Shown here one piece after another: positions 1 through 64,000 of a stretch of DNA of 64,000 nt (positions within the stretch are counted from its first letter, which is position 1; each line of letters starts with the position of its first letter). The translations under genes and the position numbers were made by a program. The stretch covers positions 3,559,852-3,623,851 of the forward strand of contig ML133420.1 in assembly GCA_003864495.1 (NCBI GenBank), given 5' to 3'. The DNA comes from Nemopilema nomurai (taxonomy: Eukaryota; Cnidaria; Scyphozoa; Rhizostomeae; Rhizostomatidae). The notes below the pieces were generated by a model. That model did no database searches. It was not told the DNA's origin and was given only the letters and a program-made list of their open reading frames with translations.

Positions 1-1013
1 CCTGGGACATTAGAATAAAGGCATTTCACTTTTTATTTTTTGGAAAGAAAAGCATTACAATAAGCTTTGCACGTAATGAGCTTAGACACTACATGGTGAC
101 ACAGAATAATTCAGTTTTTTGGATAAAAATGAAAAAGCAAAAGTTGGCCTGTAAATGAAAACTGATGAGAAAGCAGAATACACCATCAAAGTATTTTATC
201 TGAAACAGTTTGATGAAGAAACATTTCTTTAATTTTAAGCATGAAATGTTTGCGACAACTGAAGGTCCTTAACATGATTGTTGAGTATGACAGATGAGGG
301 GAGCTGCAGAAGAATCTGTGCTCTTGAACTTACATCAGGCATCTTGACAGTTTTCAAGGATCTTAAACACCAGGCATCTTAACATCCAAAAAAAATTCTC
401 CTCCCTAGATTCAAGATTTTTATCACTGGATCTGGTATAAAAATTATTCTCCTGAAGCCATTGGTTCTCCTTCATATCCAGTTGATAGTCAATGCTTAAT
501 GTTTTTAGAAAACCATAATTATTTGGCTGAACAGTAGTTTTTTGCTTTTTTAACAAAAAGTTTTCTTTGTTTTAAATTTTACTATAATTTAATTTGAGTA
601 AGTGGAGATTTCCAAAGTATTATTGTTTACCAGGTCTCAATGGTTGACAATAATTGTTTCTCAATAGAAAGTTGACTAGAATACTTTGAGCCATGTTGAA
701 TACTTTTTGGACATAACTGTGAAATCACGTTTGCCAGTTATTAATCGTTTTGAAACTAAATCCGTTTATAATTGAAGTATCGCAATATCAGAATACCCTA
801 AACAAACTCCAAAATTTCGCTTAGTTTGAACATTGCCACTACTAGAGATAATTTTGGAATTGCCAACTCTTTGTCCTGAAATAGGCGACTGTACTTAGTA
901 GATTACCATTGTGTGAATTTATGATTCGTACTGATACAATTTGGATATATTTTACTAGGTATACTTTCAATCACGACGCCTAATATTTCTAGTTTTTTTC
1001 TTTTTTCTTTTAG
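1..1013. other. Presumed DGCR8 intron; no exon recognised
   Basis: AT-rich sequence upstream of a clear 3' splice site (polypyrimidine tract then TAG at 1011-1013). I looked for the WW/heme-binding segment that should precede the motif IPCLH and found none. The only open frame, on the minus strand at 335-556, has no recognisable domain. It is most likely the 3' part of an intron. Confidence 0.6.
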
Positions 1014-4000
1014 AAACACAAAATTCCGGTGGCTGCAATTCCATGTCTGCACCAAATCTTAGGCCTTCGGGCCAAGAATTCGAAAAGAAAACGCACATCC
1101 TCCACTGAATGCCCATTGAAAAAGCAGAAGAAAGTTGAAAATGCGGAGAAGGATAGATTGGTAGTTAAGGGATCTGGTAACAGTGCGAATGACAGCGCAA
1201 AGTTATCGTCTTGTGTTGACCAGAGTGCGGCAGTTGACTATGGAATCCCTGTGCGCAGTAAACAACAAGGTGGTCCAGTGGGCATCGTCGCTGCAGGTAG
1301 TTTTAGTTTTTGATCCTTTTGTGTGGCTTGAAGGGTTATTTTCTGTAATCAGACTGTCTTCGGTTGAAATGAGACTTATGAGTTAATAACATGAGTTAAC
1401 GGGGAAACGTAGCAATGTCATTTTGTAATACATTGCATCGACCCTACTCCCAAATATTATTTTCGAATTGAATGTATAGAATGGAGCCGTGAAGGAACTA
1501 GTGGGTGGGGGCACATGCCCGGAGGTGCTTGCTAATTGTTAATTCATTTAGATGATGAGATTATGAACCTTTTCTCGTATGACTTTTATGAATTCATCGC
1601 TTTTGCTGATTGATTTTACAATGACTTTTAGCACAGGTTCCTTCTTTTGTGCCCAGACTCTTTTGCCAAGTCACAAAGCGAATGCAATGAAGGCTCTAAT
1701 TTCAACGTTGAGGTAGAAACAAAAGAAAGAGGGCCTTTAACTGGACAGTCGGAGCCAAAGGAGTCGATAGACGAACTTGAGCCTTGTAAGAATGTACAGA
1801 ATGAGAGAAACTACGAATTTCAAGATGCAATCATTGCGACAAAGGTCGTCGAAAACATTGAAGTTGTTGACTTGGAAGAGATGAAAATATACTTAAAGCG
1901 AATTTTTGGCTTCAAAGAAATCACTGAAGATGAACTGAGAGTTCCAGTTTTTGGAGAGGGGAATAAAACGGAGATTAAGCCTGGTCTGCCAGAAGCTCTA
2001 AGGGCAGTTCCATTTGCAACGGTAGCAAGATCAAAGAACCAATTTACTGTTTCGCCAGGCAAAACACCACTTGCAATTTTGACTGAATATTGCAGTAAGG
2101 AATTGAAGAAAAAACTAGAGATGGTCGATGTCGAAACAGAAGGCGAGCAATATGTTATCGAAGCAGTGATTGGTGGGTTAAGGTACGGTCGAGGCGAAGG
2201 GCGATCGAAGAAAGTAGCTAGGCAGGTTGCAGCGCAAAGGACCATGGGAATTATGATGCCGGAGCAATTTGAAGAAATGACAAATTTTGAGTTCACAGAA
2301 AAACAATTATCGGTACTTATTTTCATTTTCTAACATTTATTTCCCTAAGAAGAAATTGACTTGTAAGTTTTTGTTATACCAAGTATCTGAGGTTTTGGCC
2401 TTTTTTGTCACAAATGTGTTCTTGCATCGTCAAAAAGATCCTTAAAGAGCAACTTCGATTTCAGGAATGCCAATTTTTCGAAGAGCACTGTACTTTGAAT
2501 TTGATTAATATTTGGTGATTAAAAAGATCCTACTTAATAGTTCTCTGTGGTGATGACTGGGCCATCCGTTGTGCCAGTAGTGGTCCATCATACTAATTAG
2601 CCACTTTGTTCCAATTAGCTTGCGCTGTGACTTAGTCACTTTGTTTCAAAATTGAATTTTCTTTCTAATTTCAAGGGATTATTTGTCAGTGTTTATATTA
2701 TTGTTGCACAGCGAGCAGCGGGCTCAAATCTTTAGATACATTGGCAAATTACGCTGTCTCTTCTTCCTTGCTATCATTTGTAGCTCATCATGTCTCTAAA
2801 ACTGAGATGAAAATTGCACATTTATGCCGTAGAGATTAGCCCTTAAGCTTTGAAAAAAGTTTGGTTTACTTGTTTAGACAAAAGTCCGATGTCATGTCTC
2901 CCAGTATTATTGCCAGTATTAGGAGCTACTTTTGTTGTTGCTGTTGTTGTATGATTTTTGCCGTTTCATTATTGCCATGTTGGGAATTCACTCGATCGGT
3001 TGTGCTTACGCAGGTGTTTGATAAGCTGGACATCGACGACGCTTCCGTTGCTGACTTCGCAAGGTCCGTTGGTCTTCCTGCGCCGGCCGAGGTCCTCTCC
3101 ACCTGCCTCAAAAGGTATCACCGCTACAGTCACTAAACAGACACCAATTACTCAGCAAGAAGCTTAGCATCGATCTGCTGCCAGCAATGCAATTCAATTT
3201 TGCCAGCAATGCAATCCCAGTGCAATCAACTCGTTCCATCGACGCAGTATCACACAGAGAAGATTTCACATTAAATGGGCTTACTCTTACCACACTTACG
3301 TCTCTGTAATACTCCATCCCATTAATGTCTGACGCATCGAGACGGTCTTTCATGAAAGCGGTTTTGCATTTTAGAAATGGACAACGCATTGAAATGATAT
3401 TGCGGTGACGTAATGTGGGTGAAGCCCCTTTAAGCAACCAACTCATTATTTGCAAGTTCTCAAAGTGCTTCTAATGGCACAAAAAAGTGGCATAGTGGCT
3501 CTGTTTTCCTTAAACACAGACAGTAATCAGGGATGAGCAGACGCCAATGAAAAGATAGTTTTCGCTGGTTTCCTTAAGCACCTCCAATTGGATTTCATAC
3601 ACACGTACATACATACATTTTGGCATTCCCTTCTATTATTTTGCTTTACCCAGGAACCGCTCTCTCTTTGGTGATGCTGACATCGAATTCAAGTTGACAC
3701 AAGGAGAAAATAGCGACATTCACACTTACGAGATCACATGCGGCAAGCACAATGCCACCGTAAGCATGGCCTTGTTCTTCCTCGAACCTGGCTGGCCATT
3801 GAAAGAACGCTTTCGTTTTTAATGATTTTCTCACGGTTGGCTTACTTGAACATTGCATACATCCCATCCTGGGACTGTTATTCTTTATAATTCCGATGTA
3901 TTATATTCCTTAAAAACTGATGTTCCAAAGTTACCACTGCTACTTCTTGCAGTCTTAGATGTAGGTGGAGGGCTAAACACTGCTCTGCCACGAGCCTATT

Positions 4001-5939
4001 AACTGTAAAGAATGTAAATGAGAAGGAAAAGATGTATATGGTCAAGAGGGTTCTGAAATTAAAGAATGGCTGGGAAAGACAGAGAATGGCACTGATGTAA
4101 TCTTGTGAGTGAGTGCTACCATGTCGCTCTTTGGTGTCCGAATGCCATGTAGCCAGTCTACTGGTGTGCATACACGTGTTCATTCGAGACTATACGGGTA
4201 GTCCTATTTCGTTTGAAAGGTGTTCCTTTTGACTCAGGGTAAATGCAAGAACAAAAGGACAGGAAGACATCTTGGTGCTCAGGCCATACTCAAGGTTTGT
4301 GGCTTCCCAACGTTTCTTTCTTTCGTCTAGTAGTTTACTAATGCTTTTTGTTTCCAGAAATTTGTTTTACTTTCAGAATATGTAATGTCATAAACTTTGC
4401 CAAACTGTAACCTCCAGCATTTAGGATCGTAGATTATTTTTATAGCCATGCAAGGGAATTTTTTCTGCTGGATTGCCATTGGGTGCGATCACCTTTAAAG
4501 GCAGTTTTCACTTACAGTTTTACCGGGTAGTCCTGACGCGCAATTAGTGCATATGACCAAGAGTGTGGCCACCTAATGGCTTTTGAATGGAAGAAGTTGC
4601 ATGTGCTAAATGATCTGTTTTTTTAATGTAGAAGATTCACCCGAAACTGCAGAAATGGGGCCAACTGGTGAGGATGTACTGCGATGCTCCTAAGAAGTTC
4701 TTCAGGGACTCCAAGGTGGAAAGCATTTGTTTAAATACAGAGTCGCGTGCTTTGTTACGTTCCCTGCTATTTTCCAACTGCTAAATTCTATTGGTGACAT
4801 TATCAGGGGGTTAGATGCTCCTTTACTATTTGCAGTCGCCTTTTCTTGCTTCTGTCTACGCAAATAGCATCAGAATACTGTTGCAATATCTTACGTTGCA
4901 CAAATTGTTATTCGCGATGTTTTCTAGCTCTTTTGCCAGCCATGACATTTACTAATGTGTATGTTTGTTTCTCACACCCTCTTTTGCTCATTTGAAACAG
5001 TTAAATTTCTCCCTTTTCACAGTTTTGTACGATATTTCACGTTTCGTATGTTTCGCTTGTATTTTATTCCCTACATTTCCTTCGATTTCTTCCAGAAATT
5101 AGAGAGCGACAGAGAGTTTTCCCAGTTGCCCCGTACAAATCCTGACCTCATTTTGAAACTGAAGGAAGAGTTGAGACTTTTGGAAGTGAGTTTTCTAAAC
5201 TGAAGAGAATTCGACAAGATTGCAATGGTTTTTGTTTCTCGCGAGAACACAGCTTGGACCCTTTCTTCAATTGATTTCTAGACACTTCCCCGTCTTTCTT
5301 CTTGAGGGGGAAGCCTAGTTTTAAAGCTGTAATTTATTTGATATCTTTGAGTAGCTACATGTCTATTTGTTGACCACACCGTGACCACGAACTCCAGACA
5401 TTAAGTATTTTCCTCGTGGTGAAGTGTTTCTGTTGGTAATTAGCTTTTTGGCCTCCTTTGTGTACGAAGTCTTTTTGGCCTCCTTTGTGTACGAAGACAA
5501 AGTGAACCAACGTATTGAACATACTCGAAAGATTTTTTCTGGACTCAAAACTGTGGTTCCACCGATCAGACACATATTCAGGCCGTGAAACGATTCCCTT
5601 TGAAAGAGTTGGTGATAATTCTATTACGGCAAAAGTTATCCATTTATCAAAGTTTATTTCAACTCTTTATAAGTTCCAGTACCTTCAACGTCATCATCCC
5701 TCGCTGTCTGATTAAGCTAAGTAAGAAGTGTTTTAGCTAGAAACTTCACTTTTGTTGCATGTTGTTATTTGCCCATTTAGGGAAGTTGTCTTTTAACGGG
5801 TTATGCTTCCATAGAAAATTTACTTTAAAATGATACTTTTGATTTCTTTCAGAAGAGAAGCCAACAGCCGTCGTTGACACTTGCAGAAGGAAAATCCATT
5901 GCAACATCATCTGTTCCGTCAAGAGACCTGGATCTTTGA
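1014..5939 (+). CDS. DGCR8: DGCR8/Pasha, Microprocessor subunit (5' exons outside window)
   Basis: Spliced gene, 3' part only: exons 1014-1296, 1657-2312, 3014-3114, 3654-3759, 4238-4294, 4632-4715, 5096-5185 and 5853-5939 (TGA). All have GT-AG junctions, phases agree, and they give 487 residues. DGCR8 binds primary microRNA hairpins and partners Drosha in the nucleus. The first exon carries the motif IPCLH that follows the WW/heme-binding region in animal DGCR8, then a Lys/Arg-rich patch (NSKRKRTSS and PLKKQKK) that may be nuclear-localising. VDLEEMKIYL matches the conserved linker. The first dsRBD (fragment residues about 224-299) runs from GKTPLAILTEYC to the helix KKVARQVAAQRT. The second (about 337-405) runs from PAEVLSTCLKR through CGKH and CKNKR to LGAQAILKKIHP. 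The C-terminal tail with KLKEELRLLE corresponds to the Drosha-binding helix. The WW/heme domain must lie in exons to the left of the window. The match in order, spacing and motifs is strong. Confidence 0.93.
5441..5496. repeat. Two-copy direct repeat in DGCR8 last intron
   Basis: A roughly 26-bp unit (core TTTTTGGCCTCCTTTGTGTA) occurs twice head to tail within the last DGCR8 intron. It falls inside no exon. Confidence 0.8.
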
Positions 5940-6845
5940 TAACGAATGCAGCCAACTCGAATCTGGAAGTACAGATTTGGTCTCTTTCGCCAATCAAAAG
6001 TGAAATTCAATTTGAAAATTAAGTGTTTAAAAGTGATAGATTAGAATTTTAGAGTTGTTTTTCCTTTAATAGGTTTTGTAGTCGTTTTGCTTTTAGATGC
6101 GGTAATGGAATTGAATTTGTAAAGTAAAAATGGCTCCTGTGAAAATTTGTTATCAAAAGTGACTGTTTGCAGCGAAATTCTCGAAACAACATTGATACAA
6201 AGCTGTTGTTCAATTTTCAGTCAACGAAATTTCCTGTGCGAAATTGCCAACAATCCAAGCCAAATCTTTTTTAAAGTGCGTCTTCTATATGGTCACTTTC
6301 AGAGGCTAAGACGTTTTTTGGATTAAAATATTGAGTTCTAGAGAGAGTTTTGAAAGATCTTGAGCAAAAAGTGTGTTTTATGGAGATTTTTTATTTTAGT
6401 TTGAAGGTATGACTCATGCAACGGCTTCTTCTGCAAATTAAAAAACAACAAACATTTTGAACTGAAAAGATTTCTCACTCTCAGCATGCTCCACATGATT
6501 TGCTATGACCCTCTGCGTAGGAGCCCAGGAAGGGAAGCGCTGGCGCGTGTACAAAAGCGAGCCTAGGAGTTGCGAAAGAGACCGGAAAGCCAGTCAGGGA
6601 AGATACAGAATAGTTTTGTAATGGGATGAAATAACTTTTGCAAAATCAGTGAAAGGAAAAGGAAGCCAAAATACGGAAGATATGTGAAGCATGCGGTAAA
6701 ACGTCAGCGAATCTGTTTCGTCGGCTTGCGGAAATAAATGTTTATCAACTGGCCTACTCCCAAATTTCCGCACGAACTCCCTCAAGCAGTTTATTTTGAA
6801 ATGTTACTGATGACAGAGACTCATATTCTACTTCAATGATTGAAA
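5940..6845 (+). other. DGCR8 3' UTR plus NF1 5' flank
   Basis: This is 906 bp between the DGCR8 stop and the NF1 start codon, on the same strand. It must hold the DGCR8 3' UTR and the NF1 promoter and 5' UTR. The one canonical AATAAA seen (6733-6738) lies only about 107 bp before the NF1 ATG, so the two transcription units may nearly abut. No other coding signal was found. Confidence 0.55.
6733..6738 (+). terminator. Candidate polyadenylation signal of DGCR8
   Basis: AATAAA about 795 bp after the DGCR8 stop and about 107 bp before the NF1 start codon. It is the only canonical hexamer noticed in the gap, so assignment to DGCR8 is by position only. Confidence 0.4.
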
Positions 6846-9800
6846 ATGTACCGGGATCAAAAGTCTTATGAATGGGTGCATATCGCACTGAAACGCTTCA
6901 AAACACAGGTAAATTGTCATTCGCTCGTGCAAGGCCAGTTTGCCCACCGTTAAAGCAGGAAATAGCGTTAAATCACACGCCTTCAATCTCATCTCTATTT
7001 CTTGTTGTTGTCAGACATGGTTTTTAGTAACAGGCTCCATCCCATTACTTTGTTTTCGAGCTCTGAAAGAGATATGTGCAAATATGGCTCAATGTGTCAT
7101 CGCCTTCCATTCAAAAATAGTTTTTCGATCTGATTTTGTTATTCCTTTCTTTACAAGCCAAATCTCCATTAAATCGCGAAATGTCCAATAAGCTGAAATA
7201 TTTACCAATTCTAGCAAAAACATTTTCGTAAATTCAAAACTGGAGCTTAAGCCTGGTTGCAGGTTTTGGATTGCCAGACAAAGCTGAATGAAAACAAAGA
7301 CCTTTATTCCTTTTGAATGGTAGCAAATGTTTCCTCTACTGAAATTGAAACCACAAATCGCCTAATACGATTTTAATACTTCAAATTGATTCCTGCTTTG
7401 TCTTCATACTTAGGATGTTGATTCTGTTAGCTCTCTCATTGTTAGTTTTTCCCAGAATCTATTAGCACATTACAGTCTGGAATTTTCATGTAATCCAGCT
7501 CTTTAACAGGGCAGGATTTGGTTGGTCGTGATTTGTTAGTTCTCTGATTACTGCTGAAAAACATATGGCTGCATTGTCAGGTCCTTAGCCCTAGGAGATT
7601 TTTTCTTAATGTGCTATAATGTTACTCTGCCTGTGGTATCTCTGGCATGCAAATTTGCAAGAATGTTGTATTGTTTAAAGAACTTTGGAAGTTGTGATAT
7701 GCCATGTGCCATGAGCCAATTACAAAGAAAATCATGAAAAAGCCCAACAATTTCTTCTGGAGTTTGTCAGAGATACAGAGAACTGAAGTAGGAGAGATGC
7801 AAGAAAAGAAGATTAGCTGAATATTCCATATCTATTTGTTACCTGGATTAACCAAAGGTGGAATTTAAAGGGGCTGGGTCATGTGTAAGGCTGCAGGACA
7901 ATGTTGCTATTTTCAAGCTTGTGGATGGGGTGAATCCACCAAGCAACTGAACTGACATTTGGCAGGAAAGTGGATGGCCCTGCATCGTGAAGACCTTGAT
8001 GCTTATGACACAACAGATGTTGATTTTGCATCCCCAAATACATGTAGATTTATTAAAAGCATATATTTGGAGAATTTTGAATTGATCAGTCTATGAAAAA
8101 GAAGCATGTTCGTTATGCAGGGGGCAAGGAGAAGAGAGCTTTATATAGGGCTGTTTGGCTGAAAGGACAGAGATGTGTTTATTTTCAAGCACAGGTCCAG
8201 GAACAGTACCACTTCCGTAAAGGATGACTTAGCTCTCGTCTTCCTCCATTGAAGCTATTGAAGATGTAGGCATCGCTTCAAGCATTATTTCATCGTCTGC
8301 CATTGTGTAAGACACAATGATTTGTAAACAGAATCCCTCATACATGCAGGCTGTCCCGCACAAAACTTTTGTTTACAGTTATGTGACCCAGCCCCTTTAA
8401 AAGGAATTTGAAGGGTGAATGGGTGACATGTGGACCCTCCAAAATATAGCAGCTGTTTGAAAGGTGTTTTGAAATCCAGCCTCGCAAAGATGCATTGCTA
8501 CAAGTGTGCAATTTTTCAGCATGCCATCAGATTACCAGCTACCCCACAAGTGCATGCCTGAGCCATACCCCATTAGAACCTCATTACGGCTAAGTTTTGT
8601 ATCAATTTCCATTTTGTATGTATTTGATTACCAAACATCATTTTTTGACACAAATACACATGTAGGCTACTCCTGGCATTTACAAGGATTCAGCCCTTTC
8701 ATTTGTCCTGGTGTTTGAGGAGAGTGGTCAGTGGTTCCTTAATCTCCTTTTTCTTTTCCATTTAGCCATCTGACATAGGCTAACCTCCTGAACTCTATGA
8801 AAGCAGCCATATGTTACCTTTCCCCTTTTGTTATGTTGCAGCTTCCATTAAATGGCGAGCAGAATTGTTTGCATTCAGAACAATCAATAAGTCTTGTGCG
8901 CCAGAGTCTCATAAACCTTTCTCAGCATCAATTTACTGCCATTATCACAGCATTGACTACTTATATGAAGGATGTCAACTTTTTGGTAAGCCCTAACTTC
9001 ATATCCTGGTTTCATATTATGGATATCGTCTTCAAAATATTCATTGCCATCAATTTTCCCATTTTTGTAATGTTATCATATAGAAGACCTGTGTGGTACA
9101 ATCTATTACGAAAATTTTGCCTCTTTACGACATTCACTGACTATTGGTCTGTAAAAGTGATCTTCATTGAAATACAGGTGTTTTAGCAATCAAGAGCTAA
9201 TGATAATTTTTTTAGCATTCCCAGCCACATGATCAGCAAGAACGGATTTGCAGGTCAAATATTATTGTTTTAGAGACCATTCTTCAATGCTTCAAGAAAG
9301 TGAGTCAATTTATTTTTGTAATTTATTTCGCTTCAGGAAAACTCTTTTGGTTTAATCAAATTTTTGTGTGACCCTGTCCCTTATGAATTGCAGGAACATT
9401 TTGCTATTTAGAAGACTCTTAGCATGGTTACACTTGCTATGATGGTTGTAATATATAATAAATCTATTCTGTTGATAGTCCTTCACCATTTTAGTGAACT
9501 ATCAGTTATTTTGTTATCAATTTAGCATGTCAACTGCAATGCATCAATGTCAGATGATGTTGTCTCAAAGCAACTTTTGCCAACTTTTTGTCCGGTGAGT
9601 ACAGATGTCTATTTGGAGAAGATGATACTATTTTTACTGGCATTCATATAGTTGCTCATGCATATTTGTGAATATGTCTGGAGATTCATTGATAACAGCT
9701 CTTATTTGGATTCTGTTTTTGGGTAATTGTGTTTGGATTCAAGCATTTGAAACTTTATGTGGACATTCTTTTCTATTGTCTGTGGCATTATTTTATAGAT

Positions 9801-12739
9801 TCAAACTAAAGTTCTTGTTTTTCTAAGGCCAATCTGCCTATGATTTGTTCCCTGGGTTTTTAGTAGATCTAGCTTCTGTAATCTGTATAGTTTTTTCTGA
9901 AGTAAAAATATTTTCCTGATGACAATATTGCTTCTTCTTTGTTCTCAGTTGTTATATTCTTCACCACACAGCTTGTTTTGCAACAAGATGCTGTTGGCCA
10001 TTACAAAAAGATGTATGAGCTCAGTGGAAGTATTTTATCAAAGATTAGCCAATTTCACTTCACGGCAGTTTTTAACAGGATCATGTCTAGGTAACTGGCA
10101 TTCTTTTGTTTTTTTGTCAAAAAATAATTCTTTTAACTATAAAGCTGAATGTTATATATAGTATATTTAGTTTTTTTAAAGAGACATTGCTTCTTTGGTT
10201 GTTAATTTTTACATATGTGGTGTTATTTTATTTTATTCAGGATTACACATTTGGCTGAGGCTGGAGAAGATGGCCCAGCAACTGTTGATGACATTGCATT
10301 GATGAAGTTTCTTCATGTGAACAAGAAATCATTGGTAACAGTATTAAATGGTAAGAGACTGTCATTGTATTTAGCTAAAGACAAGCTTAACATCATTGTG
10401 ACAATCATTGCACCATTTTTCACTATCATAACTTTCCATCATCAACATCACCCCTGTCATCACCAGCTAGTGATCAGCTGTTTGCACATGATCATTGTCA
10501 GACCTGATGAATATGTCAATCACTGACAGTCATACTCAGCAACAGCACCAGTTGATGATTTCCAACTACTTACTTTGCTGGTTTCCCTTAACATTGTTCA
10601 TTTTTGTTTGCAGTTTGTTTGTTTGCTGCATTTGTTACGATTTTATTTTTTAGAGGTGGTTAAATTCTTCAAGCTTCTCAAAAAGCATTCCCAATTACTA
10701 CTACTGAAGTCTCTTGACAAGGCAAGTATCATTCAAAAAGTAGCTTGCTGCTAGCTTCTAAAGATATTGCCCTCATTAAATAAAGAAGGTGATACCTCAC
10801 AACCAAGTGTTTTTAAGAATAGTTGCATTTTGGTGATTAACTCTCTGCAACATCACAAGTAACCAGGCTGTTTTGTTTTGCTTTACCCAGCAATGATAAC
10901 AAAATGTTTATTCTAGTTAATCTGGAACTGGATAGAGAATTATCCAGAACAATTTGGAGCTTTGTACAAAGAGCAGCAAACACAACTTTCAGGTAAGGAA
11001 AGAAGTTGCAGTTGCTCAAGTGTGCCATTAACCATCTACTGTTTGAAGTTTAGTCAAAAAGTGACTGTTCATTTGTATCTGTGGTCAATTTCAGTTGATT
11101 TAAAAAAGACCATAATGGTTGTCAGATTGATAGATTAGATGTTATATTCGAGGAAAAGAAATCTGTGTTGAAGAAGTTTAGAGAATCCTCTCTTTGTAGG
11201 TGTTTAGAAAGAATTGATAAATCACATTCACATAGGTTAGTGCAAATTAAGGTACACTTAAAGTGTGCATCAAATAATGTATATATCATTCTCTTTATTT
11301 GCATTTCAGATGTCAGCGACAGTTTGTTTGTTGTGGTTGATGTTTTCTCAGAGTCCTCCAAGAAGCGCTCAGCAACTTGGCCGGTTCAAGTGATGGTGCT
11401 TCTGTTGTGCCAGGTGAGACTTTCTTGCAAACAATGGACTAGGGACAATACCAAACCACCTGAAAGCCAACTTGTGTTTCATTCCTTAGTGATTATAATC
11501 TAGCTATGCTCAATTAAGTGTTCAATAGTATATATATATAGTGTATTAGTTTGTGAAAAATTAGGTTGACAGTAATTTCATGTAGTTGCTTTGTAAATGT
11601 TGTAACTTTCTCCTAATTATCTTCTGGATGTTGTTATTAGAAAATTATTTTGTAATTTCATCTTTTCATAACTCTGATAATTATGGCATGATGCTCATGA
11701 AGTGCTTCTTTCGTTTTCTCGTTCTTGTAATTTGTTACTTCTCACCGTCTTCTCTCGCCATTAAGATGTACAAGAAATCGTCATGCACCCTTACATCGAG
11801 CCAAATTTGTCAGCTAGGTCTTCAAAGCTGTTTCATGTATTACAAAAAATTGCTTTTGTTCAACTATAACATGACCTTTCCCCACCCCACAATTTTTTTA
11901 TTTTTTATATTTTCTCAAAAGCAATCAGTCCGAGAAGCAGCTGGAAACGGTGAACTCTCAAAGGGTCAAAATTATTTAAAGGTATGATAGCTTGCGATTA
12001 TTCAACATGTATAATGTAATATATTTTAGATCTTTGCTTATTTATCTCACATAAAGGCAGAGAATTATGCACCAATGCAGCATATAAATGTTCTTGTTTT
12101 TATAGAGATCGTTTCTTGAAAACTTGAAGAAGGCCTTAGTGAGCGGCAAGGCCTCTGCAGAGAGCTCCGTTATTGCCTGTGTTCAACTTTGCAAAGCGTC
12201 GACCTATATAAACAGAGAGGACAATGTGGTGTGTTTCCTCGTTGCCGAAGTCCTCAACGAGCTAAAGGTAATTCTAACATGTCTTTCACTATTCGCAAGA
12301 AAGATTTCAATCGTTATCGAAAATGACCTCAGTATCCTACAACTTCTATTATTAGCTTTCTACAGTTGGTATGCAATTTTAGCAGATCGCGGCAGACGAA
12401 TCATGGCTGGAAGGTTTCAAATTGCAAACAGCACATTTCAGTTCTTTATCGTCTCCATTTTTCTCCTATGACAATGCCTACTTGAAGCAAGGCCACGAAA
12501 ATGTTATTGTGGGAATAGTTTATATTTGATTTCGCTTTCAGTCTCTGCTGTTCAACTCGTCAAAGATCTTGACATTTAATCAAGGCGTTTCTGTCGTTGA
12601 CGTCATGACCGACTGCTTTGTCGCGAGTTTTCGCATCAATTTTCGAAACAACCAGCACTTCGAAGTTTGTTTTCAAATCGACGCCCCAGTCATCTTCCAG
12701 CTGTCACTGGTGAAAGGCCTCTATCGCATCGTTAAGGAG
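6846..12739 (+). CDS. NF1: NF1 exons 1-12: N-terminal region (residues 1-419)
   Basis: Exons: 6846-6908, 8842-8985, 9216-9299, 9526-9594, 9972-10090, 10241-10350, 10654-10721, 10917-10992, 11310-11413, 11922-11981, 12106-12267, 12542-12739. Landmarks shared with human neurofibromin: LPLNGEQN at the start of exon 2, FNRIMSR (end of exon 5), WNWIENYPEQF (exon 8), KRSATWPVQVMVLLLC (exon 9), VQLCKASTYIN (exon 11) and FRNNQHF (exon 12). Exon 7 ends in an ACAAG/GCAAGT GC-type donor. Exon 12 uses a weak GTTCGT donor, which also occurs after exons 20, 39 and 62. This part is helical repeat in known neurofibromin structures and has no catalytic role. Confidence 0.92.
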
Positions 12740-15700
12740 GTTCGTGCTGTCTTCCGTTTGATTGTACTCTTTTGGTAGCATTGCCCATACCTGTAGAGTG
12801 ATGATGATGATGATGATGATGACGATGATGACGATGATGATTATGATGCGTTTTCCCTTCTCAGAAACCATTAAGGTGGTGGCCTAAGGTGGAAGTGCTG
12901 TATAGTAAAGCCAACCAACTTCGAGCCTTGTTTCAGGTAACCCTGACGACTTAACTTGTTTTCCATTTTATCTCTCCTTTGTTTCTCAGTCATAAAATAA
13001 AGATGGCCGTTACACGTTTCTGAGTTTTAGCTTTCAAGTTTTAGTTAGTCTTAGTTTCGTTTCATATCTGCACCAATTTGTTCGCTTTTCTTTCCACACC
13101 TTTGCTTTGTGATGTGAGAGTTCAGTCACTGTACCTTTTGCCAATGCCTGTATTGGTTTATGCTGTGTGGCTGCTCATTTCAAAACTAACAGTTTTATTT
13201 GTTTTCATTTCCCTCTGTTATTTTAGGCCTCAATTAAGAAAGTGACCACTGCCGATGGACACTTGACCAAGTCCTCGCACCGCACTTCGGTAGGTATCAC
13301 CCATGGCGACATCCACCTAAATGTTCGATTAAATGTCTGAAAAGAGCCTGATATTCAAGTCAGGCTGTGTTCTGGATCTTTCTTTTCCTGTTTTCCTTTC
13401 AATGCTTTTGGCATGTTCCTCGTCCTGTTATCAACTCGGGGGAATTTAGCACGTCATTTTTCAATTAATGTCTTCCTTCGACGTATGAACGGGCCTCGGG
13501 AGGAATATCCGAAACTGTCCCAACGAAATTACCTCTGGTGTAGAACATCATGTGAATTTACGATAAAGTGGCTAGTAATAAGGGTAAGGGAAATAGTGAT
13601 ATAATCAAATGACTCACTTGTACGCACCTGATGTACACATTTATTTTTGCTTAAGGATATTTAAGGACAGTAAGGAGTCCAATTGAAGGTGCATCCAGCG
13701 ATGACTCATTTTTGGCGAAAAATTTGGTCCTCGTTCTCGTGTGAATCCTCTTATATAGCTAAAGATTATTACGGTTCGGCTGGTTATTTAGGCCCGCCTT
13801 TAAGACGACTGTATAAAAAGGGCAGGCAAGCAAAGGTAACATGCCTTGATGACCTAGTTTCTTTTCAACATATTTAGATGATGAAAATCAAAGATAGAAA
13901 GAAGGAAGACGAGGCAAATCAGCTTCAGAAGGAGGCTCAGTTACTGCTTTGGCTCGTGAAGCTGTTCAACGCGGACCCAATGTTGGCTCTGCACGTACGT
14001 ACCCTTGCGTTTGATTTGATTCGACCCAGCAGATCAGTGTTGATGTGCTAGAGATGTGGTGGAGAGACCTCTCTTCTTGACTTGTTTCTGTTGACTATTT
14101 TATTTGTTTGTTACGTTGAACCGTGAATGAGCCCTGTTGCCTTATAGGGGCTAGTGAACTATCATTTTAACCATTTGAAAGTGAAAACGTTATTATGATA
14201 GCCTGTAAGAAATTAAGTTCCCATTGCTACCACGTTTTCTAATATGCCCTTTCGAACAAGCCTCGGCATGTAAAGCGACCCTTTCCTCAAGTAGGCCTTG
14301 TTTCCTCTCGTTGCTGTACGTAATGGGTGTCTCTATAATGCTCTATGTATATGTATATGTATAATGTTCAAATTTCCTTCAGAACCCGGAGAGAGCTGGG
14401 CACGAGATCCAGGCAAGCTCCATGCAGTTTATGGATGGTCTGGTTTCCGTTGCGATGTGTGACAACATTCCAGAGGTAGCTGCGGAGGCCGCAGAGGTAA
14501 AACAAACATTTCCTTATTGCTGTAGTAACATGTTTGCGTTTTCTTTCATGAACTTTGTTAAAAAGCAATACGAAAACTTTCCTAATTTTATAATAAGTTC
14601 CTAACAAGTTAACATATGATATGAATGCCTTTCTGGTGCCTTTGGTAGAGTCTGAAAAGATAGCAAGCAAATAAAAGCGAATGTAACTTTTTGTGCCGAC
14701 CAGTGCTATAAGCCTCTGAAAGTAACGAAAAGGTGCCAGAGTGAAAGAAATCCGATTCTCTGCATAAGATTTTGTAGATTCACGTGTACATTGAACATGC
14801 TTGGTTTTATTGCACCATTTTGTCAGGACATGTCCGCTGGTCTTTTCCCGGACATTGTAAGACTGTAATTGATTTAGGCCAGTGAGATTGAGTCTCCTGT
14901 AATTAACGTTCAGTGTCATCCATGACTCTTTCAGACATTAATCTGCTTGCATTCGACGGACAATGTTGAACTGTGGAATCCTGAAGCTCCCATTGCCACC
15001 TTTTGGGAAATCAGGTAAGGCGAAGATAACACGGACACGAACTGTTGAACTTCATTATAACACGGAACGGCAGAATCATATGACCAGAAAATGAATCAGA
15101 TACCACTGAAAAAGTCAACTTATTATTACAAAGCTTGACTCTGTTGATAAAGTAGCGTACTCTGATAACCATTATTGCTTCCTATTTTGCAAACCGTCAG
15201 TTTTTTTATTTCTGTAAACATATCAACAGGCAAAACTTATATAATTAGCTCTAGATATTTATGTGCTATTTTATCCTTACTCTGAGTGGGAAACTCGAAA
15301 CCATTATTTAGCAGTTGAATTTGATGAACTGGAATTTCAAAACAGTCTTCTCTCATTGTAGCTCGCACATCATTTGCAACATTGCGGAGAAACTGCAGCG
15401 GGAGAAGATTTCGAACCAGTTTAACAAGATGAAATGGCTTCAACAGCTTCTCAGAAAAAGGGTTCAATTTCTCAGAAAGCACAAGGTTTGTGATAGAAAC
15501 TGGAGTTTGCATTATCTATTTTGTTAGTTTTGATTGTCCCAAGCAGAGTGACCCTATAACGTGACCCTAAAGCGTGACCCTTAAACCTTGATCAGCCGAG
15601 GTACCTATTTGACTGCTGGAAATACCCCCACTAGGTCAAATACCCCATTAGTTCAAATACCCCCACTAGTTTAAATACCCCATTAGTTTAAATACCCCAT

Positions 15701-18700
15701 TAGTTTAAATACCCCATTAGTTTAAATACCCCATTAGTTTAAATACCCCAATAGTTCAAATACCCCATTAGTTTAAATACCCCATTAGTTTAAATACCCC
15801 ACTAGTTTAAATACCCCATTAGTTCAAATACCCCATTAGTTTAAATACCCCGTCAGTCTAAAAACCCCATTATTTTAAATGCTTCATGGATTTTCGGTGG
15901 AACATTGCTAGGTAGCTTATTTGAAGTGAAGCCGGCTACAAACATTCCTGTTCTAGAGTTACTTGTGTTTAAGTATAAAGCTTTTGGTCATGCTTTATCT
16001 TCAATACTTAGTATTGGAAGTCGTTTTGTTCTTATTTTTTCAGCGTTTTTCAGCATTCTTCAGCATTCTTTATTTCGCCTTTAGCACTGGCTATTTTTTA
16101 CATTTGTCCTAAACAGGAGCAGGCTGCCATCGGCACTCACATATCTGTTTGCGCAAAGGCGATCTCAAAGCTTGAAGTAAGTAACCTTGATGCATTGAGA
16201 AGCTTCAGTTTGTCTGCAGTCCTTTCAAATTTCACGAGCGTTATGCAAACTGCTAGTTGAAAACAAAGGAAAGAAAGTTGCGAGCTTGTATCTTTTACTC
16301 TTAGTAGGCCGCTTTTCCAATGAGTATATTTAAGTTTAGCAGGCCAGGCCAAAGTTACCACCAAAAGGCAATCGTAGAAGAACCCTGAAATGCTCAGAGA
16401 AATGTATACGCGATAATTTACAATGGGTGGAGCCAATGTTTTCTCCCTTGAGTTGTGTGGATTTTGAAAGTTTACTTAAAGTCAGAAAGCACTTATGTTT
16501 CCATTGGACTTGTTCCTGTGTTTGGGATTCGTCGTCATTTATTCACATGACATTCATCCAAGTTTGTAGCACAGGTTTGCAATTACAGTGCTTGCTTGCG
16601 GTAACGCCTTCCCTGCCAGCTGATGACCTTAACCTAAATGGTGTACAACTTGTTCCAGGTGATATTTCTGATGTCGCTGTGGAGCTCAGAGCAGAACTTG
16701 GTGCTCTTGTCAATGGAGTGTTTTGCTCTATTAAACGAAGAAGCCAGCCTCGTGAAGACATTGGACGGTAATAACCAGATCCACCCTCCTCCACTGTACA
16801 CCGTTTATTACAAGTTTGGACACGAGAGCCAGCAAGTGACAACGGGGCGAGCTGCATTGCAGAAAAGAGTGTTGGCCATCTTGCGACAAGTGAACGTAGC
16901 AACGGCAGGAAACCTCGAGGTTCGCGCTTTCTTCTTGCTTTCGTCTTGCTTTGTGGCTTGCGCCTATTCTTCAAGGCCAACTTGCGTACCAATCCTTTCA
17001 GCGTACCAATCCTTTCATCTGTAAATCATTACTAATCTTTTCATGTGCTAGTACACTACTGGCCTAATGTTTGACCATGCAGTTTCATAATCCCATGCAA
17101 AGCGTTTAGAATGATGGTCGTGAAAGCATCAAGTCCATTTATTGCGTTTATTTGACCTTCGGCTTTCTAACTAGGCTTGGGAACTAACATTGAATCGATG
17201 GCAGAAGCTGACGCAGGCCTTAGTCCAATACCCTGTCAAAGAATTTCCGCCCGTTGAGCCTTGGAAAACGGCAGGCATGAAAAAAATTGGCTCAGCGATC
17301 TTCCCTCAATTGCCAACGGAACTTCTCGAGGTAGTTTTGTTACCATGTCACCATTATCTTTTTTTCCTTGAACAGAACGTTTCGAATTTACCTTTGACTT
17401 AATTTTGAAATAGAGTGATTGAGATACCCTCTTTTGAGTATTTATGCTTGGAATAAGATGTTGTTGTTGTATTGCCATGTGGTCAGATTTAGAAGACCGT
17501 TTAGAAGAGTTAGCTAGTTTGCTAGATTTTTTTGTTGAATTCACTTTTCATTTATTGCAACCAGATGTACCTCATGGAGTGGACAAATATGACTGGCTTC
17601 TTATGCGCGCTCGGAGGTATTCAGGAAGAAGGCGAACAGGGGTATATTGCAAATTTGCGAATTGTCATAAATAGTTTGGTTCGTGTGAAAGTTCATTAAG
17701 CAGTAATGAATGACCTTGTTCGTTACCCGTTAACCAGATTCGGGGACAGATTGCAAGTAACGCATAGCTATAATGATCTTCTGCAAGCCCCAGTTGTCTG
17801 TATGTTTAAGTTTTTTAGCAATCTTTGACAGTTTGATTGTTTGTGTAACTTTTCTTTAAAATCTGGTAATGTTTTCAATGGTAAGGAATTTACCTTATAG
17901 TACTCTTTCACCATTAAGGTAAATGAGTACTACTGCACAGTTATTACCAGCTTTGGGTAGGGTGAAATTGTTAAAATCTTTCGATGTGAAAATGTCTCAT
18001 GTTTGATTCGTGAAGAAAATTTTCTTTTCAATGTTTTTTTAGGGCGTTAACAAGAACATCGAGCATCGTGATGCAAAAATCTTTCTCTTCTGGAAACTTT
18101 ACACCGACACTAACAGAAACATTACCCGATTCTCCTGTTAACAGGCGAGAACTTATTTTTGTCCATGACAATGTAGTTAATGTTTTCTTTGTCATCAATT
18201 TGCTTAGGACCAATCTTCTACTAAAGTCATCAAGGACTCTCCCACCGTCAATCTGTCAACAGTCGAACTTGCACTTTTTTGGCGAAGGTCCTTTCATTCT
18301 TCATCGTAATTTTGTACCTTTTTCGACTTATTTTTCTGTTTATGAGCATACGTGTACCATGAACAATCATTGAGACAGGCCTGCATCGGTTATGGCACCC
18401 CTCTTCTATTTCCTAGCAAGCCTTTATCTTTGATAATGTTGACTGAACACTAGTAATATTTATCGTCAGGTTTATCAGTCAACTGCTAACACTTCTCGTT
18501 TGTCAAAATGAGCAAACGGCTCTTCAAATCCGGAGCGGCGTCAAAGAATCTCTTGGCGTCGATTTGAGTCCAGCCTTGTTCAAATCTTTCTTCACTTTGA
18601 CGAAGGCAACAAAGCACTGTTTCTTCCCGGAAGGCCAGGTAATCCAAGCTTTCACTTGCTAGTAACTCTGAAGGTTTTTGTATATTAAATATTCATGTTG

Positions 18701-21700
18701 AAAGAGGAATTACGATCTTTATTCCCAAAGTATGATTGTAGATGTTGTAATTGACTGGAGGACACTCGATTAGTCCCGTTTGTATGTTATTCCCAAATTT
18801 TGATTTTTTCCAGCTGTTAGGTACGTAGTTTATTCTGATGATGATGGTATCACTCGAATTGACAATCATATAACATAAGATTGATGCCATTTTAAGGTTA
18901 TTTGAATAAGGTGCTCTCCCGGCTTGGAGTCGTTCGATGTGAATGATCTCAATATAAGGCAGGTCTCATATGATTGGGTCTGCTTTGAAACGTAATTGAA
19001 TCGAGCAAGCCTTCATTCGCTTCCGGGGAAGTTTTACAGAAATAACTCTCGTCTTAACTTTAGGTTGAAATGAACGAGTCAAACACGGTATACATCGAGC
19101 AGATAATTTACATTTTCAAGTGCATGCTGGATGCCAAGTCGGACGAAGTTACCATTATGTTGGGTTACATGCCAACCGAGGAGTTGATTTTGCCAATCAT
19201 CAAGTGAGTAGGCATCTTTCTTATCTGACTCACCAATAGCCTCGTATCATATATCTTGGCGTAGCCTGCCTTTCGAAAGCACTTGAGTAGGTCGCATTTG
19301 AAAGCATCATGCGCCCAAAGTCGTTTCTCATCAATCATATTGTCACCTCGTGTATGTTTTCTTCCAGGTATGTGAGGGCGCTCCCGGTCACTGTCCATAG
19401 CCTGGTTATTAAGTCAAAGTTGTGCCAGCTTGTGGAAAGTGTGAGTTCATGTTAGCAAATCTAACCATTTTCATGGCTCCTATTTGAATTGCCTGTCTTC
19501 AAGCGCTCAGTTACAAGGTGGAAAATTTACAAAGCCAGACATCTACATTGCTCCCTACTATCCATAGACCTTTGACCTTTCCTTACTATCCATAGACCTT
19601 TGACCTTTAGAGTCACACCCGACTGATTTGCTTCTAGAGTCAGTGTTTATCAAGCTCTGTTGCTTACATTTTCAGATGATGACGCGAAGAGTGGATCTAG
19701 CCTTCCGCCAGGAAATGAAGTTTAGAAATAAATTGGTGGATTACATTACTGAATGGGTTTTGCATGCATCAACCGAAATAGAGGAAGTTGAGCCAGAAAT
19801 CCTTGCAATCTCTTGGTAAAATAATTGTTCACAGTGCTTTTTTACTGTTTTGTTGGTTTCTTGAACAAATCATTATAAAGCTGTTTTATTATTCAACCAT
19901 TATTGAATAATAAATTACTTGCCATTATTTTTAGAACTTCATTGTAGACTGGCAATTATAAAAGAAAATGTCTCTAGTATCCTGTCACCGCCTGATTTAT
20001 CAATTTTCTCTTAAAAGGACGTTGGATGAAGCAGCAATGAAGGCAATCGTCGCTCTTCTCAAGAGTTTGCCCTTGCAACCAGAAAACGTTGAGTCAGATA
20101 TAACAGAGGCAAAGTCATCCTTATTTTTAAAGTAAGTCATCCTTATTTTTAAAGTAAGTCATCCTTATTTCCAAATTTCTGCTGGATAGTTTTTGCTTGT
20201 GCTTGCAGTCCTATACCAGCGATGGTGGAATCAGCCTTTGAACAATTTATTGTATATAAAACAGCTCTTTAAACTTTGCAAATGCTGGTTTCACTGTCCT
20301 TGTTTCCTGAATCTCCCTGCTATCTTCAATATTCTGCTCTCTTGGATGTTCTGCTTCCCATTCTTTGTCGTAAAGTTCTCCCTGTGCATGCATGAACCAG
20401 TTTGGTTTTTTAGCAATGCACCCGAAGTGGCGGTTAGCTTCCAGTGTACTTTAGTGTTTGTTGTATTTTGTCGATTGAATCGATTGTTCGTAGACCATGC
20501 GTGCAAATGTTTTGTCGATACCAAATATCTTTAAGTTAAAAACATCTTGTTTTGATTCCGTGAAGGTACTTTACTCTGTTCATGAATATTCTCAATAAGT
20601 GTTACGAAGGACACGACGAAGGCTCAGCTCGAAGTGGTGTCCCTGTGCCGCATTTTATCAACCTGCGAGGAAGCACGGTGCAAGCCATGTCAAACATGCT
20701 CAGTGCCAATATTGACAGTGGACTCATGCATTCTATAGGTAATGCGCCAATCTGCAGAGAATATTTAAAATAAATGGTCATTTTTACTGATTTTTTTAAC
20801 GGGGATGTGCTTTCTTGTTCTTGAGCAGAATTCATGAACAAAAAATTTGTTGACATGAAAATCAAATGGAATGGTGCGACCTGGTCTCAAGATGAATCGA
20901 TATTCGACCATAAAGGCACATTGTTTGATATGGGAATTTATTCTGTTATGGGAATTTATTGAGTTATTCTGAGTTTTTGAGAATGTTTGGCACGAGAAAG
21001 AAATATCGACAAATACCAAGTTTTGTGCATCATCGATTGTTGCCTCTTTTGTCATCAAGTCAATTCCACAAGGATGAAAGTAAATTTGTTACATATTGTC
21101 ACGTGTAGGTCTTGGCTACCATGAAGACCCACAGACTCGATCAACTTTCATGGAAGTTCTCACTGATATACTCAAACAGGTGACTCTTACACGCTTAAAC
21201 GTTTTCTGTAGCATCAAAGTAGGCGCTGCGAGGTGAATAGTCGCTGCAATCCAGTCACTGTATTCCAAGTCGCTGTATTCCAAGTCAATGTATTCCAAGT
21301 CACTGTATTCCAAGTCAATGTATTCCAAGTCTGTATTCCAAGTCACTGTATTCCAAGTCACTGTATTCCAAGTCACTGTATTCCATGTCACTGTATTCCA
21401 AGTCACTGTATTCCATGTCACTGTATTCCAAGTCACTGTATTCCAAGTCACTGTATCCCAAGTCACTGTATTCCAAGTAATTGTATTCCAAGTCACTGTA
21501 TTCCAAGTCATTGTATTCCAAGTCACTGTATTCCAAGTCACTGTATTCCATGTCACTGTATTCCAAGTCACTGTATTCCATGTCACTGTATTCCAAGTCA
21601 CTGTATTCCATGTCACTGTATTCCATGTCACTGTATTCCAAGTCACTGTATTCCAAGTCTGTATTCCAAGTCACTGTATTCCAAGTCACTGTATTCCATG

Positions 21701-24700
21701 TCACTGTATTCCATGTCACTGTATTCCATGTCACTGTATTCCATGTCACTGTATTCCAAGTCACTGTATTCCAAGTCTGTATTCCAAGTCACTGTATTCC
21801 AAGTCACTGTATTCCATGTCACTGTATTCCAAGTCACTGTATTCCATGTCACTGTATTCCATGTCACTGTATTCCAAGTCAATGTATTCCAAGTCTGTAT
21901 TCCAAGTCACTGTATTCCAAGTCACTGTATTCCAAGTCACTGTATTCCATGTCACTGTATTCCAAGTCACTGTATTCCAAGTCACTGTATTCCAAGTCAC
22001 TGTATTCCAAGTCATTGTATTCCAAGTCACTGTATTCCATGTCACTGTATTCCATGTCACTGTATTCCAAGTCACTGTTTTCCAAGTCACTGTATTCCAA
22101 GTCATTGTATTCCAAGTCTGTATTCCAAGTCACTGTATTCCAAGTCATTGTATTCCAATTCACTGTATTCCAATTCACTGTATTCCAAGTCAATGTATTC
22201 CATGTCACTGTATTCCGAGTCACTGTATTCCATGTCACTGTATTCCGAGTCACTGTATTCCAAGTAATTGTATTCCAAGTCTGTATTCCAAGTCACTGTA
22301 TTCCAAGTCACTGTATTCCAAGTCACTGTATTCCAAGTCACTGTATTCCAAGTCAATGTATTCCAAGTCACTGTATTCCAAGTCACTGTATTCCAAGTCA
22401 CTGTTTTCCAAGTCACTGTATTCAAAGTCACTGTATTCCAAGTCACTGTATTCCAAGTCATTGTATTCCAAGTCTGTATTCCAAGTCACTGTATTCCATG
22501 TCACTGTATTCCGAGTCACTGTATTCCAAGTAATTGTATTCCAAGTCTGTATTCCAAGTCACTGTATTCCAAGTCACTGTATTCCAAGTCACTGTATTCC
22601 AAGTCACTGTATTCCAAGTCAATGTATTCCAAGTCACTGTATTCCAAGTCACTGTATTCCAAGTCACTGTTTCCAAGTCACTGTATTCAAAGTCACTGTA
22701 TTCCAAGTCACTGTATTCCAAGTCATTGTATTCCAAGTCTGTATTCCAAGTCACTGTATTCCATGTCACTGTATTCCAAGTCATTGTATTCCATGTCACT
22801 GTATTCCGAGTCACTGTATTCCAAGTAATTGTATTCCAAGTCTGTATTCCAAGTCACTGTATTCCAAGTCACTGTATTCCAAGTCACTGTATTCCAAGTC
22901 ACTGTATTCCAAGTCAATGTATTCCAAGTCACTGTATTCCAAGTCACTGTATTCCAAGTCACTGTTTTCCAAGTCACTGTATTCAAAGTCACTGTATTCC
23001 AAGTCACTGTATTCCAAGTCACTGTATTCCAAGTCACTGTATTCCATGTCACTGTATTCCAAGTCATTGTATTCCATGTCACTGTATTCCGAGTCACTGT
23101 ATTCCAAGTAATTGTATTCCAAGTCTGTATTCCAAGTCACTGTATTCCAAGTCACTGTATTCCAAGTCACTGTATTCCAAGTCACTGTATTCCAAGTCAA
23201 TGTATTCCAAGTCACTGTATTCCAAGTCACTGTATTCCAAGTCACTGTTTCCAAGTCACTGTATTCAAAGTCACTGTATTCCAAGTCACTGTATTCCAAG
23301 TCATTGTATTCCAAGTCTGTATTCCAAGTCACTGTATTCCAAGTCATTGTATTCCAATTCACTGTATTCCAATTCACTGTATTCCAAGTCACTGTATTCC
23401 AAGTCACTGTATTCCAAGTCACTGTTTTCCAAGTCACTGTATTCAAAGTCACTGTATTCCAAGTCACTGTATTCCAAGTCACTGTATTCCAAGTCTGTAT
23501 TCCAAGTCACTGTATTCCAAGTCACTGTATTCCAAGTCATTGTATTCCAATTCACTGTATTCCAATTCACTGTATTCCAAGCCACTGTATTCCAAGTCAC
23601 TGTATTCCAAGTCACTGTTTTCCAAGTCACTGTATTCCAAGTCACTGTATTCCAAGTCACTGTATTCCAAGTCACTGTATTCCAAGTCACTGTATCCCAA
23701 GTCCTTTTTCATTGCTTTAGAGCCAAAATAATTGTTAGCTTCGAACGGTTGATGTTACTTTGTTCAAAGCACTCGTGCTGGTCAACAACGAGAATTTTAT
23801 CGAGCATTGTATGTTGATTTTGAAAGTTAAATTATACCCTCTTTTCTTTATCGATTCGTTTTCTCGTTTAGGGAACTGAGTTTGAAAATCTTGCTGACAC
23901 CGTCCTCGAAGACAGGTTCGAGAGACTTGTCAGCCTGGTCACGTGGACAAGTGAGGATGGCGATCTGCCAATCGCAATGGCGCTGGCAAATGTCATCCAA
24001 TCAGAACAAATGGTATTTGTAATTGACTCATTGATAAGCCTTGATCCATTTCCTTCTTCAAATTATTTATCTCTTCTTTACCTCTCCATGTTTTTCCATT
24101 TTTGTCATTATGATGTTTATATATTCTCCAAATTTTTCCCATAATTGTTGTAGTCTCCAATTATATTTTTAGCTTTTCATTACAGGATGACCTTGCACAA
24201 GTGTATGTCAATGTGTTTGACTCAAAGGGCATGCTTCCTGAGTTGCTGACGAATCTCTTTCGTCAAGAGGTAAATGGCACAATCGTGTATACTCATGCAG
24301 ATTGATAATGTACTCCAGAAGAGACGTGTTACTACCACGGTCTGCATGGAAACACCATTCTTTTACCAGTGCTCTTTCCATCTCTGTTTCCAAAACGTAG
24401 CATTTAGATACATGCCATCAATGCTGGGTCATTTTAAGTAACTTAATGTTAACAAAAGAACTTTCAGGTTCTCTGACGTCACTTCAAAAGCTGGCAAAGG
24501 CACATGGTTTGTTTGCAATAATGTAATGCGCCGTTTGGTGCTTCTGTTGAAACAGGTCGAGTTGGCAGAAGGCATGCAGACGTTGTTCCGGGGCAACAGT
24601 TTGGCAAGCAAGGCGATGGCGTACGCCTTCAAGCTCTACGGCTGCGGATATCTGCAGGACCTTCTGGCCCCTTGTATGGCCATTATGGTCTACGAGAAGG

Positions 24701-27700
24701 ACAAATCGTATGAGGTCGATCCAACAAGGTATGTGCTGATTTTGCACAAGGTTCAAGTCATAGATAGCAGCAGCTGCACTTACAGTTTGTACCGTTTAGC
24801 ATCCATGGCAGTAGTTTCACAAGTAAAGTTCACATGAAAAGGCATGAAGATGCAAAATTCCAACATTTCTTGCTATATCAATCAAAGCAATATCAAAAGG
24901 AAATAGTGTTTGTTTCATTTCAAGAATTAATTGTCATTTCAAGGGTGATGTTTTCTTTTGTTTATAGGATAGAAAATGGCGATGATCTCAAGGCGAACAC
25001 GAGCTCCGTTCTGACTTTGGTGAAGATGCTTGTCAACCAACTTGTTGAAACTGTAGAAAGGTACCATGTCTGAATTGAATGGATTTCATTAAAAAGCCTG
25101 TTAATGTCTCATTGTTTACTCATAGAACCACCCTAATATGTTTACTCGTAGAACCACCCCAATATGTTTACTCATAGAACCAACTTGATACGTTTCTACC
25201 CTTCGTCAAATTGTTTTCTTTCTCTTTCCAGTTTTCCTGAAAAGCTTAAAAGTCTTTGTCACTGCTTGAACAAGGTATTCAAATGTGTGCTTTTTGAACA
25301 GTTGTAATTTACGATAAAGATTGTCCAGCACATTATTGCTGTGGTGCATATGTCTCTGTGCTTTAATTGCTTCATGTCTTATAAAGGGACGTGTTTCCTA
25401 GCATTCTCTCTACGGTTCAAAATGTTAATTTCTACTTTTGCATTGTCATCATCATACTGCTGAATGCCATGATACCTTGTTATTCGCCTTGTAAGATCAC
25501 CTGTGCTAGCCAATCATTGTTAATTATGGAGACGATTTCGCATGGTTTCGAAGGCAGCCCCTGCATTGCATCATCTGTCAAATCACTTTTCATTGCAGGC
25601 CGTCCAGGAGCGATTTCCTTCTGACACTTACGTTGCCGTTTCAAGCGCTGTCTTCCTCAGATTCTTAAACCCAGCAATAGGTACTGACGTCATTCACATT
25701 CACTGCCACCATTCAAAGGCTTTAGAGAAAATAAGTAGCATCCTTTTGATTAACTGTGTTCATAAAGAGATGCAAGGTTATTGCGAGCATTGTATGTCCT
25801 GCCAGAAAAGGGATCAACTGTTGTAATGGGTAATTATGAATGGGAACTTATGAGGGCGATAAAGTTCTGTATCTCTTTGTGACTCATTTTTGGCTGATGT
25901 TCTCACACGGGGTCCGCATTTGCTTTTCAGTTTCCCCCCATACGTTTGGATTGCTGGAGCAGCCACCGTCGGATAAGATGCGCAGAGGACTCCGGTACAT
26001 TTCCAAGGTATGCTGCACTTGAACACAACAGTAGATTTTCACTAAACGAATTACCAAGGGCTGATGTTGCCAAGGCGCCTGCTCAGTTGCGCAGTCAGAC
26101 TCACTTGAGTGTTCTATAACATTTTCGCAACCATCGATTCCACTCCAAAAGATATTTTTAACATAGTATTTCAAAGTAAATTATTGGACCTGAATGTCGA
26201 TTTGATTATTTACATCATACATTTGCAGATTTTGCAAAATTTAGCGAACCGAATACTGTTCACAAAGGAGCCACATATGGAAGTCTTCGATGAGTTTTTG
26301 AAAGAAAATTTTGAAAAGGTTCATGGGTGAGAAACTTTTTTTGTGGCTTTGTATATGCAAGTTTAAGGTATTTACCATATTTCAAACTATTGGAATTTAT
26401 AGAGTTATTGATGTCGCTGTGTTTACTGATTTTGGTTGGCATGGCAAAGTGTGTAACATAGTTGTTGCTTCTTGATTATCAATCTTACGTTGATTGGCGT
26501 CACAGGTATTGAAAAACTGGATCTTTGATTTTGTGTGCAGATTTTTTGCTGCTCTCTCGGCCAATTCCCGGGAAAGCAAGGTCCAAGTTGACATCGAATA
26601 CTCCATGTTCAACGACTATGACATTGCTGCTCTTCACAAGCTGTTGTGGGTGAACCAAGAAAACATTGGACAGTACTTGTCAGTAAACAGGTTCGTTGAG
26701 AGTTTGCTTCTCAAAATTCATTACAGCCCAATGTATTCAACGAGGCAGGCCAGTTGGACGTCGTTGCCTTTAGCCTCTCTTTGGGGTGAGCCACTCACTG
26801 AACGGCTAAACGGAATAGTTGCAGCTCTTAGAGGATGCTAGGTTGTAGGGAGCCTTGGGCCGTGATGTTAATGTTGATCTTGTTTACTTCCGCAGAGATT
26901 ACAAATCAGTTGGCAGAGGCCCTTTTGAAAGAGTAGTCACCTTGCTTGCACACTTAGGACCTCCAGACCACCAGCCTTCAAAGCTGCAAAAGGGAACTTT
27001 GTGAGTAATACTTGGCAGTACTTTCTTTCTGGTGCTTGTAGCATCGACGATTAACTTTTGCATTTGAATGCATAGCTGAAACGCTTTAACAACAGAATTT
27101 GTTCACGAAGGCTTTCCTTTGAGGAGACACCTGGCAGTGAGAGGAATTTCATTATTTCTGCCTGTTTATTTTACAACCTAATGGACTTCTTTTGCTGAAC
27201 AATTTCATAACATTTTCACACTAGATGGCATCGAACTAGCAGCATGGGTTCCAAATTTAGAGAATTCATGATGAAACACGCGGGACAGAACAACGATGAA
27301 CTGCAGGCAATCAAGTCGTTGCAACTGTTCTACCAGGTAAATACTTTCATTTAAGTTTTCGTAGCTCTTAGTTTCATATTTTAATGTCGAACCATTGTTG
27401 ATCTCCAATCTCACATCTTTTATTTGCTCGTAGGAGGGAAAGTCGAAAGCTGGGAATCCTGTTTTCTACTTCATAGCAAGGCGATACAGGTTTGTTCTTT
27501 GAACCCTTTTTGAAACTGCACTCAAGGCTTCTTTTTGCGATGACTTCATCGCAGTCCGAGGCTTTCCGAATGTTCGATTTACCTAGTATCGTAGAATGTG
27601 CATCGGAAGAGTAGAGCTTTTTTCCCTTTAATTATTAGTATTTGTGTTTTACCTGACCTACCTCACATTCCTTTACTCAGAGCGGACCAAATAAATGACG

Positions 27701-30700
27701 AAATCCTGATCTACCACGTTTTACTAACACTGCAGCCCGTCTACGGCCAGTCCTGGGAGTTGATTTTCGACTTCACGCACACTGGACCGGATAACAGATT
27801 CAAGGTGCTGTCTACTTTTCCTTTTACTAATGTATGCCGTAGTGCAAGTAGTTTCTTATGTTTTGAAGGGGTATCGAAAGGAAATTGTCAGCATATATCT
27901 GATTTTTAGCTATCTTTTTAGTAAGGCAAGAAGATAGGATGACGAAAAATGGGGAACATTCAGTTGGCCGAATTTCCGATAGTTTTGTCTATTAGAATTA
28001 GCCTGAATTAATAGTTGCCATTTTACATTTCGTGTAATTGTTAGTATTGATGCAAGCACGCATCCGATGTTTCAACTCTGTTTATGGACTGTGTCATTCA
28101 ATGAGTTTGTTTCGCAATTCTCAATGGCTTGGTGCTGATTAAACCTCGAATCGCCAAGTGACTGATTTGGTCCTCTTTCAGCCGGAGACCCTTGCGAAGG
28201 CGTTCGCTGTGCTCCCAGAAGCTCAGTTCAAGAGCCTCTCTCTCATTTACGTCTACAACATCAACAGCAGTGTGCGACAGTTTGTCAAGATTCATGAAAG
28301 GACACTTGCTCCCTTCAAGGTACGTATCTTTTGGTACTCTTAGTGTTAGCTGTGGCGCAAATTGCTTATTTCTACAACTTGTTCCATTCTCTCTTTTTCG
28401 ATCGCACGTTGCCAAGTGCAGGTCTGCTAAAGTAATTTTTTCTTCTTTCCAGGGAAAGTCAAATGTTCTTCTGATCGACTCTTTGAATCGCTTTTACGAC
28501 CATTTGACGTGTGATGAACTCAAGCTTCCAAACTCTACAACATCTTTAGAAGACGATGTAAAAGTAGGTTTTTTTAAATTTTGTAATCAGGGCTGGCAAA
28601 TGCAGATGGTCAAGAATTGAATTAGAGCGCTGCGCTGCATGTCCCCAAACATGTCTCTGGATTGTTCTTAGAATTCATGAAAGTGGCAAATATGTAGCTA
28701 TTTGTATCAGAAAACGTCTCCCGGGATAAAGATTGCTGAAAGTCTTGAAAAAATGATCATTAACTGCATCAGATTTCGAAAATATGAGTTCTAGAGTTTT
28801 GTACACTGTTTAAGAAACTGGATTACTTAAGTTTTGTTTGGATTGAGGCCTGAGTGTGCCAGGGGCCCCTTTACATATCACTCACTATATCTTTCATGAA
28901 CTCAGCACAGCAAACTGAAAATGTTTTCTCATGTGTGATTAGGGACCCTCTAATTTTTCGGCCAGTTTAAAAGGCAAGTCGTAAAAATGCAGACACTGAC
29001 ATTTTTTTTGCTTCTTTTTTGAAGGTTTTCTCGGCCCAACGCATCAACAAGGGAACGGTCTTGATCAAGGTAATTATCCAGCCTCTCTTTGATGTACAGT
29101 TTGTCGTTATGCCAATCATTCGGAGTGCGATTGGACAAAAAAGATAGGAATACTCGAGGGAGCTTCTTTCTGGGAGCAGGAATTGTCAGTTAGATAAATG
29201 TGGCGTAATTTTCACATGCAGTGCATTTAAGAATCACATGGATAGACTGTCTCTCCAAACATCTACATTCTTTTGTCAGTTATGTTCTTTAAGAGTGGTG
29301 GAGTGGGCAAACAAATAATTTTTTGATGATTTCCTGTATATTTGGTTGTGGTAAGTTCTTGGATTTTGCGGCCATGATAACTCGTATTTCCCTTTCGCAA
29401 TGACTTTCTCAGGTCGGGCCTAGTTCGGTGCAGATACAAGCAGCAGAGAAGGTCAAGGTTCTAGGCTACACTTGTGTTGTGAACGATGTTTTCTATGCTT
29501 CAGAAATCGAGCAGGTATGATGTTTCAACGGTGCCATATCTTCATGCTTTTTTCAGCTGGTATAAGTAATAGTTTAAGCCATCAACATTTCATTTTCGGC
29601 ATTATTCATTTTCGGCATTATTCATTTTCGGCATTATTTCATTTTCTGCTTTAGTGTTTCATTATAAATGCAAATGTATTTCTGAACGTAACACCAACTG
29701 TTAAATGCACTGCCTTGTCACTTTTTGTAGGGATCAATGCACTTTTAACCAGGTGTTGTGCAACTAATTCGGATTTCGATGGCTGTAAAGAACGCTCTTT
29801 GCATTCTTCTTTTTCGCGATCTTCGTTGTTTCTCAACGGGTAAATGTCTCGTCTAGGCCTATTTTCAAGAGGACCTCTTAGAATTGCACTTCTCCGTCGG
29901 CGGTCCCGGCTTCCGGTTCATTAGCGCCAGTGCGGAACAGATCACCGTCGCTGTCAATCGTGTCATGTCGAGATGGAAACTTTCTCAGCCGGTAAGACAT
30001 TAAGTCTCCAATATGTTTGGGTGAAGTTTTTTCATTTTTTTCTAAATAAGTGGCTATGCATGATAAATTAGATCTGGAGAGCACTTTTTTAACTTTCTGC
30101 GAACCGATAAGAAAATTTTGAATTGATGTTATTTCACTCTTTCACGGCAGGGGTCAAAAACATCCGCAGCTGAAAAGAAAATTCGTCCTAAAGATGTTCC
30201 CGGCACACTTCTTAACATGGTTTGGCTTTTGTTTTTAGCCAATTATGTCTACTTTTTGTTTTTCCTTCATTCATGGTCTCTATTGAAGTTAGTGGTTAGT
30301 GTTAAAAAAGAGTCACTGAGTGCAAAACAAGCTTGAAATACTCTATTTTCATTTATTTAGGCCCTGTTAAACTTAGGCAGCAAGGACCCAAGTCTGCGTT
30401 TAGTGGCGTATAATCTACTCTGTGCATTGACCGCTACTTTCAACCTGCACGTAGAGGAGCGACTTCTAGAGGCAAGAGGTGGGTAGACCAGTCACACCAT
30501 GCACTAATCTTGCTTCTGACGTCATAAAACTTGCCCAAAAGTATTGCAATGATGCGTATTTGGAAGGCTGCACATTCCTTTGGCGTCTTCTTAATTATAA
30601 GTTGTCGCTTGTTCATGTAAGCAATGCAAGTAGTACAGGATATCGAAGTACAGTTTTCAGTTGCCCCATTGCTATGCCACATCGTCATACCTGCAGGTTA

Positions 30701-33700
30701 ATTTTCTTTTTCTGGTGCAGGACTGTGCATCCCAGCCAATAACACAATGTTTATTAAAAGCATAAGTGAGCAACTGGCGAAGCGGGAGCCGAACATGACT
30801 CTAGAGGTAGGTGGCGCAAGTTTTGCAAACCGGGTCTCTTTGTCTGACTGTTCTGCTTTCATGCCGCAAGGGTGTAGTTCCCAACTATTTGGCAATTTAA
30901 GATTCGATTCCTGTCGAAGTGGTACCGAGTCGCGATTGGAAAGTAAAGGTGAGGATTGTCCTGATTTGCCAGCGTTGTTTCAGAAACAGCTCCCGAGGTC
31001 TGAAGGCGTGAGTCAACAAGTCCCCACCATAACATTATTCTTATTTTTGTCTGATGTTTTTAACGGGAGCCTTGACTTTCTCCCACTTTTATGTGAGAGT
31101 AATTTATTATTTGGTATCTACCTACGCATAGCTGTTTTTTTTTCATTTTTTGCAGTTTTTGGATGAATGCATTAATGGCTTTAGCTTATCCGACTTCGAA
31201 CTCAAGCACCTTTGTTTAGAATATATGGCTCCTTGGCTTCCCAACCTAACGAGGTGTGTTCTAATTCAACTTCAAAGCAACGCTTACCGCTTTCTAGGTA
31301 CAGCCCTTCGTTACACAATGGGCTGCATCTCGTTTAGATAGCGTGTAAGACATACTATTTTGTTTTTATTCGAAAAGTTTTATTCTTCTTTAGGAGTGTT
31401 GCCGAGACTTTTCCATCCTGAAAATTCACTTTTCATCCTGTAAATTCACTCTTTCATCCTGTAAATTCACTTTTCATCCTGAAAATTCACTTTTCATCCT
31501 GAAAATTCACTTTTCATCCTGTAAATTCACTTTTTCATTGTTTTCTAACATGCTTACCTGTTTTTACTGAACAACCTCGTGTCTCAAAGCCTGAGCGTTC
31601 CTATATGTTTTGCATCCTTGCAGGTTTTGCAAGTGTGTTTCCGATGATCCTTCTCGGACAAAACTCTGCCAGATTTTGGATAAACTCATTCAAATGACAA
31701 TAAAGGAGCGGCAGGCGAGTTTCTACCTTTTCGACGATCTCTTCGACGTTTTCCACCTTTTGACCTCGCTACCTGGTCTCTAACCCTTGCTAAATAAGGT
31801 CGAAGTGTATGACTTTGTTTCAATTTGTAATTTAGTCGCGGTAAGGCCATGAGCCATGTGTTCCTTATTTGAAGAATGACGTTTCTAGTGTCGGAGATCT
31901 GAGGACTGTTGATTGAATCGAATGTCACCAATCCACATTGCAGATGAATCCGTCAATTCAGGCCAAGGTTTGGGGCAATATTGGAAAGCTTCCGGAGCTG
32001 CTTGATGTTGTGCTAGACAGTTTTATCAAGGTGTGCACCTCCCTACCAAATGCACTTTCAATATACAATACGCGATTCAATAATGTATAAATGAAACCTG
32101 GGTAATGATCTTGAGCATATCTTGTGCCCATGCAATGACTCTGAATGCCATTGTTCTACTGTTGTTTCTGCAACAACGTATTTTAAGCTGAATTTGGCCT
32201 GGCAATTTATAGTCACGTTCGTTTGTAAATCTGTTTCGAGTCGGTGATCAGCACTGTAGGCCTCTATGGTGAACAGCAATTCCTTTTCTGTGATAATACC
32301 TTAGTTATGATTGCAATCGATGTTGAGACTTCGATTAATCTGATAAGCTTTGATTTAGTTATGCGTCTGAAGTACCATAGTGCGGGCCTGCCCAGCGTTA
32401 TAAATTCCTTATTCTGCTCCGTGTTAATTGAGGCCTCGCCTTCTCTTCACAAGACAAGTGCTACGGGCGGCCTTGGTTCTCTGAAGGCAGAAGTTATGGC
32501 CGATACCGCCGTGGCTCTGGCCGCTGCCAACGTGCCCTTGGTTTCCAGCAAAATCATAAAGCGACTAAACACAGTAAGTTTTGTTTGCTTTGGCAACTCT
32601 TCTAGTTATTCGGTTTAGGCTCGACGTTACTTGTCAGAATAAAACCACATTTGTAGATCAGTCAGTCAAGATTAATCGCCTTTAGGTTGTTGCAGTATTT
32701 CTTTGCTGGCCATGCCTAGGGATGAATGGAACGTGTCAATGCAGTGTAAAGTGTTTGTTCCCCAAGATGCCTACAAGCTCTACTAAGTCACATTGGCTTT
32801 TCACCCACAAACCTTGACCTTTCAGGTGCTGGGCAGAACGAGCATGTCGCCCACTGGCAGCCTGGAGCGGCACTTGATGTGGGACGACATTGCCATCCTA
32901 GCCAGATACCTCCTCATGCTGTCCTTCAACAACTGCCTCGATGGTAATGCCTTTGCGAAACATTTCGTTGCCGACATTTCTGACTACAGGTCTCCCAATG
33001 ACGTCATAAAGGTCTGAAGTCGTGGTGTCATAAAATGATACCTCAAGTGCTGAGACTGATTCACTTTGCGGCCAGCTTCATTTTTTAAGACTGTCTATTA
33101 ACGACGAGAACGTATAAGCTTGGTCGCATCAGTTTTTAAATGCTTTGTTTTGTACCATTACCCGTTATCTCTTTTGAAAGTGTGTTAATTTGTTCTCAGA
33201 GTTATGAACGAAATAAGCATTTAAACTCGTTACTTTTTGTTTTTCTACTTTAACAAATGTCATGCGCTTAGTCCTTATGTACTTTGTTTGAAAACAGTTG
33301 CGAATCACCTGCCAGAAATCTTCCACGTGATCACCCTGCTCGTGTCCACTGGGCCTCTTTCTCTGAAAGCCTCAATTCACGGGCTGGTCATCAATTCACT
33401 CCAATCGCTGCTCACCTGCTCTGGAATCAACTTCAAAGGTGTGAAACTGGACTATTCATTTTTTCTTTTGGCAGTAGTTATAGGGACGGAAATTGTTAGT
33501 TATGCTTCCTCCGGCGGCATTTATAAACGCTGGTTGTCGATTGAAAGACCTGGGAAAATTAAAAGGCACGAAGTTCGGGAGTTCCCATTTCACATTTAAT
33601 AAAATCATTTTAATCTAATAAGGTCGTTCTCACTATTCTTTAATCGATTCTCAATGCCTTTTTTGAAGGGAGAACACAGAGGCTGCTGAAAGCAAGACTT

Positions 33701-36700
33701 GAGGATTTCTCAGAGCAAAAGTACTATCTTCTATTTGGTAAGTGCTAGTGATCTTTCTCAGAGCAAAAGTACTATCTTCTATTTGGTAAGTGCTAGTGAT
33801 CTTTCTCAGAGCAAAAGTACTATCTTCTATTTGGTAAGTGCTAGTGATCTTTCTCAGAGCAAAAGTACTATCTTCTATTTGGTAAGTGCTAGTGATCTTT
33901 CTCAGAGCAAAAGTACTATCTTCTATTTGGTAAGTGCTAGTGATCTTTCTCAGAGCAAAAGTACTATCTTCTATTTGGTAAGTGCTAGTGATCTTTCTCA
34001 GAGCAAAAGTACTATCTTCTATTTGGTAAGTGCTAGTGATCTTTCTCAGAGCAAAAGTACTATCTTCTATTTGGTAAGTGCTAGTGATCTTTCTCAGAGC
34101 AAAAGTACTATCTTCTATTTGGTAAGTGCTAGTGATCTTTCTCAGAGCAAAAGTACTATCTTCTATTTGGTAAGTGCTAGTGATCTTTCTCAGAGCAAAA
34201 GTACTATCTTCTATTTGGTAAGTGCTAGTGATCTTTCTCAGAGCAAAAGTACTATCTTCTATTTGGTAAGTGCTAGTGATCTTTCTCAGAGCAAAAGTAC
34301 TATCTTCTATTTGGTAAGTGCTAGTGATCTTTCTTTCAAAGTAACCGTAACCTGAATTGAAATGTTGAAAGCTGTTGTTGTTGTTTTTAGTTGCCACAAT
34401 TACGTAGTTATTCGCACCCTCGCAGCGTCCCTTCTGTTTGGTGACTTCCCAAACATTCGATCAAGTCAATGAGTCAACGCAAGCGGTCAGAACGGCCACG
34501 CAGCTCCATATTTTACTGGCTTAATGTTATTTGGAATGTCTTGATAGAGTACATTACTTTGTTTGATTTTTGTTTTAAGAACTTTATATTTTCATATTTT
34601 ACATCCATTTATGCCTCATGGTTATGGTTGTTTTAGACAAGGTTTTTGTGAGTTTGGTTAGTTACGTGTGAGCTTGGTTAGCTAGGTGTTTGATAATTGG
34701 CTGTATTACCTGTATCAAATATACTGGCCGTATGCAATGTAACAAGCCTTTATAATCATCATTTTATAAAGGTATTTCGAAAGTGAAATCAGCCCCTGCG
34801 AAAGCGTTTCAGTCGTCATTTGGTCGCAATCGAAGTCGGACCTTCAATACTGAATCAGATGATGAAGGAATCTCCATGTCAGCCCTGGAAACAATAGTGG
34901 AATCGCTCCTTGAAATCATGGAGGTAGTTCTCTTCATATTCATCTCTTTTGGGTCATAGAAGCGGGTCACGTTCGTCTTAGATGTGCCGTGATGCACCAC
35001 AATATCCTTCATCTAGTCGCATTTAGCTGTTTGCCAATTCTTCGTCAAGGGCAGCCTAGTATTGGCATTCAAAGCCTCCAGGCAGCCGGTCTGCTTAGTC
35101 CACGACTTGCGTTGAAGGTATTTTGGAAGGCTGCTTTTCAACGTTGTTTTTAACTTGAATTTATTTCCGTTTGTCAGGCTTGTGCCATGGATATTCCAAA
35201 CTGCAACTGGGCCAGGCGATGGCACGAGCTGGCACTAGGGTAAGTGACGATAAGGATGCATTGTTGGGGCGCAAAATAGAGTTAGTTCGTTGGGGTGCAA
35301 TAGAGTTAGTTCGTTGGGGCGCAATAGAGTTAGTTCGTTGATGTGCTTTGAGTTTATTCGTTGAGGCCTTGGTTTGTGCCGTGACTTCTGTGCAGCAGCA
35401 AGCGGCGGATGCTTCAAAAGGTCTCTACGGCCATCAACGCCTTCGTTGGCGATTCATTGGCAGAGGTTTACATGCTTCTCGTTTCTCGCGTTTGTTTATT
35501 GCCTGCCTTATCAATCACAATGTTTTTCCTGTTGTGTTTATACACTGACGACGTGATATCTTCTTCATATCATCCCTCGGTGAAATTCACATTGCAAAAC
35601 AATAATTGCATGTATATTTCATGCTCTTTTCAGATTTGCATACACCCACAATCCGGCACTGCAGTCCCGCTCGATAATTGTCCTTGGTTGTATAAGCAGA
35701 GAAGTCGACGATACGTTTGTTAGAAGTTTGCTCCAGGTTCTGGTGAAGGTACTGCGCTTTGATTTACACATGTCGAATGTTGGTTCACTTGTTTTCCATA
35801 AATAAAGAGAGGTTTTTCTTTCAATTCTTCCCAACCTTTCTTCTCGTTGATCTTCTCTTCTCAGACGTTCTCTTTCATCGCGCCTCTCAAATGACAATCT
35901 ATTTTCACGACTCGACTTCGCAACATTGCGCCGATGACACGCCATTCTAAGGTTGGAAGCCCTTTTGTCTTGCAGGCTGTTGGAGTTTATAATGAGAATC
36001 GCCTGATTGAGTCCGTCATCATGTGTTTGGCCAAATTGCAGCCACTTTTACCGCAGGTTCGTTTCGCCTCTTAATTGAGTTACACCTTGTATTGGTGTAG
36101 AATACCAAATTGAATCATACCTTTCCATGATTCCTAATTCGATTTTTGAAGAAAACGTCAAGGATAAAAGATAAAGTTCATTAGTCTGTTTTCTAACTCG
36201 AATTTCGTTCACAGGCCTCAAGATATCACAGGGGACTCTTCTGGATAGCCGTTGGGATCTTACAGGTTAGTTAAGGCCCCGTTTTCGAGCAGGGCGCCCT
36301 CCTTGTCTTTGAGTATCACATTTTACTTGAAGCCATGATGTTTTTCGGCACGCTCTTTGGGCTCGCTCATTGAGATCCGTCTATTTGAGATCCGGCTAAT
36401 GCTGCACCCGGGCGATGTACATTCGTGTACCCTCTAGAGTTTCCTCTCACTTTACTTTGCTGTTGTCTTGATTTTGAGGCCTTTTCATCGTAGCTGGCGG
36501 AGCTGACCTTGTTCCCCTGTGGCCTCATTCTACTGGAAAGGTCCATTATGACCCTAGATAACCACGGAGCTTTCGATAAGCAGGTATGTACTCTTACATT
36601 GCGGCCTAAATGCAGTATGCCTGCCCTTTCATCAGAAGCCGATTAACTGTTACTTGCACTAACGCATTGCCGCACTTTGTGGCTCTTTCTGTTTGGTGAC

Positions 36701-39700
36701 ATTTCCTGACGAGGCGCTAAGAATTGATATCTATTACAAGTGTATTTTCTTGGGTAGATTGCTCTGGTGTGAGCAAGTTTTCACATGCATGTCCTTTGCT
36801 GTGACAACCGGTTGCATCTGTTCCTCTTCCTTTCAACAGAGTGTTAGCGAGGTACTGATGGCTGTCAGGGCCAATGGAACACTCGACTGGGTCTGTAAGC
36901 AAATGGACCACGTCGTCGGCCTCAGCTTCAACACGGACTTCAATTTCGCTCTAGCTACTCACGTCTTGAAAGGTAAATATGAGACCGGCATCAGCTGTTC
37001 TGACACATATCTCATCGACTTTTTCAACAACCAGACTGCGTCGTACAATGGGGTTACCAACCTGATTCTCGTTGTTCTTTGCTTTAGGACTGAGGCACCC
37101 TTGGGCAAAGACCAAGTCGTTGACAGTTCGAATATTGAACTTATTACTAGATTCATGCAGAAAACGAAAGAATTGGTGAGTATTTGAGAATTGGCGAGAA
37201 AAGGTGTGCCCTCCCGTCCACTCTTTTCTATACCTGATCAAATGGCAATTTATTAGACTCATTGCTGTCAAGGTTCAATAATTTTTAGCAACGATTTCAA
37301 AGTCGATCGACTTGTGTGAACCTCGATATTGTTTTAGCATGAATGTTGTTTACAACGTAAATTAACATTATTGCCTGTTTAAAAAATGAATCTTTATTCA
37401 GCCTCCTTTTCATTCTAACCTCGGTACTGCTAGAGACCTGAGTCCGTCCATGCCCTTGGTGTGTAAATATCCATCATATATGAGTTGCATTTTCTCTTTT
37501 CCAGCAAAGACAAGTTCGTCGTCAGCAAGGAGACTGTTCCGTACTTGGCTGGTTTGTATCTTATCCTTGAACTCTTTTCGCTTCTTTGGCATAATTTGCA
37601 AGTTGCCCACTTGGATTGGCCTTTGCCGTTGCACTCTACCACGCTGCTTTGCCCCTTATTCCCTTCAGCTTGTCATTTGTACAGATTGGTAGCGAGTAAG
37701 CCGATTTCCCTTGCTGTAGGTCTACTTCCGATTTCAAACGAAGCAAGGACCCGTCTTCACGCTAGCAGCCGGGCATCAACCTACTTCAAGATGATTTCCA
37801 AGAACCCACTCTGCAGCTCTATGGAAGACATCGCCGCTGCTTGCACACCAGATATTTCGATCGTCATATCGCCCCCGGCGGAAATAACAGACCGCCTCGA
37901 TGAGTTCGTGTGGCCCTCGGATTGCCACAATTTGCTGCTCGATCCTGCTATCGTGAATGATAATGAATCGAAGGTTCTTCTGCTTGTTTTGCTGGTAAGA
38001 ATGGCACTCAGCTAACTTTTGTCCCCTATACCTCATACTTCATGAAACTTTCTTTCAAGGCATCTTAGATCGGTCTTCTAATGATAGTTATCTTTTATGT
38101 GGATATATGACGAGAAATACTCCCATAATTGTTTTTTTAGCAGTTATCTTTTCTCTGTCCTGTTGTGAACTACTAGTTGGCTGGTAAGCCAACAGTAGAC
38201 CTCAAACTTTGCCTCGCCTTAGGGGCTGTTCAATAATTACGACACGCTAAATTTGGGTTTTTAGAACCACCCATCCCCCCTCGTCACGCTCCGTCACGGT
38301 TTAATGTGAGATCCCTTTGCGTGACGTCACTCTAGGCAGAGACAACCTCCCTCCCCTCTTAATGATACACCTTGCACATGTACAGTATGTGATGCATTTT
38401 TATTTTATTTTGAAACGATATCTACAAGGGGTATCGTGCGACCTCTACCCAAGTACCTGAATACCAAATAATTCCGCAAAATTTAAAAACAATGGTTTAA
38501 AGACCGAAAAACTGAGTAGAACCAAAGCTTTTCTAAGAAATTCGAATGTTGTTTTCGGCAGTAACATACTTGTTTAACAATCCAGAAAGCAAAAAATTTG
38601 GTTTTTAGCCAATCACAGTACTTGCTTTCGATTCAAACCACCAGGCAACAGGTACAAACCAGGCAAATTCTGTGACACTTTAGTGCCCTACGTTTTTGCT
38701 ACAGGAGTAAAAGTTGTAGTTGAGCGAGAGGTCTGGATTGGGAAGAGGTATACAACTGTGATGCGAGTCTTAGTGGCTGGGTTGGAGATTTTAATTTGAA
38801 GATTGTTCAATGAGGCTCACAAATAAAATTGGTTTACCTTTATTCGAAGAGTTTTTCCAAAGCGAAAGGATGGTGCCTTTTCGAGTTGAAGCAGACTTAC
38901 TTTCGTGCTTTCATGTTTGGCTTGAGATTTTAGCTGAAGGAAAGCTTTGAATTCCTTTCTATTGAATTCTTTATAACAGCAAGAAATCAGAAAATTATCA
39001 GAACTACAACATAAAATCAGACTAGATATAAATTCAGCAAAGGATAGCACAACTAAAGAAACACTGAGGAAAGACAGAAACAAAATACTCAACACAATAC
39101 ACAAACTGAAGAAAGAAGACACAGAAAGAAACTTAACCCAACAAATAGAAGACATTGAAAAGACAGGAGATGAAACCAAGAAAATGTTCAAAGCAATAAA
39201 ATACCTGAAAATGGAAGGAACAAAGAAGACCAAACTTCAAGTAAACACAGCAGATGGAAAAACAACTTCAACAACAAGAAAAATTGAGGAAGTCACAAAT
39301 CACTTCAAACAATGCTTCTACAATGAAAACTTAGGCCCAGATCAAAATAAACAAGAAACTATAAAACCAGAGAAAATAACCAAACCATTCACAACAGAAG
39401 AAATTCAAAAAGCAATCAAGAAACTGAAGAATAACAAGGCTGCAGGTTGTGACAACATCATTGCAGAACAACTAAAACACAGTCCAGAAATTGTAGCAGA
39501 GGAAATAGCAACTATCTTCAATGACATGGTAAGAACAGGAAAATATCCAGAAGAAATCAAAAAAGGGATACTAATTCCACTCCAAAAGCCAGGTAAAGAA
39601 AAAGGCCCAACTGTAAACCTAAGACCCATTATGCTTATGACTATGCTCAGAAAAACATTAGCTTTATGCATGTTAGAAAGAATAAACCCTAGAATTCAGG

Positions 39701-42700
39701 AGAACATACCAATAAGTCAAGCAGCATACAGACAGGGACGTAGTACCACAGAGCAAGTGCAAGCATTCAAACTATTGGCAGAGAAAGCTATCACCACAGA
39801 AAACACAGAGTACACTATAACACTAATAGACATGAGCAAAGCATTCGACACTGTGAACAGGAAGACCTTGATTGAAGACCTAAAACATATAGTAAATAAA
39901 GAAGAACTGTACATACTATCAAAGATGATCAATGACACAGAAATCCAAGTGAAAATAGATGGAGAAGTTGGACAGCAATTCCGAACAACTGAAGGGTAGC
40001 TCAAGGCGAAGGACTAAGCCCCATTCTATTTACTCTATACCTAGCCAAGGCCTTCAAAGAAGACAGCACAACCTACCCAAGTCAAGATCACAACTACACA
40101 AGCAATGCACCAGAAATACATCAACTAGGCTTTGAGATGGAAGAGCAGTATGCAGATGATTGTGGTTGGATACATGAAAATGCAGAAAAAGGAAAACAGA
40201 AAATAGAGAAAACCATCACCAGGCTAAAAGACAGAAATCTGAATGTGAACAATGACAAGACTGAGATATTCAAGATTAAGAGAGGTGAGACAACTGATTG
40301 GAAAAAATGCAAAATCCTAGGAAGCTACCTTGACACAGAAACTGACTATGAAAACAGAAGAAGATTGACAATAACCGCGATGTCAAAACTGCAACATATT
40401 TGGACAAAAGGAAAAAGCATCACCAAAAAAAGATACTATCAAGTTTAGTAGAGCCAATCTTCATGTACAATGCTGAGCTATGGAACGTCACCACCACTCT
40501 AGAAAAGAAAATAGCAGGCTTCCAACATCGAATTCTGAGATGGATGCTAGGAGTAAAATGGCAAGAAAAGAAAAAGAACACAGAAATTGACAAGATTGCT
40601 GGTATGACATCATGGGTGGACAAAATCAAAGAAAAACGAAGAAGATGGACGGGTCACATGCTGAGACTAGATGATGAAACACCTGTAAAGAAGGCTTTAA
40701 GAGAAGCTAGAAGACCTGGAAGAGCCCATAGGGGATGAAAAAAGTACATATGGATAACACAAACAATGACCAAAGACTTTAAAGATATGCAGTTAGATGG
40801 ATGGAATGAAGCTGAAAGAGCGGTGCAGGATCGAGTGTTGTGGCGAAGAACAGTCAAACGAAGCCTGAGAAACTAACTTTTTTCACTATTTGATGTACAC
40901 AATGTTGTAAATACAACGGAATGTGTGATTATATATATATAACAGCAGCGTGTTTGTTCTCACAAGCAAACCTTTCTTTGTATGCTGTAACGAAGTCTTG
41001 ATGCAGCTGCGAAATCTTTTGGCCGAGCTCATCTGGAGAATCTGGAGTCGTCATTTTTCACTGCCTAAAACTGTACGACATTCAAATGTTCAAAGCAAAA
41101 CAAAACGAAAAAGTATTTTCCACATCCAAATTACTGTAATTCGAAACTTATGTTTTTGAAACATTTGAATTCGAAATGTGAATGTTTTGAAACATTTTTA
41201 GTAAAGCACTCTTTGCATGACATAAAAACGGAAAACAACGTTTTTATTGACAAATCCAAATGAATCTTTATTTCAATTCTTTTTATACCGCGACGCCATG
41301 GACTTGAAATAAGTACTACCCGTCCCCCTCGTTCATCGTCACGCTGTGTCACGAAAAATCTGAAGAACTACCAACCCCCCTAGCGTGCCGTAATTATTGA
41401 ACGTAATTATTGAACGTAATTATTATACAAGATAAGTTTTGGCATTGTATATGGGCTAAGTTGTGTGCGTGTACTGTCTCCTAATTACATGACGTCATCT
41501 CTCGTCCCAGGCCACACTTACTGAGTTCACAACAGACGATGCCGAGTTGCGTGTCCTCTACGGCGTTCTGGCTGAAGCAAGTATTCTTTTCCCTGATGTT
41601 TTTCCAGTCACGTGAGTACCACCCAAGTCTTGTGCCTTCATTGATTATGCGTTTGCTGAAATATTCTAGCGTTTACTGGTGTGTAAATTATTGTGGCAAA
41701 ATGGTTTATGCAACAGAAAGAGAGAGTTAAAAGATGGGATGAAGTGAGGGAAGCCATTGGTTGGCTTGGTGCGTCCTTGGGTGCTGAAAGGTCCCTTCGA
41801 CCGATGAGGCAGGAGATGCCATTTTATTTTCCAGCCGTGGCCGATTAAAGCTCTTCATGTGCGGGGTTTGTCTTACTGTATTCAACATTTCACTCTAGGT
41901 TTACAATCCTGAATAGGAAATTTTGTAATGTCCTGAGTCACAGTGAGGACCCAACAACTTTGGCCGCCGTGCACACCATTGTCCAATCAACTTCTGCCAG
42001 CTCCGGCAAGGAATCCAACTTCGACTTGGATTACCTCAGTTGTGAGTCGAGTAACCTTTTTTGCCACCTCTTTTCCAATCTTTCGCCACTTTGCTATTTT
42101 TGAAAAGCGGATAACGAATCGAACCAGTGATGATTCTACCTCAAAAATATGACGTTTTCGCGCGCTTTCCCTCTTTCAGTCGATATTTGATTCACCAGTC
42201 CATACCTGCTGATATTTATCTCGTCTCAAATTTTGTTTCAGCGTGTAATTTTTCCGGCTTGCACTCATTCTTGGGGCCCTTTCCTGAGGTAAACAATCCT
42301 TAACATGTTTTTTATTGTCATTTGCGTATATAGATAAACGACGTACCATTGAACAACTCGGAGTATGATTTTTTTTCATGTTCAGCTTAGCAAGTTTTAG
42401 CTTCTCTCTTACGTTTAGCCATCCTAGTAATTTCTAACGTTTGGATTACATTACGTAGAGGTTACACGTCCATACTTTGAGAAATTGCCAATGTTTTGAA
42501 ATTGACCTGAGCCAGAGAACCTTCTTAAACCGTAGGCCCATAAGCAAGCGATTGCCCCGCACATGTTCTCGCGGCTGATCAACGCGTTCGTGGAAGAGTA
42601 CCGGCCTAGCTCGTTTTCGCCCGAGATGCGCTCGAACTCGGCCCTGTTTTTCCAGCCGAATAAAGTGCGCGACGACGGCGCCATTGTCGCAAGCAGCTCC

Positions 42701-42835
42701 TCCCTCAGCGCCATTCCCAGCCTTAGCGAGATGCGTCGCAGCTCGGCCTTCCAGCGGACCGGCTCCCTGAAGCCTTCGCAGCGGACAAGAACGAGCAAAA
42801 AGGACAGCGAAAGTAGTGGGCCCGTCAAGAGGTGA
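6846..42835 (+). CDS. NF1: Neurofibromin, Ras GTPase-activating protein (complete, 72 coding exons)
   Basis: Complete spliced gene, 7914 coding bases, 2637 residues plus stop (human about 2818-2839). Neurofibromin speeds GTP hydrolysis by Ras at membranes. Order: N-terminal HEAT-like region (about 1-1121), GAP-related domain (about 1122-1470), Sec14-PH lipid-binding module (about 1470-1744), C-terminal HEAT-like region (about 1745-2637). The start is the ATG at 6846, whose 21-codon exon contains EWVHIALKRF, matching the human first exon (20 codons before the same intron position). Exons 2 and 3 are 144 and 84 bp, as I recall for human NF1. Every junction is GT-AG except three GC-AG introns (donors at 10722, 18145 and 31715). 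Phases agree across all 71 introns, with no frameshift. Exon coordinates are given in the seven block entries that follow. Confidence 0.95.
7864..8401. mobile_element. Probable MITE in NF1 intron 1
   Basis: A perfect 18-bp terminal inverted repeat, TTTAAAGGGGCTGGGTCA at 7864-7881 and its reverse complement at 8384-8401, bounds about 538 bp. No transposase frame is present, so this looks like a non-autonomous DNA transposon. A target duplication is not clear; GGAATTT occurs near both ends but not flush with them. Confidence 0.65.
12799..12847. repeat. GAT/GAC trinucleotide microsatellite
   Basis: Run of GAT units with scattered GAC interruptions in NF1 intron 12, just upstream of the exon 13 polypyrimidine tract. 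Confidence 0.95.
12865..16919 (+). CDS. NF1: NF1 exons 13-20 (residues 420-716)
   Basis: Exons: 12865-12936, 13227-13289, 13878-13994, 14383-14496, 14935-15014, 15362-15485, 16117-16176, 16659-16919. Landmarks: RWWPKVEVLYS (exon 13), ELWNPEAPIATFWEI (exon 17), QQVTTGRAALQKRVLAILR (exon 20), all aligning with human neurofibromin in order. The segment that in vertebrates carries the Cys/Ser-rich PKA-phosphorylated region is shorter here. Intron 18 contains a 17-bp minisatellite and intron 12 a GAT microsatellite. Confidence 0.9.
15620..15880. repeat. 17-bp minisatellite in NF1 intron 18
   Basis: About 15 head-to-tail copies of a 17-bp unit, consensus AATACCCCATTAGTTTA, with copies degrading at both ends. 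Confidence 0.95.
17175..21179 (+). CDS. NF1: NF1 exons 21-30, up to the GAP domain (residues 717-1121)
   Basis: Exons: 17175-17330, 17565-17641, 18043-18144, 18470-18638, 19064-19203, 19368-19440, 19676-19815, 20018-20131, 20566-20738, 21109-21179. Landmarks: EWTNMTGFLCALGG (exon 22), GVDLSPALFKSFF (exon 24), DLAFRQEMKFRNKLVDYITEWV (split in exon 27), PLQPENVESDITEAKS (exon 28), ANIDSGLMHSIG (exon 29), GYHEDPQTRSTFMEVL (exon 30). Exon 23 uses a GC donor (ACAG/GCGAGA). The exon 28 5' splice site is tandemly duplicated 22 bp downstream. The region precedes the GAP domain and overlaps the tubulin-binding segment described for human NF1. Confidence 0.91.
19546..19610. repeat. Two-copy direct repeat in NF1 intron 26
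   Basis: A unit with core TACTATCCATAGACCTTTGA occurs twice in tandem (about 29-bp spacing) between NF1 exons 26 and 27. Confidence 0.8.
20114..20170 (+). repeat. 22-bp tandem duplication spanning NF1 exon 28 5' splice site
   Basis: Two full 22-bp units (20114-20135 and 20136-20157) and a 13-bp partial third unit. Unit 1 consists of the last 18 bases of exon 28 plus the GTAA of its donor, so a second complete AAA/GTAAGT donor lies 22 bp downstream. Use of the second donor would add 22 bases and shift the frame. Confidence 0.95.
21251..23703. repeat. 15-bp minisatellite (about 2.45 kb) in NF1 intron 30
   Basis: About 160 copies of a 15-bp unit, consensus TATTCCAAGTCACTG, with recurring variants (CCATGTCAC, CCAAGTCAAT, CCGAGTCAC, CCAATTCAC) and periodic shortened units that read CCAAGTCTG. 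The variants recur in the same order, giving a higher-order repeat. The marker AAGTAATTG followed by CCAAGTCTG recurs near 22265, 22530, 22825 and 23108 (265-295 bp apart). Because 15 is divisible by three, all frames look open on both strands; these are not genes. It fills most of the 2.7-kb intron before the GAP domain. Confidence 0.97.
23872..27000 (+). CDS. NF1: NF1 exons 31-40: Ras GAP-related domain (residues about 1122-1470)
   Basis: Exons: 23872-24012, 24186-24269, 24556-24728, 24968-25060, 25232-25274, 25599-25680, 25931-26007, 26229-26326, 26541-26690, 26896-27000. This is the catalytic RasGAP fold. The arginine-finger loop TLFRGNSLASK is intact (Arg at about residue 1208, exon 33), as is the structural motif FLRFLNPAI (exon 36) that contacts switch regions, and LANRILFTKEPHM (exon 38). 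Because finger and FLR motif are both present, GAP activity is expected. I see no counterpart of the vertebrate alternative 21-residue insertion, but did not search introns exhaustively. The preceding intron (21180-23871) is almost entirely minisatellite. Confidence 0.95.
25114..25191. repeat. 27-bp, three-copy repeat in NF1 intron 34
   Basis: Three tandem copies of a unit with core GTTTACTCATAGAACCACC, differing at one or two bases, between exons 34 and 35. Confidence 0.9.
27225..29991 (+). CDS. NF1: NF1 exons 41-48: Sec14-PH module (residues about 1470-1744)
   Basis: Exons: 27225-27336, 27434-27489, 27681-27804, 28182-28319, 28453-28563, 29025-29069, 29413-29514, 29857-29991. It corresponds to the bipartite Sec14-homology and PH-like lipid-binding module following the GAP domain. 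Landmarks: GNPVFYFIARRYR (exon 42), INDEILIYHVLLTLQPVYG (split description, exon 43), DFTHTGPDNRFK (exon 43), SLIYVYNINSSVRQ (exon 44) and VFYASEIEQ (exon 47), each aligned with human. No key feature appears lost. Confidence 0.93.
29589..29648. repeat. 16- to 17-bp short repeat in NF1 intron 47
   Basis: Three to four tandem copies of a unit with core CATTTTCGGCATTATT. Confidence 0.85.
30151..37994 (+). CDS. NF1: NF1 exons 49-68: C-terminal HEAT-like region (residues 1745-2441)
   Basis: Exons: 30151-30219, 30361-30478, 30721-30806, 31156-31253, 31624-31714, 31944-32030, 32454-32573, 32826-32943, 33298-33438, 33669-33737, 34772-34923, 35178-35239, 35634-35748, 35976-36056, 36215-36265, 36494-36583, 36840-36972, 37088-37175, 37505-37551, 37720-37994. 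Landmarks: IRPKDVPGTLLN, GLCIPANNT, LKHLCLEYMAPWL, GGLGSLKAEVMADTAVAL, HLMWDDIAILARY, STGPLSLKAS, CKQMDHVVGLSFN. The exon 53 donor is CAG/GCGAGT. Exon 58 ends at the first of 13 tandem copies of its own 5' splice site. Exon 68 has a poorly conserved stretch before DPAIVNDNESKVLLLVLL, where human has its Ser-rich linker. Confidence 0.92.
31412..31539. repeat. 21-bp minisatellite in NF1 intron 52
   Basis: About six copies of a 21-bp unit with consensus TTTTCATCCTGTAAATTCAC (T/A variation at one position), between exons 52 and 53. Confidence 0.93.
33708..34331 (+). repeat. 48-bp x 13 perfect tandem repeat of the NF1 exon 58 5' splice junction
   Basis: Thirteen apparently identical 48-bp units. 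Copy 1 is the last 30 bases of NF1 exon 58 (33708-33737, coding SEQKYYLLF) plus the first 18 bases of intron 58. Each unit therefore repeats exon end, an optimal donor (TTTG/GTAAGT) and a pyrimidine-rich TCTTTCTCAG that could act as a 3' splice site. Donors start at 33738 and every 48 bp to 34314. In the NF1 frame each extra unit contains TAG, so reading past the first donor truncates the protein. A unit spliced from its own TTCTCAG to its own donor would instead be a 24-nt exon in the right phase, adding EQKYYLLF. Long open frames on both strands here are repeat artefacts. Confidence 0.97.
35262..35345. repeat. 24-bp, three-copy repeat in NF1 intron 60
   Basis: Three tandem copies of a unit with core CAATAGAGTTAGTTCGTTGG between exons 60 and 61. 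Confidence 0.9.
38982..40937 (+). mobile_element. 5'-truncated non-LTR retrotransposon (LINE), nested
   Basis: A-rich plus-strand element of about 1.96 kb, flanked by an exact 10-bp direct repeat TATAACAGCA (38972-38981 and 40938-40947), taken as the target-site duplication. It encodes the end of ORF2: linker and reverse transcriptase, then the C-terminal region with ILGSYLDTETD and RRRWTGHMLRLDD. Endonuclease and ORF1 are missing, as is usual after 5' truncation. It ends in a short TA-rich tail. The clade is not assigned; RTE, CR1 or Jockey-like groups are all possible. Confidence 0.85.
39184..40738 (+). pseudogene. Broken reverse transcriptase ORF2 of the LINE
   Basis: Reverse transcriptase fragment with recognisable blocks: NNKAAGCDNI, NLRPIMLMTMLRKTLA, AAYRQGRSTTEQ, LIDMSKAFDTVNR, AQGEGLSPILFTLYL and the catalytic YADD. 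The frame breaks after FRTTEG near 39996 (one base short in a GGG run) and again at a seven-A run near 40427, after which SLVEPIFMYNAELW continues in another frame. Both breaks are single-base losses in homopolymers. They may be real decay or consensus error. The copy lacks its 5' part, so it is dead either way. Confidence 0.85.
41511..42835 (+). CDS. NF1: NF1 exons 69-72: C-terminus (residues 2442-2637)
   Basis: Exons: 41511-41611, 41899-42041, 42242-42288, 42536-42835 (TGA at 42833-42835). Landmarks: LYGVLAEASILFPDVFPV (exon 69), FSGLHSFLGPFPE (exon 71), RLINAFVEEYRP (exon 72). The last exon ends in a Ser/Arg-rich tail (SSSSLSAIPSLSEMRRSS, then RTGSLKPSQRTRTSKK) that resembles phospho-regulated C-termini but is only loosely like the human tail. 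A 3.5-kb intron containing nested transposons separates exons 68 and 69. Confidence 0.93.
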
Positions 42836-43648
42836 CCAGTGATGGGATGACCAGTGATTGGACGTTGCTGTCTTTTTCTGTTTGTGATTTTAATGATACG
42901 GAGGAAAGTGCTCTTTAAAGATGTGATTGGCATTGGTGCGTGCAGACATGGAAATCAGGTGATCATTCAGTGGCGATGTTCGACTTGGACTTAGGAGCAG
43001 TAGGCCTGCACTTAAGACGCATTTATTTTGAAACTATTGGAGACAGACTTTCAAATTGTGCATAACGCGTGACGTCACCTTCCTTAAGGTCACGCGGTTT
43101 CATTTGCTTTTTTTAAGGGTGTCGCTAATCCTTTGGCTGCGTGACCCATAATTCACTCAGTACCAAGCAATATACATTTGACTTTTGACATTATTTTTGA
43201 CTATTTCTCCCCAAGCATTGGCACATTTTCCATCTTTTTGTCTACCTTCTGACCCGCGGACACCCTTTTGTCTACCAAAACAAAGCGATTCCCACCCCAT
43301 TTCTCCTTTGATTTCCCCTTTTCATTGGTTATGCTGGTTTGTTAACTTTCAAGAATTATACAATCAAGTTCGCCGTCCGTTTTTCAATTCGCTTAGAAAA
43401 TATCTGCCATCGTTCATGTTACTGCTCTTGATGTGTTGTTAATTTTTAGGTTCTATTTACAATATGTAAATTTTGTATGTCTTGTTGAATTTCTAGTATA
43501 TATTTTGTAAAGTAAATTTCCAATTCAATGTCAAGGAAATAATGCACGAATTTATCAATAGCTTAAAATATTTTAGATTTCACTAAATATTAGTTTTAGA
43601 ATGTTGACTTTGTAAATATTCAATCGTTGATTAAAATATATATATATA

Positions 43649-43654
43649 AATAAA
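43649..43654 (+). terminator. Candidate NF1 polyadenylation signal
   Basis: AATAAA about 0.8 kb after the NF1 stop, following a TA-rich tract. A second hexamer at 44056-44061 would give a longer 3' UTR. Confidence 0.5.
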
Positions 43655-44329
43655 TGTGTACATCGAAATGCAAAAAGCCCAGCTTATTCCCATATTTGGT
43701 GATTTTGATATTCCATTTTTGACGTCACTGTGTTTCCTTATGCTTCGTCTACCGCTAAGCTGGTGCTCACGATAACAAACCGGCTTCTATATTTCGTTCT
43801 GATAGGTTACTGACAACTAGCTACCGGCTGTCTTTCGAAAGGATGGCCTTCGATCTGAAGTTGCTAAGTGAACATACAGCTTTCCTTTCCTTAAGTAATT
43901 GTTAAGCTCGGCATGCTGGCTACCCTCTGAGGGCTTTTTGGCATGTTGGCCGCTCAAGATTAGAAACAGGAAATTGTTCTCGTGTCGTTATATTGCTGTC
44001 GTGTCATGAAGTGTTAACTGTATCTGAAAATCAGCTATGCATACGAAAATTAATGAATAAATACAAATCTATGATGAATTTTTAGTCTTATTTTCTAGGA
44101 AATTTGGTATTAAACAACCTTGAAAAGAGTTCGTTATTGTGCCCTTGCTATGACCTAAGATGTGATGATCCGCTCGACAACGAGAAGGATTCGTTCTCCA
44201 TTTTTCTTTTTACATCTTTGTGCTCTTTGTTCCCATGTTCGTATTCATAACGTTGCCTTTTGTATCGTCCGTTTTTGGCAGCATATTTCACAACACTATA
44301 TCCTGGTCTACGGGCAAGTAAGAACTTGA

Positions 44330-44335
44330 TTTATT
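44330..44335 (-). terminator. Polyadenylation signal of the lectin gene
   Basis: AATAAA on the minus strand about 86 bp beyond the lectin-gene TGA. Position and motif fit a short 3' UTR. Confidence 0.65.
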
Positions 44336-44420
44336 TTTTAAAGTATCCAATATTTTTAGATGCATTGATTCTTGCATCCTCTGTCGCAGTCTAGTATTGT
44401 CTCTCCCAACAGGCCTATCT

Positions 44421-47400
44421 TCATGGTGTGTTCCCCATTCCAGCTCTGCCTGGGCCAGTGGCACTTAGTCCGCTCTTTTTTGGTCCGGGTTTTGGCTTCT
44501 TTTCACTTTTAAACTGCGACTCATTCGCTGCGACTTTCCCTCCAGCTGCGGTATCCACTTGCACTTTGGCCGGCTTCAATTTCGATTCCTTGTATTTATT
44601 CGCCGTTTTTACGAGGTTTGCTGCGAGTTTCGCGACCTGTTTCACAGACTTGGCCTGCTTTCGCAGCTCAGAGTCGTCGTCGTTCTTTGTACCCTCGTCT
44701 TTTCGCCCGATATCGCTCTTCTTGGAGCTTTTCTTTGCATCCATTGTTTCATTCCTTGCGTCGTCACTTGACTCCTCTTTTTCCTCGTCAAGCGATTTCA
44801 ATACTTCTTTCGCCCTTGCGAGAATCGATTTTACGGTGCTCGGCTCCGAGACCTCGTAAGTCGGTTCGTCCACCGGTGTTTCGATGCTCGCTTTCGGCAG
44901 AATCTGCTTCTTCTCCCCAGTGGCCGCCACCGGGACCGTTTCCTGGGACTTCTTCGACGCGTCGGTCTCTTTCATGTCCATGGCCGGCGTCTCCTTCTGC
45001 TCCGTTGCGCTTGGAATAGACCTGATGAAGCCCGCCGTTGTGCTGGTCTGTTGCGTCACCAAGTCCGCCCCAGACTTCTCTTCGGCTTTCGCAGGCTTCT
45101 TCGCTGCCCCCTTCGCCTTGTTGTTTGCTCCACTTGTTTTTTTGGTGTTTGCTTTCACCTCCTTCTCCTCCTTTTCCAGCTTCTCGCTGTCGATGTCCCC
45201 TGCTTCCTTTTTGTTGTGCGGAGCCGGCTTCGTCTGCAGTTCGTTCAAGTGCTTTTCAAGAAGACCCATCAGTTCTTTGGATGACGTGTCTGAACGAAAA
45301 AAGGGGATATGCGATAAGATACTTCTGTAGAATAAGGCTGGAGTTACACTATACAGGATTGCTAGCGGAGCGGAGTAATTTTTACTCCGTAGTGATAATT
45401 AGGGTAGCAGTTACACTAAGACGCTGCGCTTGCTCCTACGCCATATTCCTCCGCATTTTTGACCACAATGCAATGCGTTTTTGCTTGTATACAAAGCGCG
45501 CCAAAATTCATCACTTTCTTGATCTTGTAGAAGATTTGTGTTGTGGTGTAATAGATTTTTTTTCAATAAATTCTGCGAGAATGGCGAAAAACAATCCGGA
45601 AAATGTCGAAAAAGGAAAAAGTCATTCGGAAGTTCTCTTTCCACTCTGCAGGAACAGGCAGCCCCTTTTGAAAGCCTAACCACCAACTGTCGCATCTCCC
45701 TGGCTTAAACCAAAACCTTCGCCGAGCCTCTCTTTCTTTGCTTTGCCTTGCTAGATAATACTAATAAAGCCCCCTCTGCATATCTTCGTCTCTGCATCAA
45801 ATATAGATGCGAAGTGTGTCGATAAAAAATAAACGACAATTGTAAAATACTGGCGAGTGAGTTGAACACTGACATAAGAGCTACTTGAAATTCTAGGTCG
45901 TCCATCTTGAATTTAGGCGCCAAACTTTGAAACGAGGTTTCAGAGCGGAGTATATCGGATTAGTGCGATTACACTACAACGCTCCGCTACGGAGTGACTC
46001 CGGAGTGATTTTCGTATCACCTCCAGAGCGTTGTGTACCGGATTCGTGCGGCGTAGTGTAACTCGCTCCGATAGCAATCCAGTATAGTGTAACTGGCACC
46101 TAATATAGGAGCACGCGGTATAATCACAAGATATATTGGATCAGGGAAAAATTAAGTTACATACGCGCAGTTAAGCGTGCATTTGAAAGAAGAAAACAGT
46201 TGTGGGTCAAGTTGTTTACTTCTGTAGAGCAAGAAGACTTAGTGACTCAAACAAAGGGTTTCGTGTCATTTGAAAGTAAGCCTTGAAGAGAGCAATCAAA
46301 TGCGAATTTGTAAATTTCAAAACTCTATGAAAGGGCACGACCCTCGGCCGTGCTATGCTTCGCCGCGCAACTTTGGGCCATACAACTTTGGGCCACACGG
46401 CCCAGAGTGTGAGCCAGGAGCTTTGAGGTAGCATGTTTACTTCTCTGGAGCTTTGAAGCAACAGCGAGCTGCTTTCTTACCTGCTAGCAATTTATTTTCG
46501 ACAGATGCTTCTGCCTCGTCATCTATGTCAACTGGCTTGGCTCCTGGGGCAAAGAATAAGAATTTTCGCTGTGATCTAAAGTTCTTCGATGGAAAAAGTT
46601 TGCAAATGTTTAACTTGTTTCTAAAATTCACTGTTGTAGCTGTTAAACCCATTTTAGAAATTCTTGTTAACATGCAAATTGTGTTATTTTAGAGCTTTTA
46701 AAGTTTAGACCAAGTTTCCAACATCTTTCACAAGAAAATGCAAGGTTTTTCTTCACCACCTTGCTTCTTGTTGTAGAAATGAATTCACTTCTAATGGTCG
46801 ACGAACCTTTAGTTCCAGAGGACCGGCATGCATAGTTCAACAGCAAATACAGAAGGTTTCCTGGGCAGACAGTCTTCTTGTCCTCCAGCTCGTCTGAAGT
46901 CGCCTTCACCACGCATGTGCTCTGGCCATCGCACTTCCTCTTCAAGTTGGCCTTGGCGGAAGGCCCGTTGTCGCATTCCATCTCTTGCATCCCTGTGGGA
47001 CAGTACTTTGAGTTTGCTCGCCTGCCCCAGAATGCATCAGTGATTTCAATTTTCCAGCCTGCTTTACATTCCAGGAGGGATTCCTCAGAATCGCACAAGA
47101 CGACCCCTTTGGAGTCCGGGATGCACGTGTAGTTGACGACCAGATATTTGTTGACACCCGGACAGTGGTGCGTCCCGTTCTTTTGCAAATACCTGAAGTA
47201 AAAGTTGAATAGGTTTTTCAAATTGAAGCTTGTTTCTTGATATTTATATGGCACACATGCCAAATTAATTGAAAACCTTAGATGCACGACGTTGGTGGAA
47301 ATTGCGGTTTATTGGGGTGAATTCCATTCAAATCACAAATGGCATTCAAGAAGCGGATGCCATTCTTTCATTTTTTTCATGAAAATGTGTTTTGCTTTAA

Positions 47401-48489
47401 CAGCATCAAACAGTTCACATCGAGAACCCGTGTTCCTGTCCTTAATTTAGTCTGCTTCAGGCCTAGACTGACTTACTGATGTCTCGCTTGCAAAGTACAG
47501 CCGGCCTTGCCTTCGCAGTAGCTGCGTACCAAGTCGATGGTTTCTTCCGCTCCTTCGCAATCTGTGACCGGGTCCCCGTCATCCGATGGGCAAATCTTGT
47601 CTGACACTCTGCCCCAAAAGGCATGTGTTATGGCGATGTTAGACCCATCCCGGCATCCAATCGCACGCTTCATTCCTGTGCATATTGTTATAGCTTTGCC
47701 TGAAAATATTACTTATATGTGAGTCGTTGGGACCACTATTTAAAATATTTCAGAGGAACTAAAGATATTAAAGACAAATATTATTTAATGAAGAAGTTTA
47801 GGTTTACTTTTTCTTCCAGTAAGCTGCTGTCAATGGATCTGTGTGTTTGGAAATGGAAATGAGTCGTATCGTAGAATAATCTTCAAACAAGGTTCACAAT
47901 TAATAGAGAAAGAATCAGTGTGCTTTTCTATAGACTAACAGAATTAAGGTAACACTTTATCTGCTAATGTTTCACTCCGTACAAAGGAATTGCCAATTAT
48001 ACGAATTAAACACCAAGGAGCAAGCAAATAGACATTACAAGGGTTTATTTTTCTATAGCTTCTGACAAAATCAAGTTTTAAACATTGATTAAGTCCAATG
48101 GAAATATTGAAGTGATAGTTGACAGAAAGTCTTACCAGCCGTGACATCCATTTGCAGAGGTGTATTTCTGCCAAAATCATACCCTATTGTAAGCAAACAA
48201 TGAGCTGATTAAAAAAAGTCAACTTCACAATATTTAAGGGGAGGAACATTTGAAACGAGACCATGGTCTGGCAATGGTCTTGCGAAATATTTTGAATTTC
48301 GACAGCATGTCTTGGTGATTATAAAATTGAAGAAAATGGCGCGCATTCATTAATTGTATGCGACAATAGTCATTGAAACTGTAGGATCGGTAGACACTAT
48401 AATTTTGTTATGAATAAATACTAACCGGAAGCATTTGTTAAGGCAACCAGGCAAATCACCAAGTAGCCAATAACACTTTCAAGAAACAT
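44421..48489 (-). CDS. Secreted protein with two SUEL/rhamnose-binding lectin domains and a Lys/Glu-rich tail
   Basis: Minus-strand gene, exons 48489-48426, 48183-48136, 47699-47477, 47192-46807, 46543-46481, 45289-44421; phases agree, 550 residues. The ATG at 48489 begins a clear signal peptide (MFLESVIGYLVICLVALTNA). Lectin domain 1 (about 42-130) runs from ITICTGMKRAIGC through ITHAFWGR to NKYLVVNYTC. Domain 2 (about 136-230) has LLECKAGWKIEITDAFWGR and ends LLYLLLNYAC. Cysteine spacing and the C-x-G-x-I-x-I pattern fit the Gal_Lectin (SUEL) family, which binds rhamnose or galactose. The usual YGR and DPC motifs read FWGR and HCPG or VCPG, so sugar specificity is uncertain. The last 290 residues are disordered, rich in Lys, Glu, Ser and Ala, without a membrane segment. 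Probably extracellular matrix, mucus or defence; this is inference. Confidence 0.85.
45343..46093. mobile_element. Non-autonomous TIR element in lectin gene intron 5
   Basis: About 30-bp inverted repeats (starting GTTACACTATACAGGATTGC at 45343; the inverted copy ends at 46093 with two mismatches) enclose about 750 bp. Nested CGGAG-type short palindromes lie near both ends. It has no transposase frame. It is wholly intronic on the lectin strand. Confidence 0.75.
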
Positions 48490-51454
48490 CTCAAAGCCCT
48501 GAAATATCAATATAGATGTATGCATATGAGTGGGATTTCTTCCATTGCGAATGGCTTGCTGGCGGCAAGTGACTTGAAAACGTTCAAAACAAGAATCCTA
48601 CTAATGCACAAATTTTTATTGGATGCCGCCTTCGTTGATCATTGCTTTCCATTATCAGTAAGTGTTGATTTCGCCGACTATTTGAAAAATGACAGCGGAA
48701 AGTACATAGTCTCAATAGTCATGTTGAATGCCATTTTTCTGGAATTCCAGTTGAAAACATTTTCGCAACTCTTAGCTACCAGTCATCTTGCATACTTTTT
48801 TAAAATTTGAGCAAGAGTTATGTCAACAGTTCTACTAGCATGGTACCCACTTTAACACTTTAGATACGCGGTCTGTCATGCGACATTTGAAGGCGGTCGC
48901 TTCTTATACTTGTGATGAAGGGTAGCATGCCTTTCAAGTTGACTTACCTTTGCTCTTTCTTTGGATCGGTTGCTCATTATTGGGTGCTTTTCTCGAAACT
49001 TCATAAACTCGCAGAACGGCGATGTTGTGATGTAATGTATTTACATGAAGATCAGCGCAAACCCGCAAATCACAGCGCCATCGACACGCAGGCCATTGCC
49101 GTGGGGATCACGGGCGACAGGTCCCCAGTCACACGGTCATGCGTCCTTATTGAACCGTGCAACCCGATTTATCGCCATCCAAGTCGTCAAATCTCGTCTA
49201 AAAATTGTACTTATTTCAATATTAATAATCAAACATCCCATCACATCGAAACGCGTTCATCCGAGGGGACATTGCAACTACACCTACACTGCTTCGCTTC
49301 TTTTGCTGCCCTCTTGTCGGACATTTGGTGCCCCTTGCTGGAGCACTGTAGCTGCACCCAGACCATTCAAATTCATTGCACATGTTCGATGCCTGCACTT
49401 TTGGCAGCGTTTCGACGTTTCGGGACAATGCCTTCGAACAAAGAAGCTTTCTCGGCCCATTCTTTCGGACGGTTTGTTTTCTGTGCAACTTTTGCTCGCT
49501 TTCCAGCTGATGGCTGTTACTAAAGACTTTTTTTGGTTATTCGCGATGATTTCAAATGATCTGGTCCAAAGGTTGTACTTTAACTAAAGGTAATGGTTTG
49601 CTTTTAATATTTCGAGGGGTTTTGAATTTCAGGTAGACATAGCATTGATGGCGTTTTTGAAAAGGTGCAAGGAGTATTTCATTTTGATATGCCATCTTTT
49701 GAATCCACGCACTTTTAAATCCTGCTAAATTGGAAAATTGTTTTCTATGCAAGCAAAGTCAAATGCTCTTTTATTGACATTATTAAGGTTTATAAATTTT
49801 CAACGGGTCTGCTTTTTGCAAGCCTGCGATCTAAAATTTGAGCACGAATTAGGCTACTTCAATAACAGCAATTCTCTTCGCTCATGGAAAGAAAGAGAAA
49901 GTCCCTCTTGCTGTCGTTTCACGATTAATCATTAAGCAGCCAATCATGTGCCCCTGATCATTAAACAGCCAATCATGTGCTCATGATCATTAAACAACCA
50001 ATCATGTGCTCGTGATCATTAAACAACCAATCATGTGCTCGTGATCATTAAACAGCCAATCGTGCGCTCATGATCATTAAACAGCCAATCGTGCGCTCGT
50101 GATCATTAAACAACCAATCATGTGCTCGTGATCATTAAACAGCCAATCATGTGCTCATGATCATTAAACAACCAATCATGTGCTCGTGATCATTAAACAG
50201 CCAATCGTGCGCTCGTGATCATTAAACAGCCAATCATGTGCTCGTCTTCACAATTTCTTCATGTGGTTTTCATCCGTTTATTTTGTCGGCTTTTTTGTAT
50301 TTGAAACTTGAAGCCATTCTCCGAGATATGAAAGAAAAGTAACATATTAGCAGACACATGTATCCTTTACCAGGCACATATGTCCGATTGAATGGCGTTT
50401 TTGAAACAGGAGTCAAGAGTTGCTTGTATTGTAAGGCTTGAAAACCGCGATTGAAAACTTAACATAACATGCTGAATGCACTCATTTCATCTGAAACTTC
50501 TCAAAGATAGACGAAGATGTGCAGCAGAACTAACAGAGATAAATAAGCAATTGAAAACGACGCGAGAAGATGCAGAAAGCATTCTGACCGGATTTAGAAG
50601 ATAGAAGAAGAAAGTCATCTCTTCTTGTCAATACAGGTTGAAGGTTTGGTTTCAGTGTGCGATACCGTTCTTGCGTTTTCATGGAGCTTCGCGGAATTTG
50701 TAATCTCTTGATCGGCCATTCAACGCTTCTCAAATGTTTGCTAAATCTTTATGCATGAGAAAGTCCCCCATAGTAGCTACCTTGCTGTGTTTACAAATGA
50801 GCGTTTCATTTTACCTGCCTTGATGGCGCCCATGTAAAGGCCTTTGCGTCGAAGAGTGATTGAGATTGCAATTGGTCTTCTAGATGAATCTGCTGGCGCT
50901 ACTCGTGTCGTTTGGTAGAGACCTTTGGTAAGTGCTTTGGACATGCTTTTTACTGCACTTGTCAGATCGTTAACCTATCTACTAGAGATGGTAAACATTC
51001 AAGCAGCTATCGAAATGTTATTGATTCCTCTTTCCAATACCCGCTTACATTAGGTTATCGCTTGCTATTATAGTTGTTACTTTTTTCAATATTATCAAAG
51101 GTTTATTATGGGATTAATCATGTAACCATTTCAATTTTTCAAGCTCCGAAAGACCCAGGTAAATCATCCGCCTTTTTACTTGGAATAAAGCGCTAGCAAA
51201 AGCTGCATAGGCACTTTGAAAGCCAAATGATAGTTCCTTTTTCTTCAATTTATTCTTAAATTGCATTCCCTGATGCGAAGAATGCAGTCGGGAGTTGTAG
51301 GGAAACTAGGAAAGAGCGTCGGGTCATCACTTCTGTTGATTACACTAACCAACACCCTTGTCCCCAGTCTAGCCATATCCGTTATCCCTCCATTCGAGTT
51401 TCCAAATCTAATCTTGACGTACCTCACTATTTCACTGCAGAGTTCGTCAAGAAG
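48490..51454. other. Divergent intergenic region between lectin and VWA genes
   Basis: About 3 kb between two start codons facing away from each other, so it should contain both promoters. No convincing TATA box or exon was found. The plus-strand open frames at 48912-49523 and 49045-49587 overlap in different frames and resemble no domain. A 29-bp minisatellite lies in the middle (49930-50245). Confidence 0.6.
49930..50245. repeat. 29-bp minisatellite, 11 copies
   Basis: Ten full and one 26-bp copy of a 29-bp unit with core CATTAAACAGCCAATCATGT. Each junction carries TGATCA and each unit CCAAT. Variation (GTGCGCTC versus ATGTGCTC) alternates among copies. There are no unique spacers, so it is not CRISPR-like. 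Confidence 0.95.
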
Positions 51455-54400
51455 ATGCTATTCACATTTCGATGCCTAATTCTCTCATCGCTTTTGATTA
51501 TCGCAAGCTGCGGTGGTAAGCATCCATTTTTTTCTAGATTCTAGTTTAAGCCGTTAATTTGATAGGATGTCCTCGTAACGAAAATGACTGCCCTACTCAT
51601 CAAGACCTGCATATATGAAGTGAATCTCATGGAACCTATGTTAAGGGCGTTAACCAACGCACTTAGGGACTTTTTGCTCATTTTTCCATTACATCGTAAA
51701 GAGTGGTATCCCGGCTTCCATTGGCATTTCCATCTGTAGATCTTGATGGCTGGCTTTCCCTTGGATGTTGGCGCGACCTCCCAACACGTGCAATCGCAAG
51801 TTTGGAAGGGCGCAGCAAACTTCTTACTGGAAACTGGAAAACGAGGCCGAATGCGCTAAAAGCATGCGCAGACGCAGCTAGAAATGAAAATTTGAAAGTC
51901 TTTGCTGTTCAAGATGGCGGACAATGTTTTGGCGGGCCATATGCACAACTCTATTATGATCAGTACGGACCGTCTAACCTGTGTAAAGGTCAGTTGATTC
52001 ATAAAATTGCGATTTTCGAGTCGAACATTTGTCATGTGCTTGACTGTTTCCCCAGGATCTTCCGTTAGCTTGGTCTCCTTGTGAGTGCTAGGTTCTAAGC
52101 ACCTAATTTGGCAGTTGCTTTTTGAAGGTGATATGCACAAATTTCAAAATTAGTAGATGTAGCTGCAATCTTATCAAAACTGACCACGGTTGGCTTGCGT
52201 TTCAGGTGGAGCGGGCGGCGTCTGGTCGAACAGCGTTTACAGGTAATGATAGTTGCTAAGCAACAGTGATACATCTTCCATGCAAACTATGACAAATGTT
52301 CAAAGCGTGCATCCGTTCTTGTTTGAGTCTGATGGTAAACTCTAATCCCCACTTTAACTTTGGCATGACATTTGTTTTTTCTCGTTTCAGCTCGACGTCT
52401 TCGTATCGTCGTGTTTTACAATCAAAAGAAAGTCAGAAGCCAGTCAGTGAGTAAATATTCGATCATTTTACTGGCAGAGGAAAGGTAGACCACCTCTTCT
52501 GGGAGCCCCGGCGGTAGACACGCTCCACATCCGGTTTCACTTGGTTGATTACCGAGTTTCCTTTCATCTGCAGTGATCTATGTTGCCTTTGCAAAGCGGG
52601 TTGATTTCTTCAACGTTGTTTGAAATCTTGTGTCCATGAATTCGAAGCAAAACTTGTCGATTGTGTTGCAGAGTGCAGCAAGCCGCTTGACCTGGTCTTC
52701 CTTGTCGATGGCTCCGGTGCATCCAGCAGTGAAAACAAGCTTCGGTGGACGGAAATGATGAGGTTCATTGCCAAGGCAACAGAGCTCTTCGACCCAGCCT
52801 CGGCTCGGTTCGGCGTGATCACGTATGGTTCGAAGCCGAAGACCATAGTAGATTTGACGAAAAACCAGGACGAAATCTCCATGAGGGACCAAATAATCGG
52901 TTCTGAATTTCCAGGTGGTAAGAGCACAGTGAACGACGCTTTAAAGGCCGCTTGGCAGGAGCAGTTCAAGCGATCGAAGGGCAAGAGGAACAAGGTGATT
53001 GTTGCCTTGACAACCAGCAACATGGATTACGGACCCTGGGCTCGTCATTATTTTTGACAAACAGGGGGGTTCGGTTGCTTGCGTTTGGCGTTGATAAAGC
53101 GCCTACTTACCGTTATTTAGAGTCGCTCGCATCTGGGAGACACCCTGAGAATATCTACGCCCTTGATTCGGATCAAATGGATAAGACCCTGCCTTTTCTC
53201 GCGAAGGACATTTGCACTGGTGAGGCTTGTTTCTGTTCTTAGTAAACAGTTACAAGAGTGACATGATTATTCCCCTTTATCGTAGTTTGATTACACTCTA
53301 TAACTTGAACCTTGTGTTTCTCTTTAACTAATTTGGTGCTTTTCAACAGACATGAGCAACGGCTATCTGGTAATTAATGGTTGTTCTAAATATTCTTAAC
53401 TTCAGTCATTTTTGGAGCTCTTTTTATCTGATTCCATGGAATGCTCTGCTCGAAATCTCTCTAAAACAAACCTTTACCTACAAGGGGATTCCAGGGGTAT
53501 CTTTGCTGTGGCAGTAAAAAGCTCTTTTTTACTACAGGAGCAAAAAGAAGCAGAGTAGAAACAGTCAGAAAGGACAAGGAGATCGACTTGATATCTTCTC
53601 GAGAGTTTGAAACTGTTGGGTCGATAATAGAGCGCCCGGCACACATGCAGAGGTCAAGCGAAGCGATTGCCCAGTCGGATGTACTGAAAACAAACACGGG
53701 CAAGAACCAGACGAATAACGCCGCATCAACGACCGGACAGGAAAATGGCGGGAAAGTGCAAGAAACGACGCACCAATCCACGCAGGGCAGCGCAGGGATT
53801 CTGGCAACCAAGGAAGAAGAGGTCGCTCCAACTAACGCAACAAGTGAAGGTGGGGTAATTTCTAAGTATCAGACTGGGTCAGGAAATTTTATGTATGAAG
53901 GGTCTTATCAAACTAAAGACCAAGATGTTAGAACAACTAGCGACGATAGTAAGCAGATGACAAGTTATAAGGTTATGCCCATTCAAGAGAAGGCGTCTCA
54001 GCCTATGGCTGTTAATAATTCGTCATTGTCGGACGGAGACATAGTCGAGAAGCTGAAGGAAAGTGCAGTCCAGTCACTCAGCAATTCGGACAACTACAAA
54101 TCGACTGTGGACGAGACTTCGCTTGCACCTCCTCAAAACAACGAAGCGAGGAATGGATCTTCGCAAAGCAAAAAGACGCTTGGTGGCCCTCTGCAGAGCA
54201 ACGAGACCCATGATAGCTCTCTTAAAAGTGATGTGCTTGATGACTCGGCTCAAAACAAAGAGGGGTTTAACGGATCGCTTGATGGGATTGGAAACGCTTC
54301 ACAAAAGCAGAATGAGACGAGTCAGGGACAGAGCGAAAAGGTGCCAACATCAAGCGGCAAATTGAATGACAAATACATCTGGTCCGGAACTGGATACTTT

Positions 54401-57400
54401 GACAATATTGTAGAAGGAAACAGGCCTGGAAATGTTTCTTTAGGAGATACAAAGCAAGCAATTAACGTGAAAGATAGAGAAATGGAAGTTAGTGAGCGAA
54501 AATATTCGAATGATTTTAACAAATCTAAGGAAAGTGCTGGCATGAAAGGGCAAGAGACAAAGTCTTCTAAACTGACAAGTCCAGTTAAAAACAGACTCAA
54601 GTCTGAGTTTGATGACCAAAGTCCTTTGGGACGGTCGGAGAAACCAGATATACAAATGACTGAAGGCCAAATGGCGACACCATTACGGCAGAGTGATGTA
54701 AAACCCGGACATGATGCTCCAAAATTGACGCCAACATCGAACGCCAATCTGACGACATCAAACAAAGGCTTTTCAAACGAAAGTGAGACTAAGGTAAGCT
54801 TAAGGGGCGATTCACCACAAACGGGAAGTTTGGTAAATAACAGTTCTGCTGTTCTGAAGGACGAGAAACCCGAGTTTCACAACAGCGAGAACGAAAAGTC
54901 AGATGAAGATGCCGATAAGGAAGTATTTGATAATTTAGAAAAGGAGCGTCAGTCTATTGGAGAGGATGATGAGGGATTTGAGACGACCAAACTCACTGAA
55001 GATGAACAGCAAGAGGCATCGTTTGTGAAAGCAATGAAAAATGGTAAGGAAGGTGACGATCTGGAGGAGGATGGTAAACCGCAGGGCATGGAGCCTCTGG
55101 AAGATGAAACCTCGCTCGATGAGGATGAGCGGGCTACGCAGCGGGCCTTGGATCAGAAACGGAAGGAAATCGACTACCTTCTGAAGAAGTTGAATGAAAC
55201 CCGCAAACGCAGACGCAAGCGCAAAGTCCTGCATCGAATCAAAGGATTTGATGACATAACTGGTGAAGACGAGAAGGATTTCGAAACTTTTGTGAAGATG
55301 GATGACAAAAGAGAGGAAGGAGGTAAAAACAGGGCAACGTCGATGAACGCAAGAGGTGAGCTACCGTTGAACAAAACTGATGAGACTAAAGTTGCCTTTT
55401 TGAATGGCAAATTAAAGCGCAGATAATGAACAGGACACGGTAGGTCTTGTAATATTGACTTACATCCACTTTGGAAGTGGCCTAAAGGAAGGATTGACTA
55501 ACCATTTAACGAGGTTTCAAAAGCAATAAATTAATGTATGATTATAGGTGTAAAACCAATTGCTGTTGTTGCGGTTGTTTTGTGTAATAATGGTGTAGGA
55601 TCTGGAACAAAGAGCGACTTTCTATGAACTGGCTTTTTATGTCATCCCAAGGGAGACGTACATGCTAGTCTTAAGATTGACAAATGTATCTAAAGAGGAT
55701 TCTGGTTAATGACTTTATCAAAATGAAATGCTAACGTATGTTCTTTGTGGTTATTTTGTTGGCCAGAAACTGATCAGTGGATTTTGAAGGTGGCCACCTA
55801 GAAGCTCATTTGCTAAATTTGCTTAACTGGCTTCACTCCATAAGCTAAATTAAAAGAGCTTGTTTGCACCCAAGTTAGGGCCGCAAGGTTTATTAACGTA
55901 AAACAGCTTTAGAAGAGCTTTTAAATTTGTTGCTAATATCCTGCAGTGACGAAACTTACTGGCTTCTTCATCAACAGGTAGACCTAACCACCATCACCGA
56001 CAAAAGATAACATACAGCAAACCGGTTGTACGTCATCTTTTGACGAAACTGAACAACAGTAATCGTGATGGTGGCAAAAAGCCTTTTATCGCCATACCGA
56101 CGACAAAGGCCATACGCCTTCTTGAGAAGTTGTACAGTACAAAGCACAAGGCAAACTTGACTTTAAAATACGACATTTTCGACCCTGTTTACTCTTCAAA
56201 AGGTGGACAGCAGATGACAAGAGACAATTATAAGGAACTTTTGAAACATAAGACAAAATCTGGGGGCAAAATGGTGTCGGGAAAGGTGTGGTAAACAGTA
56301 AAGGGGTATCAAAACAGCCGTCAGACAAACAGCAAATGTTTCTTAGGCATACCATCGCGGACAAGCGTAGAGCGCCGCAAGCCGCTGATCCCGAGAAACG
56401 TAATCAAGTGACACTGCGAAGGAGAGTCCGACTTAGTAGTACAAGTCATAATGAATTTTCTGCTGTCAATCAAAAGAATCAGAGCGATACCAGTCCATGG
56501 GCCATGGGGCAACAAAAGGTTAAGGGTGCCAGAAAAGCAGCTACAGGGCGAACTGCTGTTCCTTTTCGCAACGATGACAAAGAAAGTAGGCTGATAGTTT
56601 CGATGCAAAACACCACCACAAACCAGGAAGAAATAAATTGGGCCCGACGAAATAATATTGCCAAAAGTAAAAATGTGAAGATATCGGGAAAGAGTGGTGT
56701 TAATTTATCAAACTTCCATTTCACAACGTTATCAAAAATTGAGAGTGGCAATTATTCGATCTTCAAAGTGTCAAGACACAAGATTCTAGTCAACCTTCAA
56801 AGTACGACAGGGAGACTAGCGTCATTCTTTGGAGCTACTCTCTCGGGACTTCAAGGGTTTAGGCCTGTAGACAAAGGTAGATTGCCGGCAGGAGACAGCA
56901 AAGGCCTGGCATTGCACCTGGCAACGACGGCACCATTAAGAGCTGTTGACAGTAAGGTCGCCTTTCCTGGGACCAAAGCTAAGGTTCCTATTATGGCAGA
57001 GAATATAAAGCCAGCGAGCGAGGCAAGGTTTGTTGACAATTTGGATTACTTCCAAAGCTCCCTGGCCACAGAACCAGGAACGACAAGGTCTGTACATCAC
57101 TTTAAAGGGAAGCAGAGGAAGAAAAAACACCACAAGGCTTCTAGAAAGCACATTGGTAAGAATATTCGGTATAGCCCTGTGACAGAGAGACAAGAGAACA
57201 TCAACAGGACGAGATTTGACCTTTACGACAACCGGCTAGCTCATGTTGACAAGCCAATAAGCTACTTCATTAAAAATAATAAGCAACGTGATCCAGACAG
57301 ACTTATTGTAACCGAAAAAACTGATCCAATAACGGCCTCAAGAATGGTAAAATTATTTGTCAATGCAGGTGACGAGAACTCGTTAATGCCAGCTGGGTCC

Positions 57401-59149
57401 AATGGATTGGGTCGCTCTGAAGGAGGAACAACAAAAAGCATGATGATCAAGGCTGCCAAGGAGGAAGAGTTTTCTGATAGCGACAGTTGGAACAATGATG
57501 TTAATGCGTATATGCAAGCACAAGGGGGCAATGTTAGTTCCGGAAGGCAGGATTTAAATGGTGGGGCTGGAGCACACAAAGGTCTTGCCAAAACGAATGC
57601 AAGCGGAGTTACGCACGAGGCGGTCACACACGACGGCCTAATGGAGAATGGCATCAGAAAAATAGTTGAAACGATCAGCGAAGGGGCTCATGAAAGGGCA
57701 AACAGCGTGGAACCGAGCAACAGCAATCCAACAATGAAAGGAAAAAACCAAAGGCCTACTCAGAGGTCACGCCAGAACGAGGCCGCTTTCGGAAACCAAT
57801 CAAGCGCAAGCCAGCCCTCAAGGGGGAATGTGACTGTGTCGACTGCTAGGCCGTCCAAGACATCACGCGTCGAAGGGAGGCAGTCTAAACCGAACAACGC
57901 ATCACAGACGACCCATGCTGATAAGAAGGATGACGACGTTTGGGTCTTCAAGCCTGATTCGGTGCGCTTAGAGCACAACTATGAAGAGAAGCACAGCGAG
58001 GGTCACGGCGCGTCAAGCGTAGCCAGCCAGCGGAATGAAAGCCTTACAGATCAAGGCACACAAGTGTTGAAAACAAATCTTGAAAGTAACCTTCCATCGA
58101 AAGAAAAAAATTCGCTGAGCGAGGAAACAGTCGCCTCGCAGTTGGGACAAGCCGTTGGTGAGTTTATATTTTTGACACTGCATTTTTGTATAACCATTTT
58201 CTAGGTCGAAAATCTTTTGACACAAAACAAATTTGTTGTTGATACTTCCTATGTTTCTTAATACTACTTTTTCATCACTTTTTCGCCCCATGCCCATTGT
58301 AAAGATATAGTAAATTGTTTGTTTTGCTTTGATGTTGAACTTGTCTTTGCAGGAACTATATGATTCTTGTATGTTTATGTGATAAGCAACTTCCTAGTTA
58401 CTAGACTACCTGCCTACCTTGTGTCATTCTTTGTTGTAGGCTGCACCCGTCCTGTCAAGGCGTTATTCTTGATCGACGTCTCGGATGCCATTGGAACTGG
58501 GCCTACAAGACAAAGGAAATGGAACCACATGAAGAGGTTTCTGAATTCTGTCAAGGAAAGGGTGACACACAGTGGCAGTATGGGATACATTGTGTTTGAT
58601 ACCGAGCCACGCTTTTTGCGCCAATTGGAACCATGTGACCAGAAGACGGAATACTTCGTCACCAGCAACGAATGCCTCTGCGACCATCGTGCTCCTTCGT
58701 TTTCGGAGGGAAGGTCGTCTTGCAGCACACATGCGCCTACAGAAGACGAGAGCGTCGAGGACTGGGGGAAGCAAGGCCCTCGGACAGCCAAGGCCTTGCA
58801 GCTGGCGCAAAGCTACTTCAACGACCCAATGTTTGGTGAGTCTAAGAAACTGGTCGTTCTCATTACACACCAGGCTTCGACTGACGATGTTTCTGCCGCA
58901 GAAAGGAGTCTCAAAGACGACTCAATCAGCCTTGTCGATATTGAGATCGGCGAGCGCCACAACATCAGAAAGAGGTCAAACACTTTCGATGACATCATTC
59001 CAAGAGATCATCAAATGGAAGTGTCCTTTTACAAACTTGACAAGGCTATTGAGAACATTTACATGAAAATATGTAAAGAGAAGGATCCTAATAAGTCGCG
59101 AAGGTCGCGAATACATGCCACCGTGAAGCGGCACAGTCGATGGTGGTGA
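51455..59149 (+). CDS. Large secreted protein: Cys module, VWA, long disordered chain, second VWA
   Basis: Exons 51455-51515, 51740-51988, 52206-52242, 52391-52446, 52672-53219, 53538-55355, 55978-58157, 58440-59149 (TGA). Phases agree if one base is missing in each of two homopolymers (53051-53055 and 56261-56265), giving about 1886 residues. Signal peptide MLFTFRCLILSSLLIIASC, then a WSC-like four-Cys module (22-115: LGCWRD, ALKACADAA, FAVQDGGQCF, NLCKG). VWA1 (about 136-317) starts PLDLVFLVDGSGAS. Residues about 318-1650 are low-complexity, rich in Ser, Asn, Gln, Lys and Glu, with a polybasic RKRRRKRK near 871. VWA2 (about 1651-1886) starts PVKALFLIDVSDAI. Both metal-site DxSxS motifs are degenerate. 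Likely an extracellular matrix or mucus protein; I do not recognise a named orthologue. The split, chained gene model is my inference. Confidence 0.75.
52672..53219 (+). CDS. VWA1 exon with 1-base frame break
   Basis: Encodes the first von Willebrand A domain. From CSKPLDLVFLVDGS the frame is open to HYF then TGA at 53055-53057. The missing C-terminal third of the domain (LTNRGVRLLAFGVDKAPTY up to FLAKDICTG) follows immediately in the frame that one extra T in the run at 53051-53055 would give. MIDAS residues: DGSGA in place of DxSxS, Thr present in GGKSTVNDAL, and ALTTSN where the Asp of LTDG is usual. Metal binding is doubtful. The break is a sequence error, a polymorphism or early decay. 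Confidence 0.8.
53538..55355 (+). CDS. Exon of the VWA protein: acidic, Ser/Asn/Lys-rich low-complexity segment
   Basis: One 1818-bp exon within the large VWA gene. Composition is rich in Ser, Asn, Gln, Lys, Asp and Glu with no cysteines and no hydrophobic core, so it is probably disordered. A Glu/Asp cluster (EDDEGFETTKLTEDEQQE, then GDDLEEDGKPQG) precedes the polybasic RKRRRKRKVLHRIKG, a potential furin-type cleavage site. Reading on past the donor at 55355 (AGAG/GTGAGC) ends at TAA 55424-55426, so intron retention would yield a shorter form with VWA1 only. Confidence 0.75.
55978..58157 (+). CDS. Exon of the VWA protein: basic low-complexity segment, with frame break
   Basis: Begins in phase with the preceding exon (AACAG/GTAGACC). 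Reads RPNHHHRQKITYSKPVVRH and on to KSGGKMVSGKVW then TAA. The rest, from NSKGVSKQPSDKQQ onward, is in the frame that one extra G in the run at 56261-56265 would give. The chain is Lys/Arg/Asn/Ser-rich, with KGKQRKKKHHKASRKH near 57110-57150. It ends at TTG/GTGAGT before the VWA2 exon. Confidence 0.7.
58440..59149 (+). CDS. Final exon: second VWA domain
   Basis: Single exon coding a complete VWA-like domain (PVKALFLIDVSDAI, GSMGYIVFDTEPRF, QGPRTAKALQLAQSYF, KKLVVLITHQAS, AIENIYMKICKEKD) with an inserted Cys-bearing loop (CDQKTEY to SSCSTH). The metal-site DxSxS reads DVSDA. The position of the usual Asp in LTD is His. It ends in a basic tail RRSRIHATVKRHSRWW and TGA. A possible separate transcript starting in the preceding intron cannot be excluded. 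Confidence 0.8.
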
Positions 59150-59430
59150 AACTGGCCTAAGTCTCAAAAGCTACCAAGAAATTGGGAGAATCGTATTTCG
59201 CGAATTATTGCTATGGCAGTGAGAAACGGAGTGTAATTTGCAGACTGAGTTTCTTAAGAACATGATCTTGCCGAAGTGTCTTGTTCCTTGGCAGTCAGTT
59301 TATGGCCCAAGATTCTGAATTTTGTGTTCGACCATAAAATGGCCTAATGAGCTGTGTTCGCTTAAAGAGTCAATGCTAACCGACTGCCTCTGTGGATCGT
59401 GCATATCCCACAATGCACTTCCTGATGCTC

Positions 59431-59436
59431 AATAAA
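59431..59436 (+). terminator. Polyadenylation signal of the VWA gene
   Basis: AATAAA about 280 bp after the VWA2 stop codon on the same strand. Confidence 0.6.
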
Positions 59437-61649
59437 ATTGGAAGATCAGGGCAATGCCCCTAACCTATATTTCACTCGTCAATCGTTGTTGACCTCAGTG
59501 TCAGAGTCTAAAGAACGATTTCAGACCATTTCACGTGATGTTTTCCGCTGTGTGAGCAGCTTATTTGTCGCCATCTTGTATCTGCGTGCAAGGACCTATT
59601 GCATAGCAAAACAAGGGTTAGCCCAGGCTCTTTAAGCAGAGCGCAGTGGCAAGCGCGTTGCATGATGTCTGCTTGCTAGCTTATGCAAGTGTCGCAATTA
59701 GTTTCAAAGAAACTTTTACTGTTGTTAAATTTATTGTGGACCAAAGTCCCCGTGGAATTGATTTACTTCTGTTGGTTTAACGTTTAGTTGAATTGTGTCT
59801 TTAGAGTTTTCGTATTATGCTTATGCTTTTAAAAACAGAACAGTCAGCACATAAACGACGTTAACGTAAATAAGGTTGATAGGTGGACAGAAAATTACTC
59901 AAGCTAGCATAATGTCACGACACAATAGCAATTAGCGCAATGGATAATATTGGAAAATGTTGAGCCTTGTACCGTAAACCTCTTTCAGCGTATTCTAGCA
60001 CTAGACGTGAATACAGCAAGTCCTGAAACGTGCTCAACACAAACTTGTCGGTATGGATATCAATAATACCCGAAGGCTGATTCACTGGAGATTTTTCGTA
60101 CTTTAATCTTCGCATTTGGTGTCATGTCTATCTGTCACGTTTCCTTAAATTCTATTCAAGTGGCTAAATGTGTCACTTTTTGTAGCGCCCACTTTTCAGC
60201 CTCTATGCTTCCATCTTTAGTGTGATCTATGTGCCCTTGTGAGCATTGATATCGCAGTAAGTATTGTTCTTTCGCATTGTAGCAAGAATATTCATTTGAA
60301 GGCGAAGAGAATGTCGTGAAACCTATCGTGCTTTCGAAATGTTTGATTTTCTCAAAGTCGTTTTATACCGCCAGTTTCTCTTTTAGCATCTTCAAATTCA
60401 TTTTGCAGCAGAATGATGTTACGGCTACGAAATTCGGTTATGTTTGTGGTGCATCAATGAAGATATGTTATCTTGATTGTGTTAGCATTGTTTTGGGGAA
60501 ATCTTACAGCTTCAGAATTTTTGCGATGGATTCTCAAAGCACTTTCAGCTTGGGCTCTTTACTGTGCTCGTATCTGACTTGTCTTTGAAGAAATTGGCTT
60601 ACACCTATAATTAAGCAAATTGATTTATTGCATAACTTAACTTAGAAGCCGCAGCCAAACCGCGTCCCTCCGCAGAAAGGTTAGGGTGATATAAGGAATT
60701 CTGGAATGGCCATCTAAATACAACTTGCATGGTGTGTTAGAGAGTGGATGGGTGAAGGAACATCCAGCCGATTCGACAACCGAACGATGCTCGCGCCGTT
60801 GGTATTCTTTGCTTCAATGCTGTGCTGCCATGCACTGTTTGAGGACAGATTCGGTAATTCTACACTAATTTACAACCTCGTTGACCTCTTTGCAAATTTT
60901 TATCATTTCTACGTGTTGTGCGATTAATAGCGTCAACCGTTGCCGGGATAATCACATTGAGGCAATTCGCACTTAGCAAGGGTAGTACACAGTTATTGAT
61001 ATAACAGTGCAATGATTTAACAGTGTATCTACTTAAAAGAGTTTGCGTCCGAAAATTCGCCAGCTTGGGCCAGCCGAATAAGAACAGCACAAATGAATCA
61101 CGATGCTTGTTTGGCAGGCTATTAGGCTATTTTTGAGCCAAACACCTTTGTTTGTCGCTATGTTGCATGTCGTTCCTCCTTCCCAAAAATGTCGATACAA
61201 AGACACCTGGAGATTTACTGCACCTGTGTGTTCGTCCATTGACCTCTACGAGTCCCGCTAGGTAGCTTGGCGCAAGTCTTTTTGGAGTCTGAGCAATAGA
61301 GATTTGTACTAATTCTTTGCTCAACGGGAAGGTTTTCGTTCCAGTACTTACCCCTGCAATCGAGATGTCAATACGAAAGTACCCGATTATTGGATCATAG
61401 ATTTCATGTTAGGACATCATTTTTCCTCTCATTATCTGACAACGGATTTGATAATAGTTGAAGGTTGTTTAGATTTACTTGGCAGGTTTCCTTTATCACC
61501 TGTGCGAGTTCACGAATCGTTACGTGTCGCCGGGTGGCTCCGGTCACCTTGGGATGGCATGATTTAGATTCACAATCTTCGCTTTCTAACGCTACTTTCT
61601 AAGAAAATTGACACAGGCATACTTGGACCTGGTTACATATTTGAATATG

Positions 61650-61996
61650 CAGGGACGGACTTACCGGGAGATGTGGGGGGTGCGACACCCCCCATTATTT
61701 TTGTGCTATCCAGTAGAATTTGGTTTTGATTCGGTAAATGGCTTATTTGGTAGTCAGTAGTGATGAAATGACGCCAGTTTCCTCCTTATTTATCTTCTCG
61801 TCGAGTCCATTGTAGTTTTTCGTTCAATATAATCAAATAACTTGATATAGAAGAACGCTTCAAAGCGACGTCAGATGAAAAATGGGCGTTTCTATTATTT
61901 CCCGGGCACCTGAAGGGCGTGACACTAAAATATGATTATAATCTAACACGATCGCCCCCCCCCCCCCCCAATCGTTGCCTCTTAAATCCGCCCCTG
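61650..61996. mobile_element. hAT-like MITE (347 bp)
   Basis: Ends are CAGGGACGGACTTA and the inverse of CAGGGGCGGATTTA (14 bp, two mismatches), a CAGGG start typical of hAT transposons. Flanking 8-bp repeats TGAATATG (61642-61649) and TGATTATG (61997-62004) match at seven of eight, the expected hAT target duplication with one mutation. No transposase. It holds a 15-C run at 61955-61969. Confidence 0.8.
61955..61969. repeat. Poly-C tract
   Basis: Fifteen consecutive cytosines near the right end of the hAT-like MITE; its length is likely unstable. Confidence 0.95.
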
Positions 61997-62586
61997 TGAT
62001 TATGCATTTAAGTGGAACCAAATGTAAGTCAACGAAGTGGACTTTAAACTAGTTTCAGTGACAGCGGCCTAGTGCAGGACGATAGCAAGAGTATGACTGA
62101 AGATAAGGCTTTTTAAAGCGCAAAAAATAGGTTTGAGCATGATGCGCATAATGGAGGGGCGAGGTCACTGCTCATAGAATTCACAAGACACGAACCATCA
62201 TTGATAACAGCTGGAAATCTATGGACTGCTAGAAATTTCAAGTGATGTGTAGTTACAGTGAGCTTATGGTTGCAATGTCAAAACAATACCGAAGAAATAG
62301 AGGGCAGTAAGTCGTGTGGTCGATTGGCGATGCGATTGTTTTGATAACACTCTTATGAATGAACTGACATGTGGAAAATAAGCTGAAGTGTGTTTTAGGG
62401 GAGATCAACACTACATCATAATAAAGGGCGATGTAGAAAACTTGTGATCAGTAATTCGAAGTTTTTCATACAAAGAGAAAGGTGCAGCCTTTCAAATCTT
62501 GGATTTAGCTCCTCTGGACAGCTGACTTCTGGGTACAAATGCTTAGTTGTCACAAAACTTAGGCCATCTAACAGCCAAGATCGGCT

Positions 62587-62690
62587 TAGGGCCATGCAAT
62601 CTTAGGGGGCCACGCAACATTAGGGGGCCATGCAATCTTAGGGGGCCATGCAACATTAGGGGGCCATGCAATCTTAGGGGGCCATGCAAC
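62587..62690. repeat. 18-bp minisatellite
   Basis: About six copies of an 18-bp unit (consensus TTAGGGGGCCATGCAATC); the last bases alternate between ATC and ACA, giving a 36-bp higher-order period. Confidence 0.93.
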
Positions 62691-63356
62691 GTCGATTGTC
62701 ATCAAGATGACTCATAGAAGGAGCAATTAGTGAGGGGATTTCGAGTTTGTTGTCTGTCCGAGCTGCTTCTCGACAATAACTCAAATTGCGATGGAGACAT
62801 TTGAAAACTTTTGTGAAAACTCTTTAAAATGTGTGTTACGCATAGGTCAGCTTAGAAGTAACGTCAATATCTTTGTTCCGAAAATCCCAAGTGTTGTCTC
62901 AATTGATCTAATTATGCTGTTGTTGTTCGTTCGCTTGTCAACATGTGGTCATGCCACGCTTAATTAGCTGCCAACCCCCTATGCTTAACGCCAGTGGACA
63001 AGGACTTCAAGTCAAGCAGGAAGTGAGATTCATAATGATAATGTAAATAAACAGTATCACCCATGTTGATTGGACATTGTTATCATGCCTTTCTCACCGA
63101 CTCTGTTTCTAAACACGCCTCATTGCCATAAACATCCCCATGATCACTTGGGTTTTGCCGTCTTTCTGTCTTCAAATACCGTTTTAATCGACGCAGAGCA
63201 CTCGCGAGAACGTCAATGGTTTCTGAGTGGGCAAATGGATAGGGTAGACCACCAACTTCGCAATTCGTCCTTTCTATTTCCTATCAATTCATCATTTCTA
63301 TGATCAGCAGTTCATTCTTCCTATCTAAAGCAGTAAGGGTACATAAGGGCAACGCC

Positions 63357-63365
63357 TATATAAAG
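63357..63365 (+). promoter_or_regulatory. Candidate TATA-box promoter
   Basis: CTATATAAAG-type TATA box on the plus strand, about 80 bp before an ATG at 63444 that opens a short frame with a hydrophobic start (MNVARKCNFFWVFAWA). That frame meets a weak GT at 63492. It could be the first exon of a secreted-protein gene running off the window; the evidence is thin. Confidence 0.3.
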
Positions 63366-64000
63366 GAGCCACGAGGGGACTGGGGACAGTTCTCGTCAGG
63401 ATCGATTTTGTAATTCGTTCTAACAAAAGAGGCTGCTGCAAAAATGAATGTCGCAAGAAAGTGCAATTTTTTCTGGGTTTTTGCTTGGGCAGTATCGAAA
63501 CGGACAAATATGTCCTTATAACTACGAAAAGGTCGAAGAAAGTTACTTTCATTTTCCCCAAAACGTTGTGCTTAAGAAACTCACTTTAAGTTCCCTTCAA
63601 GTTGATGAGAAAATTGTCAAAAGCACCGATATTTCTTTCAAGTCATCTTTTTTGGAATGACTTCATACTGAAACATAATGATTAGCTAAATTGCTAATAC
63701 AAATGGATTTATCAAAACCGGCTATTTTAATGGCATTTTGCAAGTGTCGATTTGCTTTATTAAACTCTGTCTAGAGACTTGAATCAAATTAACTGTCACA
63801 ATGGTAAATATCGGGACACAGTGCCTTCAACTGCAGATAGAAATTGTTTAAACATGATAATAAATCTTAGTTAACTATTTCCTTTCTTCATCAATAATTT
63901 CATAATCAGCAGTTTTGTGTATTTTTGTAATTCCTTGTCTCTTGCCAATAACGAGCTCTAGAACTGGCGTATTGACCAATTTGGAATGGGCGACATCAAC

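Follow-up and report, generated by a model that had tools for sequence, protein, structure and literature searches.

A putative near-neutral minisatellite spanning an exon–intron boundary of a medusozoan neurofibromin gene

Main finding

In the stretch of 64,000 nucleotides analysed here (the window), a tandem array of 13 identical 48-bp copies lies across the end of a neurofibromin exon and the start of the following intron. The array is likely to be a young, near-neutral minisatellite in the neurofibromin gene of a medusozoan, and it probably has no effect on neurofibromin. By its position, it would belong to the known class of "mirages", minisatellites spanning an exon–intron boundary that are reported from the lancelet genes for Adh3, troponin C and the globins BflGb6 and BflGb9 (PMC3087553, PMC3902484). 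The new part would be the extension of this class from lancelets to a cnidarian. The features of the gene and the array are as follows.

8804–42835, + strand: neurofibromin gene as modelled by spliced alignment, with stop codon TGA at 42833–42835 and an uncertain start
33669–33737, + strand: neurofibromin exon 56 of 70, its last 32 nt forming the exonic part of unit 1 (PDB 8edo_A, E 3.1e-34, local exons; spliced alignment)
33706–34334, + strand: tandem array of thirteen 48-bp units followed by 5 bp (TTTCT) (exact period run; unique in the assembly)
33738–34771, + strand: phase 1 intron holding the array, with the first donor GTAAGT at 33738 and the acceptor ending at 34771 (spliced alignment, splice scoring)
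34772–34923, + strand: next neurofibromin exon, beginning GISKVKSAPAKAF (PDB match, spliced alignment)

Neurofibromin gene and its exon–intron boundary

The gene model was built by spliced alignment guided by protein P0001 and comprised 70 exons and 69 introns, with 2591 open codons ending at 42832, directly before the TGA; its doubtful parts were the first exon and the first intron. The guide was the closest protein among the 120 of 836 matches listed, with 77% identity over 68% of the query. Within the same 120, the top ranks were held by two EukProt proteins and a JGI protein (77, 68 and 64% identity), and the first named species were corals and a sea anemone, at 50–51% identity. The gene was identified as neurofibromin from the structural match, the 77% identity to the guide and the length of the open frame taken together, and it looks functional and apparently intact. 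The exon at the boundary ends in RLLKARLEDFSEQKYYLLF, matching human neurofibromin. An earlier, sequence-only reading had recognised the gene as NF1 and the repeat unit as an exon end plus the start of its intron; both points were borne out by the PDB match and the spliced alignment. The exon it had called 58 is the same one, and only its number changed, as a matter of numbering, to 56 of 70.

A maximum-likelihood tree for dynein heavy chain 12, made with a quick method, joined this genome with a EukProt sequence (SH-aLRT 100) and grouped the pair with Hydra, Hydractinia and Clytia (SH-aLRT 100), leaving three anthozoans outside. The tree points to a cnidarian of the Medusozoa that branches outside the three hydrozoans included, which leaves the true, box and stalked jellyfishes or a hydrozoan that split off early. 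A sponge, considered in view of the neurofibromin matches, was dropped in the light of this tree; a vertebrate is excluded, and COX1 gave no match in the assembly.

Two further elements were noted in and around the gene. Fragments of a retrotransposon reverse transcriptase (RVT_1), in two frames, were located at 38977–40448 inside the neurofibromin intron 37995–41510, and upstream of the gene, at 1632–2330, an open frame coding for a double-stranded RNA binding motif (PF00035) probably belongs to a neighbouring gene.

Extent, identity and uniqueness of the array

The exact period-48 run covers 629 bp (13 × 48 + 5) with 0 mismatches and overlaps both the end of the exon and its donor. Across the 212.9-Mb, 226-contig assembly, the 48-mer occurred 13 times, always inside the array; it was absent from all other contigs, one haplotype only being represented, and the reversed control pattern returned 0 matches. 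The 13 perfect copies proposed earlier were thus confirmed by run and count, as were the thirteen GTAAGT donors 48 bp apart, found at 33738+48k (k = 0–12). Chance is excluded as an explanation for 13 exact copies.

No difference was found across the 576 bp of extra copies, which bounds divergence at ~0.5% per site when copies are treated as independent, and the array was the sole row with 100% matches among the 12 Tandem Repeats Finder rows with at least 3 copies in the window. Zero divergence of this kind may mean that the array expanded recently, that its copies are still being homogenised, or that assembly imposed a consensus on them. The very recent expansion or homogenisation that perfect identity had been taken to suggest agrees with the zero differences, but assembly consensus building fits as well.

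We consider it quite improbable that the copy number or the perfect identity is partly a product of assembly, through a collapsed, expanded or consensus-polished repeat. The window contains no N, the array is short for long reads, should the assembly rest on them, and the neurofibromin gene holds a second, few-copy boundary repeat too. On the other side stand the lack of any difference over the 12 extra copies, unlike the 11 other Tandem Repeats Finder rows with at least 3 copies, the apparent haplotype duplicates in the assembly (contigs C5/C107 and C27/C37) and a lancelet mirage that was reportedly misassembled in its draft (PMC3087553).

Origin of the array

Short direct repeats mark the two ends of the array.

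33706–33710, + strand: TTTCT forming the left microhomology, where the duplicated unit starts within the exon (sequence)
34330–34334, + strand: TTTCT at the intronic end of the array, right microhomology (sequence)

The left copy is set inside the exon (GGA-TTTCT-CAGAG) and the right one at the array end before unique intron (GATC-TTTCT-TTCAAAG), so that the array, when collapsed, is one 48-bp unit between two TTTCT copies. Because the ancestral unit is bounded by TTTCT on either side, slippage probably began the array; slippage or microhomology-mediated tandem duplication is the probable origin, and the pattern expected of it is present. We propose that the 48-bp segment between the exonic and the intronic TTTCT was duplicated in tandem across the exon–intron boundary, and that later expansion and homogenisation would have brought the unit to 13 copies. 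As the genuine exon end is the copy lying furthest upstream, joining the first donor to the usual acceptor at 34771 would give an unaltered mRNA, so that nothing would hinder growth of the repeat. Splicing would mostly ignore the 12 added donors and the acceptor-like sites, and any transcripts using a later donor would carry TAG-TGA and be truncated or decayed.

Splice signals

Donor and acceptor weight matrices were derived from 64 of the 69 introns, excluding the doubtful first one, the array intron and three with GC donors. The array donor scored 8.48 bits, a value exceeded by 19 of the 64 real donors and reached by 0.4% of 1579 intronic GTs. The array acceptor scored 5.17 bits and was beaten by 52 of the 64 real acceptors, with 12 lower; 7% of 1222 intronic AGs reached this value. 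On the same matrix the natural acceptor of the array intron scored 4.92 bits, no better than the array acceptor, and four unused AGs of this intron outscored both. The acceptor matrix alone is therefore no predictor of use, and scores near 5 say little.

The acceptor-like site arises from the juxtaposition within the array: TTTCTCAG scores −0.55 bits in the true exon, compared with 5.17 bits in the array. The acceptor tract that had been placed before the copied exon piece in each unit was found in units 2–13 (TCTTTCTCAG) but not before the true exon copy, which reads GGATTTCTCAG. These tracts delimit the following candidate, with acceptors ending at 33761+48k (k = 0–11).

33752–33785, + strand: first of the potential microexons, given together with its acceptor tract, GATCTTTCTCAG, the 24 nt being 33762–33785; recurs every 48 bp to unit 13 (potential only)

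With the generic branch-like motif YTNAY, which was not trained on this animal, no match was found within 100 nt upstream of any inner array acceptor. Among the 67 other neurofibromin introns, the same generic motif was present with its A at −48 to −17 in 45 and missing in 22, so its absence from the array is indecisive; the natural acceptor of the array intron has one weak case, TTTAT at −20.

Reading consequences

Translation of the possible products gave three outcomes. Joining donor 1 to 34771 leaves the protein as usual; when a unit uses its own AG and GT, EQKYYLLF is inserted without a change of frame; and the later-donor and unspliced-unit cases read GKC-TAG-TGA. The 24-nt piece with phase 1 on both sides and the peptide EQKYYLLF, which the sequence-only reading had predicted, were reproduced, and the in-frame TAG on read-through appeared, as TAG-TGA, whenever a unit was retained. 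The 24 nt between adjacent units, judged earlier as too short for an intron, lie below every confidently modelled intron, the shortest being 97 nt among the 69 of neurofibromin and 90, 118 and 118 nt in the three best-guided dynein genes; introns shorter than 30 nt were not reportable by the aligner.

In theory, splicing could include non-adjacent copies and so lengthen neurofibromin by at least one EQKYYLLF repeat, and the frame and phase fit, as each piece has 24 nt, enters and leaves in phase 1 and is flanked by the 8.48-bit donor and the 5.17-bit acceptor. Two-unit steps, which imply 72-nt introns, allow 233 productive paths (the one including none counted) with up to 6 inclusions, and three-unit steps, with 120-nt introns, allow 60 with up to 4; moreover, array and natural acceptors score alike. 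We nonetheless regard such microexons as very doubtful. A 24-nt exon would be smaller than the smallest of the 68 modelled exons (43 nt) and a 72-nt intron shorter than the shortest modelled one, YTNAY is missing from the array, and the four unused AGs that outrank the natural acceptor indicate that scores of ~5 bits predict little. The insertion point falls in a stretch conserved across the fetched animals, none of which bears an insert: a tandem YLLF insert was found in 0 of 240 fetched homologues, the core motif being present in 164 of them (120 of 836 matches listed in one protein search and 120 of 149 in the other). No near-identical, same-species protein was among these listed matches. 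The earlier suggestion that the units serve as microexons or tune NF1 thus found no support, in view of the array acceptor beaten by 52 of 64, the missing YTNAY, the insert-free homologues and the lancelet arrays that are reported to leave splicing undisturbed.

Alternatively, the extra donors may act as a sink or poison, with use of a later donor leading through TAG-TGA to decay and neurofibromin output being lowered according to copy number. Thirteen equal, strong donors would favour this, any later donor gives GKC-TAG-TGA, and the exons ending at donors 2 and 3 would measure 117 and 165 nt, within the 43–275 nt range of the gene's exons. Such an effect is nevertheless unlikely, given that an expression cost would be selected against and that lancelet mirages are reported as free of aberrant mRNAs.

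Least probable of all, a long shot at best, the array would be a length-variable dispenser of microexons, placing 0–6 extra EQKYYLLF copies in a conserved region, differing by individual or cell, with array length setting the mix of productive and decayed transcripts. If this were true, variants of a Ras regulator would be set by array length, which might even shift in the soma, a behaviour reported for lancelet Adh3.

The near-neutral minisatellite is the reading that we prefer. The strong extra donors (8.48 bits) and an array acceptor as good as the natural one (5.17 and 4.92 bits) count against it, as do a unit length of 48 and a 24-nt piece of matching phase, which could give an impression of design; the array acceptor exceeded by most real ones, the absence of YTNAY, the insert-free homologues and the lancelet reports led us to judge neutrality, which had been among the options offered earlier, as the likeliest of these. 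The TTTCT at both array ends, the 2591 open codons of the gene, donors no richer in tandem duplications than intron interiors and GTAAGT arrays unenriched genome-wide also favour it.

Comparison with known systems

Splicing is reported to be undisturbed by lancelet mirages (Adh, troponin C, globins, PGBD5), those of PGBD5 being repeats likened to mirages (PMC3087553, PMC3902484). The same sources mention somatic change of the Adh3 mirage length, units of 10–72 bp (Adh3) and 150–160 bp (globins), and BflGb6 haplotypes with 6 and 3 units. As described there, the outer copy is the true boundary, as in the neurofibromin array. The latter differs in phylum and gene, and in it a donor boundary recurs as 13 identical 48-bp copies that each carry a tract resembling an acceptor. 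Among the open-licence papers listed, no cnidarian boundary-spanning minisatellite was found, and mirages by that name came from lancelets only.

A minisatellite of human IFI6 (G1P3, 6-16) reportedly provides multiple splice donor sites (Turri et al. 1995). Judged by that title, it shares with the neurofibromin array the presence of several donors in one transcript, although the later donors here are potential only, known from sequence. A human minisatellite with multiple donors is also cited as interfering with splicing (PMC3618361), which counts against near-neutrality.

In the Rogers model, introns are gained when proto-splice sites are duplicated in tandem, with cases from Drosophila and potato (PMC2891723, PMC4974935). 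In that account, as in the array, new acceptor–donor pairs arise from a tandem duplication that includes a splice signal. In neurofibromin, by contrast, an existing intron boundary was duplicated, with no new intron or exon demonstrated.

The array extends mirage minisatellites from lancelets to a putative cnidarian case. It offers a natural test of which donor a spliceosome picks when 13 identical ones follow each other every 48 nt, and is a possible starting point for exon or intron birth.

Frequency of boundary repeats

The neurofibromin gene contains a second repeat of this kind.

20112–20170, + strand: second boundary-spanning repeat of neurofibromin, 22 bp × 2.7 over donor 20132, with a second GTAAGT at 20154 (Tandem Repeats Finder, donor scan)

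Use of donor 20154 would bring TAA into frame at once. Tandem duplications, called as exact runs of at least 12 nt, covered 2 donors and 0 acceptors out of 68 each in neurofibromin, 26 of 408 intron-interior points and 4 of 402 exon-interior points. The survey was extended to 9 dynein gene regions (160 kb, part of the dynein genes only), where 192 of 291 introns were kept after 99 had been dropped as weakly aligned, non-GT or shorter than 80 nt; introns of 30–61 nt in weakly guided models were taken as alignment errors, and the gene on C89 contributed only 2 introns because its traceback ended early. Here, tandem duplications covered 1 of 192 donors, 0 of 192 acceptors and 26 of 768 intron-interior points. 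The single donor match, on C122, is doubtful (GTCTAT; guide identity 39%). Over all 291 dynein introns, Tandem Repeats Finder reported this donor and one acceptor (C22), whose array ends 3 bp past it.

Donors as hot spots of tandem repeats therefore found no support (2/68 versus 26/408 in neurofibromin, 1/192 versus 26/768 in the dyneins): tandem repeats at donors are no commoner than in intron interiors, and boundary repeats are uncommon here. Those at exon ends may be tolerated since the true boundary survives in the outermost copy. Genome-wide, three GTAAGT motifs with 10–40 nt gaps matched 497 times on one strand and 455 times on the other, compared with 999 and 1009 for the reversed pattern. 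Triple arrays of GTAAGT are thus common per se in this repeat-rich genome and unenriched, and selection for such donor arrays was not supported, triples being about half as frequent as the reversed control.

Among the dynein heavy-chain matches, the contig pairs C5/C107 and C27/C37, outside the window, shared the same profile ranges with near-equal scores, which suggests uncollapsed haplotypes. Elsewhere in the window, a 2.4-kb minisatellite of 15-bp units (165 copies, 92% matches, 21253–23703) fills most of the neurofibromin intron 21180–23871, and two others lie downstream of the gene, at 49928–50245 (29 bp × 11) and 62589–62690 (18/36-bp units).
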